From Peptococcaceae bacterium BRH_c8a (GTDB lineage Bacteria > Bacillota > Desulfotomaculia > Desulfotomaculales > Desulfallaceae), in the NCBI GenBank assembly GCA_000961575.1, contig LADP01000031.1, positions 62,001 through 126,000 of the forward strand: a stretch of 64,000 bases of DNA, in the 5' to 3' direction. The number at the start of each line of letters is the position of its first letter. Positions within the stretch are counted from its first letter, which is position 1. Of the stretch, positions 1 through 64,000 are shown piece after piece. Both the position numbers and the translations under genes were made by a program. The notes beneath the pieces were generated by a model, which was not told the origin of the DNA, did not search any database, and saw only the letters and a list, made by a program, of their open reading frames with translations.

Positions 1-141
1 TAGTAGGGACGTTGCCAGGATACAGCCAATAGCGATTAGGGCAAACCATGCCCGGGGAGTGGTTACCGAAAACAGCTGGTCAAGCTGCTCCGGAGACGAA
101 AGTCTCTCCAGTGATACTTTGCGGAAAATACCACCACTCAT
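1..141 (-). CDS. NHLP-type bacteriocin system secretion protein (HlyD-like), N-terminal fragment
   Basis: The reading frame opens at an ATG at 141 and runs off the left edge after 47 codons. It reads MSGGIFRKVSLERLSSPEQ followed by LDQLFSVTTPRAWFALIAIG and a hydrophobic stretch. The IFRKVxLERLSSPEQLDQL block followed directly by one membrane segment is what I recognise as the start of the HlyD-family secretion protein of NHLP (nitrile-hydratase-like leader peptide) bacteriocin export systems. Such proteins link an inner-membrane peptidase/ABC exporter to the outside. A GAGAGGA ribosome site precedes the ATG, and the gene starts 16 bp beyond the stop of the symporter gene, so the two are probably co-transcribed. 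Only the N-terminus is visible; the family call rests on memory of the motif. Confidence 0.72.
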   Translation of the reverse strand, partial: MSGGIFRKVSLERLSSPEQLDQLFSVTTPRAWFALIAIGCILATSLL

Positions 142-156
142 GCGCGCACATCCTCT

Positions 157-1473
157 CTAAAAACGCCCGATTTTACATTCACCCGCAACGGGAGTGTCTA
201 TTTTCTTCTGTCCTTCCCTGGCTATTAAAATAGCGGCCGCACAGGTCAAATGAATGTTGATGATGGTAAGCATGGGGTCGATGATGGCGTTTACGGCCAG
301 CAACAGCACAATAGCTGCCCCGGCAGGCAAACCCAGGGGAGTAAGAACAATGGTAATCATGGCGAGGGCCGCTATGCTGGGGGCCCCAGCCCCGGCAATA
401 GCAGCCAATATTGAAACAAGTAAGATAAAAAGATACTGTTCAATGCCCATCTGCAAGTTGTAAAGTTGGGCCATGAATATCGCGCCAATGGTGAAGAGCA
501 TCACCATGCTGTACCGGCAGATGACAATGCTCAGCGGTACCACCAGGTTGATTAGGTTTTGGTTCAGGCCGAATTTATCCCTCAGGGCATCAAAGACCGA
601 TGGCATGGTGGCATAGCTGTTGCGGGTGCCAAAGGCTATAATCAGAGGTTCTTTAAGGTCTTTGAAAGTTTGTAGCCACGGCTTCTTGGCGGCGGCCGAA
701 ATTACTGCCGACCCTAGCAAAACCAGTGCTAGGCCGGTAATATGTATAATCACTATAAATTTCGTCATCGCTTTTAGAATTTCAATACCGGCCTGAGCGA
801 TCTGGCCGGCCAGCATGCAGAACAGCCCCAGGGGAAGTGCATACATGGCCAAAACAATAATCTTCTCAAAGGCTTTAAAAATAACCTCGGTGAAGTCCAG
901 CAACTGATCGGCTTTTTCCGAAGGCAATAGGCCCAGCGTAAGCCCCAAAATAATAGAAAAGAACAGTATCTGCAGGTTTTCTCCCTCGTAAAGGGCATTG
1001 AAAATATTTGCCGGAACGATCATTTCCAAAAGTTCGTTCAGTCCAAAGGGCTCCTGCCCCCCTGCGTTTTCACCGGGATTGTCCCTCTCATACTGAATCA
1101 GCACCTGACCCAGCTTGTCCAGGGATTGGTCTTCCAGTTGGCCGGGCTGGCCGATAACTGCCGCGAATATACCGATGGAGCTTGTAATCAGTAATCCCAG
1201 CAGAAAAACAACCATTATGCGTCTTAAAAGAGAACTAACTTCCTTGGCCCTGAACAGCCGGCCGAAGCTGGTTATGATAGCTGTGACCATAATGGGAATA
1301 ACGCACATACTTAAAAAAGATAAGTAGGCATCACCCAAGGGGGCAATTTTGAAGGCCAGGTTTTTATTAAACAGTCCTGTCATAATGCCGGCAACCATGC
1401 CGATTATAATCACCCATGGGTTTTTCAGGGCGTCCCAACCGATACCGAACCTCTTGCCCTCTAGCTGCCTCAT
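157..1473 (-). CDS. Dicarboxylate/amino acid:cation symporter (DAACS/SDF family)
   Basis: 438-aa polytopic membrane protein of the sodium/proton:dicarboxylate (GltP/DctA) family; normal length is about 400-450 aa. The N-terminal half has the family's helical repeats and the C-terminal part carries re-entrant-loop-like segments. The serine-rich SSSATLP signature of glutamate and C4-dicarboxylate carriers appears here as NSYATMPS near residue 288, so the substrate may differ from glutamate or succinate. The start is an ATG with GGAGGGG upstream, overlapping the stop of the binding-protein gene by 4 bp (ATGA). Pairing a family-3 binding protein directly with a DAACS symporter is unusual, since these binding proteins normally feed ABC transporters. 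Its position just before an NHLP exporter gene suggests a role in that locus. Confidence 0.88.
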   Translation of the reverse strand: MRQLEGKRFGIGWDALKNPWVIIIGMVAGIMTGLFNKNLAFKIAPLGDAYLSFLSMCVIPIMVTAIITSFGRLFRAKEVSSLLRRIMVVFLLGLLITSSIGIFAAVIGQPGQLEDQSLDKLGQVLIQYERDNPGENAGGQEPFGLNELLEMIVPANIFNALYEGENLQILFFSIILGLTLGLLPSEKADQLLDFTEVIFKAFEKIIVLAMYALPLGLFCMLAGQIAQAGIEILKAMTKFIVIIHITGLALVLLGSAVISAAAKKPWLQTFKDLKEPLIIAFGTRNSYATMPSVFDALRDKFGLNQNLINLVVPLSIVICRYSMVMLFTIGAIFMAQLYNLQMGIEQYLFILLVSILAAIAGAGAPSIAALAMITIVLTPLGLPAGAAIVLLLAVNAIIDPMLTIINIHLTCAAAILIAREGQKKIDTPVAGECKIGRF

Positions 1474-2414
1474 TGAACCCCTCCGCTGTATTTAGCCAGT
1501 TGTTGATCAATTAGCAGATCCTGCCGCATAATATCCAGGTATAGGTTAAGCCAGGCCAGAAGCTGCCCGTCTTCCGGCGCTACCGCCATGGCGATGGGAT
1601 CAACGCGATCCTTGAGCACGAACAGCTTGGTATAAATAGAAAGCTTTGGATTCTTATTGACTTGGTTTTGTAATTCGAACTCGTCATAAAAGGCGGCCAT
1701 CACTTTGCCCTCCTGAACGGCTGCGATTAGTTCATCCAACTTGGTAAAGGATGTGATTGCAGAATTGGGGAAAAGTATCCCGCCGTACTCTACGTAAGAA
1801 GTGGCCGTGCGCACCCCGATTTGCTGTGCGGAATTAATAACTAGATCCAACGGCTCCCGATCCGGGTGCTTTGATTCCAGGGCCGTCAGGGCCAGGCGAT
1901 TAACCAGCAAAGCCTGGTTAAAAACCACATAGGGCTGGGTATAGCGAACTTTCTGGGCCCGAGAAAGGGTGACGCTCAATTTAGAGATGGCTATATCGGC
2001 CTGGCCAGCAGCCACCCGGTCAACCACCTCATCAAAGGATTTGGACTGGCGGTCAAAAACCACGTCCACCTCCAGCCACCGGGCGATGTCCCGGGCCAGG
2101 GTGACATCGATTCCCACCAGGTGACCCTGGTCATCGGCATAGAAAAAAGGGGGCCGGTCCTGCCAGAACATGGCCACCCTTAGTCTGCCCCTTTCTTTAA
2201 TGCGTCTGATGTCCGGCGGAAGTAGCGATAATTCTTTTTCGGTCAGCTTTTTGGGCGTCGGCGGCTGTACAACCGTTTTTGCAGCCACATCTTCAGTGTC
2301 CTTAAGGTTACTTTTGTCTCCCCCGGGAGTGGTTTGGCCGCATCCCGCTGTGGAAACAGCCACCAAACAAAACGCGGCGATGAGGATATAATAGGTTATC
2401 CTGGTTTTAAACAT
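1470..2414 (-). CDS. Family 3 extracellular solute-binding lipoprotein
   Basis: 314 aa. The N-terminus is a lipoprotein signal (TM-like stretch, lipobox VSTAGC near residue 25) followed by a Thr/Lys-rich linker. The SBP_bac_3 domain begins around residue 72 with RIKERGRLRVAMFWQDRPPFF, then DDQGHLVGIDVTLARDIA and GQADIAISKLSVTLSRAQKV, the usual amino-acid-binding protein blocks. It should sit on the outer face of the membrane and bind a small amino acid or carboxylate. There is no ABC permease or ATPase next to it; the next gene, overlapping by 4 bp, is a DAACS symporter. It may therefore be a sensor or delivery protein for that symporter (inference). Confidence 0.85.
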   Translation of the reverse strand: MFKTRITYYILIAAFCLVAVSTAGCGQTTPGGDKSNLKDTEDVAAKTVVQPPTPKKLTEKELSLLPPDIRRIKERGRLRVAMFWQDRPPFFYADDQGHLVGIDVTLARDIARWLEVDVVFDRQSKSFDEVVDRVAAGQADIAISKLSVTLSRAQKVRYTQPYVVFNQALLVNRLALTALESKHPDREPLDLVINSAQQIGVRTATSYVEYGGILFPNSAITSFTKLDELIAAVQEGKVMAAFYDEFELQNQVNKNPKLSIYTKLFVLKDRVDPIAMAVAPEDGQLLAWLNLYLDIMRQDLLIDQQLAKYSGGVQ

Positions 2415-2452
2415 TAAGTCCGCCCCCGGATTTTTGGCTGTCCGCCGCTTTT

Positions 2453-3589
2453 TTATAACTGAAACTCTCCGTCCCGCAGGGTCTTGATTACCACAAGATC
2501 CCCTACGTCATTACCATGCTGGTCAAAGGAATGATAGCCGGCCACCCCCGGCAAGTCCTTGAGGCCCCGCAGATGGTCGGCCAGGGCCGCAGCATCTGCA
2601 TCACCGGCCTGCCCGATGGCCGCCTCCAGGAGCTTAACCGCGTCGTAACCCTGAGCGGAGTATGCACTAGGAGGCTGATTATATTCTTTAGTAAAACTTT
2701 CAATAAAACTTTTTACTTCCATCCGGGTATCGTCCGGATTAAAAATGGTGCCCACTACGGTTCCTTCCGCTGCCTTGCCGCCTAGCTCGTGCAGTAGGGG
2801 CGAGTCCATGGTGTTACCTGCGTAATAGCGGACCGCGATACCCACCTGACCCCCGTCGGCTATGAATTCGGCTCCCTCCGGCATGCCGGATGCAATAAAT
2901 ATACCGTCAAAGTCCAGGGCCTGCCACTTATTGTGCAGCCTTTCCAGGTCTTTTTTGTCGCCATAGTATGAAATACGATCCACCACTTTAATGCCTTCTT
3001 TTTTAGCGTGGTCTTCGAATGAATTGGCCAGACCCACCCCGTAAGAGTCCTCGGAGTAATAAATCACCATCCGTTTTTGACCCTGCTGGGAACAAAAAGT
3101 GGCCATCTCCTTGGCAATTTCATCATCGCTGGGCACATTGCGGAATACAAACTTGTAATCATTTTGGGTCAGTTCCGGCGCGGTTGAAGCCGGGGAAAGC
3201 ATAAGTAAACCCGCCTCTTCGTATATCCTGGAGGCAGGAATGGAAACAAAGGAATTCCGGTGCCCTATTATCGCCGCTACCTGCTGCTCTTGGGCAAATG
3301 ACTGGGCAATGGCCATCCCTAACGCTACCGAAGCTTGGTCGTCTTTCATCTCCAGTTGAATCTTACGGCCCTTGATGCCACCGGCCTGGTTAATCTCCTT
3401 GACGGCCAGTTCAACTCCCTCTCTGAACAGGCTATTGTTGGATTCAAAAGGCCAGGCCACGCCTATGACGATGTCCCCCTGGTCTTTAGTTCCCATGCAG
3501 CCTGTGGCAAGGGCCAATAAGAAAATAATCAGTGTGCATGCTATAAACACCGTTTTTTTCTGACTTCTTGCAAATAATTTGCCGGCCAT
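2453..3589 (-). CDS. Branched-chain amino acid-type (LivJ-like) substrate-binding lipoprotein
   Basis: 378 aa from the ATG at 3589, chosen because a GGGGGG run lies 8-9 nt upstream; an in-frame ATG at 3613 has no such site. Signal sequence with lipobox LATGC, then a Peripla_BP_6 (type I periplasmic-binding fold) domain: IVIGVAWPFES, FREGVELAVKEINQAGGIKGR, AQEQQVAAIIGHRNS. This family binds leucine, amides, urea or aromatic compounds, or serves as a receptor ectodomain. No Liv permease or ATPase genes are nearby. It is the first of two binding proteins ahead of the symporter, 38 bp before the next gene and 62 bp after the leader-motif gene, all on one strand. Confidence 0.85.
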   Translation of the reverse strand: MAGKLFARSQKKTVFIACTLIIFLLALATGCMGTKDQGDIVIGVAWPFESNNSLFREGVELAVKEINQAGGIKGRKIQLEMKDDQASVALGMAIAQSFAQEQQVAAIIGHRNSFVSIPASRIYEEAGLLMLSPASTAPELTQNDYKFVFRNVPSDDEIAKEMATFCSQQGQKRMVIYYSEDSYGVGLANSFEDHAKKEGIKVVDRISYYGDKKDLERLHNKWQALDFDGIFIASGMPEGAEFIADGGQVGIAVRYYAGNTMDSPLLHELGGKAAEGTVVGTIFNPDDTRMEVKSFIESFTKEYNQPPSAYSAQGYDAVKLLEAAIGQAGDADAAALADHLRGLKDLPGVAGYHSFDQHGNDVGDLVVIKTLRDGEFQL

Positions 3590-3651
3590 TGCTATGCCCC
3601 CCCTGTACAACAACCCGTAGTTTAGAAAGTACTAAGCCAGGTGTAATAAAT

Positions 3652-4065
3652 TCATCCTTTAGGGTGTAAGCCCCTGGGTCGCCCGCAGTCCGGACAGATG
3701 CTGCCCTTTATGGCCGATACGCGGCGGTTGCAGCCCAACACCGTAGAGCTATCGCCCTGTGCTTCGCTGCCGGTTCCGGCCGCTACCATATCCAACTGCT
3801 CATCATCCAGCTCACCGCTGTCCCCAGTCCCTTCGGTACGTCGGCTTTCGTGACCAGCCACCCTGTCCAGTAAGCATGTACGGAGTTCATCCCGTATCCT
3901 ACACTGTTCAAGCAGCTCGGTCGACAACATCAGCTTAGCCAGGTCAACGGCCTGGATATATTCTTCCGGTTCCGCCCCGGAAGTTATTATTTCCGCCGCT
4001 GGATTTTGAATTATCCGATCCAAGTCCAGGCTGAAACGTTCAGCCAGTTCTTGCTCACTAATCAT
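3652..4065 (-). CDS. Small protein with double-glycine-type leader motif; possible peptide natural-product precursor
   Basis: 137 aa, no family recognised. Residues 1-80 are acidic and helical-looking. Residues 85-97 read ELDDEQLDMVAAG, very close to the ELSDEELxxVAGG cleavage motif that ends Nif11/NHLP and related Gly-Gly leaders. What follows is a 40-residue tail rich in Gly, Ser, Thr and Arg with three cysteines (C112, C124, C127; the last two in a CPDC pair). Two readings are possible: a RiPP-like precursor with a long leader and 40-residue core, or a regulatory protein with a C-terminal zinc-ribbon half. The start overlaps the ECF sigma gene by 8 bp, so the two are translationally coupled. 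The NHLP secretion gene at the left edge of the window favours the precursor reading, but the N-terminus does not obviously match the nitrile hydratase leader. Confidence 0.55.
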   Translation of the reverse strand: MISEQELAERFSLDLDRIIQNPAAEIITSGAEPEEYIQAVDLAKLMLSTELLEQCRIRDELRTCLLDRVAGHESRRTEGTGDSGELDDEQLDMVAAGTGSEAQGDSSTVLGCNRRVSAIKGSICPDCGRPRGLHPKG

Positions 4066-4639
4066 CTGAATTCCACCCCATAGCGTTTAGCTCGAACCTC
4101 AGCCTTTGCATTGACCTGTATAAGATTACAGCCACATTGCTCTTAGTCAGGCCGGTTATTTCTGATATTGCACCATTAGTCAATTGCGCGGCGAATTTTA
4201 GGCCGATGAGATCTCTCTCCCGGTCACTGAGCTTGGTTATGGCCTGCAGCAACTTGTCCTGCTTTTCCCTGCGAATCAGGGTGTCCACCGGATTGTCACC
4301 GGTACACGCAATTTGACCCACCATGTCAATCGACACGCACCTGTTTCGCTTCCGGGCACGCATATAGTCGGTCAGGGCGTTGTGGGCAATGGTAAAGATC
4401 CAGCTGTTAAAAGACGCCTTGTCCTTTTGATAACTCCCAATGTTGGCTACAACACGCTCAAAGATCTTGCTGGTGAGGTCTTCAGCTTCTTGCGGGTTGC
4501 CTGCGCGGTAACGGATATATTTGTAGATGCGGGGGAGGTAGTGATCGTACAATTCCGCAAAGGCAGCTGGATCGTTCACAGAGCGGCTCACAAGATCCTG
4601 ATAATTTTTAAAGGTTGTAACCTCATGTGTTAGATTCAT
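4058..4639 (-). CDS. ECF-type RNA polymerase sigma factor
   Basis: 193 aa, usual ECF length. Region 2 spans about residues 25-100: FAELYDHYLPRIYKYIRYR, AEDLTSKIFERVV, then SWIFTIAHNALTDYMRARKR, which contains the promoter -10 contacts. Region 4 (about 135-185) holds LSDRERDLIGLKFAAQLTN and the helix-turn-helix ISEITGLTKSNVAVILYRSMQRLR. There is no recognisable anti-sigma gene; the coupled downstream gene is the 137-aa leader-motif protein. It heads the leftward run that ends in the NHLP secretion gene, so it may control that set. AAGGGG lies upstream of the ATG. Confidence 0.9.
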   Translation of the reverse strand: MNLTHEVTTFKNYQDLVSRSVNDPAAFAELYDHYLPRIYKYIRYRAGNPQEAEDLTSKIFERVVANIGSYQKDKASFNSWIFTIAHNALTDYMRARKRNRCVSIDMVGQIACTGDNPVDTLIRREKQDKLLQAITKLSDRERDLIGLKFAAQLTNGAISEITGLTKSNVAVILYRSMQRLRFELNAMGWNSDD

Positions 4640-4848
4640 TTATGAATGCCCCTTACCGTTAATACGTTTAATGTGGTTTTACATTACACTGTTGCAGTAA
4701 TTTTTGTGTTATAATTCTTAGGCGTTTGCGATAAACAGAAAGTGTTTGCCAATTTGACCCTGTAATTTAATAATCTTTTTTCAAATTCACCCTTAAAATT
4801 TTTTATCCTAACTACAAAAAAAATGTTCTTGTGATATAATCGGTTAAA

Positions 4849-4902
4849 ATATATAGTGACTGTAGTCACTGACTACAGTCACCGACTACAGTCACTATAT
4901 AT
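4849..4902. promoter_or_regulatory. Large palindromic operator overlapping the TetR-gene promoter
   Basis: A perfect 19-bp inverted repeat, ATATATAGTGACTGTAGTC at 4849-4867 and its complement at 4884-4902, with a third half-site copy GACTACAGTCAC at 4871-4882 in the centre. A good -10 hexamer TATAAT sits at 4835-4840 just upstream, so a rightward transcript would start about 4847, inside the palindrome. The layout fits an autorepressed TetR-family gene whose product binds the TGACTGTAGTCA core. I saw no clear -35 box. Confidence 0.7.
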
Positions 4903-4935
4903 TTAGTTGATAATTTTGTCAATATAGGAGAGAAA

Positions 4936-5562
4936 ATGTTGAATAAAGAAAAAATAACCTCTAGAAAAGAAAAAGCCATAGAAACGAAAAAGAAAATCTA
5001 TGCCAGCGCTGACCGGTTGTTCAGAAAGCATGGTTTTGATAAGGTAAGTGTAGACTCGATAGTAGAAATGGCCGGAGTATCTAAAGGAGCTTTCTACGTG
5101 CATTTTGGTTCCAAGAATGCATTGATTACTGCTTTGTCTGTTGATTTTGTGCAGCAACTGGATTTAGATTATAAATCTTACCTCGAATCCTTTCCTGCCG
5201 ATACAACGGCGTCTGATATCCTTATTGCGCTAGTAGGAAAAATCGCTGATGTTATTACCTTAACTGTTGGTTATGACGTTATGAAAGTCATATATGAAGT
5301 ACAAATAACAAAGACAGTAAATACGGAAGCTGTCTTGGGTTACAATAGGGATCTATACAAAATATTTAATAATATAATCAACCAGGGTGTACAGCAAGGA
5401 GAATTTAAAACAGAGCTAACTGTTGATACAATTACCAAACACTTGATTATGGCGATAAGAGGGCTTACTTATGAATGGTGTATACGATATCCAAACTTTA
5501 ACTTAAAGGAGCAAGCTCTTAAGCATTTCGGGATACTACTGACCGGCATTAAAAAGCAATAG
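4936..5562 (+). CDS. TetR/AcrR family transcriptional regulator
   Basis: 208 aa. The N-terminal HTH covers residues about 14-60: TKKKIYASADRLFRKHGFDKVSVDSIVEMAGVSKGAFYVHFGSKNALI, the classic TetR helix-turn-helix with YxHFxSK. The C-terminal ligand-binding domain is not classifiable by eye. ATG with AGGAGAG upstream. The gene is AT-rich relative to its neighbours and stands alone, between a palindromic operator upstream and a strong terminator downstream, so its target besides itself is unknown. The divergent sigma-factor locus is close enough to be affected. Confidence 0.9.
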   Translation: MLNKEKITSRKEKAIETKKKIYASADRLFRKHGFDKVSVDSIVEMAGVSKGAFYVHFGSKNALITALSVDFVQQLDLDYKSYLESFPADTTASDILIALVGKIADVITLTVGYDVMKVIYEVQITKTVNTEAVLGYNRDLYKIFNNIINQGVQQGEFKTELTVDTITKHLIMAIRGLTYEWCIRYPNFNLKEQALKHFGILLTGIKKQ

Positions 5563-5613
5563 GTATTTTATCTTACGCAAAAGAAATGTAGCGTAATTTT
5601 ATTTTTTCCGACT

Positions 5614-5647
5614 AAAAGGCACCTGCTTATTAGCAGGTGCCTTTTTT
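5614..5647 (+). terminator. Rho-independent terminator after the TetR gene
   Basis: Perfect hairpin AAGGCACCTGCT / AGCAGGTGCCTT with loop TATT, followed by TTTT. It ends the TetR transcript; the A-rich 5' flank also allows it to work for the opposing helicase operon. Confidence 0.88.
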
Positions 5648-5691
5648 ACAAATATAGTTTATTCATCTAAATTTATCCAATATCTTTACAA

Positions 5692-5799
5692 TTATTTGGG
5701 GTTATTCGCTGGTATTATTGAAGCAGATATTGGGACAATAACTTTCTTTTCAGCCTTCTTCTTCTTTTTTTCCTTTTTCCTGGGACTTTTGTCTCCCAT
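5692..5799 (-). CDS. 35-aa Lys-rich protein (MGDKSP-type)
   Basis: ATG at 5799 with GGAGGTAG 7 nt upstream, in frame to TAA at 5692. It starts MGDKSPRKKEKKKKKAEKK and ends in a short hydrophobic tail VIVPISASIIPANNPK. The excellent ribosome site and strongly biased composition argue for a real gene. Short proteins beginning MGDKSPxxK occur in many bacteria as unnamed ORFs (recollection, not searched). It lies 5 bp downstream of the DEAD-box helicase gene on the same strand, so it is probably co-expressed and may bind RNA or ribosomes; that function is inference. Confidence 0.6.
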   Translation of the reverse strand: MGDKSPRKKEKKKKKAEKKVIVPISASIIPANNPK

Positions 5800-5804
5800 A
5801 ACAA

Positions 5805-6962
5805 CTACCTCCAATCATTTAGTTTGTCCGAAACAATAACTCCTTTAAATACACCTCTTTTATCTATTTTAATATTAAGCTCTTTTTCGAATTTTTTAAT
5901 GATTGATTTATCTCTTTCAGTAACGATTGATACAGCCGTGCCCTCCTGGTTGTTCCTGCCGGTTCTGCCGATCCTATTTAAGTAAACTTTTGAATCCTCG
6001 GGTATATCTAAATTGAAAACATGGGTGACGTCTTTTATATCCAAGCCTCTGGCAGCAATATCGGAGGCTACTAAAACCTGAGTTTCTTCACCTCTGAACC
6101 CTTCTAAAGCGCTTTGGCGTTCTTCCTTGGACGCTTTACCAGTTATTTTGTAAGCCTGATAGTGGTGATAGCGGAGTTTCTCGATAGTTCTTTCGATATC
6201 TTCAGCATTATTTATAAATGCGATAGCTTTTTTTACCTTAAAGGCAGCAATCAGTTTGCGTAAAATATCAACCTTATCTCTTTGGCTCTTGGCGACGAAA
6301 TAAACATGGGTAATATTTGGGTTTACTAAATTTTTCTCTTCAATTTTTACCACTTCTGCATCAAGCATTAACTCCTTGGCGACAGCTAATGTTTTTTTAT
6401 CGATATGGGCGGCAAAAACCATTAATTGTCTGTCCTTCATGGTTGTTTTGATAATCGCTTTTACTCGATTAACATCATTTTGATCTAGCAACCTGTCACC
6501 CTCGTCTATGACGATGGTCTTTATAGTATGGGCACTTACCTTCTTCTTACTGATCAGTTCTTGTACTCTTCCTACTGAACCCACAACAATATGTGGTTTC
6601 TCTCTTAATGCTATAATTTGTCTTGAAATGTTAACGTCGCCGATAATAGCAGTAGAAGTTATAGGTACCCCGGAATTCTCTGCTAGTATTTTGACCTGTT
6701 TATCAATTTGCATGACCAGTTCATGCGTTGGTGCCAAAACAATGGCTTGCATCTCTCTTTTTTCACTATTGATTTTTTGAAATAGTGGTAATAAATAAGC
6801 TAATGTTTTGCCGCTGCCCGTATGAGACTGTCCGATAACATTTTTATTGGTTAACGCCATGGGGATTACCTTGGCTTGAATCTCTGTAGGTTGGGTTATC
6901 CCTCCTTGGTTCAAGCCTGCAATTAATTGTGAATTTAGACCGATTTGATCAAAAGTTGTCAT
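5805..6962 (-). CDS. DEAD/DEAH-box RNA helicase with divergent motifs II and III
   Basis: 385 aa, two RecA-like domains and no C-terminal extension. Q motif PTEIQ (25-29), motif I SHTGSGKT (46-53), Ia APTHELV, motif II DEGD (153-156), motif III AAH (184-186), motif V ARGLDI, motif VI NRIGRTGR. The usual forms are DEAD, SAT and HRxGRxGR, so three motifs are altered. The ATP-contacting D and E remain, so ATP hydrolysis is plausible, but motif III, which couples hydrolysis to unwinding, has lost Ser and Thr. Probably an RNA chaperone in ribosome assembly or cold response. The 35-aa basic gene follows directly; a CvfB-type RNA-binding gene lies upstream on the same strand. Confidence 0.88.
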   Translation of the reverse strand: MTTFDQIGLNSQLIAGLNQGGITQPTEIQAKVIPMALTNKNVIGQSHTGSGKTLAYLLPLFQKINSEKREMQAIVLAPTHELVMQIDKQVKILAENSGVPITSTAIIGDVNISRQIIALREKPHIVVGSVGRVQELISKKKVSAHTIKTIVIDEGDRLLDQNDVNRVKAIIKTTMKDRQLMVFAAHIDKKTLAVAKELMLDAEVVKIEEKNLVNPNITHVYFVAKSQRDKVDILRKLIAAFKVKKAIAFINNAEDIERTIEKLRYHHYQAYKITGKASKEERQSALEGFRGEETQVLVASDIAARGLDIKDVTHVFNLDIPEDSKVYLNRIGRTGRNNQEGTAVSIVTERDKSIIKKFEKELNIKIDKRGVFKGVIVSDKLNDWR

Positions 6963-7010
6963 GATAGCTCCTGTAAATTAAATTTCGAAATGATTGTGCT
7001 CTTTTAGATC

Positions 7011-7853
7011 CTATTGCCACATCACTTCAATACCTTCCTCTGTAATTTTGATTGCTCCTTCTTTTAAAAGCCGACCAATAGCCCTTTTAAAAGCACGTTT
7101 ACTTATGTTTAACTCTGCCTTTATATAATCAGGAGAGCTATTATCATTGATTAGAAGAGTACCGCCACTTAATTTCAACCGGGCCATAATCTTTTGCGCA
7201 TCATTCTCTATTTCATTGTAAGCCTCTTTTCTCAAACTTAATTCCAACTTACCATCATCTCTCACCCTTTTTACCCTTACTTCTATATAGTCACCGACAT
7301 TAAAATTGCCATACAATTCATTATTATGAATTAATCCGTGGTACTTATTGTCCACAGCTACAAAGACTCCGATATCTCTATTTATGCTATAAACAGTTCC
7401 ACAAACCCGATCATTTTGTTTATATGGTGATTCGGTTTTTAGCAGATTATATATATACATGGTTGCACATATTCTATTGCTATTATTAATATATAAACCT
7501 ACTAAACATAAATCTCCTTTTGAAATCTTACCCACTTGTTCCCTTAAAGGCAATAATAAGTCTTTCTGTAGACCCCAGTCTAAAAAAGCGCCAAAATGCG
7601 TGATTTCTACTACTCTTAAAAGACCTAATTCTCCAATTGTCAGCTTTGGTTTTGTAACCGTTGCTATGGTTTTATCCTCGGAATCTTGATAAACAAATAC
7701 CTCTATTTCATCGCCTATTGCAAGTTCCGGTGGCACCTTATTTTTAAGTAATAAAATATCATCCCTATCTTTTGTATCTTTACAATTTAGATACGCCCCC
7801 ATATCAGTTTTTCTAATTATTTGTAATTTCTGCATTTTCCCTATTTCTATCAT
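7011..7853 (-). CDS. cvfB: CvfB-like S1-domain RNA-binding protein
   Basis: 280 aa, typical of the CvfB/YitL family (three S1-like domains plus a winged helix). An S1 domain at about 70-125 (LGLLRVVEITHFGAFLDWGLQKDLLLPL) and another at about 145-210 (VCGTVYSINRDIGVFVAVDNKYHGLIH) are clear; the C-terminal 60 residues (SPDYIKAELNISKRAFKRAIGRLLKEGAI) match the family's winged helix. In Staphylococcus CvfB binds RNA and affects virulence gene expression. Two starts are possible, ATG at 7853 or the in-frame ATG six codons later; both have weak purine-rich sites. AT-rich codon use like the helicase gene next to it. Confidence 0.85.
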   Translation of the reverse strand: MIEIGKMQKLQIIRKTDMGAYLNCKDTKDRDDILLLKNKVPPELAIGDEIEVFVYQDSEDKTIATVTKPKLTIGELGLLRVVEITHFGAFLDWGLQKDLLLPLREQVGKISKGDLCLVGLYINNSNRICATMYIYNLLKTESPYKQNDRVCGTVYSINRDIGVFVAVDNKYHGLIHNNELYGNFNVGDYIEVRVKRVRDDGKLELSLRKEAYNEIENDAQKIMARLKLSGGTLLINDNSSPDYIKAELNISKRAFKRAIGRLLKEGAIKITEEGIEVMWQ

Positions 7854-7915
7854 CTTGTACCTTCTTTTATTATTTATTGTTTATAGTTTTAGCAGAATAA
7901 TGATACTAATACAGG

Positions 7916-9259
7916 TTAACTTCGCTCCATCAACGCTACACACTCCACATGGGCAGTGTGAGGGAACATGTCCACCGGCTGAATATCCGCAACCTGATAG
8001 CCCAGTGGCCCCAGGCGGGCGATGTCCCTGGCCAGGGTGGCCGGATCGCAGGACACGTAAACCACCCGGCGGGCACCGCTTTGAGCTGCGGCCTGCAGCA
8101 CCTCGGACTGGCAGCCTGCCCGGGGTGGATCAAGCACCACCACGTCCGGGCGGTAGCCGGCAGCCACTTGTTCGGGCAGCACTTTTTCCACCGCCCCGGC
8201 GTAAAACCGGGCATTTTTAATGCCGTTAAGTGCGGCGTTCGCCCGGGCGTCCTCAACTGCCCCGCGCAGCACCTCGTAGCCCCGCAAATCTTTAGCATGG
8301 CGCGCGATGTACAGGGTGATGGTGCCCACTCCGGAGTAGGCGTCGGCTATTACCTCATCGCCCTGCAGGCTGCAGTATTCCAGCGTTTTGCGGTACAGCA
8401 CCACTGTCTGCACCGGGTTAACCTGGTAAAAGGACGGGGCGGAGATGCGAAACTTAAGCCCGTCCAGCTCATCAATTATGTAATCCCGTCCGGCCAGGGT
8501 AATATACCGACCGCCGGGCTTTTTACCCCGGGGGCGTATATGTTCTGCCACCGTTACCACCCCGGGTATGGATATAACCTTTTTTGCTATAGAGTGATAC
8601 CGGCTCGGGCCTCTGTTGACCTGTGCCGTGTTAGTATCCCCGGTCAAAATCACCATCATCTCGCCGGTGCTGCCCCGGCGCAGGGCTACTTCCCCGGGTA
8701 AGGGCACACCGTGATCCAGTTCACCTAGCAGTATTTGCACCACCGCCGCCACCCGGTTCAGTTCCCGGTGCGCTAAAAGACAGATGCCTTCTTCGTCACC
8801 GGCCTTTACAATACTGTGGGACTCCCGGGCATAAAAACCCAGCTCAACCTTACCGGCTTCCCGCCGCACCTTGAACTGCACGTTATTTCGGTAGTGCCAC
8901 GGAACTGCCATGCCAATGGTATCCCGCAACGGGGCATTTGGAAGGCTACCGGTGCGGGCCAAGGTTTGCCGAACCAGTTCAGTTTTTAACCGCAGCTGCG
9001 CCGGGTAGGCCATGTGCTGCAGGGCACACCCACCGCAGTTCGCCGCCAGGGTACAACCAGGCGCCACCCGTTCGTTGGATGGAGCTAGATTTTTTAACAA
9101 CCTCCCCCGTGCATAACTACGGCGAACCTCAGTCAGTCGGACTGAAACCCGTTCGCCCGGCACGGTACCGGGCACAAATATAACCATGCCTTCCAGACGG
9201 CCTACTCCTTCCCCCTGGTGGTTGATACCGGTAATTTCAATTTCAGCTTCTCTGTCCAT
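7916..9259 (-). CDS. rlmD: 23S rRNA (uracil-C5)-methyltransferase, RlmD/RumA family
   Basis: 447 aa. N-terminal TRAM domain (residues 1-55), then the iron-sulfur cysteines C68, C74, C77 (CTLAANCGGCALQHM) and C157 (EGICLL). The C-terminal Rossmann-type methyltransferase has DAYSGVGTITLYIA for SAM binding, VVLDPPRAGC and the nucleophile motif YVSCDPATLARD. The family methylates U747 and/or U1939 of 23S rRNA using SAM; in Gram-positive bacteria one enzyme (RlmCD) can do both, so the exact site is not certain. ATG start; single gene with no close partner on its strand. Confidence 0.9.
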   Translation of the reverse strand: MDREAEIEITGINHQGEGVGRLEGMVIFVPGTVPGERVSVRLTEVRRSYARGRLLKNLAPSNERVAPGCTLAANCGGCALQHMAYPAQLRLKTELVRQTLARTGSLPNAPLRDTIGMAVPWHYRNNVQFKVRREAGKVELGFYARESHSIVKAGDEEGICLLAHRELNRVAAVVQILLGELDHGVPLPGEVALRRGSTGEMMVILTGDTNTAQVNRGPSRYHSIAKKVISIPGVVTVAEHIRPRGKKPGGRYITLAGRDYIIDELDGLKFRISAPSFYQVNPVQTVVLYRKTLEYCSLQGDEVIADAYSGVGTITLYIARHAKDLRGYEVLRGAVEDARANAALNGIKNARFYAGAVEKVLPEQVAAGYRPDVVVLDPPRAGCQSEVLQAAAQSGARRVVYVSCDPATLARDIARLGPLGYQVADIQPVDMFPHTAHVECVALMERS

Positions 9260-9390
9260 AGTACTATCAGCACTCCCGCCCGGGAAATAATTCCTTTGTT
9301 GCTATAATAGTTATTATTATCTTGCTTAAGTTCATTTTATTTTACCCGGTTTTGCCAATCCCTGCCCGGTCGACTGCCATTGCAGCCCTC

Positions 9391-9452
9391 ATGTCATTTC
9401 CGACGTAGTAAAAAATCTTTGTTTAAGATCCTTCGCTAGCGCTTAGGATGAC
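9391..9452. repeat. TGTCATTCTGAGC-family inverted repeat element, degenerate copy
   Basis: Left part TGTCATTTCCGACG and right part AGATCCTTCGCTAGCGCTTAGGATGACC. It corresponds to the better copies at 41732-41796 and 59826-59879. The arms face each other, giving a short hairpin element. No ORF inside. The 9260-9560 gap otherwise holds only this repeat and the palindrome at 9494. Confidence 0.6.
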
Positions 9453-9493
9453 CCCTTAAGCGAAATTTCTAGGTAAACATAGGATTCCAAATT

Positions 9494-9522
9494 GTAGGGG
9501 CACCCGCAAGGGGTGCCCCTAC
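9494..9522. repeat. REP-like palindrome GTAGGGGCACCC
   Basis: Perfect 12-bp arms GTAGGGGCACCC / GGGTGCCCCTAC around GCAAG. A second copy with a damaged left arm is at 40211-40242. Extragenic; no T-run, so not a simple terminator. Confidence 0.7.
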
Positions 9523-9560
9523 GACAGGAATATTAGTGAAAATTGTGTTTCCCATCGTCA

Positions 9561-10019
9561 TTATGTTAGAGGAAAGACAATCTTAGTTAAAAGTTCACTT
9601 TCCGGTGTTTTTCCAGGATCGTTCAGATAAAATTCGTAAGCCGTACCTGTCGCGGTGTACCCGTTTTCACCAATCCACTGTAGCACGGCATTATAGGCGG
9701 GTTCAAGCTGGTTGTACGGGCCTTTATGTATGCAGGAAACCTGCTTTCCGGCCGGAATTTCACTTGGCTTTATTTCGTTTTTCCCGGGGAGCATACCTGG
9801 AACAGGAAATCCTATTTCTATATCCAGGTTCTGCATATCCATGTTGTAATAGGCCACAAACGGTGCGCCTAACGGGTGTTCGCCTATTTCACCCAAGTAC
9901 AGCATAATGGCGCCGAAAGCGTTTCCCAGCACTTGCGGCAAATCGCCCACTGCAGCCCGGGTGCGTATGGAAAGTACGGATTGGGCCGGTTGCTCAAGTA
10001 ATTCTATATTATACTCCAT
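9561..10019 (-). CDS. GyrI-like / effector-binding domain protein
   Basis: 152 aa, a stand-alone GyrI-like (AraC effector-binding, SOUL/BmrR-type) small-molecule-binding domain. Signs are the start YNIELLEQPAQSVLSIRTRA, the central FVAYYNMD and DIEIGFPVP strands, IPAGKQVSCIHKGPYNQLEPAYNAVLQWI, and the end AYEFYLNDPGKTPESELLTKIVFPL, which is the standard tail of this fold (Y-E-x-Y-x-x-DP). No DNA-binding domain is attached, so it is probably a binding or sequestering protein. ATG with GAGGAGG upstream. No functional partner next door. Confidence 0.85.
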   Translation of the reverse strand: MEYNIELLEQPAQSVLSIRTRAAVGDLPQVLGNAFGAIMLYLGEIGEHPLGAPFVAYYNMDMQNLDIEIGFPVPGMLPGKNEIKPSEIPAGKQVSCIHKGPYNQLEPAYNAVLQWIGENGYTATGTAYEFYLNDPGKTPESELLTKIVFPLT

Positions 10020-10173
10020 GTATGTTGCCTCCTCGTGGTTTTACTTGATTATACCATTTCTCATTATGAACGTTAAAATAATTTTATAATGGCGCAAACA
10101 CCATAAAAAGATAAAATTATTTTGACCTCTTTGTGGAACAATAAATACTAATTCAACGTTGGGAGGTCTGCAT

Positions 10174-10326
10174 ATGTCATCGGTTATGAAATGTCTGTGT
10201 GAGGAATGCCAATATAATGAGCAACACGAATGTTACGCGGATGGAATTGAAATTATGTCCAGCGGTGATAACATGGTGGAAACTTCAGATGGTACCTGTT
10301 GCAACACTTTTAAACCAAAAGGGTAA
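10174..10326 (+). CDS. DUF1540 small Cys-rich protein
   Basis: 50 aa, ATG preceded by GGGAGG. Cysteines at 8, 10, 13, 20, 42 and 43 in the pattern CLCEECQYNEQHEC ... GTCCNTFKP. This CxCxxCxYN....C....CxTF arrangement is the DUF1540 family, common in spore-forming Clostridia and presumably metal-binding. A possible promoter, TTGACC (10122) with AATACT (10144), lies upstream, and a terminator follows at 10362-10394, so it is a single-gene unit. Confidence 0.82.
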   Translation: MSSVMKCLCEECQYNEQHECYADGIEIMSSGDNMVETSDGTCCNTFKPKG

Positions 10327-10361
10327 AACATGACTTTTGATCGGGCTGTTGTTAATCATCA

Positions 10362-10394
10362 AAAAGCTGCTGATGGAATTTATCAGCAGCTTTT
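10362..10394. terminator. Bidirectional terminator between DUF1540 gene and thioesterase gene
   Basis: AAAAGCTGCTGAT / ATCAGCAGCTTTT, 13-bp perfect arms with a 7-nt loop, A-rich on one side and T-rich on the other. It sits between two converging genes and can end both transcripts. Confidence 0.85.
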
Positions 10395-10401
10395 ACTTTT
10401 A

Positions 10402-10848
10402 TTAATTATTCCCCAAAGTCTTCCGAATGGTGAAAAGGCCTCTACCCCGGGCCACCACTGTTCCACCGGCAGTGTAAATCTCGCTCTCCGACAGCTGGAA
10501 GGTGCGGCCGCGGTGAATGACCCGCCCCTCGGCAGTTAACTCTTCGCCCGGCTGTACCGACCCCAGGTAGTTAACCGTCAGTTCCAAGGTCACCGGCTGT
10601 AAACCCAGTGCCCGGATAGCTATACCCATTGCTATGTCTGCCAGGGTGGCAGTAACTCCGCCATGTACGCCACCGTATGGATTGGCGCAAACACCACCTG
10701 GCTCCATGCTCAGGCGGCAGAACCCTTCTCCCAAGGCAGTTATTTTGATGCCCAGCAGCCGGGCGAAATTATTGCCGCTGTGCATGCTTAGGATTAGTTC
10801 CACTCGTTCGGAAGGAATAGTACCTTCTATGATCGGCATGTTGTCCAT
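10402..10848 (-). CDS. PaaI-family hotdog thioesterase
   Basis: 148 aa, standard size for a PaaI/YdiI-type acyl-CoA thioesterase. The hotdog hallmark is NPYGGVHGGVTATLADIAMGIAI (residues about 57-79) with the HGG turn and the catalytic Asp/Glu-side helix, followed by VTLELTVNYLGSVQPGEELTAEGRVIHRGRT. Substrate cannot be told from sequence. ATG with AAGGAG upstream. Stands alone. Confidence 0.87.
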   Translation of the reverse strand: MDNMPIIEGTIPSERVELILSMHSGNNFARLLGIKITALGEGFCRLSMEPGGVCANPYGGVHGGVTATLADIAMGIAIRALGLQPVTLELTVNYLGSVQPGEELTAEGRVIHRGRTFQLSESEIYTAGGTVVARGRGLFTIRKTLGNN

Positions 10849-11040
10849 ATAAAAAATGCTCCTTAAGTGAAATGCCTCTTAAAAAAAGCCGGCGTTTTGT
10901 ATTTTTTTAGCCAGTAATTGTATTGTTCTATAAACGGTTGTCCATTTCCTCTCAGTTTTTGTGCTTATACCAATAGTAGAAGTCGTTCAAAAAGCCTGGG
11001 TTTTGGCTATTTGCCATATTAATCAACTTCTTCAAAAAGT

Positions 11041-11074
11041 AACAACCGCCCGGCAGTGTAGCCGGGCGGTTGTA
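11041..11074 (-). terminator. Terminator after the DASS transporter gene
   Basis: Arms AACCGCCCGGC / GCCGGGCGGTT around a 6-nt loop. In the leftward direction it is followed by GTTACTTTTTG. The 10849-11040 stretch beside it contains nothing else I can support. Confidence 0.7.
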
Positions 11075-11100
11075 GTATGTTTGCTGTAATGCAGTGTTAT

Positions 11101-12648
11101 TTAAATCAGCGCCGGGACACCCATTAGCGGCCAGACCACCAGCGCAAACAGAGCTACCATGGCCAGCACAATCAGGGTGAACGGTATGCCCACCATAAAG
11201 AACTGACCGGTGGTAAATTGCTTGGATTGGTAGGCAATGGCGTTAGGTGCCGCACCAACCAGCAACATGAATGGCAGAGCAGCCATGGTCAGGGCAGCGT
11301 ACAAAATCAGGTACGGGTTTACTCCCATATATTCTGCAACTACCAGCGCCACCGGCAAAGTAATGGCTATAGCCGCCACGTTCATAATAAAGTTAGTCAT
11401 TACTGCAATCAGGAAGGCGATGGCCAGAACAAACACCAACCAGTGGGCATTTTCAAACATAGCCAGCCAGTTAACGGCCATCCACTGCGCAGCACCGGTT
11501 TCCCATAGTGCATAACCAATACTCATGGCGCCACCGAAAAGCAGTACAATGTTCCAGGGAATACCTTTTTCCAGGTCTTCCACCGTAAACAGTTTGGTCA
11601 TGAATAACAGTATTGCCGCCACCAGCATGGGCACAGCCTTGTTCATGCTTTGCAGAGCCGGTACAAAGTTCTGCAGGGCCAGGATGGCTACCACAGACAG
11701 TGTCAGCACGATAACAAAAATTTCTTTCACTGACATGGGTCCCATTTGTGATTTAACTTCATCCACCTTTTTCTGCAAACCTTCAATTTTCAATTGTTCA
11801 GGTTTGAAGAAAACAAAGCATAACAGGAACCAGACCAGAAACACAGTGGCCCAACCAAAGAGAAACATCACCTTGGACAGTTCAATAAAAGAAACGGTAT
11901 TGCCCGTAAATTCCTGAAAAAACCCCAGTGCTACCGGCGCCCGGGCCGCCCCCAGCAGGGTAACCATACTGCCGGCCCCGGCCGAATAGGCCATCCCGAT
12001 AAACATTGCTTTACCGAAATTGGTGGGTTCATCTACTTTTCCGTACATGCTCATAATGACCAGCATCAGGGGAAACATGGTAGCCGCCACCGCGGTATGA
12101 GCCATTAAGTGAGTAAGGGCGGCAGTGACAATAAAGACACCAAGTAGAATTTTTCGGGAGTCTTCACCCACAATGGTAAGCATCTTGAATGCCAATCTCG
12201 TGGTGACACCAGCCTTGGTAAATGCCAACCCCAACATCAACGAGCCAAGAATGAATAACACCGATGGATCCATAAAGTTGGCGAATGCAACCGTTGCCGG
12301 TCGAATCATAAATCCTGCCTGAAACACACCAATGGCGATACTGGTAACACCAATGGGTATAACCTCAAAAACCCACCAGATTCCGGCCAGAAGGAAAAGT
12401 CCAATGGCCAACTGCGCTTCCCGGGACAATTCAAATGCTTGACCGGTTGGGTCTATGGCCGGGGGCAGGGACGGCATAAAATAGAAGAGTGCAAAAAGTG
12501 CAATGCCCAGAAAAGCAAAAGCTAATCTACGACCTTCTCCCGCAAAACTTTTCGATTTTTCGGTTATAACCAGCGGACCCGCAGTTGCTTGTGTGGTATT
12601 ATTAATTTTAACCACCCCACATAATACAAATTTCTTTTGTTCAATCAA
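11101..12648 (-). CDS. DASS-family (SLC13) anion/sodium symporter
   Basis: 515 aa polytopic protein of the divalent anion:sodium symporter family, which carries C4-dicarboxylates, citrate or sulfate. Signs include GIWWVFEVIPIGVTSIAIGVFQ, FANFMDPSVLFILGSLMLGLAFTK, THLMAHTAVAATMFPLML and GIPWNIVLLFGGAMSIGYAL, plus NFIMNVAAIAITLPVALVVAEYMG near residue 425 (the SNT-like motif is TNFIMN here). The start is uncertain: the longest frame begins with TTG at 12648 without a good ribosome site, and a GGGGTGG block sits over codons 10-13, so translation may start slightly downstream. It has its own promoter at 12816-12844. Confidence 0.88.
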   Translation of the reverse strand: MIEQKKFVLCGVVKINNTTQATAGPLVITEKSKSFAGEGRRLAFAFLGIALFALFYFMPSLPPAIDPTGQAFELSREAQLAIGLFLLAGIWWVFEVIPIGVTSIAIGVFQAGFMIRPATVAFANFMDPSVLFILGSLMLGLAFTKAGVTTRLAFKMLTIVGEDSRKILLGVFIVTAALTHLMAHTAVAATMFPLMLVIMSMYGKVDEPTNFGKAMFIGMAYSAGAGSMVTLLGAARAPVALGFFQEFTGNTVSFIELSKVMFLFGWATVFLVWFLLCFVFFKPEQLKIEGLQKKVDEVKSQMGPMSVKEIFVIVLTLSVVAILALQNFVPALQSMNKAVPMLVAAILLFMTKLFTVEDLEKGIPWNIVLLFGGAMSIGYALWETGAAQWMAVNWLAMFENAHWLVFVLAIAFLIAVMTNFIMNVAAIAITLPVALVVAEYMGVNPYLILYAALTMAALPFMLLVGAAPNAIAYQSKQFTTGQFFMVGIPFTLIVLAMVALFALVVWPLMGVPALI

Positions 12649-12815
12649 TTACATGAATAAGTAATTAGTACAATCTTTATTAGTGAAATATATCACTTTG
12701 GTAAGTATAAAAAAATTTCCGATTCCAAACATCCCTCCCCTGTAACTCGCTTTAGTTCTGGTTTCCAGTCAATTGCAGGTTTAATTTGAGTTTGTGCATA
12801 ATGTAACTTATAGAG

Positions 12816-12844
12816 ATTATAGCCCTTTTTAGAAGATTTGACAA
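12816..12844 (-). promoter_or_regulatory. Sigma-A-type promoter for the DASS gene
   Basis: On the minus strand TTGTCA (12839-12844), 17-bp spacer, TATAAT (12816-12821). It leaves a leader of roughly 160 nt before the transporter gene, with no recognised riboswitch. Confidence 0.72.
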
Positions 12845-13128
12845 CTACTTTTTGTCACTACGGATTAAAGTTTCATAAATAATTTTGTATACAAAGAAAA
12901 GAAGCTGCCGTCCAAAATTTAGCATAAACCCTGCGCTAAATCAATAGCGGGCACCAGCGCGATTTGCCGGGCACTCATTTTTGTCACGTCTCTTTTGGGC
13001 AATATGAATGTTTTTTTATGTGGTGCTCAATATTATGACCACTTCCCTGTTATCCGTAAATAATTATTTCCTGGAGGTTTTTTTTAGGAAAGTACAAAAT
13101 CTTCTTTTTAAATCCCCGGCAAGTTGAT
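12845..13128. other. Intergenic stretch with no recognised feature
   Basis: Divergent region between the DASS promoter and the hemolysin III promoter. A TATAAT at 13129-13134 probably serves the rightward gene. No ORF, repeat or hairpin worth naming was found. Confidence 0.5.
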
Positions 13129-13173
13129 TATAATAATTATAGCAACAATAACCAAGAAGCGAGGATTTTTATA

Positions 13174-13824
13174 ATGAAAAATTTCCTGGGTATGAAGGAA
13201 CCAGTCAACACCTTAACCCACTTTATCGCCTTTTTAACCGCTATCGCCGGTCTGGTGTTTCTGATTATCGTTACTAGGAATGAACTGGACAAACTTTTGG
13301 TGATGACCGTTTACGGTACCAGCCTGGTGCTGCTTTACGGGGCCAGTTCTTTGTACCACTGGATTAAAACGTCACCAAGTAAAGAACTTTGCCTGCGAAA
13401 AATTGACCATATCGCCATTTACATATTGATTGCCGGCTCTTACACGCCGGTTTTCTACTACGGTCTGGGCGGAGCCTGGCGGTTAACAATGCTTATAGCC
13501 ATATGGACGCTGGCCGTAATCGGTATAATCCTGAAAATGTTTTTCCTGCACGCCCCGCGGGCGGTATCCACGGCTTTCTACTTGTCCATGGGCTGGATTG
13601 CCCTGGTGCCCTTTGCCATGCTGGTGAAAACCATTCCGCTGGGCGGCATTATCATGATGGTGGCCGGTGGGGTGGTCTACACCGCCGGGGCCCTAATATA
13701 CGCCACCAAGTGCTTGAACTTTTTCCCCAACCGTTTTGGCTTCCACGAAGTCTTTCATTTGTTTATCGTAGCGGGGAGCGTAACTCATTTTTTAATGATC
13801 GTTTTGTATATTGTTCCGGCGTAA
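13174..13824 (+). CDS. Hemolysin III family membrane protein (PAQR/YqfA-like)
   Basis: 216 aa with seven predicted membrane helices, normal for the family. Metal-site motifs of the PAQR/HlyIII fold are present: ASSLYHW near residue 58, LRKIDHIAIYILIAGSYTPV near 80-97 and FHEVFHLFIVAGSVTHF near 190-207. These Ser/His/Asp/His residues bind zinc in adiponectin-receptor relatives and suggest hydrolase activity in the membrane; 'hemolysin' is a historical label. GAGG precedes the ATG. Confidence 0.9.
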   Translation: MKNFLGMKEPVNTLTHFIAFLTAIAGLVFLIIVTRNELDKLLVMTVYGTSLVLLYGASSLYHWIKTSPSKELCLRKIDHIAIYILIAGSYTPVFYYGLGGAWRLTMLIAIWTLAVIGIILKMFFLHAPRAVSTAFYLSMGWIALVPFAMLVKTIPLGGIIMMVAGGVVYTAGALIYATKCLNFFPNRFGFHEVFHLFIVAGSVTHFLMIVLYIVPA

Positions 13825-13846
13825 TTACGTAATAGCCAATTAAGTT

Positions 13847-13886
13847 AAACCCCCATTTCGCTACCATGCGAAAATGGGGGTTTTGT
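13847..13886. terminator. Bidirectional terminator
   Basis: AACCCCCATTTCGC / GCGAAAATGGGGGTT with TTTTGTTTT after it. It ends the hemolysin III transcript rightward and the long VWA operon leftward, whose last stop is at 13888. Confidence 0.85.
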
Positions 13887-13887
13887 T

Positions 13888-16794
13888 TTAACTATCATTC
13901 CGGTCTTTTCCCCTGCGGCGTTTGGCCGCCAGCAGGCGGGATGTGGTTCCATCTTCGGTAACAGCATGCTGTTGCGACGCGCCGGCTATATTGCCAGATA
14001 CGTCCAACCCGGCGGCAGCAGTAAGGGTTGATGCCGGTGTTTTTTGTTCCCCCGGGCCGGGCCCGCCGACCGCTGTTTCCTGCACATCATCCCGGCGGCG
14101 CCGCATGTCCTGCACCCGCGAAAGGGTATCGCCGGTCCAGGCGGGGCTGTCATCTAAAGCAGGGCGTGCCGGCCGAAAACGCAGGGATTGCCCCAACCTG
14201 CGCAGGGCGGCCCGTTCTTCTTCGCCAAACACCAGGCGCCGCCCCGCCACGTCCACCAACCACAGAAGAGCGGCTAATGCCAACAGGTAGGGGGCCATAT
14301 CGTGCCGGGCCTGTACCGGAGGCAGGTTTTCAGCGTAAGCCTGCTCCGGATTCTCCAAAACCGTGCCTCCGCCGGCAGCAGCTATGGCCCGCAAGGCCTC
14401 TGAATCCACGCCGGTATCCCGGTATTCATCGGGGTAGGGCACTACCGCACCGCTCCGGCCCATGATCGCTTTTTCATCAACACCCTCTATATTTACCAAG
14501 TAAGCACCCGATTGCTGCACAGTATGCCGGGCCTCATAGCGCCCCGGACCGGCGGGTTCCAGGGCCACTGTGGTCACCGAGCCATCCGGTCCGGTAACCA
14601 AGGCACTAAGCCCGCGCACCTGCTGCCAGTCGCCCGGGTCTTCCACTTTTATTTCCAACACCTGACCGGTAGAAGGGGAACTTGTTACATCGGTTTCCAC
14701 GTACAGCGAGCCCGTGCTGTCAGCCGGCACCATCCAGGACAGCACGTTGCCCCACAGCCGGGGAAACATTTCGCTGCCGGCCCAGGCGGCGCTCCAGCGT
14801 CCGCCGGTATCCGGTGTCCAGGCCACCGCCCGGCCCAAACCGTACTGCCAGGCAGCCAGCACCGGGTCGCCTTTATGGGAGACCAGCGGTGTCTCGCCCA
14901 GGTCTTTAGGTGTCACCGTGATGTACCCGTCCAGAGGCGGCACGCTATCCAGCCCCCGCAGTATGGCTACCGAGCCTGCCGCCTGGGGATAAAACCGCTC
15001 GTTGACGGCAAAACTGCGGGTGGCCATTACAGTTTCCTTGGTAAATATGGAGGGTATACTTTCGGCCTCCGCTACAGCGTAAAACCGCCCCCGGCCCAGT
15101 TCAGACAGGGCTTGCAGCATGCCGGCGTCTGCTTCCTCCCCCACGGCCACAGTGCTAAGGGTTATGCCGGCGGAACGGATATCGTTCAGCAGCGCCTGGT
15201 AGTCACCACCGCTGGCCGACATACCGTCGGTAAGCAGGATAATATGTTTCACCTGGGTGTGCATATCCCGCAGCGCCTGGTAAGCCCCTAATAGAGGCGG
15301 GTAAATCTCGGTACCCCCGCCAGCCTGGATGCTTTCAATGACCTGGCGCAATCCTTCTTTATTTTCTAGCGGCCCCGGCGGCACCACCCACCAGGGCAGG
15401 CTGTCAAATGCCAGTAAGCCCACCTGGTCGTTTTCGGTGAGCACCGAGATACTGCGGGCGGCAGCTTCCCGGGCCAGCGCCATTTTTTCGGCGCCGCCGG
15501 CGTTGCCGCTCATGCTGCCGGATTTATCCAGCACCAGGATTAAGCCCAGAGATGGTAATTCTCCCCGGCCCTTGATATCCATTTGCACGGGCAGCGCCCG
15601 TTCCACCGGGGTGCCGGCGTAACCACCCGGTCCGAAGGAGTCCGGGCCGCCCACCATTACCAGACCGCCGCCACCGTCCCGCACGTAACTCTCTATTTCG
15701 CCCATTACACTTTCACCCAGCATGAAAGCTGGGGTATTAACCAAAAATACCGCCTGGTAACCCGCCCATTCCATGGCCCCCCGGGGTACCGCCGTGGGGT
15801 TGACCACCTTTACCCCGGCCCGGCCCGAGGCCTCTAGAGCGCTTGCCAGGGGCTGGGCTTCTGTGGCAGTAGGTGCCACCACCAGTACCCGGGGCGGCCC
15901 GGCCACTTCCTGAATGCCGCCAGCTTCGTTGTTGGCAGTAAATACGTCGCTAGTGCGGTCTGAGGCCGCTACCCGCACGCGGTAACGGTGCATGCCCGCA
16001 TCCCCGGCGGGTACCGACAGGGTAAGCCGGTTTTCCCCGGCCCGCAGCTGAACTGGACGGGAGGTCACCAGTTCACCATCCCGTTCCAGAAAGATCTCGG
16101 CTTCGGTGGCATTATCCGAAATGATCAGGGCTTCCAGCAGGGTATTTTCCCCCGCCCGGGCCCGGGGAGCAATATGTAACTCATCCAAACGTATATCCGC
16201 ACCGGCAGGGGTGCCCACGGGTACCACGTCCACTCTGGTACCGGCGGCGTACAGGGTGCGGGCTGTCGCCACCGCATCGCCCCCGGTATCCCGGCCGTCG
16301 GTAAGCAGTACCACCCTCTGCCGGGTGTCGCCCGGCAGCATGGCCCTGGCAAAACGCAGCGCCTCGCCAATGTTACTGGCCTCGTGGCCCGGATCGGTGG
16401 ATGTATGGTAAAAAGATGGCTGCAGCCCCGGCGGTTCCTCAACCGCGGCCCGGTTACCAAAGGCCACCACCCCGGCAGTGGTACCGGCGGGTCTGGATTC
16501 CAACGCCTCGCGCACCCACTCCTCGCCCTCGCTAAGGGCGGAACCCACGCTGGCCGATACATCTAGAGCCAGTACCACCGCCTGGCGATTAATTTCACTG
16601 ACCAGACCAGGACCGGAAAGAGCCGCCACCAACAGTACTAACAGCACCAACCGGGTAATCAACCGACGCCGTTCACGGTGCTGCTGCCGCGCGGAACCGG
16701 TCATCCGCAGCCAGGGCAGGCGCAGATACCAGGCCAGCGCCGCCAGCAGGGGAAGTAAAAGCCACCACATTGGTTCAGTAAAGCTAACGCCCAC
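13888..16794 (-). CDS. Membrane protein with two von Willebrand A domains
   Basis: 968 aa. Two membrane helices at about 8-26 and 46-64, then a first VWA domain with MIDAS residues DVSAS (78-82). A glutamine-amidotransferase-like segment follows (PRVLVVAPTATEAQPL ... GGGLVMVGGPDSFGPGGY, about 302-393), then a second VWA with DKSGSMSG (about 423). A late helix near 830-850 is followed by a basic, low-complexity C-terminus of about 110 residues. The layout matches the YegL/BatA-like proteins found at the end of MoxR-DUF58 operons. MIDAS domains bind divalent metal and protein partners, so it probably acts as a scaffold at the membrane. Overlaps the preceding BatA-like gene by 11 bp. Confidence 0.82.
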   Translation of the reverse strand: MGVSFTEPMWWLLLPLLAALAWYLRLPWLRMTGSARQQHRERRRLITRLVLLVLLVAALSGPGLVSEINRQAVVLALDVSASVGSALSEGEEWVREALESRPAGTTAGVVAFGNRAAVEEPPGLQPSFYHTSTDPGHEASNIGEALRFARAMLPGDTRQRVVLLTDGRDTGGDAVATARTLYAAGTRVDVVPVGTPAGADIRLDELHIAPRARAGENTLLEALIISDNATEAEIFLERDGELVTSRPVQLRAGENRLTLSVPAGDAGMHRYRVRVAASDRTSDVFTANNEAGGIQEVAGPPRVLVVAPTATEAQPLASALEASGRAGVKVVNPTAVPRGAMEWAGYQAVFLVNTPAFMLGESVMGEIESYVRDGGGGLVMVGGPDSFGPGGYAGTPVERALPVQMDIKGRGELPSLGLILVLDKSGSMSGNAGGAEKMALAREAAARSISVLTENDQVGLLAFDSLPWWVVPPGPLENKEGLRQVIESIQAGGGTEIYPPLLGAYQALRDMHTQVKHIILLTDGMSASGGDYQALLNDIRSAGITLSTVAVGEEADAGMLQALSELGRGRFYAVAEAESIPSIFTKETVMATRSFAVNERFYPQAAGSVAILRGLDSVPPLDGYITVTPKDLGETPLVSHKGDPVLAAWQYGLGRAVAWTPDTGGRWSAAWAGSEMFPRLWGNVLSWMVPADSTGSLYVETDVTSSPSTGQVLEIKVEDPGDWQQVRGLSALVTGPDGSVTTVALEPAGPGRYEARHTVQQSGAYLVNIEGVDEKAIMGRSGAVVPYPDEYRDTGVDSEALRAIAAAGGGTVLENPEQAYAENLPPVQARHDMAPYLLALAALLWLVDVAGRRLVFGEEERAALRRLGQSLRFRPARPALDDSPAWTGDTLSRVQDMRRRRDDVQETAVGGPGPGEQKTPASTLTAAAGLDVSGNIAGASQQHAVTEDGTTSRLLAAKRRRGKDRNDS

Positions 16795-18625
16795 GACTGG
16801 CCACCCCCCATTCCAGAGTGATTACCAGCAGCGCCGCCATAGCCAGCCACTGAACCAGGGGGAGTGCCCGGCGCGGTTTTTCCCCCGCCCCGTCTTCGTG
16901 AGCCCCTGTATCGCTTAAACTAAACGGATCCCGCACCGTCAGGTCGGCCTCGACAGTACTATAACCGTTAACCGCCAGGGCTTGAATTACGGTGCCGCCC
17001 TCCCGGGCCGCCATAATCCGGTACAGGCCGGGTTCTTCCGGCACCCAGGCCTCGGGCGGGAAGGGCGGGGCCAGTTTCCATGAGCCACCGGAATCATCTT
17101 CCACAACTAGTTGTCCGGCCAGCGGAGGGGTGACAAATTTAACTTCATCGCCGGGTTTTACAGCCCGGGGCACCCCAAGTCCAGGGGGATACAGCCAATC
17201 CACAGTGTTCTGAATTAGCACCGGGAATGCAGGGCGCAATGGCAGGTCTGAGCGGTGCAGATTCACGGCCCATACTGCCGCCCGACGCCCCTCGGTTTCA
17301 CCATGAGCAAAAATGACTTCATTTCCGGCTTTGATGTCCGCGAGCCAACCAGCTTCCGCTTGAAGTTTGCGGGCGTCCTGGAAGTTTACCTCGGCTAAAT
17401 CAACATACTGCATCACTGGGCTGCCGGACACCGGTGTCGGCCTGATATTTTCTACCAATTCCCCTATAGTGAGCCCCGGGGTCGGTGATCCCGCCGGAGG
17501 ATTAATTAGCAGCGCCGCGCCCGGGGGCAGCGGGCCGCCCAGGCCGTCCAGCACGGTGATGTCGTAAGGGTATTCACCCATCAGCAGAATCTGGTACAGC
17601 GTTTGGTCGGCCAAGTATACTTTGGTGCCGGGCATCTGTCCCAGCACCCGCTCCAAAAACAGGTTGCCGCCGGTAACCAGCAGCACCTTGCGCTCGGCAT
17701 TGTCGTCCGGCACCGCCCAAGCCACATTGTCGTCGACCAGCATGTCCATCAATGGGCTTTCTGTGCTCAATTCGGCCCGGATCGCTACCCCGCCGGGCAG
17801 ATCCTGCCACTGCAGGTAACGAGATTCGCCGGGAGCAAGATCCCAGCCCTTGCTGCCCGCCGGGTAACTACCGGTGAAAAGGGATACCCGCCCGGAAGCA
17901 GGCCGAGAACCGTGGTTCACCAAGGCCACCTGGGCGGCATAGCCCGTACCCGCCGGGCGCAGGTTCACCGCCGCTATGGCCACGTTGGCGTCACCCTGCC
18001 CCACCGGGATAAATTCAAATGCGCTGTCGGTTTCAGACAGACTGAGACCCCCGTCGCTGACCAGCACCAGTCGGGGATTGTCATACTGCCTAGCCATGGC
18101 CCGTGCCAGGGAAACGGCCTGGGCAGGTTCGGCGGCACTGGCTGAAGGGGTCACTTCTTCCAGCGCCCGGCGTACTTCACCAGGATTTGAGGCGCCTCTT
18201 ACCACCACCCGGGGCTGGCGGTCAAAGGAGATAACTGTAATGGTGGCGTCACCCCGCAGCCCCGAAGCAATGGAAATCACTTCATCCCGGGCGCTCTGAA
18301 ACCGGGTCGAGCCGTCTTCCAGCGCCCGCATACTGGCCGAAGTGTCCAAAAGAACAATGGTGCTGCGGAAGGAGGCCGGGGCAAACCACACCGGGCCGGT
18401 AGCCGCCAGTACCAGCAGGGCGGCGGCCAAAAGCTGCAGCCACAGCAGCAGGCGGGACTGCAGGCGCTGCCAGGGCCGGCTGGCCTCCAGTTCGGCGGAC
18501 ACCGGGCGCCACAGCATGGTGCTGGGGATTACGGTCTGCCTGCGGCGGGGCCGCAATATGTACAATGCCAGTATGGCCGGCAGCGTCAGCCCCAGCCAAA
18601 ACATCCACGGTTGAAAGAAAAACAT
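16784..18625 (-). CDS. BatA-like membrane protein with von Willebrand A domain
   Basis: 613 aa. N-terminal BatA module: helix at 7-24, RPRRRQTVIPSTMLWR, second helix at about 57-78, then a VWA domain with MIDAS motif DTSAS (94-98). A long extracytoplasmic region follows, and a last helix near residues 588-606 with a short basic end. Family members are partners of MoxR ATPases in membrane-associated assembly or metal-insertion systems. It lies between the DUF58 gene and the larger VWA gene; the start at 18625 is followed upstream by a 150-bp repeat-filled gap. Confidence 0.83.
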   Translation of the reverse strand: MFFFQPWMFWLGLTLPAILALYILRPRRRQTVIPSTMLWRPVSAELEASRPWQRLQSRLLLWLQLLAAALLVLAATGPVWFAPASFRSTIVLLDTSASMRALEDGSTRFQSARDEVISIASGLRGDATITVISFDRQPRVVVRGASNPGEVRRALEEVTPSASAAEPAQAVSLARAMARQYDNPRLVLVSDGGLSLSETDSAFEFIPVGQGDANVAIAAVNLRPAGTGYAAQVALVNHGSRPASGRVSLFTGSYPAGSKGWDLAPGESRYLQWQDLPGGVAIRAELSTESPLMDMLVDDNVAWAVPDDNAERKVLLVTGGNLFLERVLGQMPGTKVYLADQTLYQILLMGEYPYDITVLDGLGGPLPPGAALLINPPAGSPTPGLTIGELVENIRPTPVSGSPVMQYVDLAEVNFQDARKLQAEAGWLADIKAGNEVIFAHGETEGRRAAVWAVNLHRSDLPLRPAFPVLIQNTVDWLYPPGLGVPRAVKPGDEVKFVTPPLAGQLVVEDDSGGSWKLAPPFPPEAWVPEEPGLYRIMAAREGGTVIQALAVNGYSTVEADLTVRDPFSLSDTGAHEDGAGEKPRRALPLVQWLAMAALLVITLEWGVASRGR

Positions 18626-18664
18626 AGGGGGTCAGACCCTTCCTAACTATACTAACTGCATTAC

Positions 18665-18778
18665 TTCAGTAGTCAGAATTCAGGAGTCAGAATTCAGAAT
18701 AAATACGAACATAAATCATTCTCTTATGCTGAAACCTACTAACTACTACTGACTACTGACTACTGACTACTAAGTACT
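18665..18778. repeat. Heptamer-arm hairpin element, copy A
   Basis: Left arm AGTAGTCAGAATTCAGGAGTCAGAATTCAGAAT and right arm built from TGACTACTGACTACTGACTAC, i.e. 7-bp (CTGACTN)n repeats in opposite orientation around a short AT-rich core. It lies between the DUF58 and BatA-like genes of one operon. Confidence 0.72.
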
Positions 18779-18779
18779 A

Positions 18780-19727
18780 TTAGTTCCTAAGTACACCGGC
18801 CTTCGGGAGCTCTCTGAGCAGCATGTCTGCTAATACACCGGCAGTGTTAAGTTGAACGCGCCTGGCGTTCCAGCGGCGGCAGCTTGTTTCCAAAGATGCA
18901 ATGTAGTTATTTAGACGGGCGCTGTAATCCGCCAGTGCTGCCGGGGTCAGGGAAACTTCCACCCGTTCCCCGGTCTCGGCATCCACCATGGTCCATTCAC
19001 CTTCTCCCGGCGGTTCTAGTTCCCCCGGGGCCAGAATGTGCAGCAGGGTTACGGTGACACTTTGCCCGGCGGCCAGGCGCAGCAGATCATCTACACCGGT
19101 CGGATCCAGCAGGTCGGAAAAAACGTACAGGCTGGTGGTGCCGGGCTGCAGTTGCAGCCCTTTGCGTAGGCAGCCCGGCAGGTCGGTACCGCCGGTAAAG
19201 ACTGTTTCCCTTAGCCACTGCCACAATTGGGGCAACGATTGGCGCCCGGATGCCGGGGCCAGGACCCGCATAGACTGCCGGTTTTGCACTACAGATTGGC
19301 CCGGATTGCCTTCGGCATTACCTAACGCGGATCCCGACCCGGCCACTACGGCCAGCCGATCGCTCCCCGCCAGAACACAGGTGCCTAACCCTGCTGCAAG
19401 GCGCAGTGCATTGTGCCCCTTGTGCTCATCATTTAAACCCCAGTCCATGGAGGCGCTGGTGTCGATAATGAAAAGCACGGCGTCCTGCTTTTCGTCCAGA
19501 TATTCCTTAACGTACAGTCGCCCCAACCGGGCGTACGCTTTCCAGTCCACCCGGCGGGGCTCGTCTCCCGGCGCATACTCACGGTAATCAGCGAATTCCA
19601 CAGCCCCCCCCTTGCGGGGCGACCGCCTGCCCCCAGCGTACCCGTCCGGTACAGGACGCGTCCGCACCAGGCGATATTTCTCCAGGCGTCCGGCCAGAGC
19701 GGGATCCAGGATTTTTTCTACCGGCAC
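18780..19727 (-). CDS. DUF58 domain protein (VWA-type)
   Basis: 315 aa. The DUF58 signature is EFADYREYAPGDEPRRVDWKAYAR (about 44-67) followed by RLGRLYVKEYLDEKQDAVLFIIDTSASM with MIDAS DTSAS at 89-93. DUF58 proteins nearly always sit beside MoxR AAA ATPases, as here (MoxR gene upstream), and are thought to work with them as adaptor or substrate-binding partners. Unlike many relatives it has no N-terminal membrane helices. Confidence 0.87.
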   Translation of the reverse strand: MPVEKILDPALAGRLEKYRLVRTRPVPDGYAGGRRSPRKGGAVEFADYREYAPGDEPRRVDWKAYARLGRLYVKEYLDEKQDAVLFIIDTSASMDWGLNDEHKGHNALRLAAGLGTCVLAGSDRLAVVAGSGSALGNAEGNPGQSVVQNRQSMRVLAPASGRQSLPQLWQWLRETVFTGGTDLPGCLRKGLQLQPGTTSLYVFSDLLDPTGVDDLLRLAAGQSVTVTLLHILAPGELEPPGEGEWTMVDAETGERVEVSLTPAALADYSARLNNYIASLETSCRRWNARRVQLNTAGVLADMLLRELPKAGVLRN

Positions 19728-19752
19728 CAGGTATCACCACCTGTCGATTTTT

Positions 19753-19897
19753 AGAATTCAGTAGTCAGAATTCAGAATTCAAAAGGACAATAAACCGTTC
19801 TACTTGGGCTGATTTATTATTTTTTTTTAAGATTTTATTTTGACTACTGACTACTGACTACTGAATTCTGACTCCTCAATACTAACTCCTGACTCCT
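19753..19897. repeat. Heptamer-arm hairpin element, copy B
   Basis: Left arm AATTCAGTAGTCAGAATTCAG, core of about 70 bp containing AATAAACCGTTCT, right arm TGACTACTGACTACTGACTAC continuing into ACTCCTGACTCCTG. Fills the whole gap between moxR and the DUF58 gene. Confidence 0.72.
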
Positions 19898-19898
19898 G

Positions 19899-20930
19899 TT
19901 ATCTTATTTCTTCCGCCAAAATTTCGGCTAGCAGGACGTCAGGAGTGATTCCCTCGGCGGCGGCCTCAAAGTTCAACATTACCCGGTGCCGCAGTGCAGC
20001 CCTGGCCACCTGGCGTACGTCCTCGTACCCCGCTGACGGGCGCCCGGCCCGCAGTGCTTCGGCCCGGGCACCCAGCAGCAGCGCCTGCAAGCCCCGGGGT
20101 CCGGAGCCGTAGCGGACAAACCGGCGCACCGCCGGCGGCGCTGTCTGATCCTCGGGCCGGGTGGCCAGTACCAAGCGCACCGCGTATTCCATCACATCAT
20201 GTACCATAACCACCTGCCGCACCAGTTCCTGCCAGCGCAACATTTCTCCCGGCTCCAATACCGTACGAATTTCAGGCTTTTGGACTCCGGTGGTTAATGC
20301 GCCAATGGCCAGCAGTTCGTCTGCCGCAGGGAATTCCACGTTCACCTTGAACAGGAAACGATCCATCTGGGCTTCGGGGAGCGGGTAGGTACCCTCCATT
20401 TCCAACGGGTTCTGGGTGGCCAACACAAAGAACGGCTCGGGGAGAGGGTGACCGGTACCTCCCACTGTCACGGTGCGCTCCTGCATAGCTTCCAGCAACG
20501 CACTCTGGGTTTTTGGGGTGGCCCGGTTAATCTCGTCGGCCAAGACAATGTTGGCGAAAACCGGGCCGGGGGCGAAACGGAATGGCTCGGCGCTGTTTTT
20601 GCCGTCGTAAACCTGGGTTCCGGTAATATCCGCCGGCATCAAGTCCGGCGTGAACTGGATGCGTCGAAAGGAAAGGCCGGTAACGCCGCCCACTGCCCGC
20701 ACCAGCGCCGTTTTACCAAGGCCGGGCACCCCTTCAAGCAGCACATGGCCGCCGGCCAGCATGGCCATCAGCGCTTGGTGCACCACTTCATTCTGGCCTA
20801 CAATTACCGCTCCGATGGCCTGTTCCACTTCCCGCAGGCGTCCGGTTACCCGCTCCAATGCAGCTTGTACATCAACCGACGGTTCCTGTTCCGCCAAACC
20901 AGTGGCGGCTGTTTTTTTAACCTGCGACAC
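19899..20930 (-). CDS. MoxR-family AAA+ ATPase
   Basis: 343 aa. Walker A GVPGLGKT (67-74), Walker B LADEIN (130-135), sensor 1 ATQNPLEMEGTYPLPEAQMDRF and the C-terminal lid with VLLAEIL. MoxR ATPases are chaperone-like and act with DUF58 and VWA proteins on membrane or extracytoplasmic targets. Here it is followed by exactly those partners and preceded by the Gly/Ser-rich membrane protein and an ABC exporter. The N-terminal 25 residues are an extra, poorly conserved leader, so a later start is possible. Confidence 0.92.
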   Translation of the reverse strand: MSQVKKTAATGLAEQEPSVDVQAALERVTGRLREVEQAIGAVIVGQNEVVHQALMAMLAGGHVLLEGVPGLGKTALVRAVGGVTGLSFRRIQFTPDLMPADITGTQVYDGKNSAEPFRFAPGPVFANIVLADEINRATPKTQSALLEAMQERTVTVGGTGHPLPEPFFVLATQNPLEMEGTYPLPEAQMDRFLFKVNVEFPAADELLAIGALTTGVQKPEIRTVLEPGEMLRWQELVRQVVMVHDVMEYAVRLVLATRPEDQTAPPAVRRFVRYGSGPRGLQALLLGARAEALRAGRPSAGYEDVRQVARAALRHRVMLNFEAAAEGITPDVLLAEILAEEIR

Positions 20931-20969
20931 TAATATCCACTCCCCGCGAGACTAATTACCAATATGTAC

Positions 20970-21009
20970 CTGCAACTTGCAACACCTGCAACTTGCAACA
21001 CCTGGTACC
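20970..21009. repeat. AACTTGCAACACC repeat, tandem copy
   Basis: Two head-to-tail copies of GCAACTTGCAACACCTG, followed by GTACC. A related sequence, CAACTTGCAACAAATTTAAC then TTTCAACACCTGGCACC, occurs at the 3' end of ileS (37086-37124). Confidence 0.55.
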
Positions 21010-21012
21010 ACT

Positions 21013-21264
21013 TTATTCGTTTAATGCGTTGAAGTACTGCCAGACTAGCTTTTCCATGTCCGGGGGCAGGGGTGCCCGGCCGAGAGATTCCTGGGCTTCG
21101 GCCATGTACTGGCCGTATACCTCGGTGTAGGGGCGTACTGCACCCAGGGCGGTGGGGGAACGCTCAAGAGCCACCTCACTGCCCTGTTCGCCTTCTCTTA
21201 TTTGGCCCTGCACTTGGCCGTCCACGCCGCCATCCGGGTGAAAGGGCGTGTATATAAGGTTCAT
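21013..21264 (-). CDS. C-terminal part of the Gly/Ser-rich membrane protein, downstream of an in-frame TGA
   Basis: 83 aa counted from an ATG at 21264 that has no ribosome site. The same frame is open upstream to 21399 and carries a Gly/Ser/Asn-rich stretch continuous in composition with the end of the 459-aa ORF, from which it is separated only by the TGA at 21400-21402. The end, VRPYTEVYGQYMAEAQESLGRAPLPPDMEKLVWQYFNALNE, has the look of a conserved C-terminal domain. I therefore take this as the tail of one gene spanning 21013-22779, not an independent gene. Confidence 0.6.
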   Translation of the reverse strand: MNLIYTPFHPDGGVDGQVQGQIREGEQGSEVALERSPTALGAVRPYTEVYGQYMAEAQESLGRAPLPPDMEKLVWQYFNALNE

Positions 21265-21399
21265 GCCGCTGCCGGACGATGATGCCCCGCTGCCGCCGCT
21301 GCCCTGACCGCCTGAACCTGTGCCACTACCGTTGTTTCCGTTGCTGCCATTGCCGCTGTTTCCGCTTCCACCGGAAGCGTCGCAACCGTCATTGCCGTT

Positions 21400-21402
21400 T
21401 CA
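21400..21402 (-). other. In-frame TGA interrupting a continuous reading frame
   Basis: Codon context is GGT GAA ACC TGA AAC GGC AAT. Upstream codons encode GGAHGPGET and downstream codons NGNDGCDASGGSGNSGNG, the same low-complexity composition in the same frame. It could be a nonsense mutation, a base-call error or, less likely, a recoded codon. Confidence 0.75.
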
Positions 21403-22779
21403 GGTTTCACCCGGCCCGTGGGCACCGCCTGAGTTTGTTCCTCCAGACGATGTCCCGGCGGCACCGACGGTGTTGCCGCCGGAATTGCTTCCACTGTTAT
21501 CACCGGTACCGGCAGTGTTGCCGGCCAGCTGAGTTCCCGCACCGGCGGCGCCAGCACCGCTTAAGCTCTGAGCCACCGAGGCCAGGCTTGATGATGCGCT
21601 GCCCAGCGCCCCGCCGGCTGATGCTGTAGCTGCCCCGCCGGCAAGGGTGTCGGCCAGCGAGTTGGCCGCAGCAGCCAGGTTTTGATCACCCTGACTGGGG
21701 TTGCTCCCGTCTCCGGACTGCCCGGCGCTACTGCCACTGCTTAAAGCGGCCCCGGCGGTATCACGCAGAGATTTACGCAGGGCGGGGTTTTCCACCATAC
21801 CGGCGCTGGCAAACATGGCGGCGGCCAGCTCAAGATTGGGCTCGTCTCCATCTGCTTGCATTTTCTGCACCAGTTCCTGCATCGCTTTTTGGATATCCTC
21901 TTCCTCACCACTGCGCAAGGCCTGGGCCATATTCTGCCACTCCTGACCATCAACCGAGCCCCACGCTTCAGCCAGCCGTTGAATGTCCCGGCGGGCCGAG
22001 GGGTCAATTACAGCTCTGGCCCCGTCCAGTTCCCAGCGGGCCCGCTCCAGTTTAGCCACAGCCTCATTCCGGTCACCGGCCTGGGCCACTTCACGAGGTA
22101 AGTCGCTTAGTTTCTGACGCACCTCTTCGGGGAGGATATTTTCACCGTTTACCTTCAAATCCTTAATTTGTTCAACCGCCAGACGGGCCTCCCGGGCCGC
22201 CGCCTGCATAGCCTGCTGTTCTACCTTACGCTCTGCCCAGTATGAACCCAGGTGATCCGGAACCACCTGCAACACCAGCAGAACCGCAGCCAGCAAAGCC
22301 AGGTCACGCCAGGACCGCCAGCGGGACACTGCTGGATAACGCGACTGTTCACCCCGGGCAAAATGGGCACAGGCTGCCATCCCTTTGTTTAGGGCCTCCC
22401 GGGACCAGGGATCGCCGGCACCGGTTTCCAACAGCCGAAAAGCAGTAACCGCCTCCCCGTTGAGGCCCAGCTCGTCCACCACCCGCACCACCGCCAGGGC
22501 ATCAGGCCGCCGGTAAAAACGAAGCAACCCCACAGCCAGCACAACAGCCCCCCCGACAACCAGCGCTATCAAGGGCGAAAATGCCGGGTACAGGCGCAAC
22601 AGCACCAGCACCGCTCCTAGCCCGGCCAGCCCCCAAAGCAGCGCCAGCCGGGCGCTTTCCAGCCAGTAGCGCAACGTTACCCGCCGGGCCAGTGGCCGCA
22701 AGGCCTGGTCTAACTCCCTGCCAGGCCAATTATAACGATGGTGAGTTTTTTTTACGTTTTTAACCCAATTAAAGTTCAC
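21400..22779 (-). CDS. Membrane protein with Gly/Ser/Asn-rich tail (N-terminal part)
   Basis: 459 aa to a TGA. Two membrane helices at about 45-62 and 67-90, another near 165-180 (LALLAAVLLVLQVV), a coiled-coil-like acidic region (about 190-330) and then an Ala/Gly/Ser/Asn-rich tail. No named family. Genes of this kind lie between ABC exporters and moxR in related operons. The TGA interrupts the low-complexity tail; the same frame then stays open for 129 more codons. The gap 22780-22883 contains the end of a heptamer repeat (22865-22880). Confidence 0.7.
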   Translation of the reverse strand: MNFNWVKNVKKTHHRYNWPGRELDQALRPLARRVTLRYWLESARLALLWGLAGLGAVLVLLRLYPAFSPLIALVVGGAVVLAVGLLRFYRRPDALAVVRVVDELGLNGEAVTAFRLLETGAGDPWSREALNKGMAACAHFARGEQSRYPAVSRWRSWRDLALLAAVLLVLQVVPDHLGSYWAERKVEQQAMQAAAREARLAVEQIKDLKVNGENILPEEVRQKLSDLPREVAQAGDRNEAVAKLERARWELDGARAVIDPSARRDIQRLAEAWGSVDGQEWQNMAQALRSGEEEDIQKAMQELVQKMQADGDEPNLELAAAMFASAGMVENPALRKSLRDTAGAALSSGSSAGQSGDGSNPSQGDQNLAAAANSLADTLAGGAATASAGGALGSASSSLASVAQSLSGAGAAGAGTQLAGNTAGTGDNSGSNSGGNTVGAAGTSSGGTNSGGAHGPGET

Positions 22780-22883
22780 ATGATCAGCTCCAGGGTTTGA
22801 TAATTAAGACAACGCAGAGCATTATTTAAACTACGAGTCATAATGTTTTTGCCTGTTCCCCTTCATTCTGACTCCTGACTCCG

Positions 22884-23969
22884 TCACGCCCCGGATGCGT
22901 TTTTCCTGGCCCGCCAGATGTGCCAAGGCTTACGGGGCGTAATGGCCGCTATTGCCACCAGCAAGGACACAATTACCAAAATGCCCTGGTGCAGAGCAAA
23001 GCGGGCCCAATATGGCCATGACGCCATTAAACCAGGCTTTTTCACGGTGTCGACACCGCCGGTCGTTGGACCGGATGCCCCGCGTATAGCACTGGATGAA
23101 ACACTTGCCTTCATGGCGTATTCATAGTTCATCCGGGGCTGGAACTGTCGCATTAGCTCATTCATAATTGAACTGATTAGCGGCACGCCGCGCCCCATAC
23201 CCACTTCACCGGCTCCCGGCATGGCGTCGGTCAGGGCAGATAACGGGCTCATGAATAAGTACCAGGGTACGCCGGGCTGTTGGACTTCGGCCCCGTAATA
23301 TTCAGGTGCATAACCGTTGTTATTGATGTTGGAAGCCGCAATGCCCGCTGCAATGGGGGTGCCAAAAATCAACAAGAAAACCAGCACAAGTGACACAATA
23401 GTGGCGGCCTGGCTGCGTTTTAGCACCGCCGAAAGGCACAGCCCCAGGGCGCCGTAGCCCAGCCCGGTGAGCAAACATACCAGCACAGCCATCAACATGG
23501 TGGACGGCGGTACGCCTCCGAACAAGAATACCAGGGCTAAAAGCGGCAGTGCCGCCAGCACCAGAAAAAGCAGGTAGGCCACCGAAGCCAGCCACTTACC
23601 CAGCACGATGCCGGTTAAAGATGCTCCGGTGGAAAGCAGCAGGTCGTAAGTGCGTCGTTCCCGTTCGCCGCTGATGGAGCTGGCCGCTACGGCCGGGGCG
23701 ATAAAAGAAAGTAGCAGCACCAGGCCAAAAACCAGGATACCGTAAAATGACAACCCCATCTGGGGGTTAATGGTGCTGCCCTGGGCCATGTTCAGCCATA
23801 CAAAACCTACCGCCCCGACGCTCATCAGCCCCAGGTACACGGTCAACAGCACCGGCGAGCGCCAGCCCCTGGTACGGGAACGCATTTCCTTGTTCAACAT
23901 GGGGCTCAGGCCGTTTCGCAGCCCGGCCAGGAATCCACCGCCTTTGTTTTTACCGGTTGTATTACTCAT
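22884..23969 (-). CDS. ABC-2 type transporter permease
   Basis: 361 aa with about six membrane helices. Near residue 29 NKEMRSRTRGWRSPVLLTVYLG is the usual ABC-2 permease start, and SISGERERRTYDLLLSTGASLTGIVLGKWLASVAYLL (about 96-132) is the ABC-2 coupling-helix region. It overlaps the ATPase gene by 4 bp, and the pair should form an exporter. Substrate unknown; the operon context (MoxR, VWA proteins) hints at cell-surface assembly. Confidence 0.87.
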   Translation of the reverse strand: MSNTTGKNKGGGFLAGLRNGLSPMLNKEMRSRTRGWRSPVLLTVYLGLMSVGAVGFVWLNMAQGSTINPQMGLSFYGILVFGLVLLLSFIAPAVAASSISGERERRTYDLLLSTGASLTGIVLGKWLASVAYLLFLVLAALPLLALVFLFGGVPPSTMLMAVLVCLLTGLGYGALGLCLSAVLKRSQAATIVSLVLVFLLIFGTPIAAGIAASNINNNGYAPEYYGAEVQQPGVPWYLFMSPLSALTDAMPGAGEVGMGRGVPLISSIMNELMRQFQPRMNYEYAMKASVSSSAIRGASGPTTGGVDTVKKPGLMASWPYWARFALHQGILVIVSLLVAIAAITPRKPWHIWRARKNASGA

Positions 23970-24892
23970 GCACCGTTCACCTCCCGGGCCAGTTGAATAA
24001 AAGTATCTTCCAGGCTTTGCTCAGTTTGTGCAAAGTGGGTGACCTGGGTTCCGACACTCACAATTTCTTTTAATAAGGCAGCGGCTTCGGCTGCGTCGCC
24101 GGTCAGGGAAAATTCTACCTGTCCGTGACCGGTATTGGATACCACAGCCCCGGGCCAGCCGCCGATTAGCCCGGCCGCCCCTTCTTCCGGGCCGATGCAG
24201 CGCATGATGAACCTGCGCACCCGGTCTCCGGCCAACATTTCGTTAAGCGGCCCCTGTCTAAGCAGCCGGCCTTCTCTAATCATACCCACGTGGGTGCACA
24301 GGTCGGCCAATTCGGAGAGAATATGGCTGCTGATAATAATAGTCTTGCCCATCCGGCACAATTCCCTCAGGATCTCTCGCATTTCCACCCGGGCCAACGG
24401 GTCCAGCCCGCTGGCCGGCTCGTCCAGCAGCAACACCGCGGGGTCATGGATTAGTGATCGGGCCAGACACAGTCGCTGCTGCATGCCCCGGGAGAGGGTA
24501 TCTACAAAAGCTTCCCGTTTGGAGCCCAGTTCCACCAGTTCCAGCAAGTCGTCCCGCAGTTTGTGGGCGGCGGCACCGCGTATGCCGTGCGCCGAGGCGT
24601 AAAACAGCATATACTCCCCCACCCGCAGGTCGTCGTATACACCGAAGAAATCGGGCATGTAGCCAACTACCTGGCGTACCCCCCGGGGGTCACGCACTAC
24701 GTTGCGCCCGGCCAGTTCGGCCCATCCCTCATCGGGCATTAACAGACCGGCCAGGATGCGCAAGGTGGTGGTCTTGCCGGCTCCGTTCTGACCAATAAAA
24801 CCGTATACCGCCCCGGTGGGGACTTCCAGGTCCAGTCCCTGTAGAGCGGCCACCCGGCCATATTTTTTTACCAGGCCTGCGGTTTTAATCAT
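23966..24892 (-). CDS. ABC transporter ATP-binding protein
   Basis: 308 aa. Walker A GQNGAGKTT (34-42), Q-loop near YMPDFFGVYDDL, signature LSRGMQQRL (about 141), Walker B VLLLDEPASGLDP, and switch H in IIISSHILSEL. The C-terminal 80 residues form the regulatory tail common to ABC-2 (CcmA/NatA-type) ATPases. Overlaps its neighbours by 4 bp on both sides, so it is strictly coupled to the upstream 857-aa protein and the downstream permease. Confidence 0.92.
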   Translation of the reverse strand: MIKTAGLVKKYGRVAALQGLDLEVPTGAVYGFIGQNGAGKTTTLRILAGLLMPDEGWAELAGRNVVRDPRGVRQVVGYMPDFFGVYDDLRVGEYMLFYASAHGIRGAAAHKLRDDLLELVELGSKREAFVDTLSRGMQQRLCLARSLIHDPAVLLLDEPASGLDPLARVEMREILRELCRMGKTIIISSHILSELADLCTHVGMIREGRLLRQGPLNEMLAGDRVRRFIMRCIGPEEGAAGLIGGWPGAVVSNTGHGQVEFSLTGDAAEAAALLKEIVSVGTQVTHFAQTEQSLEDTFIQLAREVNGA

Positions 24893-27462
24893 GCGCTATC
24901 ACCTCCGTAAGCCACTGTTGGCGGCAGGAAATAAAACCCGGTTCCCTGGTTGGGGGCACCACCGATTACTCGCAAGCGCACTTCGCCGTTGGGCGCTACG
25001 TAATCCCCTGCCAGGTTAAAGGTTCTGGAACCGGACAGTTCTACCCATTCCCCACGTCCCGGATGGTAAATTTCAAACGCTCCGGCAGGCACCGGTGAAG
25101 GATTGGGTCCCGGCGGGCCCATACCGCCGCCCTTACCGGAGGCAAGTTTATAGTAGTCAAATCCGATGCTAATTTCATTAAATGTAACGTTTTGCTGCAA
25201 CTGCGGCTTAAAGGCAAATACCAGCGAACCGCCTTCCAGACCCGTCAGGTTGTTATGCCCGAACATACCCCGTACCTGGGATTGAACCACCTCAGGGACT
25301 ACCAGTCCCGCCGGAATGGTAAACTTGCCGCCCGGTAATTGTATTTGGGGTCGCGCTACGAACATGGTCAGGTAGCTGGGCGGACGGTGATACTGTTTGA
25401 TACCCGCCTCACCGGTGGCGCTGTCGCTCCAGGCCAGCAGCGTTAGCGGCCAGCCGCTTTCCACCGGGCCTTGATGCCTCATTTGGTCTGTCCAGCCACC
25501 GCCCATTTCCACCCGCCGCTGCTCTTCCACGTTCAGTTGCCGACCGGGCGGCGGATTATAGGGTACGCCGGGCTGTGGCGGGGGAGGAGGCCCGTCAGGA
25601 TATTGGAATACCTGATACACATTGGGGTATTGCGGGCCATAATTCCCCTGGGGGTTATACTGCGGCACGTTAATTTCCATCGTCAGGGTTCTTTCTTCCC
25701 CGGGGTTTAAATCCCCCAGTACCCTGTACTGGCTGCCCCAGAGAACGGTAACGTAATCCAGTTTCATATTAGTTTCGTTTTTCACCCGGCCGGTGATGCT
25801 GCTGCCTTGAACCTCTACTGTTGCCGACAGGCCGGTTGCTTTTTCGGCCAGTTGATTATTAACAAAGGATATGCCGCGCATGTTCCACTGCGAAATATCC
25901 CCAAACTGCACTTCCAGATCCGAACCCCGAATAACCCGGTACTGGGGAGAGTCGTTTTCGCTCATCATTTCAATGGGTCGCCCGCCCATGGCCTGTACCT
26001 GCACCGCCAGGTCGGGGTCATCCAGCATGGCAGTAAATTCACCCCGGGTGGGTACAAAATATCCCACAGCGGTGTAACCCGCGGTTTTACCGGTTTCCCG
26101 GGCATCTACCACCTGCACGATATTGACCAGCACGTTGCCGCCGGTCTGGATCATGTACACATAGACCCCGCCGGCAAACAGTATTGACAGTAGCGGCACC
26201 ACCACCCAGGTGAACTCGGGACGCTGCATACGGCGCAGCACCAGGTACGTTATGGGGCCGGCAGCCAGCAAGAATACAAACAGGAATACCCCGACCGGCT
26301 GCCAGTTCACAAAGGCATCCCGGGGCAGATTGTTGGTTTGGTAAACCAGGTTGCCCAACTGGTAATTAGCCGGCATACCTCTATAATAAGCATCTTCACT
26401 TTCCGGGGTCAAAAACTTGGCCCACAGCGCTTCCCCCAGTACCCCCGCCCGCCAGGGAGACTGGTTGGGGTCAAAGCTCAACACCGTGACCGCTCCGGAA
26501 CCCAACGCATATCTTAAACCCAGCGGGCGTTCTTCCGGACCCCAAAGTTCGCCCGGGCCGTGCAGTTCAGCTACTGACGAAGCAGACGAGGCGTTAAACG
26601 TAGTACCAAGCCAGGCGGCTTCGGCCTGCCACCCTGTTTTTTCTGTTAATTGACCAGTGGTAACCTCAAGAGTGTTTTCAGGCAGGACATCCAGTGCTTG
26701 TCCAACGTCCAGACCCCCGCTCACCACCAAGCGGCCGCCCAGTTCCACCCATCCGGCTAGCGCCCGGCGTTGTCCGTCATCCAGCGTGGCGGCTCCCGCG
26801 GCGGTAGCCAAAATAGTTTGAAAAGCGTCTAATTGCTCACCCCGGCGGGGGAATAAGTCTTTGGTCAGTTCTTTCACCTGGGGCGCCCGGTACACCCCGT
26901 CGGGCATGATGGGACGAACCCGCTCCAGGGCGGGAGGCACTACACCCAGCACACCCACCGCCAAAGGCATGGGTCCGGTAACAGCGGCGCCGGGCATCTT
27001 GGTGCTAATCCGGGCCAACTCGTTTTTACCGGCACGGAAAATAAAATCCACCCGGGAACCCGGCCCGTTCACCGGAAACCACAGCGTGATCTTCTTTTCA
27101 CCGCCGGCAGGCAGGGATACCCTTTCACCATAGCCATGCATGGGAATATCCCTGGCAGGCTGCGTTGCACCGGGCGGTGACCCGGGCGGCGGGGGCGGCG
27201 TAAAGCGTATATAGTTTAGCGCCTCAATTACCCCGTTTAGGTCCTTGGCACCGGCATTCTTTAAAACCACTACCGCAGGAGCATGCCGGCCTGCGGCGCC
27301 CCAACCCTGCCAGCCCAACTCAGCCTCAATCTGCACCGAACCGTCGTTTTCTGCAGCGGCAGGCGGCAGCGCCACAATAAAACACAACAAAAGGGCGGCC
27401 AGCGCTATTACCGGCCACCCTTTGTGTATGCGGTTGCAAAAACTATGTATTGTCCCGAACAT
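24889..27462 (-). CDS. Large signal-peptide membrane protein, first gene of the ABC/MoxR operon
   Basis: 857 aa from the ATG at 27462, preferred because GGAGGGG lies 8 nt upstream; an ATG seven codons earlier has no such site. Signal peptide (GWPVIALAALLLCFIVALPPAAA), an extracytoplasmic Ig/jelly-roll-like region, two membrane helices at about 370-395 and 400-425 (VFLFVFLLAAGPITYLVL, VVVPLLSILFAGGVYVYMI), then another large domain rich in Pro, Gly and Tyr. No named family recognised. Its coupling to an ABC exporter suggests an accessory surface component. The 27463-27612 gap shows only A/T-rich sequence. Confidence 0.72.
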   Translation of the reverse strand: MFGTIHSFCNRIHKGWPVIALAALLLCFIVALPPAAAENDGSVQIEAELGWQGWGAAGRHAPAVVVLKNAGAKDLNGVIEALNYIRFTPPPPPGSPPGATQPARDIPMHGYGERVSLPAGGEKKITLWFPVNGPGSRVDFIFRAGKNELARISTKMPGAAVTGPMPLAVGVLGVVPPALERVRPIMPDGVYRAPQVKELTKDLFPRRGEQLDAFQTILATAAGAATLDDGQRRALAGWVELGGRLVVSGGLDVGQALDVLPENTLEVTTGQLTEKTGWQAEAAWLGTTFNASSASSVAELHGPGELWGPEERPLGLRYALGSGAVTVLSFDPNQSPWRAGVLGEALWAKFLTPESEDAYYRGMPANYQLGNLVYQTNNLPRDAFVNWQPVGVFLFVFLLAAGPITYLVLRRMQRPEFTWVVVPLLSILFAGGVYVYMIQTGGNVLVNIVQVVDARETGKTAGYTAVGYFVPTRGEFTAMLDDPDLAVQVQAMGGRPIEMMSENDSPQYRVIRGSDLEVQFGDISQWNMRGISFVNNQLAEKATGLSATVEVQGSSITGRVKNETNMKLDYVTVLWGSQYRVLGDLNPGEERTLTMEINVPQYNPQGNYGPQYPNVYQVFQYPDGPPPPPQPGVPYNPPPGRQLNVEEQRRVEMGGGWTDQMRHQGPVESGWPLTLLAWSDSATGEAGIKQYHRPPSYLTMFVARPQIQLPGGKFTIPAGLVVPEVVQSQVRGMFGHNNLTGLEGGSLVFAFKPQLQQNVTFNEISIGFDYYKLASGKGGGMGPPGPNPSPVPAGAFEIYHPGRGEWVELSGSRTFNLAGDYVAPNGEVRLRVIGGAPNQGTGFYFLPPTVAYGGDSA

Positions 27463-27612
27463 TTCCCAATCCCCTCCGCACAAATGTTTCTATATTGATG
27501 ACGCCTGCTCCTTGCTAATGGTTCCTGAAAAACAAAAAAATGTTTATTTTACATCAAAAGACGTCAGGACAATGTTCCTAACGCCTAATTTATCTGCCAC
27601 TATTTTTTCTCT

Positions 27613-28800
27613 TTAAAGGTAAATGTGTTCCAATGTTAGCGGCAGGTTGTTGTTCAGCCCCTTGCAGAGTAACAGTTGGTAGATGTTCAGACCAGATACC
27701 CTAAAAGAAGCGGCACTGCTGCGCAGGTACAGACCCCACATACGCACGAACCGGCGACCACATTTTTGTTCAATATTGTTGATATGTTTTAAAAAGTTAT
27801 CATACCAGCGATCCAGGGTCATGGCGTAGTGCATACGCAGACTTTCAGCGTGCAGCAGGTGCAGATCATATTCGGGTAGTAGCCACATTGTTTCCCGCAA
27901 AGAAGGTATATAGCCCCCGGGAAAGATGTATTTATCAGTCCATGAGTTGACAGGCTTTTCCCATACCCCGGCAATGGTATGTAGCATGGACAGTCCACCG
28001 GAAGCAAGCAGTTTGCTAACCTTGTCCATGTACTTGGGCAGATTGCCTTTACCCGTGTGTTCGAACATGCCTACGCTAACGATCTTGTCAAATTGGTATT
28101 CTTGCTCATCTATGTCCAGGTAGTTAATTAGTTTGACATCTACCCGTCCCTCAAAGCCTAGTTTCTTGATGCGTCCCTTAGTGGCCTTAAACTGTTCTTG
28201 GCTCAGGGTAACGCCCAGCGCTTGCACACCATACTTCTGCGCCGCCCTAATAATCAGCCAGCCCCAACCGCTGCCGATATCCAACAGGCGTTGCCCCGGT
28301 TGTAACTGAATTTTCTTAAGAATGTGATCGATTTTTTGCAATTGAGCCTGGTATAAAGAATCTCCGGGGGTTTTAAAATAAGCGCAGGAGTAGCTCATTG
28401 TTTCGTCCAGCCACAGCGAAAAAAAGTCGTTCCCTAAGTCATAGTGATATTGAATATTGTTTTTTTGTTTTATTTTAGCCGCTACGCCGCTCATTGTTTT
28501 AATGGCCGAAACCGCTTTACCGGTTAAGCCGTTAGGAATGCTGTCCTTGTTTAGTTCGGCCAACCGGAATATTTCCATCAGGTCGCCTTCGAAATCAAAG
28601 CATTCATCCATGTAAGCTTCACCGAAAGCAAGTACCGGGTCTTCCAGGTTAAAGTTCAGCGGTAACGGCTTATTGAAGGTCACTTTCACCCGAGGCGGCC
28701 CATCTCCGTAACGGACTGTCTCACCGTCCCAGTACAGAACTTCAAAACTGGCGTGCTTTATACCAGCAAAGAAAGACTTCAGCAGGTGTTTACGCATCAT
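27613..28800 (-). CDS. cfa: Cyclopropane-fatty-acyl-phospholipid synthase family methyltransferase
   Basis: 395 aa. SAM-binding motif LDIGSGWGWLIIRAAQKYG (about 160-178) after NIQYHYDLGNDFFSLWLDETMSYSCAYF, the signature of Cfa enzymes; VSVGMFEHTGKGNLPKYMDKV supplies the catalytic Glu and His. It adds a methylene bridge to unsaturated acyl chains of membrane phospholipids. GGAGG sits 3 nt before the first ATG and 6 nt before the second (28797), so the second is the likelier start. Monocistronic. Confidence 0.9.
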   Translation of the reverse strand: MMRKHLLKSFFAGIKHASFEVLYWDGETVRYGDGPPRVKVTFNKPLPLNFNLEDPVLAFGEAYMDECFDFEGDLMEIFRLAELNKDSIPNGLTGKAVSAIKTMSGVAAKIKQKNNIQYHYDLGNDFFSLWLDETMSYSCAYFKTPGDSLYQAQLQKIDHILKKIQLQPGQRLLDIGSGWGWLIIRAAQKYGVQALGVTLSQEQFKATKGRIKKLGFEGRVDVKLINYLDIDEQEYQFDKIVSVGMFEHTGKGNLPKYMDKVSKLLASGGLSMLHTIAGVWEKPVNSWTDKYIFPGGYIPSLRETMWLLPEYDLHLLHAESLRMHYAMTLDRWYDNFLKHINNIEQKCGRRFVRMWGLYLRSSAASFRVSGLNIYQLLLCKGLNNNLPLTLEHIYL

Positions 28801-29029
28801 TAACCTCCGTGATTACCCACCCGGCAAGGCAACACGGTTCTACCCGTATAATGTTAGATATAATTGCTTTAAAACAGTGAAAATTGTTTCTTATACTTCT
28901 TCGGCCGTAACCGGGCGGGTTAGAATTCTCTTCAAGTTGTATTTGTTGTTTTACTTTTATTAAACTCCCGCCTAATATATGATTTCGATTACCGGCTTCG
29001 GTATAATTTCCTCCAGACCACTATTATAG

Positions 29030-29374
29030 TTATGTTTTGTTCAGTTCTTCTTTAACAGCGTCAATGATCAGATCCTGGTCCAGACCGCCGTGGAGACGAG
29101 GTTCGCCATTGATTACTGTCAGCGGCAAACGTACCCGGTCAATAATTTTTTTCACCTCGGGATAGTCTTTAATTTCGTCGGTCTTAACATCAATGAATTG
29201 GCATACCACCCGATCACCAAAAATATCCTTTAGTTTTACGGTCAGTTCCCCGGCCTCTTCCTTCATGGTTTTTGCTGGTACGCCACAGGCAGACCCTCCG
29301 CCGCAGCCTCACCCGCCAGTAACAATAGGTTCGTCAACGCCGAAAAAGTAAATCCGGTTTTTGATTTCTTCCAT
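29030..29374 (-). CDS. Putative selenoprotein, thioredoxin-fold protein with in-frame UGA (Sec22)
   Basis: 114 aa if TGA at 29309-29311 is read as selenocysteine. The ATG at 29374 has GGAGG 8 nt upstream; an ATG at 29266 after the UGA has no clear site. The N-terminus reads MEEIKNRIYFFGVDEPIVTGG-U-GCGGGSACGVPAKTMKEE: a beta strand followed by a Gly-rich redox loop with U22, C24 and C30. The rest (FGDRVVCQFIDVKTDEIKDYP, LPLTVINGEPRLHGGL) has the cis-Pro strand and alpha/beta order of a small thioredoxin fold. It lies next to a CxxC thioredoxin-like gene, a DUF318 permease and an ArsR regulator, so a redox job in metal or metalloid handling is likely (inference). An automatic caller would keep only the last 78 residues. 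Confidence 0.75.
29277..29295 (-). promoter_or_regulatory. Possible bacterial SECIS hairpin
   Basis: Nucleotides 14-32 after the UGA form GGUCUGCC-UGU-GGCGUACC: seven pairs (one G-U) with one C/U mismatch and a triloop UGU whose G is 23 nt after the UGA. Bacterial SECIS elements are short hairpins with a G in an apical loop at about 16-37 nt from the codon. An alternative hairpin at nt 7-21 competes with it. Hand folding only. Confidence 0.45.
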
Positions 29375-29430
29375 GTTTGTCCCTCCTCGTCTTTGTATGA
29401 TGTTATTTTGGTTGTCTGAGCCAAACCGAT

Positions 29431-29459
29431 ACATAAAAAAATTTTTATGTGTTGGTCAA
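29431..29459 (-). promoter_or_regulatory. Candidate promoter and palindrome upstream of the selenoprotein gene
   Basis: Minus strand TTGACC (29454-29459), 17-bp spacer, TTATGT (29431-29436). The spacer and -10 are covered by a near-perfect palindrome ACATAAAAAA / ATTTTTATGT (29431-29450), a plausible operator for the nearby ArsR protein. Confidence 0.45.
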
Positions 29460-29483
29460 TAAAATATTGTATAGCTGTATTGA

Positions 29484-29510
29484 AAATAAGGAAGGGCTTT
29501 AAGCCCTTCC
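29484..29510 (-). terminator. Terminator after the thioredoxin-like gene
   Basis: Hairpin GGAAGGGCTT / AAGCCCTTCC followed leftward by TTATTTT. It lies 5 bp after the 29515 stop and separates the ArsR-permease-thioredoxin unit from the selenoprotein gene. Confidence 0.75.
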
Positions 29511-29514
29511 TATG

Positions 29515-29754
29515 CTATGCTTCTTCCTGAATCATCTTAATTACTGCGTCCTTCTTGGGTACTTTGCCGGTTGATTTTACCTTGCCGTTAATGATTAACC
29601 CCGGGGTAATCATTATACCAGCCTGCACTATTTGGTCCATGTCTTCCACCTTTTCAATCCGGGCGTCGATTTTAAGCTCTGCCACCGCATCCTGAACTAC
29701 TTTGGCGAGGTTCTTGCAATTTTTACAACCCGGACCCAGAACCTTGATTTCCAT
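29515..29754 (-). CDS. Thioredoxin-family protein (redox-active disulfide protein 2 type)
   Basis: 79 aa, active site C10-KN-C13 in MEIKVLGPGCKNC, then VQDAVAELKIDARIEKVEDMDQIVQAGIMITPGLIINGKVKSTGKVPKK with the cis-Pro TPGL. This is the small thioredoxin-like protein that typically follows DUF318 permeases. It probably reduces or transfers the substrate of the permease. Encoded 60 bp downstream of the permease gene, same strand, with a terminator right after it. Confidence 0.9.
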   Translation of the reverse strand: MEIKVLGPGCKNCKNLAKVVQDAVAELKIDARIEKVEDMDQIVQAGIMITPGLIINGKVKSTGKVPKKDAVIKMIQEEA

Positions 29755-29814
29755 GTAAAAAGCCTCCCTAATAAATGATATTTAAATAGCCAAATAACTT
29801 GGCCTACTAACAAT

Positions 29815-30885
29815 TTAACCTACGATACTTCCAAATATCATACCGGTAACTGTGGCCAGGGTAACCACCAGCAGCACGTATACAAGTGTTCTTTTGGTAC
29901 CCATAACACTTCGCACCACCAGCATATTCGGCAAGCTCAAAGATGGGCCGGCCAGAAGTAGCGCCAAGGCCGGGCCCTTGCCCATACCCATATCCAGCAA
30001 CGCTTTGACAATAGGCACTTCCGTCAGCGTGGAGAAGTACATCAAAGAACCGACCACCGAGGCCACCAAGTTTGCCGACAAGCTATTGCCCCCCACTGAT
30101 GATGAAATCCAGTGGGTCGGGATTACCACTTTCAACACGCCGGCAACAAAAACACCCACCAGCAAAATGGGGAATATCAGCTTGACAAATTTCCATGTTT
30201 CCAGCAGCCATTCCCTAACCTCGTCACCGTCATACCATTGGGTGAGCACTACTGCCAAAAAGCTAAGCAGGGCCATTATGATTGCCACTTTACTCCAAAA
30301 AGGAATAGCCATGGTACCGAAAAGAAGGATGGCCATCAGTGTGCCGAAGAAAGCCAGCAGGTGACCTACCGGTTTTCCTTCCTCCCCGGCAAACATTCCG
30401 GCATCATCGTTTAGTTTACGCCTTTCTTCTTTTCTAAATATAAAGGCCATCAACAATCCGATAACTATGGAGAAAACCACGGCGCCGATAGCCCTGGCCA
30501 AACCCAGTTCCCAGCCCATTTTTCTAGCGGTAAGGACTATGGCCAGAATATTAATGGCCGGGCCGGAGAATAAAAAGGTAACCGCCGGTCCCAGACCAGC
30601 CCCTTTTTTGTGGATACCCGCAAAAAGTGGTAGTACTGTGCAGGAGCAGACAGCCAATATGCCGCCGGAAACAGATGCCACCCCGTACGCCAAGTGTTTG
30701 GGCGCCCGAGGTCCGAAGTATTTGAGCACGGCACCGGTTGAAACCAACGCCGCTACACCTCCGGCAATAAAGAATGCCGGCACTAGACAAGTCAGCACGT
30801 GCGCTGAAAGATATTCTAAAAGTTCATTAATACCGCTTTGTAATATCGTCATTAATGTCATACTGCCATCTCCCAGGTTCATCAC
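29815..30885 (-). CDS. DUF318-family permease (ArsP/YraQ-like)
   Basis: 356 aa with about eight membrane helices. Two sequence repeats carry the family motifs: SGGILAVCSCTVLPLFAGIHKKGAGLGPAVTFLFSGPAINI (about 92-132) and LTEVPIVKALLDMGMGKGPALALLLAGPSLSLPNML near 295-330. The CSC motif is the conserved Cys site; ArsP members export trivalent organoarsenicals while others are unassigned. With ArsR upstream and thioredoxin-like genes downstream a metalloid efflux or redox role is likely, but the substrate is not known. Confidence 0.88.
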   Translation of the reverse strand: MMNLGDGSMTLMTILQSGINELLEYLSAHVLTCLVPAFFIAGGVAALVSTGAVLKYFGPRAPKHLAYGVASVSGGILAVCSCTVLPLFAGIHKKGAGLGPAVTFLFSGPAINILAIVLTARKMGWELGLARAIGAVVFSIVIGLLMAFIFRKEERRKLNDDAGMFAGEEGKPVGHLLAFFGTLMAILLFGTMAIPFWSKVAIIMALLSFLAVVLTQWYDGDEVREWLLETWKFVKLIFPILLVGVFVAGVLKVVIPTHWISSSVGGNSLSANLVASVVGSLMYFSTLTEVPIVKALLDMGMGKGPALALLLAGPSLSLPNMLVVRSVMGTKRTLVYVLLVVTLATVTGMIFGSIVG

Positions 30886-30957
30886 AAAATATAGTCAGTC
30901 AATCATTAATCATATAATATAAAAAAGTGACCACCATCATTGGCACGTTTAGCTTAA

Positions 30958-31353
30958 TTAGGCTTCCTGCTCAAGCCTGACAGTAGCTGTCTTACCCTGT
31001 TTGCACAAGGTAACGTCGCAATTTGTATCCAATTGCTGCAACCGGGCATATTCATCCTTAAAGTCCGGCAAGTTTTCAAGCCCTTGGTTAAAATAAGCTA
31101 TCATGCCGGCAAAATGATCATCCAGAAATTGAACCCGTAAAGCATAAAACGTACGCTGGGCATCTTTTTTTTCTTTAAGTAATCCAGCTTCTTTCATCAC
31201 CCTCAGGTGCTGTGAAATTCTTGGTTGGCTAATCTGCAACACTTCTTCCAACTCACAAACGTACATGGGTCTTACAGAAAGAAGTTTTAATATTTTAAGC
31301 CGAGTGGGCTCGCCCAAAGCCTTAAAGATTTTTACCCAAATATCGGTATTCAT
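30958..31353 (-). CDS. ArsR-family transcriptional regulator
   Basis: 131 aa. Winged helix: FKALGEPTRLKILKLLSVRPMYVCELEEVLQISQPRISQHLRVMKEAGLLKEKKDAQRTFYAL (about 10-72), with C33 inside ELEEVL-type helix (MYVCELEE), where ArsR places its ELCVCDL metal site; only one Cys is there. Two more cysteines lie near the end (C113, C119). So it may sense a thiophilic ligand by a different Cys set. First gene of the permease/thioredoxin unit, with its promoter at 31384-31412; GGAGG-type site before the ATG. Confidence 0.9.
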   Translation of the reverse strand: MNTDIWVKIFKALGEPTRLKILKLLSVRPMYVCELEEVLQISQPRISQHLRVMKEAGLLKEKKDAQRTFYALRVQFLDDHFAGMIAYFNQGLENLPDFKDEYARLQQLDTNCDVTLCKQGKTATVRLEQEA

Positions 31354-31383
31354 CTTGACCTCCCATTAGCAATTGTTTATATA

Positions 31384-31412
31384 ATGATAGCCTTATTTAT
31401 ATTTATTGTCAA
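31384..31412 (-). promoter_or_regulatory. Promoter of the arsR-permease operon
   Basis: Minus strand TTGACA (31407-31412), 17-bp spacer, TATCAT (31384-31389). Strong sigma-A match, back to back with the rightward promoter at 31451. Confidence 0.78.
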
Positions 31413-31450
31413 CATACTTTCATAATAACTGCCAAGTTTAAAAAATATCG

Positions 31451-31479
31451 TTGACAATTTAGTAAAAGCCTGGTAACAT
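31451..31479 (+). promoter_or_regulatory. Rightward promoter driving a candidate non-coding RNA
   Basis: TTGACA (31451-31456), 17-bp spacer, TAACAT (31474-31479). No coding region follows; the transcript would run to the terminator at 31754-31787. Confidence 0.72.
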
Positions 31480-31485
31480 ATTAGC

Positions 31486-31787
31486 AAGCGCCATCCTTAT
31501 AGAGACTCTGGTATAACAAAAGTGTTTTACTGGTTCCAAGGGTAGTGTTTTTTAGTTTAAAATGGTTGGTTTTAATCGGTAGTCCTGTTATTTGAGAATC
31601 TGGTTCGTTTCAAATTAGTATTAGTTTGGAAAGTATCATGGTGTAAAATCCCAGGTTTCCGGGTAAATCGAATCATGGAGGATAAAAAGCGTATCTTATC
31701 CCAGTTTTAACATCGGTAATATTCGGGTTTTAAACTGTAAGGATGGTCGCTTGGAGAGAAGGCAATAGCCTTCTCTCTTTATTTTTT
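31486..31787 (+). ncRNA. Candidate structured non-coding RNA, about 300 nt, family unknown
   Basis: Bounded by a consensus promoter and an intrinsic terminator, with no ORF of note. The 5' end AGCGCCATCCTTA (about 31487-31499) pairs with TAAGGATGGTCGCT (31738-31751) near the 3' end, closing the molecule just before the terminator; one or two bulges are needed. Inside, GTATAACA-AAAG-TGTTTTAC (31511-31530) forms a hairpin. End-to-end pairing is typical of stable RNAs such as 6S RNA, but I found no RNase P, SRP, tmRNA or riboswitch motif and the length is greater than usual for 6S. It is not upstream of any rightward gene, which argues against a riboswitch. Confidence 0.55.
31754..31787 (+). terminator. 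Intrinsic terminator of the candidate RNA
   Basis: GAGAGAAGGC-AATA-GCCTTCTCTC followed by TTTATTTTTT. Very strong for rightward transcription. Confidence 0.85.
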
Positions 31788-31887
31788 GGCTTATGAAAAA
31801 TTAGCATGCCGGGTAAACAAAAATCAGCCAAGGCAAATTCACTTTGGCTGATTTATAAATATAATTTACAATATTACACCTCCAGGA

Positions 31888-33582
31888 TTATTCCTCCCGG
31901 TATTCTGAAATAATGGGTAAGATAACGGGCTTGCGCCCGGTATTTTGTTGTATAAACGAGGATAACACCCTGGTAATCACATCTTTTAGTAATGACCACT
32001 TTTTAAACTGGGCCGGTTTTAGATTATTCAATTCTTTGGTCAGCAGTGCTTTTGCCTCGACCATTAACTCCATACTCTCGCGCATGTAAACAAAGCCCCG
32101 GGAGACTATTTCCGGGCCCGTTAACAGGGCGCCTGTTTTTGGATCGACCACCAGCACCACAACGACAAAACCTTCGGTGGACAGTACCTGCCGGTCATGT
32201 AAGACAACATTACCCACGTCTCCTACACCCAGACCGTCCACCATTACCTCGCCGGCGGTTACCTTCCCGTTTAAGAACACTTCTTGTTGTCGTAATGCCC
32301 AGCGCTCGCCTAACTCGACTTTAATTACGTTCTCCTCGGGTATACCCATTTCCACCGCCAGCCTGGAGAAATGCACATGATGCCTGTATTCCCCATGAAA
32401 AGGCATTACGTACTTGGGTTTAAGCAAATTAATCATGGTCTTAATTTCTTCCTGGGACGCATGACCCGAAACATGTACAGTGCCGTCTACAGAATAGACT
32501 ACCCGGGCACCGATGCGAAACAGGTTATCTATGGTACGGGCCACCAACTTTGCATTACCCGGTATGGGGGTGGCCGATATGATTACGGTATCACCAGGCA
32601 TTATCTGTACCTGCCGGTGCGACTTTACAGACATACGGGTCAATGCAGCCATCGGCTCGCCCTGGCTGCCCGTGGTAATAATGACAACTTTATTTGCCGG
32701 CATCGATTTGGCCTCGTCCAATTCGATCAGGGTATCATTCGGTATGTGCAGGTAACCCAGTTCAGAAGCGACGTCAACCACGCCTATCATGCTTCGGCCG
32801 GAGAGCGCCACTTTGCGCCCGAAAGCAGCGGCAGCGTTAATAATCTGCTGCACCCTGTGCACGTTTGACGCAAAGGTGGTAACAATAATTCGTTGCTCAC
32901 ATGTGGCGAAAACGTCTAACAGCGTTTTTCCCACCACTTTTTCCGATGGGGTACTCCCTTCCCGCTGGGCATTGGTTGTATCACAGATAAACAGAAGCAC
33001 TCCCCGTTCACCGTAAACGCCCAGTTTGTTTAAATCCATTACTCTTCCGTCCACCGGAGTTTGATCAATTTTAAAATCACCGGAGTGTACCACAAGCCCG
33101 ACAGGGGTATGAATCGCTAAACCGACACCATCGGGGATACTATGATTGACCCGAAAAAATTCAATTTTCATAGCCCCGAGTTTTAAAACATCCCCGGGTG
33201 TAATTTCATTTAGGGAAAAATCTTTTAACATGTTCCTGGCCGGCCCGAATCTGTCCGCAAGTTTTCTGCGGGCCAGGCCCAAAGTTAATTTGGTTCCGTA
33301 CACCGGAACGTTTAATTCGGGCAGAATGTAGGGTAGTGCCCCGATATGATCCTCATGCCCGTGAGTTAAGATGATGCCCCTAATTTTTTCTTTGTTAGTA
33401 CGCAGGTAATTAATATTTGGGATCACCAAATCAACGCCGGGGAGTTCCTCGTTGGGAAACTTCAACCCCGAGTCAACTATGATGATATCCTTGCCATATT
33501 CCAAAACCAGCATATTTTTGCCAATTTCAGAGATGCCACCCAGTGGTATGATGCTTAGTGAATTCTTTGCTGATTTAGCCAT
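31888..33582 (-). CDS. rnj: Ribonuclease J
   Basis: 564 aa, normal length is about 555. Metallo-beta-lactamase core with zinc motif HGHEDHIGALPY (about 74-85), the beta-CASP domain in the middle (TFASNVHRVQQI, GRSMIGV, ITTGSQGEPMAAL) and the RNase J-specific phosphate-binding HVSGHASQEEI and MPFHGEYRHHVHF. The C-terminal domain follows (from about 455). RNase J is a 5'-3' exonuclease and endonuclease central to mRNA decay in Firmicutes. It lies 2 bp after a 55-aa HTH gene, an unusual coupling. Confidence 0.93.
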   Translation of the reverse strand: MAKSAKNSLSIIPLGGISEIGKNMLVLEYGKDIIIVDSGLKFPNEELPGVDLVIPNINYLRTNKEKIRGIILTHGHEDHIGALPYILPELNVPVYGTKLTLGLARRKLADRFGPARNMLKDFSLNEITPGDVLKLGAMKIEFFRVNHSIPDGVGLAIHTPVGLVVHSGDFKIDQTPVDGRVMDLNKLGVYGERGVLLFICDTTNAQREGSTPSEKVVGKTLLDVFATCEQRIIVTTFASNVHRVQQIINAAAAFGRKVALSGRSMIGVVDVASELGYLHIPNDTLIELDEAKSMPANKVVIITTGSQGEPMAALTRMSVKSHRQVQIMPGDTVIISATPIPGNAKLVARTIDNLFRIGARVVYSVDGTVHVSGHASQEEIKTMINLLKPKYVMPFHGEYRHHVHFSRLAVEMGIPEENVIKVELGERWALRQQEVFLNGKVTAGEVMVDGLGVGDVGNVVLHDRQVLSTEGFVVVVLVVDPKTGALLTGPEIVSRGFVYMRESMELMVEAKALLTKELNNLKPAQFKKWSLLKDVITRVLSSFIQQNTGRKPVILPIISEYREE

Positions 33583-33584
33583 AT

Positions 33585-33752
33585 TTACAACCTTTCTCCC
33601 TGTTTTTGTTTTTCGATGAAGTCATCCAAATCCAACCTTTTCACCCGCCAACTGCGCCCAACCTTAAAGGCTGGTATCCTGCCTTCCTGCACCAGACGGT
33701 AAGTGGTAATGACACTTATTTTTAGATATTGGGCCACGTCATTAACAGTCAT
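33585..33752 (-). CDS. Small excisionase-type helix-turn-helix DNA-binding protein
   Basis: 55 aa from the ATG at 33752, which has GAGG 8 nt upstream; an in-frame TTG at 33785 is too close to its own purine run. Sequence MTVNDVAQYLKISVITTYRLVQEGRIPAFKVGRSWRVKRLDLDDFIEKQ is the MerR/excisionase (HTH_17) fold: V-AQYL-K-S turn, Y-L-EG-IPAFKVGRSWR wing. No phage genes are near. Lying 2 bp ahead of rnj, it is co-transcribed with it and may autoregulate the unit. Confidence 0.85.
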   Translation of the reverse strand: MTVNDVAQYLKISVITTYRLVQEGRIPAFKVGRSWRVKRLDLDDFIEKQKQGERL

Positions 33753-33932
33753 AATTTCATCCTCGGTATTATTCAAGCCGGACAACTCCCTTAAGGTCGC
33801 AGTTTAATAATCTAAAGTGAGTATTTGATAAAATTGATAAAAAATTATAGAATGATTATACTCTATTATTAAATGCATATCAATTTATGGCTTATGCAAA
33901 CTTGCATATGTAAGAATATGAAAGGAATGTTC

Positions 33933-34574
33933 ATGACCAACAATAGTTGCAGGTTATGTGGAACACAAGCACAAAGGATTAAAGAGGTGGCCGAGCCAAT
34001 ATATTTTCACTGTTCCAACTGCGACCTCATTTTTATGGATCACGTGTTTATCATTGACAGCACAGCAGAAAAAACAAGATACTCCCTGCACTGCAACAGC
34101 CCTGATAACACAGGCTATGTCAATATGTTTGAGCGTTTTATTGAGGTGGCAGTCAAACCATTTGGTGCCGGACTGAAAAACGGCTTGGATTTCGGCTGCG
34201 GTCCCGGCCCGGTGCTCAGTCAACTGCTCACCCAAATGGGCATCAATATGGATATTTACGATCCTTACTTTTATAACAATCTTGCCATTAAAGAAAAAAA
34301 ATATGACTTAATCACCGCCACTGAGGTTTTTGAGCACCTAAAAAATCCAGGGTTAGAAATTGGTTTTTTAAAAGAGCGACTAAACCACGGCGGCTTGCTA
34401 GCTATAATGACCCTTTTTCATGACCAATGTGATTTTAAAACCTGGTGGTACAGGAGAGACTCCACCCATATAGGCTTCTACAGCACTAAAACCTGCCACT
34501 GGATTGCCGACCATTTTGATTTTAAAATCAGGTACATGGACAGCAAAAACACCTGTGTTTGGCAAAAGATATAA
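33933..34574 (+). CDS. SAM-dependent methyltransferase with N-terminal zinc-ribbon
   Basis: 213 aa from the ATG at 33933 (AAAGGA 6 nt upstream); the frame is open for 20 codons further but without a better site. Four cysteines form a zinc ribbon, C6-x2-C9-x17-C27-x2-C30. The class I methyltransferase domain has LDFGCGPGPVLSQLL near residue 86 for SAM, DLITATEVFEHLKNP (motif IV area) and GGLLAIMTLFHD. This build is seen in unassigned methyltransferases near nucleotide or sugar metabolism. Substrate unknown. Single gene with its own terminator. Confidence 0.8.
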   Translation: MTNNSCRLCGTQAQRIKEVAEPIYFHCSNCDLIFMDHVFIIDSTAEKTRYSLHCNSPDNTGYVNMFERFIEVAVKPFGAGLKNGLDFGCGPGPVLSQLLTQMGINMDIYDPYFYNNLAIKEKKYDLITATEVFEHLKNPGLEIGFLKERLNHGGLLAIMTLFHDQCDFKTWWYRRDSTHIGFYSTKTCHWIADHFDFKIRYMDSKNTCVWQKI

Positions 34575-34599
34575 GGGGGCTGCGCAAGCCCCCTTATAT
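34569..34599 (+). terminator. Hairpin at the 3' end of the methyltransferase gene
   Basis: ATATAAGGGGGCT / AAGCCCCCTTATAT with a GCGC loop; it overlaps the last codons. Strong stem but short T-run. Confidence 0.7.
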
Positions 34600-34603
34600 C
34601 TAG

Positions 34604-34680
34604 TATTCAGGAGTCAGAATTCAGAATAATACACGACGATAAAGTTTTCTTAATGTTGACTCCTGACTACTGACTACTGA
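34604..34680. repeat. Heptamer-arm hairpin element, copy D
   Basis: Left arm ATTCAGGAGTCAGAATTCAG, core ACACGACGATAAAG, right arm GACTCCTGACTACTGACTACTG. Lies between the convergent methyltransferase and prfC genes and ends 2 bp before the prfC stop. Confidence 0.75.
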
Positions 34681-34682
34681 AT

Positions 34683-36290
34683 TTACCCCAGTTCTTTTAA
34701 CACCAACTGCGGGTTTTTCTCCCGGCAGTAATTCAATTCCCACTCAGACGAGAACAACACCACCAGTTTTTCATCCCGGTCATAAGCCAGCTTACACGTG
34801 CTGGGCCAAATGATGTCTTTCTGCACCTTCGGGTCGCATTCAACCCAGCGGGCGCAAGTAAAAGGCAGTTTACTGGTAGCGGTTTCCACACCATACTCGG
34901 CCCGCAGCCTCGCCGTCACCACTTCAAACTGCAGTTCACCCACAGCGGCCAGTACTGGTTCTTTCCGCAAACTTTCTTTATAGAAAAATACCTGTACTGC
35001 GCCCTCTTCCACTAATTGCCCCAGCCCTTTATTAAACTGCTTGTATTTTCCGATATCTATATTTTGTAAAACGCAAAAATGCTCGGGTTGAAAGCGCGGG
35101 ATGGTGTTGAATTCAACTATCTGACCCGCACACAAAGTATCTCCGATGCTAAAGACTCCCGGGTTGGCCAATCCCACTACGTCGCCGGGAAAGGCCTCAT
35201 CAACTGGTTCCCGTTCTCCGGCAAAGAACCGGTAGGCACGTGATATCCGAACTTTTCGCCCTAGCCGGGAGTTATATACCTGCATATCTTTTTCCAGGCG
35301 GCCGGAACATACGCGCAGGAAAGCAACCCGGTCTCGGTGCTGAGGGTCCATGTTGGCCTGAATTTTAAAAATTAGTCCGGAAAACATTGGACTTGTGGGC
35401 TGTATACTGTCCTGACCTGCCTGGTAGGCACCGGGTGACGGTGCAAAATCAATAAGCGCCTGCCAAAAAGTTTCAAGACCGAAATTATTGATGGCGCTGC
35501 CGAAAAACACCGGCGTAGCCCGACCTGCTAAATAGTCGTCCATATTAAATTTGGTTCCGGCCACATTAATCAGCTCTATCTCGTCTATCAGCCTGGCGTG
35601 CTCATCTTGGCCAAGCATTTCGGTCAGCAGGGAGTCATATAAATCGTGCACCTGAACAGGAGCCCGGTACTGGCCGTGTTTGGTTCGTTCAAAAAGCATT
35701 ACACTTTTACTGCGCAGGTCGTAAACTCCTTTAAAAGTAGGTCCGTTGCCGATGGGCCAGTTAATGGGCGCCGGGCTGATACCCATAATTTGCTCAATCT
35801 CGTCCAGCAATTCCAACGGTTCTCTTCCCGGCCGGTCAAGTTTGTTGATAAACGTGAGTATTGGTGTGTTGCGCAGCCGGCAGACCTGAAACAGCTTTTT
35901 AGTCTGGGTTTCGATCCCCTTGGCGGCGTCCAGCACCATCACCGCGCTGTCGGTTACCATAAGTGTCCTATAGGTATCTTCGCTAAAATCTTGGTGGCCC
36001 GGTGTATCCAGTAGATTAATCCGGTAGCCCTGGCAGTCAAACTGCAGTGCGGCGGTAGTGATTGAGATACCCCGCTGCTGTTCAATTTCCATATAATCGG
36101 ACGTGGCACTACGCTGGTTCTTGCGGGCCCGCACCGAACCGGCCATATCCACGGCGCCAGCGTATAGCAGGAGCTTTTCGGTTAATGTGGTTTTACCGGC
36201 GTCGGGGTGGGATATAATGGCGAAAGTACGCCGCCGGGAAACTTCATGGTCCAGGTCATTTTGTGAAATTGCTGTTGTTTGTTGAAGCAT
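34683..36290 (-). CDS. prfC: Peptide chain release factor 3 (RF3)
   Basis: 535 aa, normal RF3 size. GTPase domain: G1 ISHPDAGKTTLTEK (about 26-39), G2 region RGISITTAALQF, G3 DTPGHQDF, G4 NKLDRPGREP. Domain II and the C-terminal RF3-specific domain follow, with VTARLRAEYGVETATSKLPFTCARWVE. RF3 releases RF1/RF2 from terminated ribosomes by GTP hydrolysis. Single gene; ATG preceded by GGAG. Confidence 0.95.
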   Translation of the reverse strand: MLQQTTAISQNDLDHEVSRRRTFAIISHPDAGKTTLTEKLLLYAGAVDMAGSVRARKNQRSATSDYMEIEQQRGISITTAALQFDCQGYRINLLDTPGHQDFSEDTYRTLMVTDSAVMVLDAAKGIETQTKKLFQVCRLRNTPILTFINKLDRPGREPLELLDEIEQIMGISPAPINWPIGNGPTFKGVYDLRSKSVMLFERTKHGQYRAPVQVHDLYDSLLTEMLGQDEHARLIDEIELINVAGTKFNMDDYLAGRATPVFFGSAINNFGLETFWQALIDFAPSPGAYQAGQDSIQPTSPMFSGLIFKIQANMDPQHRDRVAFLRVCSGRLEKDMQVYNSRLGRKVRISRAYRFFAGEREPVDEAFPGDVVGLANPGVFSIGDTLCAGQIVEFNTIPRFQPEHFCVLQNIDIGKYKQFNKGLGQLVEEGAVQVFFYKESLRKEPVLAAVGELQFEVVTARLRAEYGVETATSKLPFTCARWVECDPKVQKDIIWPSTCKLAYDRDEKLVVLFSSEWELNYCREKNPQLVLKELG

Positions 36291-36474
36291 GGGCTCCTCC
36301 GCTCTATCATCTAACTGTTATAGATTCTTTAATATCAGCATTTATATCATGCCAAGTACAATCATACCATAAACAGTTCTAACGTTATCAGGAAACTAAA
36401 CCTTAAACAGGCATAATTATTTCTCCCCTTTTACTGCAACCTAATAAGGAAACGAAATCAAAGGAGCGAGTAAT

Positions 36475-36945
36475 TTGGTTAACAAAAGATTATCAGTACT
36501 GCTGCTTGTTTTTTTCATTGTGGGCCTTTTGATATCCAGTGGCTGTTCCGCCGCAAGAAAGCCGGCGCCTACAGACGAGCCGATACCGAACCGCACTAGG
36601 GCCGACGAAGTAGACACCGCAAGGGCACAGCACATTACCAGTGAAATTAATCAGGTCAACGGGGTGCAAAAGGCCATGGTGGTGGTTGCCGGCCGCAATG
36701 CCTACGTCGGTCTGGATGTTAAACCAGGCCTAAAGGAGGAACAGGTACATGAACTGGAAAACATTGTCGCAGATCAGATTAAAGGCACCGAAGAAGCGAT
36801 TAATACCGTTTATGTTAGCTCGGATCCCGATTTCGTATCCCGAATTCAAAAAGTGTCTCAGGGTATAGCCAAGGGGGATTCGGTAACCAGGTACGCTGAT
36901 GAGCTAAGTGATTTGGGGCGCCGGATTAAACCCCGGACTATTTAG
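36475..36945 (+). CDS. YhcN/YlaJ-family sporulation lipoprotein
   Basis: 156 aa starting at TTG with AAGGAGCG 8 nt upstream. Signal sequence and lipobox LISSGCSA (Cys near residue 23). The domain reads RADEVDTARAQHITSEINQVNGVQKAMVVVAGRNAYVGLDVKPGL, typical of spore-associated YhcN/YlaJ proteins that sit in the spore inner membrane. Divergent from prfC. It is direct evidence that the host makes endospores. Confidence 0.87.
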   Translation: MVNKRLSVLLLVFFIVGLLISSGCSAARKPAPTDEPIPNRTRADEVDTARAQHITSEINQVNGVQKAMVVVAGRNAYVGLDVKPGLKEEQVHELENIVADQIKGTEEAINTVYVSSDPDFVSRIQKVSQGIAKGDSVTRYADELSDLGRRIKPRTI

Positions 36946-37006
36946 CTCCCCCTGATAACGTCTATGGCGATGATGCAATGGATTACTTTTGTTAAAAACA
37001 TACCGG

Positions 37007-37053
37007 AAAAGGGACGGCGCCTTTTTAAGTGCCAAGGTGCTCATCCCTTTTCT
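37007..37053. repeat. Inverted repeat downstream of the YhcN-like gene
   Basis: GGAAAAGGGA (37007-37016) and TCCCTTTTCT (37044-37053) can pair around a GC-rich loop. It may end the YhcN-like transcript, but the T-run is short. Confidence 0.4.
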
Positions 37054-37085
37054 GTAATTTACCCTTCGATTACCAATATTAACCA

Positions 37086-37124
37086 TCAACTTGCAACAAA
37101 TTTAACTTTCAACACCTGGCACCA
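37086..37124. repeat. AACTTGCAACA-type repeat reaching into the ileS stop
   Basis: CAACTTGCAACA ... TTTCAACACCTGGCACC, related to 20970-21009. The ileS stop codon at 37109-37111 and its last codons (GARC) lie inside it, so the repeat supplies the C-terminal tail. Confidence 0.5.
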
Positions 37125-39898
37125 AGGACGGTGGAGCAGCGGGGGCAAGTGTCGGGGTGCTCGGTGTTTTGGCCTACTTGTTCGTGATACATCCAACAGC
37201 GGGCACACTTGGCGCCGGTGGCCCGGGATACCCCAACCGCCAGACCGGGCACATCATCAACCTCATATGTGGGAACGGTTTTCTCCGCCAGCGGATGCAT
37301 GGTGACCCCGGAGACGATAAACAGCACCGGCAAGTCGGTGGTCATGGGCTGTAAAAAGGCGGCCATGCCTTCATCAACATACAGATGTACCCTGGCTTCC
37401 AGAGAGTTGCCAATTACTTTATCCTGCCTGGCCTTCTCCAAGGCCCGGGTCACCACACCGCGGATTTTCATCAACCGGCCCCATTTTTCCTCCAGCAGTG
37501 GTTCGAGATACTTCTCGTCGGTCTCGGGCATGTCGGCAAGCTGTACGCTTTCCGGCGCTCCCGCTTCTTGGGGCAAGTGACGCCATATTTCTTCGGTGGT
37601 GAAAGTTAAAATGGGTGCCAGCAGCCTGACCAGGGCCTGCAGTGACTGGTGCATCACCGTTTGGGCCGAGCGCCTAAACATAGAGCCAGCCTCTTCGCAG
37701 TACAGCCGATCCTTGGCGATATCCAGATACTGAGCACTCATGTCCACGGTACAGAAATGGTGGATGGCATGATAGACCGCGTGGTACTCATAATCACGGT
37801 ACCCCTTGTCCACCCGCTGAATCATCCGGTGCAGTTTCATAAGCGCCCAGCGATCCAGTTCGGGCATTTGCTCGTAAGGGACGGAATCCCGCCCGGGTTC
37901 GAAATCATATATGTTACCCAGCATAAACCGGCAGGTGTTTCTGATTTTCCGGTAGGCTTCGGTCATCTGTTTTAGAATGCTTTGCGATACCGCCAGGTCA
38001 CCCCGGTAATCGGCCGAGGAAACCCACAGACGCAGGATGTCGGCCCCCATTTGGTTAATCACCTTTAGCGGATCCACCACATTGCCCAGAGATTTACTCA
38101 TCTTGCGGCCGTTTTCATCCACCACGAAACCGTGGGTGAGCACCGCCCGGTAGGGCGCCCGGCCCCGGACTGCCACTGAGGTGTTCAGTGAAGAGTTGAA
38201 CCAGCCCCGGTGCTGGTCGCTGCCTTCCAGATACAGGTCGGCGGGCCAGCTCAGGTCGGGCCAAATGCCCGGTTCGTCCAGCACCGCCAGGTGGCTGGAG
38301 CCGCTGTCGAACCACACGTCCATGGTGTCGGTTTCCTTGGTGAAATCAGCACTCCCGCAATCCGGGCAGACCAGTCCAGGGGGCACCAGGTCTTGGGCTT
38401 CCCGGGCGAACCACACATCAGCGCCGTATTCCCGGAACAGTTGCTGTAAATGTTCAATGGTTTGATCATTAATTACCGTTTTATTGCAGGAGCCACAGTA
38501 AAGTATGGGAATAGGCACTCCCCAGGTCCGCTGGCGGGATACGCACCAGTCGCCGCGGTTGGCCACCATATTATGGATGCGGTCCCGGCCCCAGGCGGGG
38601 ATCCAACGCACCTGGTCGATGGCGTCAAGAGCCGTCTGGCGAAACCCATCAATGGAAGCAAACCACTGCTCGGTAGCCCGGAAAAAGACCGGCTGTTTAC
38701 AGCGCCAGCAGTGCGGGTACTGGTGTTTAATAGTATGGTCTTTGATTAAAGCACCGGTCTCCCGCAGGGTTTCCAACACCCCGGCGTTGGCCTCGTGGTA
38801 AACTCGGCCGGCGAACTTACCGCCTTCTTCGGTGAACTTACCCCGGCCATCAATAGGTGACATGATGGGCAAATCGTATTTTAAGCCCACCAGGTAGTCT
38901 TCATGACCGTGTCCCGGCGCGGTATGCACGCAACCGGTACCTGCCTCCAGGGTAACATGGTCGCCCAGGATCAAAACCGATTGCCGGTCGACGAAGGGAT
39001 GTCCACACACGATACCCTCTAGATCAGCACCCTTAAATTCCTTAAGCACCGGGCCGTCATTTAATCCGGTTTCCCGCAGAAAGAAGTCTTTTAGTTCTTT
39101 GGCCACCAGTAGTTTTTCCCCGGCACTTTCCATCAGCACGTAATCGAACTCGGGGTGTAGGCAGATGGCCATATTGGCCACTAACGTCCAAGGGGTGGTG
39201 GTCCAGATGACCACATAGCTGTTTTCTTCGGGCAGTTTCCCTTTGCCGTCCCGGACAGGAAACTTGACGTATATGGAAGGTGATTTCTTGTCGGCGTACT
39301 CCACCTCGGCCTCGGCTAGGGCTGTTTCGCAGGATGCGCACCAGTAAACCGGTTTTAAGCCTTTGTAAATATAACCCCGCTTGGCCATCTCGCCGAATAC
39401 CCCGATTTGCCGGGCCTCGAAGTGCGGCATCAGGGTCATGTAGGGGTTGTCCCAGTCACCGCGTACACCCAGGCGTTTGAACTCTTCCCGCTGAATGTCC
39501 ACGAATTTTAAGGCGTATTCTTTACACTTGTTCCTAAATTCAACTATATCGATCTTGTGGCGGTTCAGGCCCAGATTTTTGATGGCCTGCTGCTCGATGG
39601 GCAGTCCGTGAGTGTCCCAACCGGGCACGTACGGGGCATCGAAACCAGCCATGGAGTGATACTTAACCACGATGTCCTTAAGCACTTTGTTCAGGGTGTG
39701 GCCCAGGTGAATATGGCCGTTGGCATAGGGCGGACCGTCGTGCATAATAAACTTGGGCCGGCCGCTGTTTTTTTGTTGCACTCGCCTATAAATATCCATG
39801 TCTTCCCATGTTTTAATGATTTCGGGTTCACGCTGGGGCAGGTTGCCTCGCATGGGGAATTCGGTTTTAGGCAGGTTCAGGGTTTTGCCGTAATCCAT
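37109..39898 (-). CDS. ileS: Isoleucyl-tRNA synthetase
   Basis: 929 aa from the ATG at 39898 (GAGGTG upstream), which gives the usual start [20 protein letters not shown]; the frame is open further upstream without a site. Class I motif HIGH is in [16 protein letters not shown] (about 57-72), KMSKS in [12 protein letters not shown] (about 598). Editing domain CP1 includes [12 protein letters not shown] and [17 protein letters not shown]-terminal zinc knuckle CARCWMYHE and CPRCS. It charges tRNA-Ile. Regulated by the T-box leader at 40296-40603. Confidence 0.96.
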
Positions 39899-39970
39899 TT
39901 TAATGCACCTCTGTATCTTTAAATTATAAGTAACTATCCTTAAAATACTTTTAACGTTGGTTGTAGTGGG

Positions 39971-40165
39971 CGCGGCGCTCCGGTGATATCGCTCCGCTCT
40001 CTCTTGCAATTCTTATTGTTGTGATTGGAACAGGTTATTGTTACCGCATGGCATAAACTGCTTAACCGTTTGGCCACGCCCTAAGTAGCCATGAATTCGG
40101 GGCTATGACGGGCTAATCAACGCATCCAGGTGCACCGTTCGCTCCGGATATCACCGAATCGCCGC
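39971..40165. repeat. Possible small inverted-repeat insertion between ileS and its leader
   Basis: CGGTGATATC (39981-39990) and its complement GATATCACCG (40147-40156), each in GC-rich flanks with GCGGCG / GCCGCC, bound a 200-bp stretch with no ORF. Arms are short, so this is tentative. Confidence 0.35.
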
Positions 40166-40210
40166 CAAGACTGGTTTTTCATTGGGCGAATTAATAATAC
40201 GGGGGTCTGC

Positions 40211-40242
40211 GTAAACCGGGCACCCGCGAGGGGTGCCCCTAC
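40211..40242. repeat. REP-like palindrome, second copy
   Basis: GGGCACCC-GCGAG-GGGTGCCC matches the perfect copy at 9494-9522 apart from a changed outer left arm. Confidence 0.6.
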
Positions 40243-40248
40243 GGTTCA

Positions 40249-40294
40249 GAATGACGAATTGTTTATTCTGACTACTGACTACTGACTTCTGATT
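40249..40294. repeat. Heptamer-arm element, copy E
   Basis: CAGAATGACGAATTGTTTATTCTGAC followed by TACTGACTACTGACTTCTGA. Sits directly behind the T-box terminator and just after the REP copy. Confidence 0.7.
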
Positions 40295-40295
40295 A

Positions 40296-40603
40296 AAAAC
40301 AAAAACCGCCCCGTAAAGGGACGGATTTTTTCCGCGGTACCACCCTAATAGGACCGGCATGCCATAAAAAGCCGGGCCCTCTTTGGTTGCCTGTAACGGC
40401 GGCTGCCGTACCGGCTTACTCTCCTGGCACCAAATCAGGATTTAAGCCGTCGCCTCCGGGGTGATATTGGAGCGGTTCTTACTGTACCCGGCTCGCACCA
40501 ATCCCGGGTTCTCTGAACAGTGTCTCCGCCTACTTGTCCCGTTCATCAGCTTTAAACAAGGAAATATCCTTTTTAAACACTGTTAATACTGACATTTTTC
40601 AAC
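40296..40603 (-). promoter_or_regulatory. T-box leader (isoleucine) of ileS
   Basis: On the minus strand the leader has the T-box bulge sequence GGGTGGTACCGCGG (complement of 40332-40345) followed by the terminator CCGTCCC-TTTAC-GGGGCGG and TTTTTGTTTTT (40296-40324). Upstream are GACAAGTAGGCGG and the stem I blocks AGAGAACCCGGG and GGTGCGAGCCGGG. The specifier codon is most likely ATC (complement of 40463-40465) in CCAATATCACC, i.e. isoleucine, which fits ileS. Uncharged tRNA-Ile should stabilise the antiterminator and raise ileS expression. The leader ends about 400 bp before the ileS start, farther than usual. Confidence 0.88.
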
Positions 40604-40609
40604 TATGCC

Positions 40610-40638
40610 ATTATATATAATAATTCCGTAAGAGTCAA
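40610..40638 (-). promoter_or_regulatory. Promoter of the ileS T-box transcript
   Basis: Minus strand TTGACT (40633-40638), 17-bp spacer, TATAAT (40610-40615). Transcription would start near 40603. The -35 lies at the end of the yggU gene. Confidence 0.83.
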
Positions 40639-40934
40639 TATTTAAGCCTGTCCCGGGCTTCGACGGCAGTAATACCCGCCACCCGAACAGTCTTATTCCG
40701 CCCGGTATGGCCGTGGACTATTTCCACTCGGGTTTTAGCCACCCCCAACAGTCCGGCTATAAACTCGCAACAAGACCGGTTGGCAGCGCCGTCCACGGGT
40801 GGTGCGGCCAACCGCACTTTAAGAGCGCCGTCCATCTCGCCGGCCAACTGGTTTTTGGATGCCCGGGGCTGTACCCGTACCCTGATAGTCACCCCGCCCG
40901 TATCTTCCCTAATATCTAGCATCCTATTACCCAT
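40635..40934 (-). CDS. DUF167/YggU family protein
   Basis: 99 aa. Family pattern: GVTIRVRVQPRASKNQLAGEMDGALKVRLAAPPVDGAANRSCCEFIAGLLGVAKTRVEIVHGHTGRNKTVRVAG, i.e. V-V-P-ASK, LKVRL-APPVDG-AN, and G-T-R-K-V. Small conserved alpha/beta protein of unknown function, often near yggT. Starts 3 bp after the divIVA stop. An in-frame ATG four codons later is an alternative start. Confidence 0.88.
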   Translation of the reverse strand: MGNRMLDIREDTGGVTIRVRVQPRASKNQLAGEMDGALKVRLAAPPVDGAANRSCCEFIAGLLGVAKTRVEIVHGHTGRNKTVRVAGITAVEARDRLKY

Positions 40935-40936
40935 CT

Positions 40937-41617
40937 CTATGATTTGGTTTCTGCACCACCGTTAAATGAGGTGGGAGGTAATTCGTTTTCGGACTGGTTT
41001 TCCATACCTGCGTCCCGGGCCTGTTCATCCGCCCGGTTTGACCCTTCTGCCAGTCCGGCGGCCACTTGGGACATACTGAGCCCGGCGTTGAGCATTATAT
41101 CGTGCGCTTCTTCATCTTGGTTCTCCATCAACTTCAACTGGGCTTCCAGGAAAGCTTGGAATTTAACCCTGAATACTTTGGTCTGTGTTTCCAGGAACCG
41201 GTACTCCTCTAGGATGGATCTTACCCGGTCTTCGGCTTCCACTACCCGGTAACGCGCCTGCTCCCGAGCATCATTTACAGTTCGGGCTGCCTTTTCCCCG
41301 GCCTCGGCGAGAATTTTCCCCGCCCGCAGCCGTGCCTCTTCCAGGACAATATCGGCCTCGTGTTTGGCATTGCCTTTAAGTTCTTCGGCGTTTTTCTGGG
41401 CGATAATAATGGTATCCTTGATTATTTTCTCCATGTCCTGGTAGCGGGTCTTGGTTGCTTCACTGACATCCAGTTTTTCCTTCAGCATTTGGTTTTCCAG
41501 GTAAACAGTCTCGTAGTCGTGTACCAGTTGATCCAGGAACTGGTCCACCTCTTCCATGCTGTAGCCACGAAAAGCCCGCTTAAATTCTTTGTTTTGTATG
41601 TCCAGGGGAGTAAGCAC
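40937..41617 (-). CDS. divIVA: DivIVA-domain cell division / polar scaffold protein
   Basis: 226 aa starting with GTG (GGAGG upstream). MLTPLDIQNKEFKRAFRGYSMEEVDQFLDQLV is the DivIVA N-terminal membrane-curvature motif with FxxxxRGYxxxEVDxFL. The middle is a long coiled coil (about 28-165). It marks cell poles or division sites and recruits other proteins. The C-terminal 60 residues are acidic, low-complexity. In the conserved sepF-yggT-ylmH-divIVA-ileS order. Confidence 0.93.
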   Translation of the reverse strand: MLTPLDIQNKEFKRAFRGYSMEEVDQFLDQLVHDYETVYLENQMLKEKLDVSEATKTRYQDMEKIIKDTIIIAQKNAEELKGNAKHEADIVLEEARLRAGKILAEAGEKAARTVNDAREQARYRVVEAEDRVRSILEEYRFLETQTKVFRVKFQAFLEAQLKLMENQDEEAHDIMLNAGLSMSQVAAGLAEGSNRADEQARDAGMENQSENELPPTSFNGGAETKS

Positions 41618-41731
41618 CGTACCACCTCCGTGTATTCGACCACTGCAAGCAGTTGATTAAAAATTTTCAACGTTAATATCTAAAATTTTATGTTTCTATA
41701 TTTTATGTCATTGCTTTGAATACAACGAATC

Positions 41732-41796
41732 TGTCATTCTGAGCTTTAGCGAAGAATCTTAAAGACTAGATCATTCGCTAAAGCTCAGGGTGACAG
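41732..41796. repeat. TGTCATTCTGAGC inverted element, best copy
   Basis: TGTCATTCTGAGCTTTAGCG-AAGAATCT on the left and AGATCATTCGCTAAAGCTCAGGGTGACA on the right form a long imperfect palindrome. Widespread element type in unrelated bacterial genomes (recollection). Together with the heptamer element it fills the divIVA-ylmH gap. Confidence 0.75.
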
Positions 41797-41825
41797 CAAA
41801 ATGAAGCCTATCTAGGTATTTTAGA

Positions 41826-41893
41826 GTTCAGGTTATCAACGGTTCTTTTATTCTGACTCCTGACTCCTGACTCCTGAATCCTGACTCCTGATC
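41826..41893. repeat. Heptamer-arm element, copy F
   Basis: Core GTTCAGGTTATCAACGGTTC, then right arm of CTGACTC heptamers: CTGACTCCTGACTCCTGACT and a further CTGACTCCTGATC. The left arm is reduced to AGAGTTCAG. Confidence 0.72.
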
Positions 41894-41906
41894 ATATTAT
41901 CGTCAT

Positions 41907-42692
41907 TCACTTGAACTTTTTTAATAGCAGTGCTATACGGTTTTTTTTGGTGCGGCCGCCGGCTTCGGCAACTTCCACCCGTCCCCTGCCCCGGACGCTG
42001 AGCATGTCGCCGGAGTTGACCTGGGCGGATGGGTCCAGACAGGGCCGCCAATTTAGATACACTTTTCCAGCGTTAATTTCACGTACCATTTTACTGCGGG
42101 AAAGGCCAAAGCCGTGCGCCGCCACGGCATCCAGGCGCATTGACTGCACAGTGGTGCTAATATCCTTGGTCTCGGGCTCCGGGGGTTTTAATTCCTCGCG
42201 GCTGATTTCCCGCACCGTTACACTGACCCGGCCTACCGACGTCAGCCCGGCTGTTATGTAACCCGCTATCTCCCGGGCAGCTACCACCTGGGCACCGTTT
42301 TCGCTTACCCAAATGTCACCCAGCTTGTCCCGTTGCAGCCCAAGGCCTAAAATGGCTCCCAGGTAGTCCCGGTGGCTGGCCCCGGCATAACGAAAATTAC
42401 CCTTGATTTCCAGGAAGACTAGTTCGGTGTCGAGTTCTTTAGCAGCCAGAAAATCGGGACAAATAAAAACCCGCGACCTTTCCGCCACGGGGTTTCCGCC
42501 GTCAACCCTGGCCGCCAGGTCCGGAATCGCCTCGATCACCCGGGCAACCATGCGGCAGCGGTACGGGTCATAAAAATCGGTGGTTCTGGGGCGGCGGGTT
42601 TTTAATACCGTTTCCGCCAGATCCAGCACCCGCGCCGTTACTTCCCTTTCTTCCGGAGTAGCCGCCAGGTTGAGCAGTTTCTCACGGTTCAC
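41907..42692 (-). CDS. ylmH: YlmH family RNA-binding protein (S4 domain)
   Basis: 261 aa. The N-terminal two thirds match the YlmH region, with GASHRDYLGAILGLGLQRDKLGDIWV near the middle. The C-terminal S4 domain is MRLDAVAAHGFGLSRSKMVREINAGKVYLNWR (about 180-212) and ends in a basic tail. YlmH binds rRNA/tRNA on stalled 50S ribosomes in Firmicutes. Located between yggT and divIVA as in Bacillus. Confidence 0.91.
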   Translation of the reverse strand: MNREKLLNLAATPEEREVTARVLDLAETVLKTRRPRTTDFYDPYRCRMVARVIEAIPDLAARVDGGNPVAERSRVFICPDFLAAKELDTELVFLEIKGNFRYAGASHRDYLGAILGLGLQRDKLGDIWVSENGAQVVAAREIAGYITAGLTSVGRVSVTVREISREELKPPEPETKDISTTVQSMRLDAVAAHGFGLSRSKMVREINAGKVYLNWRPCLDPSAQVNSGDMLSVRGRGRVEVAEAGGRTKKNRIALLLKKFK

Positions 42693-42714
42693 TAATGCTC
42701 ACCCCGCAGGGTCA

Positions 42715-42984
42715 TCAAATTCCAATCCCGCTGAACAGTCTTAACACCAGCATTTGAAGCACTTTCAAAACCAAAAAAAGGGCAATGGGCGAAAAATCAA
42801 ACATGCCCATGGGCGGTATGTAGCGTCTGAAAAAGCCAAGCACCGGTTCAGTAATTTCGAAAATAAAACGCACTCCGGGCTGGTATGGGTTAATCTTGAT
42901 CAGGGATAAGATAATGCGGATAATAATTATATAAATATAAACTTCAATTGCCCAGTATAGCAGGTCAGCCAAGCTGATAGTCAT
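42715..42984 (-). CDS. YggT family membrane protein
   Basis: 89 aa with two helices (about 9-28 and 62-84). Signs: YWAIEVYIYIIIIRIILSLIKINPYQPGVRFIFEITEPVLGFFRRYIPPMGMFDFSPIALFLVLKVL with the NP...P conserved loop EPVL-FFRRYIPP. Role uncertain; the YlmG homologues in plastids and bacteria affect membrane or division organisation. Short spacing to ylmH (22 bp) and proC (60 bp). Confidence 0.9.
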   Translation of the reverse strand: MTISLADLLYWAIEVYIYIIIIRIILSLIKINPYQPGVRFIFEITEPVLGFFRRYIPPMGMFDFSPIALFLVLKVLQMLVLRLFSGIGI

Positions 42985-43044
42985 AAATTCACCTCGTCGT
43001 TTTACTTGTGCAGTGACACAAAATTATTTGAACAGTCAAACACA

Positions 43045-43866
43045 CTATTTTCCCTCGGACATTTGTCGGGATCGCCGACAGGCGTTCTCCACAGCTTTCC
43101 CTATCACAGCCCGCAAGTTCCCTTCTTCCAGAGCATAAAGCCCTTCGATAGTGGTGCCTCCAGGTGTAGTAACCATGTCTTTAAGCACACCGGGATGACT
43201 ACCTGTTTCCAGTAGCATCCGGGATGCCCCCAGCATTGTCTGTGCCGCCAGAGCCAGTGAGATTTCCCGAGACAGTCCGGCGCGAACTCCGGCGTCTGCC
43301 ATGGCCTCGGCTATAACATACATATATGCGGGGCCACTACCGCTAAGACCTGTCACAGCATCCATCAAGTTTTCCACCACCGGCACCGCTAGCCCCACAG
43401 CACCAAACAGGGTCAGGGCCAGCTGACGGTGACTTTCAGATGCCCATCTGCCGCTGCAGACTGCGGTGGCGCCGGCACCCACCAGCAGCGGAGTATTGGG
43501 CATCACCCTGACTACGGGCACCTTGCCCACCAATAGTTTTTCTATAAATCCGGTGGTTATGCCGGCTGCGATAGAAATAACCGTTTGGTTTTCGTTAATA
43601 TGGCCGCCGGTTTGCGCAAGCACATCACCAATCACATATGGTTTAACAGCTAGGATTAATAAATCGGCATGGTGTACTACCTCGGTATTATCCCGGATAG
43701 CGGCAACTCCGTATTTATTTTGCAAGTGTTCCCTGCGCCCGTCACTCATGTCACTGACTATTATATGTTTGGGCGTTACCAAACCAGCGTTTAAAATACC
43801 GGAAATTATAGCCTCGGCCATAGCACCGCCGCCGATTATTCCGATTCTCTTATTGTTTAGCGGCAT
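43045..43866 (-). CDS. proC: Pyrroline-5-carboxylate reductase
   Basis: 273 aa. NAD(P)-binding IGIIGGGAMAEAIISG (8-23), then LAVKPYVIGDVL. ProC motifs VRVMPNTPLLVGAGATAVC and the C-terminal LSGSGPAYMYVIAEAMADAGVRAGLSREISLALAAQTMLGASRMLLETG, DMVTTPGGTTIEGLYALEEG. It reduces pyrroline-5-carboxylate to proline. Often found in this division cluster in Gram-positive bacteria. Confidence 0.95.
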   Translation of the reverse strand: MPLNNKRIGIIGGGAMAEAIISGILNAGLVTPKHIIVSDMSDGRREHLQNKYGVAAIRDNTEVVHHADLLILAVKPYVIGDVLAQTGGHINENQTVISIAAGITTGFIEKLLVGKVPVVRVMPNTPLLVGAGATAVCSGRWASESHRQLALTLFGAVGLAVPVVENLMDAVTGLSGSGPAYMYVIAEAMADAGVRAGLSREISLALAAQTMLGASRMLLETGSHPGVLKDMVTTPGGTTIEGLYALEEGNLRAVIGKAVENACRRSRQMSEGK

Positions 43867-43887
43867 TTACGAAAACATCCTTCCCGG

Positions 43888-44334
43888 TTATGGTTTCAGC
43901 CAGGCAAAAATACCCTTTTCACTAAGTTGTTCCCCCAGGTCGCCGTCAATTTCAATATTGCTGGGAACAGATAAAAATATACCCTTGCCCACTTTTTGGA
44001 TACTGCCGTTTAATGCGTAAGTGGCACCCATAACAAAATCCACCACTCGTTTGGCCAGGTCGGGCTCGGCATGCTCAAGGTTTATTATCACCGGCCGCCT
44101 GTTTTTAAGGTTGTCCGCAATTGCCTGTACACTGTCAAAAGAGGTGGGCTCCATTACCACCACTCGCACTTGGCGCTGCGCATGCAGGCTTACCACCTGT
44201 CCGCGGCTTTTCCTGGACTTGGACTGCTGGCTCCGGTCTTCTTCGCCAAGGGCATCGTCACGCTCGTTGTCGACATCCAGCGGCTCATCCTCAAAGCCCA
44301 TGAAATTTAACATCTTGTCCATCAATTTTGGCAT
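43888..44334 (-). CDS. sepF: Cell division protein SepF
   Basis: 148 aa, standard SepF. N-terminal MPKLMDKMLNFMGF membrane-targeting helix, an acidic linker to about residue 50, then the SepF core (MEPTSFDSVQAIADNLKNRRPVIINLEHAEPDLAKRVVDFVMGATYALNGSIQKVGKGIFLSVPSNIEI). SepF binds FtsZ and anchors the Z-ring to the membrane. Starts after a repeat-bearing gap (44371-44440). Confidence 0.94.
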   Translation of the reverse strand: MPKLMDKMLNFMGFEDEPLDVDNERDDALGEEDRSQQSKSRKSRGQVVSLHAQRQVRVVVMEPTSFDSVQAIADNLKNRRPVIINLEHAEPDLAKRVVDFVMGATYALNGSIQKVGKGIFLSVPSNIEIDGDLGEQLSEKGIFAWLKP

Positions 44335-44370
44335 TTTAGCCCACCCCTTTGTTACTATTCAAGGTAATTT

Positions 44371-44440
44371 AGTATTCAGAATGACCCGAGACGTTAAATT
44401 GTTCCTTCATTCTGACTTCTGACTTCTGACTTCTGACTAC
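44371..44440. repeat. Heptamer-arm element, copy G
   Basis: ATTCAGAATGACCCGAGACG, AT-rich core, then ATTCTGACTTCTGACTTCTGA continuing to CTGACTAC. Same core as copies D and E; between yggS and sepF. Confidence 0.73.
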
Positions 44441-44446
44441 TTAACC

Positions 44447-45133
44447 CTAATACCTACGGGCCCCAAAAATGGCCGTGCCCAGGCGCAACATATTGGCGCC
44501 TTCCTCAACCGCCACCTCAAAATCATTGGTCATGCCCATGGAAAGCAATTCCAAACCGCTGCCGGGCAATTTTTCATTACAGCGCCCGCCCAGCAGGCGC
44601 AGTTCACGGAAGAATGGCCTGGTTTCTTCGGGATTATCGACATACGGAGCTATGGTCATTAATCCTTTCACCTTAATATGGTGTAAATCCTGCAGAGCTA
44701 CCAAAAAATCCATTAATTCACTGGAATTAATCCCAAATTTGGTATCTTCACCGGAAACATTAACTTGGATTAGCATTGGAACAATTAAATCCTGTTCGGT
44801 TGCCTGCCGGTCAATCTCCTGGGCCAGCTTCCACCGGTCCAAAGAATGAATCAGTTCCACCCGGCCCACCACGCCTTTTACCTTGTTGGTCTGCAGGTGG
44901 CCAATCATGTGCCAACGCGCTTGGGGTGGCAATTGTTCGGCCTTAGTTATCATCTCCTGAACCCGGTTCTCGCCCAGGTCTTCAATACCCGTATCTAAAA
45001 CTTTCTTGATGCGGTCTGCCGGTACATGCTTGGTAACGGCAATTATTTTTATATCCCCGGGGTTGCGACCCGATCTGCGAGCAGCAGCCTCTATTTTGCT
45101 AACAATATGCTGCAAATTTTCATGTACACTCAA
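44447..45133 (-). CDS. YggS family PLP-dependent homeostasis protein
   Basis: 228 aa from a TTG at 45133, chosen because GGAGG lies 8 nt upstream; the long ATG frame extends 25 codons more and would overlap the previous gene. Signature: IKIIAVTKHVPADRIKKVLDTGIEDLGENRVQEMITKAEQLP (PLP Lys in VTKHV), WHMIGHLQTNKVK, MGMTNDFEVAVEEGANMLRLGTAIFG. YggS/YlmE/PLPBP binds pyridoxal phosphate and balances its pool. Ribosome site sits inside the end of the HlyD-like gene. Confidence 0.91.
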   Translation of the reverse strand: MSVHENLQHIVSKIEAAARRSGRNPGDIKIIAVTKHVPADRIKKVLDTGIEDLGENRVQEMITKAEQLPPQARWHMIGHLQTNKVKGVVGRVELIHSLDRWKLAQEIDRQATEQDLIVPMLIQVNVSGEDTKFGINSSELMDFLVALQDLHHIKVKGLMTIAPYVDNPEETRPFFRELRLLGGRCNEKLPGSGLELLSMGMTNDFEVAVEEGANMLRLGTAIFGARRY

Positions 45134-45137
45134 AAGA

Positions 45138-46085
45138 TTAACCTCCGGTCCCCAGCCGGGCACCTTCCCTGACCCGTTCCGGGTTGCTAATATAACGCAG
45201 TGCATCATTAAGGTTGCTGCCGGTTATAGAAACCGTATCATCCAGACGGTCGTTTACCGATACTGGAACCCAGTTGACCCGCTGCCTTAAAGCTACATAA
45301 ATACCGGGCTCCCCATCTTTAAAAACCACCGCTTCCCTGGGAACCAGCCAGCCCGACAGCCTGCGGATAACCAGCTCCATGTGTAAGTTACGCAGGTGGA
45401 CGAACTCGTCCGGATAATCACGCATCTCTACCACCAGGTAGACGTCGCTGCCCGCTGACCTGACATCCTTTACTTGGCCCGCCAATTCCTGGCCTTTATA
45501 TACAAAGTGAACCGTTTCACCTGTTCGAAATGACCGGGCTGCTTCAGACCCTTGGTTTTCCCATTGAACATGCATAAACAATGGTTGGAGGTTATCTACA
45601 ACTTTACCAAAATATTGGCCGCTGTCAACTGTGTTATCGGCCGGCGGTGCTAGCGGCTTAATGTTTTCAACCGCCATAAGATCCAATTCGCCAATCATTT
45701 CAGGTAACAGCAGGTTTTCCAGTCCGTCAACGTGGGTACAGAAAATTCCCGCCCTGGGGCTCCATACCGTGCTCTGACTTACGCCTTTAATTTCAGCCAG
45801 CGGAGTACCAACCCGCAGCCGTTCCCCGTCCCGCACTTTCAGTTCCACTTCTCCCGGCGCTGATGCCTTAAAAGACTCTTCGGTTCTGATTAGTAAACCC
45901 GAGGCCGGCGCAGTTTCGGTAATTTCATCGCGGGCCATGAACCTGATATCCAGCATCCGCTGCAACACCGCGCTTTTGGCCCAGGCCACGGAGACCCACA
46001 GAGCCCACAGTAAAAGGCCGGTTATGCAAAAGGTTATGATTAATGCGGGAATAAAACGGGCGGGGCGTATCTTATATTTTCCCAC
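45138..46085 (-). CDS. HlyD-like membrane protein in the division cluster
   Basis: 315 aa, one membrane helix (about 13-34). A biotinyl-lipoyl-like hairpin follows (IRTEESFKASAPGEVELKVRDGERLRVGTPLAEIKG, about 67-104), a long helical/beta region and a C-terminal barrel with LVPREAVVFKDGEPGIYVALRQRVNWVPVSV. It is a HlyD-type adaptor without a nearby pump gene. Orthologous genes between ylmE/yggS and other division genes appear common in Clostridia (recollection), function not established. Confidence 0.7.
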   Translation of the reverse strand: MGKYKIRPARFIPALIITFCITGLLLWALWVSVAWAKSAVLQRMLDIRFMARDEITETAPASGLLIRTEESFKASAPGEVELKVRDGERLRVGTPLAEIKGVSQSTVWSPRAGIFCTHVDGLENLLLPEMIGELDLMAVENIKPLAPPADNTVDSGQYFGKVVDNLQPLFMHVQWENQGSEAARSFRTGETVHFVYKGQELAGQVKDVRSAGSDVYLVVEMRDYPDEFVHLRNLHMELVIRRLSGWLVPREAVVFKDGEPGIYVALRQRVNWVPVSVNDRLDDTVSITGSNLNDALRYISNPERVREGARLGTGG

Positions 46086-46167
46086 ACCGCTCCCCCTTTA
46101 ATTATTAAGATGAGCTTGCATTTATATTAATTACAACTAAAAACATGAATGTCCTTCCTATAAAAGC

Positions 46168-46192
46168 AAAAAATGCCCCGCAGGGGGCAAAA
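46168..46192 (-). terminator. Terminator after phoU
   Basis: Leftward: GCCCCCTGCGGGGC hairpin followed by ATTTTTTGC. It separates phoU from the HlyD-like gene. Confidence 0.7.
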
Positions 46193-46208
46193 ATCCAATA
46201 ACCGGCAG

Positions 46209-46868
46209 TTAGTTTAATTCCCGTCTCTCGCCGGTCACCAGGTAGATAACCGCTTCCCCGATGTTGGTGGCATGATCGGCAATCCGTTCGATATACCTGT
46301 TAACGTACAACAGGTAAGCCATTTGGTATGAGTTGGCGGGATGTTCCTTAACACAGCCAATTAATTCGCGAAAAATTCGATTATAAATAAAATCCACCAA
46401 ATCATCCATGGCGCACATGGCCTTGGCTTTTTCGACGTTCCTGGTCACATAAGCATCCAGCCCGTCCTTTACCATTTGCTGCACTATATCAGCCATCTCG
46501 GGGATATATTCCACAGGATGGGCGGTCAACGCCCCGCCGGACAGACACATGGTGGCCCGGGATATATCCACACAGTGGTCGCCCATGCGCTCCAGGCTGA
46601 TTATAATTTTGATACCGGTCACCGCCATCCGCAGATCCCCGGCCAGGGGCTGCTGAGTAGCTATTACCCGGACACACTTTTCTTCAATCTCCAGGCATAA
46701 CTGATCAATTAACTCATCCTTCATAATCACTTGCCCGGCTGCGGCAACATCCAGGCTTATTAGGGCCTGTACGGAATCATACAGGGCTTGCTCCACAAGG
46801 CTGCCCAGTCTAAGGATATCCTGCTGGATTTCTTTAAGCTGTTTATCAAAATTATGTCTGGCTGCCAT
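46209..46868 (-). CDS. phoU: Phosphate signaling complex protein PhoU
   Basis: 219 aa, standard PhoU of two three-helix bundles. FDKQLKEIQQDILRLGSLVEQALYDSV opens the first, IISLERMGDHCVDISRATM carries the metal site EhMGDH-like motif, and YIERIADHATNIGEAVIYLVTGE repeats it near 195-215. It represses Pho signalling when phosphate is ample by acting on PhoR. No pst transporter genes are in the window; the HK/RR pair upstream is presumably its partner. Confidence 0.92.
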   Translation of the reverse strand: MAARHNFDKQLKEIQQDILRLGSLVEQALYDSVQALISLDVAAAGQVIMKDELIDQLCLEIEEKCVRVIATQQPLAGDLRMAVTGIKIIISLERMGDHCVDISRATMCLSGGALTAHPVEYIPEMADIVQQMVKDGLDAYVTRNVEKAKAMCAMDDLVDFIYNRIFRELIGCVKEHPANSYQMAYLLYVNRYIERIADHATNIGEAVIYLVTGERRELN

Positions 46869-47032
46869 TGTTTAACCCCCTGTCTGGCGATACACATCCT
46901 CCGCCGCTGTTTCCCATTACGGTTTGTGATTGAATGCACCTGCAATATTATTAACACCATTTGGAATTTATTAATTATATCAGAACATTAAATACTTCAG
47001 TATAGATTTATATAGATTCGGATTATTTAAAG

Positions 47033-48439
47033 TTATTGGAGGTAAAAAGAATCTGTGGCCGGCGGTGTCACGGGCATTTCCAGCGGCAAGAAAATAGAAA
47101 AAACAGTACCTTTGCCGATCACACTTTTGACATCTACCCTGCCCCCGTGCCCCTTGACAATATGTTTGACAATGGCCAGGCCCAAACCGGTGCCGCCTAG
47201 GCCCCTGGTGCGAGCCTTTTCTACCCGGTAAAATCTTTCGAATATGCGCGGCAAGTTTTCGGCGGGAATACCAACACCGTTATCGGCCACGTCAATTCTT
47301 ATTTCGTCCCCTTCCACCTGGGCGCTTATGGTGATAGTACCGCCTTGCGGTGTATACTTGATGGCATTGTCCACCAAGTTAATCAGCACCTGAGCCAAAA
47401 GATCCGGATCCCCGAAAAGGCGGGGCAACCGCGGCTGCAGACTGGCCTTGATAGCAATTTGTTTATCCTCGGCCCGGGAACCGCAAACGGTCAGCACCTG
47501 ATCTACCAAGGTACCGATATCCTCACGCTGCCAGCGGTGTACCACCCGCCGCTCTTCAATCCGGGACAGATCCAAAAGGTCATCCACCAGGTTGGATAGT
47601 CTGGCAGTTTCAGTGGCAATAATACCCAGAAAGTGCCGGGTCATTTGGGGATCTTCGGTACCGCTGTCCTGCAAGGTCTCAACAAATCCTCGAATTGAAG
47701 TTAGCGGTGTTCGCAGTTCGTGAGACACGTTGGACATAAATTCACTGCGCATTTGCTCCATCCGTTTGCGCTCGGAAATATCCCGCAGTAACACCACCAT
47801 GCCGCCCTTGGTGTTACCCACCAGTGGCGTGGCCCGCAATATAAATATTCGTGGTTCCGGGGAAATAATGGCTACTTCTCTGACCAACTGGCTGTTGGTG
47901 GCCTGTACCCGTTGCAGCACCATGTCCAAATCGAAATTGCGGATTACTTCGACGACACTCCGGCCTACGCAATCGGCCTGGGGGATACCAAAAGTCGTTT
48001 CCACCGCCGGGTTGACCATAATGATACGCCCCTTGCGATCTAGAGCCAGTACCACATCCGACATACTGTCCAGCATGGCCTGGGCGCGGTCTTTTTCTGC
48101 GGTTATCTCATCGATAGTGTGTCTGAGGCGATCGGCCATATCATTAATGCTTTTGGCTAGGTCACCAAACTCATCCTGACTGCTGATACTGAGCCTGCGG
48201 CTCAGATTACCCCGGGCAATGTCGCGGGCAGCTTCAATAACTTCGTTAAGCGGGCCGATGACCCGCCTATAAAGCACAATGGCCAAAAAGGCTGAGAATA
48301 ACAGCGATATGGCCACCATAACCCCAATTGCGATTTTATCTCCAGCATAATTTAGGAGGGTGAAAAAGACTAGGAGCATAAAGAAATAAATGGCTACCGA
48401 GCGCCAGCCTATTCCTTCCAGCATACTCCGTACTCTCAA
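47033..48439 (-). CDS. PhoR/ResE-type sensor histidine kinase
   Basis: 468 aa. Two membrane helices close together near residues 11-52 with almost no outside loop, a HAMP domain (about 53-105), a PAS domain (about 110-200), HisKA with phospho-acceptor His in SNVSHELRTPLTSIRGFVETL (about 237) and HATPase with N box NLVDNAIKYTPQG, G1 DNGVGIPAENL and LGGTGLGLAIVKHIVK. Lacking an extracellular sensor, it should read a signal inside the cell, through PAS or by interaction with PhoU/PhoR-type partners. Its start overlaps the response-regulator stop by 4 bp. Confidence 0.92.
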   Translation of the reverse strand: MRVRSMLEGIGWRSVAIYFFMLLVFFTLLNYAGDKIAIGVMVAISLLFSAFLAIVLYRRVIGPLNEVIEAARDIARGNLSRRLSISSQDEFGDLAKSINDMADRLRHTIDEITAEKDRAQAMLDSMSDVVLALDRKGRIIMVNPAVETTFGIPQADCVGRSVVEVIRNFDLDMVLQRVQATNSQLVREVAIISPEPRIFILRATPLVGNTKGGMVVLLRDISERKRMEQMRSEFMSNVSHELRTPLTSIRGFVETLQDSGTEDPQMTRHFLGIIATETARLSNLVDDLLDLSRIEERRVVHRWQREDIGTLVDQVLTVCGSRAEDKQIAIKASLQPRLPRLFGDPDLLAQVLINLVDNAIKYTPQGGTITISAQVEGDEIRIDVADNGVGIPAENLPRIFERFYRVEKARTRGLGGTGLGLAIVKHIVKGHGGRVDVKSVIGKGTVFSIFLPLEMPVTPPATDSFYLQ

Positions 48440-49146
48440 CGGGGCACCTCCCTGAATCGGTAGCCTACCCCTCGCACGGTTTCAATGTATAGAGGCATTC
48501 CGGGGTATTTTTCCAATTTTTGTCTCAGGTGACGAATATGCACATCCACCGTCCGGGAATCACCGGCAAAGTCGTAACCCCAAATTTTTTCCAGTAACTG
48601 ATCCCGAGAAAATACCTTGCCCGGCTCCGATGCCAAAAACCGCAACAATTCAAATTCCTTGGGGGTAAGGTCTTGGCGCTCACCGTCCACTAGTACCTCA
48701 AACCGATCCTGGTCAATGACCAGGCGGCCAAGCACCATCCTTTTATCGCCGCCCGGGGAACGTTCCATGCCGGCGGTTCCGAACCGGCGCAGCCTGGCCT
48801 TAATACGAGCCAGCAATTCTCGGGGGCTAAATGGTTTGGTCACATAGTCGTCAGCTCCGATTTCCAGGCCTAGTATACGATCTAGTTCCTCACCGCGAGC
48901 GCTGAGCATAATTACAGGGATGTTTCTGGTCGCCTCGTTTTGACGCAGCTGTCGGCATACTTCAAGGCCGTCCAATGAAGGTATCATGATGTCCAGGACT
49001 ATTAAATCAGGTTTTTTAGCCAGAGCAATTTTAATGGCTTCCAAGCCGTCGTAGGCCGCCAGGACTTCGAAACCTTCCCGCACCAGATTAAATTTAACCA
49101 GTTCTACAATGTTTTTCTCATCGTCCACCATGAGTATCCTGTACAT
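48436..49146 (-). CDS. OmpR/PhoB-type response regulator
   Basis: 236 aa. Receiver domain: RILMVDDEKNIVELVKFNL, phospho-Asp in DLIVLDIMIPSLDG (D52), T/S VIMLSARGEE and K in DDYVTKPFSPREL. C-terminal winged helix from about 125: LTPKEFELLRFLASEPGKVFSRDQLLEKIWGYDF, DSRTVDVHIRHLRQKLE, ETVRGVGYRF. With phoU two genes downstream it is the likely PhoP/PhoB. First of the pair; pgeF lies 3 bp upstream. Confidence 0.94.
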   Translation of the reverse strand: MYRILMVDDEKNIVELVKFNLVREGFEVLAAYDGLEAIKIALAKKPDLIVLDIMIPSLDGLEVCRQLRQNEATRNIPVIMLSARGEELDRILGLEIGADDYVTKPFSPRELLARIKARLRRFGTAGMERSPGGDKRMVLGRLVIDQDRFEVLVDGERQDLTPKEFELLRFLASEPGKVFSRDQLLEKIWGYDFAGDSRTVDVHIRHLRQKLEKYPGMPLYIETVRGVGYRFREVPR

Positions 49147-49149
49147 GGA

Positions 49150-49977
49150 TTAACCTCCGCTCAGCATAATAAACGAAGCCATCCGCCCTGTCCGTCCACT
49201 TTGCTTGCGATGCGAGAAAAACAGGTCTTCGCGACAGGCGGTGCAGTAACCCGATAGTGTTATATTTGCGGCCTTGATGCCTGCCTGCAACAAAACCCTG
49301 CGATTCAGTTCCGGCAGATCCAACCACCAATGGCCCGGCCGCCCAGGCGCTGCGCAATGGGATGCCCCGGGCAAACATTTTTCTACCTGGGCCACAACCT
49401 TTTCATCCACCTCGTAGCAGCATGGCCCAATGGACGGGCCTACGGCAACTAGGATGTTCGCCGCCCGGCATCCGTGCCTTTCGACCATGTGGCGGATAGT
49501 CTTTTCGCCGATACGCAGCACCGACCCCTTCCACCCGGCATGGGCCAAGGCGACCACCCGGCTAAATGGATCCAAGAAGAACAGGGGTACGCAGTCTGCA
49601 TAATAGCTGGACAGGATTAAACCCGGCTCCGCCGTAACCAGGGCATCAACCCCGGGCAAGGCGTCCCCGTTTGACCGGGCACCACGCCCGGCATGTTGAA
49701 AATCGACAGTCAGCACCCGGTCATCGTGTATCTGATCCGCCGCCACCAGCCGGTCAAGCCCGGCGCCCAGCATAACACACACCCGTTCCCTGTTGTTAAT
49801 CACGTTTTGCGGGTCATCGCCCACTTTAAAATCCATGTTCATTGAATCAAAAGGGGCCTGGCTGACACCGGTGTGCCTGGTGGTAAAAGCGTGCACTACA
49901 GCACCGGTGGCTGTAAAGGAAGGGATAGTCAGAGTAATTAAATTACCATCCTCTGTAAGTGCAAATCCAACCGGCAT
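49150..49977 (-). CDS. pgeF: PgeF/YfiH family (multicopper-oxidase-like, LACC1) protein
   Basis: 275 aa. Metal-site residues in AHAGWKGSVLRIGEKTI (His, about 142), VAVGPSIGPCCYEVDE (Cys) and a final His-bearing SGYCTACREDLFFSHRKQSGRTGR. The E. coli enzyme removes mis-incorporated L-Ser from peptidoglycan precursors, and related proteins act as purine nucleosidases. In Firmicutes it is often ylmD, in the sepF region, which fits here. The gene precedes the response regulator by 3 bp on the same strand. Confidence 0.87.
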   Translation of the reverse strand: MPVGFALTEDGNLITLTIPSFTATGAVVHAFTTRHTGVSQAPFDSMNMDFKVGDDPQNVINNRERVCVMLGAGLDRLVAADQIHDDRVLTVDFQHAGRGARSNGDALPGVDALVTAEPGLILSSYYADCVPLFFLDPFSRVVALAHAGWKGSVLRIGEKTIRHMVERHGCRAANILVAVGPSIGPCCYEVDEKVVAQVEKCLPGASHCAAPGRPGHWWLDLPELNRRVLLQAGIKAANITLSGYCTACREDLFFSHRKQSGRTGRMASFIMLSGG

Positions 49978-49997
49978 AAGTTTACTTCCTCTCCAGA

Positions 49998-51560
49998 TTA
50001 ACCCGCCTGGCTGGTTTTATCCAGTATCCCATTAATTTCTCGGATCCGCTTCATTACCCGTTCCAGTTCTGAGCGGGCCGGGGCAGAACTGGCAAAAATC
50101 TCCATTTTAACCGCTATTTCCTGATAAGCACTCAGCAGGTCTTCGGTCGTTAACACGGCACCCGGGGTTAAATTAACTGTTTCCTGCCATTGGGGGGCGT
50201 AGGCTTCCAGGCCCAATTTTTCCTGCATTAGCCCGGCCATGGTTTTCATGCCTTCGGGCTCACCGTGCACCAGAAATACCCGGCGGGGCTTATTCTTGAA
50301 CTTGCTCACCCAATCCAACAGCCCTTGCTGATCGGCATGGGAAGAATAAGCGTCAATGCGCCTTATATCCGCCTTAACTGCTACTTCCTCACCGTGAATA
50401 CGGATGGAAGTGGCACCGTTTAACAGGTGGTGACCCTTGGTGCCGGGGGCCTGGTAGCCAACGAACAGCACCGTGCATTCGGGGCGCCACAGGTTGTGTT
50501 TCAGATGGTGCTTAATACGCCCGGCATCGCACATGCCGCTGGCTGACAGTATAATAGCCCCGCCCGGGAGTGCATTCAGCATCCGGGACTCGTCGGTGGT
50601 GCGAGAAAAATGCAATTCCGGCATGGTCAGCGGATTTTCGCCGGCCATAATTAGTTTACTGGTTTCGATATCAAATAATTCAGGGTGCCGTCTAAATACT
50701 TCAGTAACCGCCACTGCCATAGGGCTGTCGATGTAAACTTTTACGGGGGGCAGTTTGTCGGCTAAAACCAGTTGATTAATATCGTAAAGCAAATCCTGGG
50801 TGCGTTCCACCGCAAAGGCCGGTATAATCAGGTTCCCGCCTTTCTGGTAGGTTTCCTTAATGACCTCGGCGAGTTTATCACTCCGGTTTTGGTCATTATC
50901 CTTGTGCAACCGGTTTCCGTATGTGCTTTCAATAACCAGGTAATCGGCTTCTTCTATAATAGTGGGGTCATGTACGTATGGTTTGCCCGGACTGCCCAGG
51001 TCGCCGGTAAATACCAGTTTAGTTGTGTTACCGCCTTCCCGGATCCACATCTCCAGGATGGAAGAGCCCAATATGTGCCCGGCGTCCACAAATCGCACGG
51101 AAATATCCTCGTCCAGCGCTATGATTTGATTATATCGAACCCGTTCAAAGTTTTTTACACACTCGTAGCCGTCTTCAGCGGTATAAATTGGGGTAAACAG
51201 TTTTTTACCCGCCCGCCTGGCTTTGCGGTTGAGCCGTTCTACTTCCATCTCTTGGATATGACCACTATCGGGGAGCATTACCTCCAGTAGGTCAACGCTA
51301 GCATCGGTGGCCAGCGCCCGCCCTTCAAAACCGTGCTTGAATAACCTGGGTATCTGTCCGCTATGGTCAATATGCGCGTGGGTCAACAGCAGGTAATCAA
51401 CGCTCTGGGGAGTCACCGCAAAGGGCTCGTAATTTCGCTCCCTGATTACCCGAGGCCCCTGAAACATACCGCAGTCCACCATTATTTTTTTGTCAGCAGT
51501 TTCCACCAGATGACAGGATCCTGTTACAGTCTGCGCTGCGCCGAGAAAAGTTATTTGCAT
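49998..51560 (-). CDS. Metallo-beta-lactamase / beta-CASP ribonuclease (YsH1-like)
   Basis: 520 aa. Zinc motif LLTHAHIDHSGQIPRLFKHG (about 58-77), then YGNRLHKDNDQNRSDKLAEVIKETYQKGGNLIIPAFAVERTQDLL, the beta-CASP domain, ILSASGMCDAGRIKHHLKHNLW, and C-terminal VKADIRRIDAYSSHADQQGLLDWV with the last metal His. It belongs to the RNA-specific beta-CASP nuclease group (KH-less CPSF73/YsH1 type), distinct from RNase J at 31888. Role in RNA processing presumed. The gap upstream (51561-51808) holds no supported feature. Confidence 0.88.
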   Translation of the reverse strand: MQITFLGAAQTVTGSCHLVETADKKIMVDCGMFQGPRVIRERNYEPFAVTPQSVDYLLLTHAHIDHSGQIPRLFKHGFEGRALATDASVDLLEVMLPDSGHIQEMEVERLNRKARRAGKKLFTPIYTAEDGYECVKNFERVRYNQIIALDEDISVRFVDAGHILGSSILEMWIREGGNTTKLVFTGDLGSPGKPYVHDPTIIEEADYLVIESTYGNRLHKDNDQNRSDKLAEVIKETYQKGGNLIIPAFAVERTQDLLYDINQLVLADKLPPVKVYIDSPMAVAVTEVFRRHPELFDIETSKLIMAGENPLTMPELHFSRTTDESRMLNALPGGAIILSASGMCDAGRIKHHLKHNLWRPECTVLFVGYQAPGTKGHHLLNGATSIRIHGEEVAVKADIRRIDAYSSHADQQGLLDWVSKFKNKPRRVFLVHGEPEGMKTMAGLMQEKLGLEAYAPQWQETVNLTPGAVLTTEDLLSAYQEIAVKMEIFASSAPARSELERVMKRIREINGILDKTSQAG

Positions 51561-51808
51561 TATGCATGCCTCCAGTATGTAATATTGAGCTTATATTAAA
51601 GAATTTCCGTGCTCGTTGTTTAACTACATACTAATTCACTGCCTTAACCGTCATTCCCTGCCGGAAAAAGTCAAAAACTAGTGCCTTGGCTGGTTAATCT
51701 TTGCCCACTGTTGCAAATTGTTCAGTTCGACACCATGATGAAAGCGTGCAGGACTTGACATAAAAAGCCGCAGGCCATAAATTTATATAGGAAGGGAGTG
51801 TATAAAAA

Positions 51809-52036
51809 ATGCCGATTTACGAATTCCGTTGTAATAAATGCGGACATCGTTTTGAAAAACTATGCCCCATGGGTGAGAATGGTGAAAAAATGCAGTGTCC
51901 AGCCTGTACCGCACCGGCACCCAAGCGGGTTATGTCAGGTTTTTGTGCTTGTGGCACAGAAAATGGTGGCGATGGCGGTGGTGGTAGCAGTTGCGGTTCC
52001 TGCAGCTCATCCAACTGCGGCAGTTGCGGTCACTGA
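51809..52036 (+). CDS. FmdB-family zinc ribbon protein
   Basis: 75 aa. MPIYEFRCNKCGHRFEKLCPMGE then KMQCPACTAP, the FmdB zinc ribbon (CxxC...CxxC). After residue 42 comes a Gly/Ser/Cys tail (CACGTENGGDGGGGSSCGSC, CGSCGH) with many CxxC-like pairs, possibly metal-binding. Regulatory in methylotrophs by name, otherwise unassigned. GGAAGGGAG precedes the ATG. Followed by a perfect hairpin and terminator. Confidence 0.88.
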   Translation: MPIYEFRCNKCGHRFEKLCPMGENGEKMQCPACTAPAPKRVMSGFCACGTENGGDGGGGSSCGSCSSSNCGSCGH

Positions 52037-52042
52037 CAAATT

Positions 52043-52097
52043 GGGGTCAGGCCCTGCATAACTGCATAACCTATGCAGTTATGCAGGGCCTGACCCC
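52043..52097. repeat. Perfect 26-bp inverted repeat (REP-like)
   Basis: GGGGTCAGGCCCTGCATAAC plus TGCATA (52043-52068) and its exact complement (52072-52097) around a 3-nt loop. The outer part GGGGTCAGGC resembles GGGGGTCAGACCC at 18626-18640. No T-run follows, so not the terminator, which comes later at 52112. Confidence 0.8.
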
Positions 52098-52111
52098 CAA
52101 AAAGTTTGAAA

Positions 52112-52141
52112 AAAGGCAGCCTAAGCGGGCTGCCTTTTTTT
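52112..52141. terminator. Terminator between convergent FmdB-like and LysM genes
   Basis: AAAAGGCAGCC / GGGCTGCCTTTTTTT with a 5-nt loop (TAAGC region). A-run on the left and T-run on the right make it usable from both sides. Confidence 0.85.
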
Positions 52142-53233
52142 CTACCGGCTGACGCAGACCATGTCCACATCATCGATGATTACACTGTTGGTATTTCTTG
52201 TGAGCGGGCGGAATATGAAACGCAACTCGGCCCGGTCGGCACCTGCCGGCAGCACTCCGGTTGTAAACCGAAACTGCTGGTAAGTCCGGTCTGGTATGGC
52301 GTTAGCAGTGAATGAAGGATCCACCCGGCCAATGAAGCGCCCCGACCGGTCGTAAACATAAATCGCTGCTTCCAAAGTGTACCTGCCTAAAGCTGCATCC
52401 CTGATTCTTTCCCGGGCCCAGAAGGTAATTTGGTAATTTAGCCTGGGGCCTGCCGGGACTGACTGGCGCAAGATCGATTGTCTACTGACGTCCCGGCCCA
52501 TTTCCGCGGCAAACTGGCCGGAGTGAACCAGCCCGGAACGACGCACGTTGGTGCCGACCCATTGCCTTGGGGTAGTGGGGTTAACCCATTCTTCAAATCC
52601 CGGGTTGGCCAGCATGTTGGTTCTGGGACAGCGACCGGGTGCGGGCTGTGGGGGGCTCGGACGGGATACGACTTCTATCCGGGTTTGCACGAACCGGTTG
52701 CGCAGTTGCACAGCTACATTTTCGGCTCGAATAGTAAACGTATCCAGGGCTACGAAGTTTCCTTGCCTGTTGCGCAGATCCCAGGTAGCCGTGTAGGTGC
52801 GACACTGGCCAGGTTGCAGCCTTTCGGTACCGGCAGCCTGGGTAAAGAACTGGTCATCTGACCAACGCCAGACTTCCCTGCCGTCACGTAATGCTGCTAT
52901 ATCAAAGCGCTGGCCGGTATTGTAGTTTAACCGGATGGTGCTTCGTGACACGTTACACTTGACAAAAGTGATTTGCACCTGTTCACCGCGCTGGTACTGC
53001 CTGCGGTCGGTGGTCAAGGTATAACGCAGACCGCCAACAGTGGTAGTGGCAAAAGTACCTCCGGCGGGCTGCTGGGGTGTACCCGTGCCGGTGGGAACCA
53101 GCAATTGCTGTCCTACTCTGATGCTGCCCGGGTTTACAATGTTGTTCAGACGGATCAATTCTTGCACCGTAGTGCCGAACCGTCGAGCTATTGCAAACAG
53201 GGTATCCCCAAAACTAACCGTATATGTTTCCAT
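52142..53233 (-). CDS. LysM protein with BsuPI-type inhibitor and carbohydrate-binding-like domains
   Basis: 363 aa with no signal peptide. Residues 3-48 are a LysM motif ([44 protein letters not shown]). Residues about 70-195 resemble the BsuPI intracellular proteinase inhibitor domain ([62 protein letters not shown]). Residues about 205-363 form a jelly-roll of the CBM_4_9 type ([19 protein letters not shown] ... IIDDVDMV). A LysM at the very N-terminus without secretion signal fits spore-coat or mother-cell proteins; that role is inference. Confidence 0.82.
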
Positions 53234-53299
53234 TAACTCTCCCTCCTTCCGGCAATAAGACTCTATACCAGACTATGTAACGGAGGGGAAAAAGGTGTT

Positions 53300-54589
53300 T
53301 TAGACCTCCCGGTAAACCACATGTTCAAGAGCCAGCACCGCCAGTACGCCCAACACGAAACCGTTGCCCAGCACAGGACGCAGAGCGGCGGGGAAAGTGC
53401 TTACCACCTGGGCCGGTAAAAAGGATACGATAATGCCCAGCATCAGCGGCAGGCCAATAATTAGGCCATCCTCCAGCTTAAACCCGCCCGGCCCGTTATA
53501 AGCAACCATCATCCCTGCGGCCACTTGGGAGCACAACACATAAAGGAGCACCGTCCCGATTACGGGCTGGGGTATAAGACCAAAAAAATTGATCACCGGC
53601 GGCAGCAGTGCAATAGCCACTAATCCCGCGGCAGCGGGCAGCAGGGTAAACCTGGATGCGCAACCGGTGGTGGCAATAATCCCGGGACTGAGGGAGTAAT
53701 TAACCGGACCGATAACCCCAAGAAGACCGGACAGGACATTGCTCAGGCCGGTTAGAGAAATGCCCCGGGTAATGCGACCGGATACATCATCTGGCTTGAT
53801 CAGCTCATTAACTGATTGAATCGAGCCCAGATCGTTAATTGAAAGGGCCAGAAAACAGACTAAAAACGAAAACAACAGGCCGGGCTCTAAACTAAAATTG
53901 AGATTTAAATCCGTTAAGAATGAAATTGCTACTGTGCCAGTGCCCCAGTCCGTCATAAGCTGGCTGGGGAACAATAGTAAATAAGTGCAGCTTCCGGCAA
54001 TAACAGCCCAGATAATCAACGAAGATTTCCAGACCCCGGTCAGCAACCTGCCGGCGGTCAGCATGAGAAAAACAAACCCCAGGGCAAAACCAAGATTCGC
54101 CAGGGGAGCAACCGGTGACGAAGAGGGCATGATTAGTCCGGTGATAGTAGGCGCCATGGTGAAGGCTATTAACAGCAGGATCACCGCCACCACCCGGGAA
54201 GTAAAAAACCTGGTCAGGTAACTAAAAAGCCCGCTAATGCTCAAGATAAACAGAATTACCCCTCCGGTTAGGATTGACGTGTACACTGCCGCTAAATTGC
54301 TGCTTCCGGCAGCTACCACGCCCACCAGCAGCACCGTGGCAGGTCCGGTGATCAGGGGCAGGCGATGTCCCCACAGTAACTGAACGAACAACGCCACTCC
54401 AGATATAAAGAATAATTTCTGCAAGTAAACAACCTGGCCCAAGGGGTCGTTAAAGTGAAACCCGGCCACCACATTACCCACAATAATAATTGTAGGAACA
54501 GCAATGGCCAGCCACTGCAGCCCGAATAGCATTAGTTCCCTGGCCGGCGGAACATCGTCCAGGCCATATTTCAACACTAGTTTGCTCAA
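53300..54589 (-). CDS. NCS2-family uracil/xanthine permease-like transporter
   Basis: 429 aa from a TTG at 54589 (GAGGG 7 nt upstream); the frame opens at a GTG at 54628 that lacks a site. About 12-14 membrane helices. NCS2 signatures appear in the helix 8-10 area, with SINDLGSIQSVNELIKPDDVSGRITRGISLTGLSNVLSGLLGVIGPVNYSLSPGIIATTGCASRF near residue 255-320. It exchanges protons with nucleobases; substrate not fixed by sequence. Single gene between the LysM gene and the rubredoxin unit. Confidence 0.85.
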   Translation of the reverse strand: MSKLVLKYGLDDVPPARELMLFGLQWLAIAVPTIIIVGNVVAGFHFNDPLGQVVYLQKLFFISGVALFVQLLWGHRLPLITGPATVLLVGVVAAGSSNLAAVYTSILTGGVILFILSISGLFSYLTRFFTSRVVAVILLLIAFTMAPTITGLIMPSSSPVAPLANLGFALGFVFLMLTAGRLLTGVWKSSLIIWAVIAGSCTYLLLFPSQLMTDWGTGTVAISFLTDLNLNFSLEPGLLFSFLVCFLALSINDLGSIQSVNELIKPDDVSGRITRGISLTGLSNVLSGLLGVIGPVNYSLSPGIIATTGCASRFTLLPAAAGLVAIALLPPVINFFGLIPQPVIGTVLLYVLCSQVAAGMMVAYNGPGGFKLEDGLIIGLPLMLGIIVSFLPAQVVSTFPAALRPVLGNGFVLGVLAVLALEHVVYREV

Positions 54590-54801
54590 CAAATAACCCT
54601 CTTTCAACGCGCTTATTTCGGTAGGCACAAATCAATTATCACATAACAAGTTAATACTGCCACCTGGTAGATGTCAATAGGGCGAGGGGACGGAATGATT
54701 TAATGAACTTTTAATAAAATAGTAATTGATAAGTAATTATTAGCAGTTAAGATGTAAACAATAAAAACAAAATAAACTAAAAAACATAGGAGTTGAATGT
54801 A

Positions 54802-54954
54802 ATGGATAAGTATGTTTGCATAATCTGTGGTTATGTTTACGATCCCGCCGAGGGAGCAGATGATATTCCGCCGGGAACCTCCTTTGAGCAATTGCCGGCT
54901 GAATGGGTATGCCCGGTGTGCGGTGCTGGTAAAGATCAGTTTGAAAAAGAGTAA
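54802..54954 (+). CDS. Rubredoxin
   Basis: 50 aa, ATG with AGGAG upstream. C6, C9, C40 and C43 in [18 protein letters not shown] and [19 protein letters not shown] give the two CxxC iron knuckles. Typical rubredoxin, an electron carrier for oxygen and peroxide detoxification in anaerobes. It ends 18 bp before the rubrerythrin gene, so the two form an electron-transfer pair. Confidence 0.95.
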
Positions 54955-54972
54955 ACCGGGAGGGGAATAAGG

Positions 54973-55461
54973 ATGGCTTGGAGTATTACTAAATTTAACG
55001 GAGAAGAAATTATCGGGCTGGCTGTGGAAATAGAGAAGCAAGGTCAAAAATTTTATGAAATTGCCGCTGCCCAGGTTGAGGACGCCGAGGTTAAAAAAAT
55101 ATTTGAATTACTGGTTGGTGAAGAAAAACAACATATTGCCGATTTTGAAAGTCTGGGCGCACAATTACCCAGTGACTTCGTACCCAACGAGAGCTATGTG
55201 GGTGAATACGGTGATTATATAAAAGCGTTGATTGATAACCATGTGTTTAACCACAACAATATTGAAAAATTCATCCCCAATATCAGCGTGGCCAGGGAGG
55301 CACTGGCAGTGGCATTCAGGTTTGAAAAGGACTCTATTCTAATTTTCCAGGAGCTGTACAAAGTGGTTGACGACGCAGGCAAAGAAGTGCTGGGCAAGTT
55401 AATTGAACAGGAAAAACAGCATATTAAAAAACTTGCTACCGATATTGTTCCTTATAACTAA
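54973..55461 (+). CDS. Rubrerythrin-like ferritin-fold protein
   Basis: 162 aa. Diiron helices are marked by EIEKQGQKFYEIAA, VGEEKQHIADFESLGAQL and KEDSILIFQELY-type / EQEKQHIKKLA repeats of ExxH. It lacks the C-terminal rubredoxin domain of classic rubrerythrin, which fits the separate rubredoxin gene just upstream. Likely reduces hydrogen peroxide with electrons from rubredoxin. Confidence 0.88.
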   Translation: MAWSITKFNGEEIIGLAVEIEKQGQKFYEIAAAQVEDAEVKKIFELLVGEEKQHIADFESLGAQLPSDFVPNESYVGEYGDYIKALIDNHVFNHNNIEKFIPNISVAREALAVAFRFEKDSILIFQELYKVVDDAGKEVLGKLIEQEKQHIKKLATDIVPYN

Positions 55462-55489
55462 TTCCCACTGTAAAACTAATGCTCAAACC

Positions 55490-55524
55490 CCAAACGGAGC
55501 CCTTATAAGGGCTCCGTTTGTTTT
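55490..55524. terminator. Terminator after the rubredoxin-rubrerythrin unit
   Basis: CAAACGGAGCCCTT / AAGGGCTCCGTTTG with TTTT after. Also lies 3 bp past the converging M20 peptidase gene's stop, so it can serve both. Confidence 0.85.
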
Positions 55525-55527
55525 ACG

Positions 55528-56799
55528 CTATTCCACACCGCACCATTCCATGATGGCCAGGGCGAATATTTCAGCGGCGTCCAGCACGTTTTTCATCTCA
55601 ATGTACTCGTTAGGATAATGGGCCGCAGCGGTTACCCCGGGCCCAAACACAACCGTGGGCACTCCCCCCACTTGGGTTAAAAGCCCCCCGTCGGTACCCC
55701 AGGGAGAAGCTTTAATTTCGGGCTTAGCATTTTTAACCAGGCGGTACGCGTCGGTCAGGGCATTCATTAGGGGATGATCAAGCCCGATACCGCCGGGCAG
55801 CCACCGGGCACCGAACCACTCGAGCTGAACCGGATGCTCCCTAAACCATTCATCTTTTGCCCCAAGTAAAGACATACTTTGTTCTAATTCTCTACGTGCG
55901 TCGGCCATGTTTTCGCCCGGGGCCACCCCCATGCGTCCCTCCAGGGTAACCAAATCCGGAACTGATGAAGGCCAACTACCCCCGGCAATTTTGCCAATGT
56001 TAATGGGTACGGGAATGGGTACACCGTGGTACAAAGGCTCGTCAGCCAGCCGGGCGTTTCTTTCTTGTTCCAATTCACGCACTTGATTGATTACCAAAAT
56101 AGCATTTTCTATGGCACTAACACCAAGGTACCGGGTACCGCCGTGGGCAACCCGTCCTTTTACGGCCATTCTAAACCACATGGAACCCTGCTGCTGTGGG
56201 TAAATAACCATCTCCGAAGGTTCGGGAATAAATGCCCCGTCGGCCTTGTAACCACGTAATATGCTAGCTAGGGTTCCGGAACCGCCGCTTTCTTCTTCCA
56301 CCACACTGGCTAGAATTATATCCCCTTTTAGTTTCACTCCCAGGGAGTGCAATGCTTCCACAGCCAGCAGCGCGGAAAGAGTGCCCCCTTTCATGTCGGT
56401 TGCTCCACGCCCGTAAACCCGGCCATCTCCCACATAACCCGACCAGGGGGAACGCTCCCAGGCGGCATCCTCACCGGGCGGTACCACATCAATATGGCCG
56501 TTAATAATTAGCGAGCGCCCCCCGCCGGTGCCCTGTAATGTCCCCACCACGTTGGGGCTGTCTATAAAATCGGTGCGGGGAGAGCAAAAATGTGGGTGGT
56601 TGAACAGATCATCTCCGCCCTGTACCCAGGTATCCACAGCCATACCAAGGTGGCGAAACTTTTCTGCCATTAGTTCTTGGGCTTCTTTCTCCCGTCCCGC
56701 GGTGCTGGCAGCCTTGATTAACCGGGACAAAAAACCGGCTGCCTCATCGGCGTGTTCTGCCAGCCATTGTTTTAATACTTTTCTCTCCGGTTTAACCAC
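55528..56799 (-). CDS. M20-family metallopeptidase / deacylase (ArgE/DapE-like)
   Basis: 423 aa beginning at GTG with GAGGGGTG upstream. Zinc-site motifs: GHIDVVPPGEDAAWERSPWSG (His, Asp), GRGATDMKGGTLSALLAVEAL (Asp), VVEEESGGSGTLASILRG (Glu-Glu) and HYPNEYIEMKNV-type end (His). The central dimerisation domain lies at about 190-300. The family removes acyl groups from amino acids or cuts dipeptides; the substrate is not fixed. Next to CoA-transferase and aminotransferase genes it probably opens a catabolic route. Confidence 0.88.
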   Translation of the reverse strand: MVKPERKVLKQWLAEHADEAAGFLSRLIKAASTAGREKEAQELMAEKFRHLGMAVDTWVQGGDDLFNHPHFCSPRTDFIDSPNVVGTLQGTGGGRSLIINGHIDVVPPGEDAAWERSPWSGYVGDGRVYGRGATDMKGGTLSALLAVEALHSLGVKLKGDIILASVVEEESGGSGTLASILRGYKADGAFIPEPSEMVIYPQQQGSMWFRMAVKGRVAHGGTRYLGVSAIENAILVINQVRELEQERNARLADEPLYHGVPIPVPINIGKIAGGSWPSSVPDLVTLEGRMGVAPGENMADARRELEQSMSLLGAKDEWFREHPVQLEWFGARWLPGGIGLDHPLMNALTDAYRLVKNAKPEIKASPWGTDGGLLTQVGGVPTVVFGPGVTAAAHYPNEYIEMKNVLDAAEIFALAIMEWCGVE

Positions 56800-56817
56800 C
56801 TTTTATCACACCCCTCT

Positions 56818-57477
56818 TCAAAACCTCTCCACATGCGGCGGAATAATCAGGCGTGCCTCGGTAGCCTGCACCACATCACCGGGTTCGTACTCTTTGGCCA
56901 CTTCCTGCAGCACCAGGCCCTGTTCGGTAACCTGAATAACCGCCATATCAGTGATAATAAGTTGTACAGATTTCCGGGTCGTTAGGGGAAAGGTGCAGGC
57001 CCGCAAAATTTTGGGCCGCCCATCTCTGGCCAAATGCTCGGTAGCCACAATTACCCGCCTTGCTTTCTGGGCTAATTCAATTGCGCCGCCCATGCCGGGC
57101 ACCCGCTTACCGGGCACTATCCAATTGGCCAGGTCACCCTCCTCACTTACCTGCAGTGCTCCCAGGATAGTCAAGTCTAAAAGGCCCCGGCGGATCATAC
57201 CAAAAGCCACGGTGCTGTCAAAATAAGAGGCTTCCTTCGATAAAGTAACCGGGAGCCCGCCGGCGTTGCATAAAAAGGGGTCTTCCTCTCCCTCCCGGGG
57301 GGTTGGACCATAACCAAGGATCCCGTTTTCCGCCTGAAACACCACATGGATATCCGGTGGCACGTAATCTGCCACCAAGGTGGGTATGCCAATGCCCAAA
57401 TTGACTATCATGCCGGTTTTCAGTTCCCTAGCCGCCCGACTGGCAACTAGGTGCCTTTTTTCTCTTCCCAAGCCCAT
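56818..57477 (-). CDS. CoA-transferase subunit B
   Basis: 219 aa from the ATG at 57477 (GGGGGGTG 8 nt upstream; a TTG two codons earlier is also open). Family I CoA-transferase B: LKTGMIVNLGIGIPTLVADY, the catalytic-Glu motif FQAENGILGYG (about 50-60) and GGAIELAQKARRVIVATEHLARDGRPKIL. The start overlaps the A-subunit gene by about 30 bp, so translation is coupled. It transfers CoA between short-chain or keto acids; with A it makes an active enzyme. Confidence 0.9.
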   Translation of the reverse strand: MGLGREKRHLVASRAARELKTGMIVNLGIGIPTLVADYVPPDIHVVFQAENGILGYGPTPREGEEDPFLCNAGGLPVTLSKEASYFDSTVAFGMIRRGLLDLTILGALQVSEEGDLANWIVPGKRVPGMGGAIELAQKARRVIVATEHLARDGRPKILRACTFPLTTRKSVQLIITDMAVIQVTEQGLVLQEVAKEYEPGDVVQATEARLIIPPHVERF

Positions 57478-58160
57478 TTCCAATTCACCCCCCCGCTGGG
57501 GATTACCAGATCCACATAAACCCCGGGCGTCACGATAACTTCGGGATCTAGCGTCCCCAGGGGCACAATTTCGTCGGCTTCGACAATGGTGATGTCGGCA
57601 GCCATGGCCACCAGAGGGTTGAAGTTTCTGGCACTGCGAATGTAAGTAAGGTTGCCGAAGGTATCTGCCCTGTCGGCGTGAATGATGGCCACCTCGGCGG
57701 TCAATGCTGTTTCCAGCAGGTACTCCTTGCCAAGGGAGACAATTTTTTGTTTACCCTCTTCCACCATGGTGCCAATTCCTACATCGGTAAGAAAACCACC
57801 CAGACCCATACCTCCGGCTCTGATACGCTCGGCCAGGGTGCCCTGGGGACTAAATTCAACATCCAGCTCCCCGCGGTGCATTTGTTCACCTGCCACCGGG
57901 TTGGAGCCGATATGCGAAGTGATAATTTTCTTAACCCGCCCGGCAGTAACCAGACGTCCAATACCTACCCGGGGAAAACCGGTATCGTTGCCGATTAAAA
58001 ACAGATTCTTGACTCCTTTTTGCAGTATCCCTTCCACCAGGGTGGGCGGATTGCCAATGCCACCAAAACCGCCAAACATCAGCACCGTCCCGTCGTTAAT
58101 ATATTTGAGCGCTTCCTCCAGGGTGGAAACCTTTGAGAGGGCCTTTTCCCTTTCGTTCAC
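57447..58160 (-). CDS. CoA-transferase subunit A
   Basis: 237 aa. CoA-binding loop VLMFGGFGGIGNPPTLVEGIL (about 27-47), VTAGRVKKIITSHIGSNPVAGEQM, TLAERIRAGGMGLGGFLTDVGIGTMV and IHADRADTFGNLTYIRSARNFNPL. Family I (SCOT-like) alpha subunit, similar to acetoacetate, butyrate or 3-oxoadipate CoA-transferases. Transcribed after the aminotransferase gene (19 bp gap). Confidence 0.9.
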   Translation of the reverse strand: MNEREKALSKVSTLEEALKYINDGTVLMFGGFGGIGNPPTLVEGILQKGVKNLFLIGNDTGFPRVGIGRLVTAGRVKKIITSHIGSNPVAGEQMHRGELDVEFSPQGTLAERIRAGGMGLGGFLTDVGIGTMVEEGKQKIVSLGKEYLLETALTAEVAIIHADRADTFGNLTYIRSARNFNPLVAMAADITIVEADEIVPLGTLDPEVIVTPGVYVDLVIPSGGVNWKWAWEEKKGT

Positions 58161-58179
58161 CCGGTGCCGTCACCTACCT

Positions 58180-59553
58180 TTATACAGACTGTAATCGCTG
58201 CTGATATGAAATATGTTCCCCCAGCTGGTTTTCCACCTGGCCAAGGGTTAAATCAAGCAGGTCGATTACCGATTGAATCTCCCGTCTGGAAATAGTCAGC
58301 GGTGGGCCCAGCATGAATGAGGCACCGGCGGGGCCCACAAAACCGCCGCTGGCGTTATATATAATCAACCCATTTTCCATGGCCTGTTTGATTAACATAT
58401 TAGGCACGTTCAGCCCGGCATCAAAGGGTTCACCGGTGGAATAATTCTTAACCAGTTCTACACCCCACATCATGCCCAAACCCCGAATGTTGCCTATGGA
58501 CGGGTGTTTGCTTGCCAATCGGTAGAGCTTCTTCTCCAAAAAAGCGCCGTTTTTGGCGGCCTTTTCCACCAGGTGATGGTTTTGTATATATTTAACCACC
58601 GACAGAGCTACCGCCGCTGACAGCGGGTTGGCGCTATATGTGTGCCCGCTCATAATTGAGCCCGAGCCGCTGCGGATGGTGCGGATAATCTCATTGCTGA
58701 CCATAGTGGCCGCAATTGGTGTATAGCCGCCGCTCAGCCCTTTACCCACGGCCATAATGTCAGGCTGAAGGCCCCAGTGCTCCACGGCAAACATTTTACC
58801 AGTCCGGCCAAAGCCGGTCATCACCTCGTCAGCGATAAGCAAAACGTCGTACTTACGGCATATTTGCGCAATTAAATCATAGTATCCGTCCGGGGGAACC
58901 AGCGCGCCTCCGGATGCCCCAATGACCGGTTCAAAAATGAATGCCGCTATGTTTTCCGGGCCCAGAAGTTGAATGGTATTTTCCAGGCTGGCGGCACATA
59001 GCAGTTTACAACCGGGGTACCTCAATTCCATCGGGCAGCGGTAACAGTAAGGCGGCTGCAGGGCCGGGTAATCATGCAGCAAGGTTGCAAAGGGCTTTCT
59101 TCTGGCCCGGTGGCCGGACATGGACAGGGCGCCCATGGTAATCCCGTGATAGCTCATCCAACGGGAAATAATCCGGTTTTTATTCTGGTAGCCCCGTTCC
59201 TGCCAGTATTGAATGGCCACTTTCATGGCGGTTTCCGTGGCCTCGGAGCCGCTGCTAACAAAAAACACCCAATTCAAATCACCGGGTGCAAGATTGGCCA
59301 TAAGTGCGCCCAATTCTTCGGCAGGTTGACTGGTAAACTGAGACCGATACGTGAATGCCACGCGCGAGGCTTGGCTTCGCAAGACTTTGGCTATGTTGAC
59401 ATTACCGTGCCCGATGTTAGCCACCATGGCTCCGGAACATCCGTCCAGGTATCGGTTACCCTCGATATCGTACAGATATATGCCTTTGCCGTGGGAAACA
59501 GTTGGATAATCCTTGAACAGGTCTGGTTTAATAACGTTTGACATGCCACGCAT
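58180..59553 (-). CDS. Class III (omega) aminotransferase
   Basis: 457 aa PLP enzyme. GSEATETAMKVAIQYW (about 102-117), SYHGITMGALSMSGHR, VLLIADEVMTGFGRTGKMF (Asp242 stacks on PLP) and lysine K271 in MAVGKGLSGGYTPIAAT. Relatives use 4-aminobutyrate, beta-alanine, ornithine or 3-amino-2-methylpropanoate. A CYRCPMELRYPGCKLLCAASLEN insert (about 170-192) with five cysteines is unusual and may bind metal. ATG1 at 59553 fits GAGG spacing. Heads the operon with CoA-transferase and M20 genes, divergent from the PucR regulator. Confidence 0.9.
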   Translation of the reverse strand: MRGMSNVIKPDLFKDYPTVSHGKGIYLYDIEGNRYLDGCSGAMVANIGHGNVNIAKVLRSQASRVAFTYRSQFTSQPAEELGALMANLAPGDLNWVFFVSSGSEATETAMKVAIQYWQERGYQNKNRIISRWMSYHGITMGALSMSGHRARRKPFATLLHDYPALQPPYCYRCPMELRYPGCKLLCAASLENTIQLLGPENIAAFIFEPVIGASGGALVPPDGYYDLIAQICRKYDVLLIADEVMTGFGRTGKMFAVEHWGLQPDIMAVGKGLSGGYTPIAATMVSNEIIRTIRSGSGSIMSGHTYSANPLSAAVALSVVKYIQNHHLVEKAAKNGAFLEKKLYRLASKHPSIGNIRGLGMMWGVELVKNYSTGEPFDAGLNVPNMLIKQAMENGLIIYNASGGFVGPAGASFMLGPPLTISRREIQSVIDLLDLTLGQVENQLGEHISYQQRLQSV

Positions 59554-59825
59554 ATGGCCTCACCCCACCCTAAAATATATAAGTGTTATTACCACAACTA
59601 TATGAGACCGGATGCCATTTTTCCATTCGCCAAAGGAACCTATCTTTAAGCTTGATTTTTGTACATTTTGTATAAATAACTAGTAATACCGGGGAAATGC
59701 GTCCTCTAACAGCCAAATAACCTTCGCAATTAAAGTGCGGCAATATTTAATTACCTAAAGGATCCGGTCTTAAAACAGCGAAAAACATAATTACAGCTTT
59801 AATATGGGTTAAAATGACCACATCA
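59554..59825. other. Divergent control region of the aminotransferase and PucR genes
   Basis: AT-rich stretch (for example TATGAGACCGG and TTTTGTATAAATAACT) with no ORF. A clear paired -35/-10 could not be chosen for either side. The repeat at 59826-59879 occupies the PucR-proximal part. Confidence 0.45.
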
Positions 59826-59879
59826 TGTCATTCTGCACGAAGTGCAGAATCTAGATCCTTGCTAACGCTTAGGATGACA
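59826..59879. repeat. TGTCATTCTGAGC-family element, third copy
   Basis: TGTCATTCTGCACGAAGTGCAGAATCT and AGATCCTTGCTAACGCTTAGGATGACA. The inner CTGCACGAAGTGCAG also makes its own hairpin. Same family as 41732-41796. Confidence 0.7.
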
Positions 59880-59939
59880 GATTTAAGTTATTTTCAGGAT
59901 AGCTAACTAGCATATCCTGCATCAACCGGGGGTGACATA

Positions 59940-61586
59940 TTGGCACTTTCAGTCAGGGAAGCGTTGGACAACACTGCCCTCAAACAAGGTAAATTACTGG
60001 CCGGACACGGCGGACTGGACAACAGCATCAACTGGGTAACCGTGGTGGAGGTACTGGATGACGTTAACCGCCTGGCTGATGGCGAACTTTTAATCACCAC
60101 CGCCTACGGCTTGTTAAAAGAACCGGACAAAAAGAACCGGTTTATTGAAGACCTGGCCCGCAGGCGCCTGGCCGGAGTGGCCATTCTGACTGGTTTTTAC
60201 CTGCCTGAAATAACAGCCGAATTCATTGAACAGGCCAACAAAAATAACCTGCCGCTTATCGAACTGCCCAGTTCTTTGAACTTTTCAGACATCACCCGGT
60301 CGCTGCTGCACAGGATCGTACAAAGTAAGTTCGAGTTACTAGACTTCTCCGAAAGTATCCACCAGGAACTGCTGCAGGTGGTACTGTCCGGCAAAAGCTT
60401 TTCTGCCATTGCCGAAATGCTGGCCTCGCGTACCGATGCCGGGATTTATATTTACAATTCCAAGTGGGAACCGGTTACAGGTCACGAATTGGAACCAATA
60501 CCGGCCCGCTACCGCAACAAGGTAGTTTTATCCTTTAGCACCGGGAAACTGAACCCAACTACGGAGCAGCATGAGATTGTCAGCATGGAATCTAATTACC
60601 GGAACACAAATATGGCCAACATTGTCGCGCCGGTAGTCGCCGATGGTATTGCTTACGGCTATATTTTGCTGGTCAAGCCCAGCAGTTTTTTTAGCGAACT
60701 GGATCGTATATCCATTCGTCACGCCGCCATGGTTTGTGCCCTGGAATTTCTGAAACTTAAGGCCATCGAGGAAACCAAGTGGCGTATGCAGGGTGATTTC
60801 TTGGAGGAAATACTGGCCGGCAAGTGGATCAAGGCTTCGATGATTATGGAACGAGGCAAGCTGATGGGGTTTGATTTTTCCAAGCTGCATAACGTGCTGA
60901 TCATCAAACTCTGTGTATCCGTGGCCGCCCACAACGAAATATGGCTTAAAAACCAATTGTACCAGCTGTATGAAGTTGCCAATAGCGTATTCAAAAACGT
61001 TGACATCAAGGTTTTTGCCAAACTTAGACACGAATCGCTGGTACTGCTGCTGGAGGGAGAAACCCTGACCCGCGAAGAAATAGCGGGTGCCGCGGTTTTA
61101 ATAAAGGAACAATGGGACAAATGTACACCGGGTGCCGGCGTTCTCATTGGCATCGGGAATAACCGACTTTCAATCGACCAACTCACCCGGTGCGCCGAAG
61201 AAGCCGAGCTGGCCCTCAGGTTCGGGCACTTTCTTAAGCTAAAGGAGCAGTTGTGCTTTTACGCCGATTTGGGCATTTTCCACTGGCTGATAGAATTATA
61301 TGAACGCAAGGTAGACCTGCGTGCCATGCGCGACAATGTGCTGGGCAATTTACTGGAATACGACCGCAAACACGGCAACCAGCTGATGGATACACTGGAG
61401 TCTTACCTGTCATTAAACCAGAATATCCAGCAAACTGCCAGTGTACTTTTTATTCACCGCCACACATTGAAATACCGGTTGGGCCGAATTGAGAGTAAAA
61501 CAGGCCTTAACCTAAAAAACCACCATCATCGGTTGCAGTTGCAAATGGCTATTTATATCCACAAATTCCTTTATACGCTGGAATAG
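59940..61586 (+). CDS. PucR-family transcriptional regulator
   Basis: 548 aa starting at TTG (GGGGGTG 6 nt upstream). N-terminal PucR domain (about 1-125: VREALDNTALKQGKLLAGHGGLDNSINWVTVVEVLDDVNRLADGELLITTAYGL), a GGDEF-like middle (PurC/CdaR type) and a C-terminal HTH of PucR/CdaR type (LSLNQNIQQTASVLFIHRHTLKYRLGRIESKTGLNL, about 500-535). Such proteins activate purine, allantoin or amine catabolic genes. It is divergent from the aminotransferase operon, its probable target. Confidence 0.88.
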   Translation: MALSVREALDNTALKQGKLLAGHGGLDNSINWVTVVEVLDDVNRLADGELLITTAYGLLKEPDKKNRFIEDLARRRLAGVAILTGFYLPEITAEFIEQANKNNLPLIELPSSLNFSDITRSLLHRIVQSKFELLDFSESIHQELLQVVLSGKSFSAIAEMLASRTDAGIYIYNSKWEPVTGHELEPIPARYRNKVVLSFSTGKLNPTTEQHEIVSMESNYRNTNMANIVAPVVADGIAYGYILLVKPSSFFSELDRISIRHAAMVCALEFLKLKAIEETKWRMQGDFLEEILAGKWIKASMIMERGKLMGFDFSKLHNVLIIKLCVSVAAHNEIWLKNQLYQLYEVANSVFKNVDIKVFAKLRHESLVLLLEGETLTREEIAGAAVLIKEQWDKCTPGAGVLIGIGNNRLSIDQLTRCAEEAELALRFGHFLKLKEQLCFYADLGIFHWLIELYERKVDLRAMRDNVLGNLLEYDRKHGNQLMDTLESYLSLNQNIQQTASVLFIHRHTLKYRLGRIESKTGLNLKNHHHRLQLQMAIYIHKFLYTLE

Positions 61587-61624
61587 GGGATCATAATCCA
61601 TCTCAACAGGACAATGAAGCCCTG

Positions 61625-61652
61625 CACCGCGACACCCGCGGTGGGTTTTTTT
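61625..61652 (+). terminator. Terminator after the PucR gene
   Basis: CACCGCG-ACACC-CGCGGTG followed by GGTTTTTTT. Confidence 0.82.
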
Positions 61653-61831
61653 AACTGTCAAGAAGAAGTGAATGTCCCCGGAGCGGTAATATACACCAGA
61701 CCACTTGTACAAAGTGTAGTATTTTTATCTTAATTTTTTGTGCCATATTGACTGATATCCAATTGATTAGCTTTTTGACTATAATTATTGAAATATTAAA
61801 AAATTTGCAAAAATTCAAGGAGGAGTCGATT

Positions 61832-62653
61832 TTGAAGAACAGAACCTGGATACTAAAACTGGCCCTGGTGTTGTTGGTGGGCCTGGCACTGGTGCTGGGC
61901 GGCTGCGGCGGCCAGAGCGCAGGCGACAAACAAGAACCGGCCCAGGAAGAGCAAGGCGCCGCAGAGGACACCGGCAGCGAAAAATTTAGCTACGCCATGA
62001 GCGGCCTATACAAACCGTTCAACTACAAAGAAGGCGGCCAGTTAACCGGCTTCGACGTGGAGATCGGCGCCGAAATCGCCAAACGTATGGGCATGGAAGC
62101 CGACCCCGTAACCAACCCCTGGGAGACTATCATCCAGGGCCTTAAAGCCGGCAAATACGACGCCATCATCGGCAGCATGGCCATCACCGAAGAGCGCAAG
62201 GAACAGGTTAACTTTACACGGCCCTACTACCGCTCAGGCGCTCAGGTATTCGTAGCCGCCGACAATGAAGAAATTACCACCGCCGACGACCTGAAAGGCA
62301 AAAAGATCGGCGTGGTTAAAGCCAGCACCTTCCGTGACGTAGCCCTGGAATACACCGACGAAAAAAACGTCACCGGCTATGACAGCGACGTCATCGCACT
62401 GCAGGAACTGCCCACCGGCCGTATCGACGCCGTAATCACCGACCAGATGGTAGGCTTTGAAGCCATTAAGAACGAGCTTAAGATTAAAGACGTGGGCGAG
62501 CCGCTGTGGGTAGACGAAATGGCTATCCCGATCATGAAAGACAACACCGAGCTGCTAGAGAAAGTTAACGCCGCCCTGGAAGAAATGATCGCCGACGGCA
62601 CCTACGACACCATCAGCGAAAAATGGTTCGGACGCAGCATCCTGGGCGAATAA
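61832..62653 (+). CDS. Amino acid ABC transporter substrate-binding lipoprotein
   Basis: 273 aa from a TTG at 61832 with AAGGAGGAG 7 nt upstream; longer frames lack this site. Signal peptide with lipobox VLGGCGG (Cys about 26), a charged linker, then a family 3 binding domain: YAMSGLYKPFNYKEGGQLTGFDVEIGAEIAKRMG, WETIIQGLKAGKYDAIIGSMAITEERKEQVNFTRPYY, KKIGVVKASTFRDVALEYT. Likely binds a polar amino acid. GC-rich codon use. First gene of a three-gene transporter. Confidence 0.92.
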   Translation: MKNRTWILKLALVLLVGLALVLGGCGGQSAGDKQEPAQEEQGAAEDTGSEKFSYAMSGLYKPFNYKEGGQLTGFDVEIGAEIAKRMGMEADPVTNPWETIIQGLKAGKYDAIIGSMAITEERKEQVNFTRPYYRSGAQVFVAADNEEITTADDLKGKKIGVVKASTFRDVALEYTDEKNVTGYDSDVIALQELPTGRIDAVITDQMVGFEAIKNELKIKDVGEPLWVDEMAIPIMKDNTELLEKVNAALEEMIADGTYDTISEKWFGRSILGE

Positions 62654-62680
62654 TTCACCCCAACAACATGACTACACCCC

Positions 62681-62707
62681 GGGGCGCGTTTAAACCAAAC
62701 GCGCCCC
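62681..62707 (+). promoter_or_regulatory. Intercistronic hairpin between binding protein and permease
   Basis: Perfect 11-bp arms GGGGCGCGTTT / AAACGCGCCCC around AAACC, no T-run. Such stems stabilise the upstream mRNA or partly terminate, giving more binding protein than permease. Confidence 0.6.
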
Positions 62708-62746
62708 ACCACTTTAAGCAGCTCCACACCACAAAGAGGTGACAAA

Positions 62747-63415
62747 ATGACAGCTATCATCGAAATTTTTATCGAAAACTGGGAAGCCTTCCTATTTGCC
62801 ACCGGCATGACCTTAAAACTCACCGCCGTGTCACTGGTACTGGCCATGGTCATCGGGCTGGTGTTTGCCTTCTTCAAAATCTCCGGCAGCAAAATCCTTT
62901 ACAGTATCGCCCAGCTGTATATCACCGTTATCCGCGGCACGCCGCTAATCGTCCAGCTGATGTTCTTATACTTTGGGATCATCCAACTGGTCGTACTGCC
63001 CGCCTTCTGGGCGGGCGCGCTGGCCCTGGCCATCCACTCCGGCGCGTATATCGCCGAGATATTCCGCGGCAGCATCCAATCCATCAACCGCGGCCAGATG
63101 GAAGCCGCCCGCTCACTGGGCATGACCTACCCGCTGGCCATGCGCCGCATCATCCTGCCCCAGGCGTTCAAGCGGGCCATCCCGGCGCTGGGCAACCAAT
63201 TCATCATCGGGCTTAAAGACTCCTCGCTGGTGGCCTACCTGGGCGTGTCCGAGATCTACGGTACCGCGCTGTACGCCCAGGCCGCCAACTTCCAGCCCTT
63301 TGAAACCTACATGGTGGCCGGTTGCTATTACCTGGTACTGGTAATCATATTCACCTGGCTGGTAAACAAACTGGAACAACGGCTGAGCGTGGAGCAAAGC
63401 GAGGTGACTAAATAG
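62747..63415 (+). CDS. Amino acid ABC transporter permease (HisM/GlnP-like)
   Basis: 222 aa, about five helices. FLFATGMTLKLTAVSLVLAMVIGLVFAF begins the His/Glu/Gln permease family, VIRGTPLIVQLMFLYFG follows, and the EAA loop is EAARSLGMTYPLAMRRIILPQAFKRAIPALGNQFI (about 122-156). It couples to the ATPase encoded next. ATG with GAGG upstream. Confidence 0.94.
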   Translation: MTAIIEIFIENWEAFLFATGMTLKLTAVSLVLAMVIGLVFAFFKISGSKILYSIAQLYITVIRGTPLIVQLMFLYFGIIQLVVLPAFWAGALALAIHSGAYIAEIFRGSIQSINRGQMEAARSLGMTYPLAMRRIILPQAFKRAIPALGNQFIIGLKDSSLVAYLGVSEIYGTALYAQAANFQPFETYMVAGCYYLVLVIIFTWLVNKLEQRLSVEQSEVTK

Positions 63416-64000
63416 ATGATCCGCATTAAAAAGCTGAACAAATCATTCGGTTCACTGCACGTGTTAAAGGACGTGGATCTTAGCGTATCCGAACGCGAGG
63501 TGGTGGTGCTAATCGGGGCCAGCGGGTCGGGAAAGAGCACGCTGCTAAGGTGCATCAACTTTTTGGAGATTCCCGACAGCGGCAGCGACGAGATTTCGAT
63601 TATGGGCCAGACGGTGGATCCCCAAAAGGATAACCTGAACCAAATTCGCTCCGAGGTGGGGATGGTGTTTCAGCATTTCAACCTGTTCCCGCACCGGTCG
63701 GTGCTGGAGAACGTAACCGAAGCACCGATTTTTGTGCGCAAGCTAAAAAAGAGCGCGGCGGTTGATATGGCGATGCAGCTTTTAAAGAAGGTCGGGCTGG
63801 CGGATAAGGCCAAAAGTTATCCGGATCAACTCTCTGGCGGGCAGAAACAGCGGGTGGCCATTGCCCGGGCACTGGCCATGAGCCCGAAGATCATGCTATT
63901 TGACGAGCCCACCTCGGCGCTGGATCCGGAACTGGTGGGTGAGGTGCTGCAGGTGATGAAAGAGCTGGCCAAAGAGGGAATGACGATGGTGGTGGTAACC
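63416..64000 (+). CDS. Amino acid ABC transporter ATP-binding protein, partial
   Basis: First 195 codons, cut by the window end (expected about 240-255 aa). Walker [10 protein letters not shown] (33-41), Q-loop FQHFNLF, signature LSGGQKQRV (about 141), Walker [17 protein letters not shown], and the start of the H-loop region MVVVT at the edge. The ATG at 63416 lies 1 nt after the permease stop (63413-63415). Glutamine/glutamate-type ATPase family. Confidence 0.94.

Follow-up and report, generated by a model that had tools for sequence, protein, structure and literature searches.

An apparently uncatalogued family of predicted selenoproteins with a thioredoxin-like fold, encoded beside an ArsP permease and in other metalloid loci

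What does a short gene encode when a single TGA interrupts its frame and an ArsR repressor, an ArsP permease and a thioredoxin are encoded upstream of it? The gene in question lies on the minus strand at 29030..29374 of the window, by which we mean the whole 64,000-nucleotide stretch of Peptococcaceae bacterium BRH_c8a DNA that was analysed. As had been claimed in the preliminary description, its frame is open from an ATG with a ribosome site to a TAA, with one TGA at codon 22 (29309..29311, minus strand) in the motif GG-U-GCGGGSACG. The start ATG is preceded by GAGGAGGG, with the ribosome site AGGAGG at 29382..29387 (minus strand), and the frame 29374-29030 translates as MEEIKNRIYFFGVDEPIVTGG-U-GCGGGSACGVPAKTM..., the TGA being read as selenocysteine (Sec) in a protein of 114 amino acids with a predicted thioredoxin-like fold. 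The thioredoxin-type active site CxxC or UxxC is absent from the window protein, which has U-x7-C together with U-x-C instead; the cysteine of U-x7-C is the nearly invariant Cys30 (codon at 29285..29287, minus strand), which aligns near the third arsenic-binding cysteine of ArsD. The sole conventional open reading frame within the gene begins at 29266, after the TGA, and we found no ribosome site for this internal ATG, in agreement with the earlier observation. We conclude from the sequences that the window gene almost certainly encodes a real selenoprotein.

The homologues bear most directly on this conclusion. Two paralogues are encoded in the host genome, with identities of 76% and 47% to the window protein and with one TGA each at the same position, and a genome of the same genus keeps the whole locus (ArsR, ArsP, thioredoxin, selenoprotein gene and fatty-acid synthase), TGA included. 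The family is widespread among bacteria: members were found in 39 of 113 genomes of the order and in 62 of 398 genomes of a phylum-wide draw. Profile searches gave 120 usable sequences, 83 of which have TGA in the redox loop, with cysteine in most of the others; the homologues have their start upstream of the TGA, and their codon 22 specifies Cys or Sec, which answers the earlier suggestion to look for Cys in place of U22. An alignment of 75 diverse members, with TGA treated as Cys, has an invariant Sec/Cys column at position 22 as well as invariant Pro84 and Gly96. On the family tree, which was built with the loop columns left out, no fewer than 19 switches between Sec and non-Sec states are needed. 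When the window gene is compared with its orthologue and paralogues, pN is lower than pS on either side of the TGA. The shared TGA, the exchange of Sec with Cys and the selection on both sides together rule out a pseudogene, and the sequencing error that had been raised beforehand is excluded, since the syntenic orthologue and the paralogues share this TGA. The comparisons thus show translation passing through the UGA. A short protein of 78 amino acids made from 29266 was likewise rejected, given the missing ribosome site and the purifying selection upstream of the TGA.

Two variants within the homologue set deserve separate mention. Four of the 83 TGA members have tandem TGA codons in a CS-UU-GP loop (L086:9412-9747, L092:6021-6356, L093:2552-2902 and L088:6050-6385), which suggests adjacent selenocysteines. 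One member-like frame, L186 (G390:C15:16096-16434), has an in-frame TAG near its start and may be a pseudogene or an instance of other recoding. Searches of plasmids and viral contigs found no relatives.

The host has the means to read UGA as Sec. The preliminary description had asked for the Sec machinery, and selA, selB, two selD genes, both with an in-frame TGA, and two tRNA-Sec genes with UCA anticodon were all found in the host genome; SelB matches occur in 113 of 113 genomes of the order, 109 of them above the cut-off. That both tRNA-Sec and selD occur twice here could be genuine or could stem from a mixed assembly (3.7% contamination).

A bSECIS hairpin with an apical UGU had also been proposed, and this claim stood in part. 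The candidate hairpin (29277..29295, minus strand) can form, and with its UGU at +22 to +24 after the UGA it fits the published bSECIS rules on loop and spacing, which place the loop 16-37 nt after the UGA. Taken alone it is weak: its energy is -6.3 kcal/mol, or -8.4 kcal/mol with flank, it is not the minimum-energy structure, and its stability is no greater than that of synonymous-codon shuffles (z +1.4). An alternative hairpin with a GGG loop (29282..29307, minus strand; -13 kcal/mol) is more stable, but its loop, 12 nt after the UGA, is too near for the published model. For the family the signal is strong. Plain minimum-energy folding gave a modest difference between Sec and Cys members, so we used a score that follows the published bSECIS rules and compares each sequence with synonymous-codon shuffles. 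The 83 Sec members had a mean of -10.5 kcal/mol and a z of -1.34 +/- 0.13, with 72 passing the score, against a mean of -6.5 kcal/mol and a z of 0.03 for the 37 non-Sec members, with 11 passing (p 1e-7, an optimistic value because the sequences are related). Loop sequences are often GGU, UGU or GUUG. In one lineage a stem of 7-9 bp persists with base changes on both sides, for example GGAGCCG/CGGTTCC versus AGAACCA/TGGTTCT. A covariation count in a fixed register over 40 members was slightly above that of slid registers, because the hairpin registers differ between subfamilies. Rfam SECIS_1 gave no match, which is uninformative since control genomes were equally silent. The bSECIS-like hairpins are strongest, reaching 9 bp, in a branch whose genes are fixed between ligA and gatCAB (L090, L094, L096, L097, L098 and L100).

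What, then, might this protein do? The neighbours named in the preliminary description are borne out by Pfam and NCBIfam profile matches. Upstream on the same strand lie an ArsR/SmtB-family repressor (30958..31353), an ArsP_1/DUF318 permease with a CSC motif (29815..30885; ArsP_1 1.5e-80) and a CxxC thioredoxin of the MTH895/ArsE family (29515..29754; PF13192 7.5e-28, TIGR00412 above cut-off), and a cyclopropane-fatty-acid synthase gene lies downstream. The permease, whose true start may be inside the open reading frame, is the only ArsP_1 match in the host genome and takes the place of an ArsA/ArsB pump, none of which was found at the window locus. The window copy has no neighbours from selenium metabolism. 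An intrinsic terminator (29489..29511, minus strand) follows the thioredoxin gene, and so the selenoprotein gene probably forms its own transcription unit.

Similar neighbourhoods recur in distant lineages, which supports the link to metalloids that had been suggested for this locus; beyond the genes scanned with Pfam, the neighbour names given here are our reading of the sequences. The order ArsR-ArsP-ArsE-member is found in this genus with Sec and in three distant genomes (G172, G296 and G431) with Cys in a CSCGCSSC loop, and the order ArsR-ArsD-ArsA-ArsA-member is found with Sec in G149 and, partly seen, G269, and with Cys in G442 and G480. Members also lie in Acr3, ArsM, ArsC and lipoate-gene islands. 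An ArsP gene is within 3 kb of 12 of the 62 order-level members, where about 0.2 would be expected by chance from the approximately 1.9 ArsP_1 genes per relative in the family searches. Arsenic genes are not the sole context. Thirteen order-level members adjoin selD, 12 of them with yedF as well and with yqfC/yqfD/phoH downstream, and yedF stands beside members in three distant genomes. One of the host paralogues, L045 (G000:C46:17000-29000), which has the TGA, is divergent from a TGA-bearing selD and yedF and has yqfC/yqfD/phoH downstream, an arrangement that many relatives share. Further recurring contexts are ligA-gatCAB and mtnA/MTAP/sahH, the latter with a loop that contains Cys or is degenerate. 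A UGPxQSQ branch (L199, L204, L207, L208, L211 and L218), from one family of another class, adjoins apparent queuosine genes, queD/queC. Four ArsP_1/DUF318 permeases (L226, L227, L228 and L229; G014:C81:44706-45578, G015:C42:819-1808, G018:C13:32071-32973 and G019:C30:193697-194599) have an in-frame TGA in place of the first Cys codon of the CSC motif (TPF-U-SCS), where the window permease has Cys, and judged by their sequences they are probably Sec permeases, comparable to the UxC SO_0444 entry of a 2026 review. The one in G019 is about 0.4 kb from a family member, and Sec in the permease motif near a member would fit a chain of Sec/Cys sites that pass on one soft species.

Pfam and NCBIfam models gave no meaningful match to the window protein, for which AlphaFold2 predicts a thioredoxin-like fold at pLDDT 80, falling below 50 for residues 19-32, which include the Sec loop; a deeper alignment brought no gain in confidence for this loop. 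The best structural match is S. aureus YuzD/DUF1462 (1xg8; Foldseek rank 1, E 1.8e-3, TM 0.62; VIA Z 9.8, 3.2 A over 100 residues), which the family profile also matches at 3.7e-8, and ArsD is at Foldseek rank 2. With hhalign, the family aligns to ArsD proteins from member loci at 95.6% probability, the CxC...CG loop falling on the CC...CG loop of ArsD. In this approximate alignment the window residues U22-G-C24...C30-G31 face the CC-x4-C As(III) site of ArsD, a protein that needs its Cys12, Cys13 and Cys18 to act as a metallochaperone (PMC4562236). The Pfam DUF1462 cut-off is exceeded by four distant members, one of them with Sec, and the best ArsD model score belongs to a Sec member (25.4 against a cut-off of 27 bits); the window protein itself has no DUF1462 match at E 1 and no ArsD match. 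Invariant Pro84 occupies the place of the thioredoxin cis-Pro. These profile and structure matches put the family between YuzD/DUF1462 and ArsD, with Sec22 and Cys30 predicted to lie roughly at the arsenite-binding cysteines of ArsD.

We therefore favour, with moderate confidence, a selenoprotein in which Sec22 and Cys30 form a metalloid-thiolate site that acts together with the thioredoxin and the ArsP permease. SelB and tRNA-Sec would read UGA22 as selenocysteine, and by homology Sec22 and Cys30 would lie on the loop that joins strand 1 to helix 1, where confidence in the model is low. By analogy with ArsD, their most likely ligand would be a soft metalloid species, for example As(III) or a trivalent organoarsenical. 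Reduction of the site would be maintained by the ArsE-type thioredoxin, and the cargo would pass to the ArsP permease under the control of ArsR. We infer binding and hand-over from the conserved neighbourhoods and the position of the ArsD ligands; the ArsD-like site suggests both. Several observations count against this proposal: many members lie beside selD/yedF, gat/ligA, mtnA or queC/queD-like genes, a terminator splits the gene from the thioredoxin, the window protein matches neither ArsD nor DUF1462, its own bSECIS is weak, and it is in the redox loop that confidence in the model is low. In the selD-linked subfamily, the ligand of the Sec22/Cys30 site may be selenide. A wider view, which we consider doubtful, would see in the family widespread Sec carriers that bridge ArsD and YuzD and bring arsenicals to ArsP/Acr3 export and, in another branch, selenide to SelD; if so, the synthesis of selenoproteins would itself require a selenoprotein, the carrier next to SelD.

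The preliminary description had proposed a Sec-dependent redox step in metalloid handling, of which the metalloid context has held, with redox being one of two possibilities. The main rival is indeed a Sec-dependent oxidoreductase that carries no metalloid, a possibility that we entertain only tentatively. Sec22 would attack a pentavalent organoarsenical, a disulfide or a persulfide and form a selenenylsulfide with Cys30, which the CxxC thioredoxin would recycle. The thioredoxin fold, Pro84 at the cis-Pro place, the adjoining thioredoxin gene and the view that most known selenoproteins of this fold are oxidoreductases (2026 review) are consistent with such a reductase, but the U-x7-C spacing in place of UxxC, the profile link to ArsD, which is a carrier, and the members that adjoin ArsD-ArsA count against it. 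It is less probable, and in our judgement unlikely, that the protein acts mainly in selenium metabolism and brings selenide or selenopersulfide to SelD, with only secondary significance for the arsenic genes around the window copy. The 13 members beside selD, one of them in the host genome, and the yedF neighbours in the order and in distant genomes point that way, but the window copy has no such neighbour and its module matches the metalloid loci of other lineages. It is scarcely credible that the gene makes no selenoprotein, being a pseudogene, a sequencing error or the source of the 78-amino-acid product: a downstream ATG is present and the gene's own bSECIS is weak, but the TGA is common to paralogues, orthologue and dozens of homologues, the sequence 5′ of it is under purifying selection, and the ATG at 29266 lacks a ribosome site.

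The family appears to be uncatalogued within the catalogues and model libraries searched, and the earlier impression that it looked undescribed holds within Pfam, NCBIfam of June 2026, the 2026 review and the deep-Sep paper. The review lists 119 prokaryotic selenoprotein families and subfamilies, and its table contains none related to DUF1462, YuzD or ArsD; the window family is not among the nine new families of the deep-Sep paper, and no model in NCBIfam of June 2026 matches, a release that carries models named for Haft & Tolstoy 2025 families in the review. It seems that the current catalogue and NCBIfam lack this family's Sec genes, which number more than 80, and that Pfam lacks most of them; many are probably truncated or missed in annotation. 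Through the family, selenocysteine is connected with both metalloid efflux and selD. The family also provides a hypothesis that can be tested for DUF1462/YuzD, of unknown function, and its many natural Sec/Cys pairs lend themselves to asking what the reason for using selenium is.

Among known systems, YuzD/DUF1462 (PF07315; PDB 1xg8) shares the fold, length, conserved Pro and loop-helix arrangement, whereas the Sec loop of the window protein is longer and Gly-rich, the DUF1462 model does not match it, and the 2026 review table has no Sec member for DUF1462. ArsD (PF06953, NF033727; PDB 3kgk, 3mwh) shares the fold and the company of ars operons, and the family has paired Cys/Sec and then C-G roughly where ArsD has Cys12, Cys13 and Cys18; in contrast, family members score below the curated ArsD cut-offs and have Sec, and ArsD is a separate gene that adjoins some of them. 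About one order-level member in four has weak profile similarity to VcpD, the ArsD-related vicinal cysteine protein (NF047871), with an E of 8.8e-6 at best, but the scores observed are far under the 90-bit cut-off and the window protein has no match at E 1. The catalogued SaoT, HUIPC, DF and Thioredoxin_3 Sec.1/Sec.2 are also small redox-fold selenoproteins, some near metal genes, but none of them matches the window protein significantly by profile, and their motifs are UxxC, UxC or CxU.
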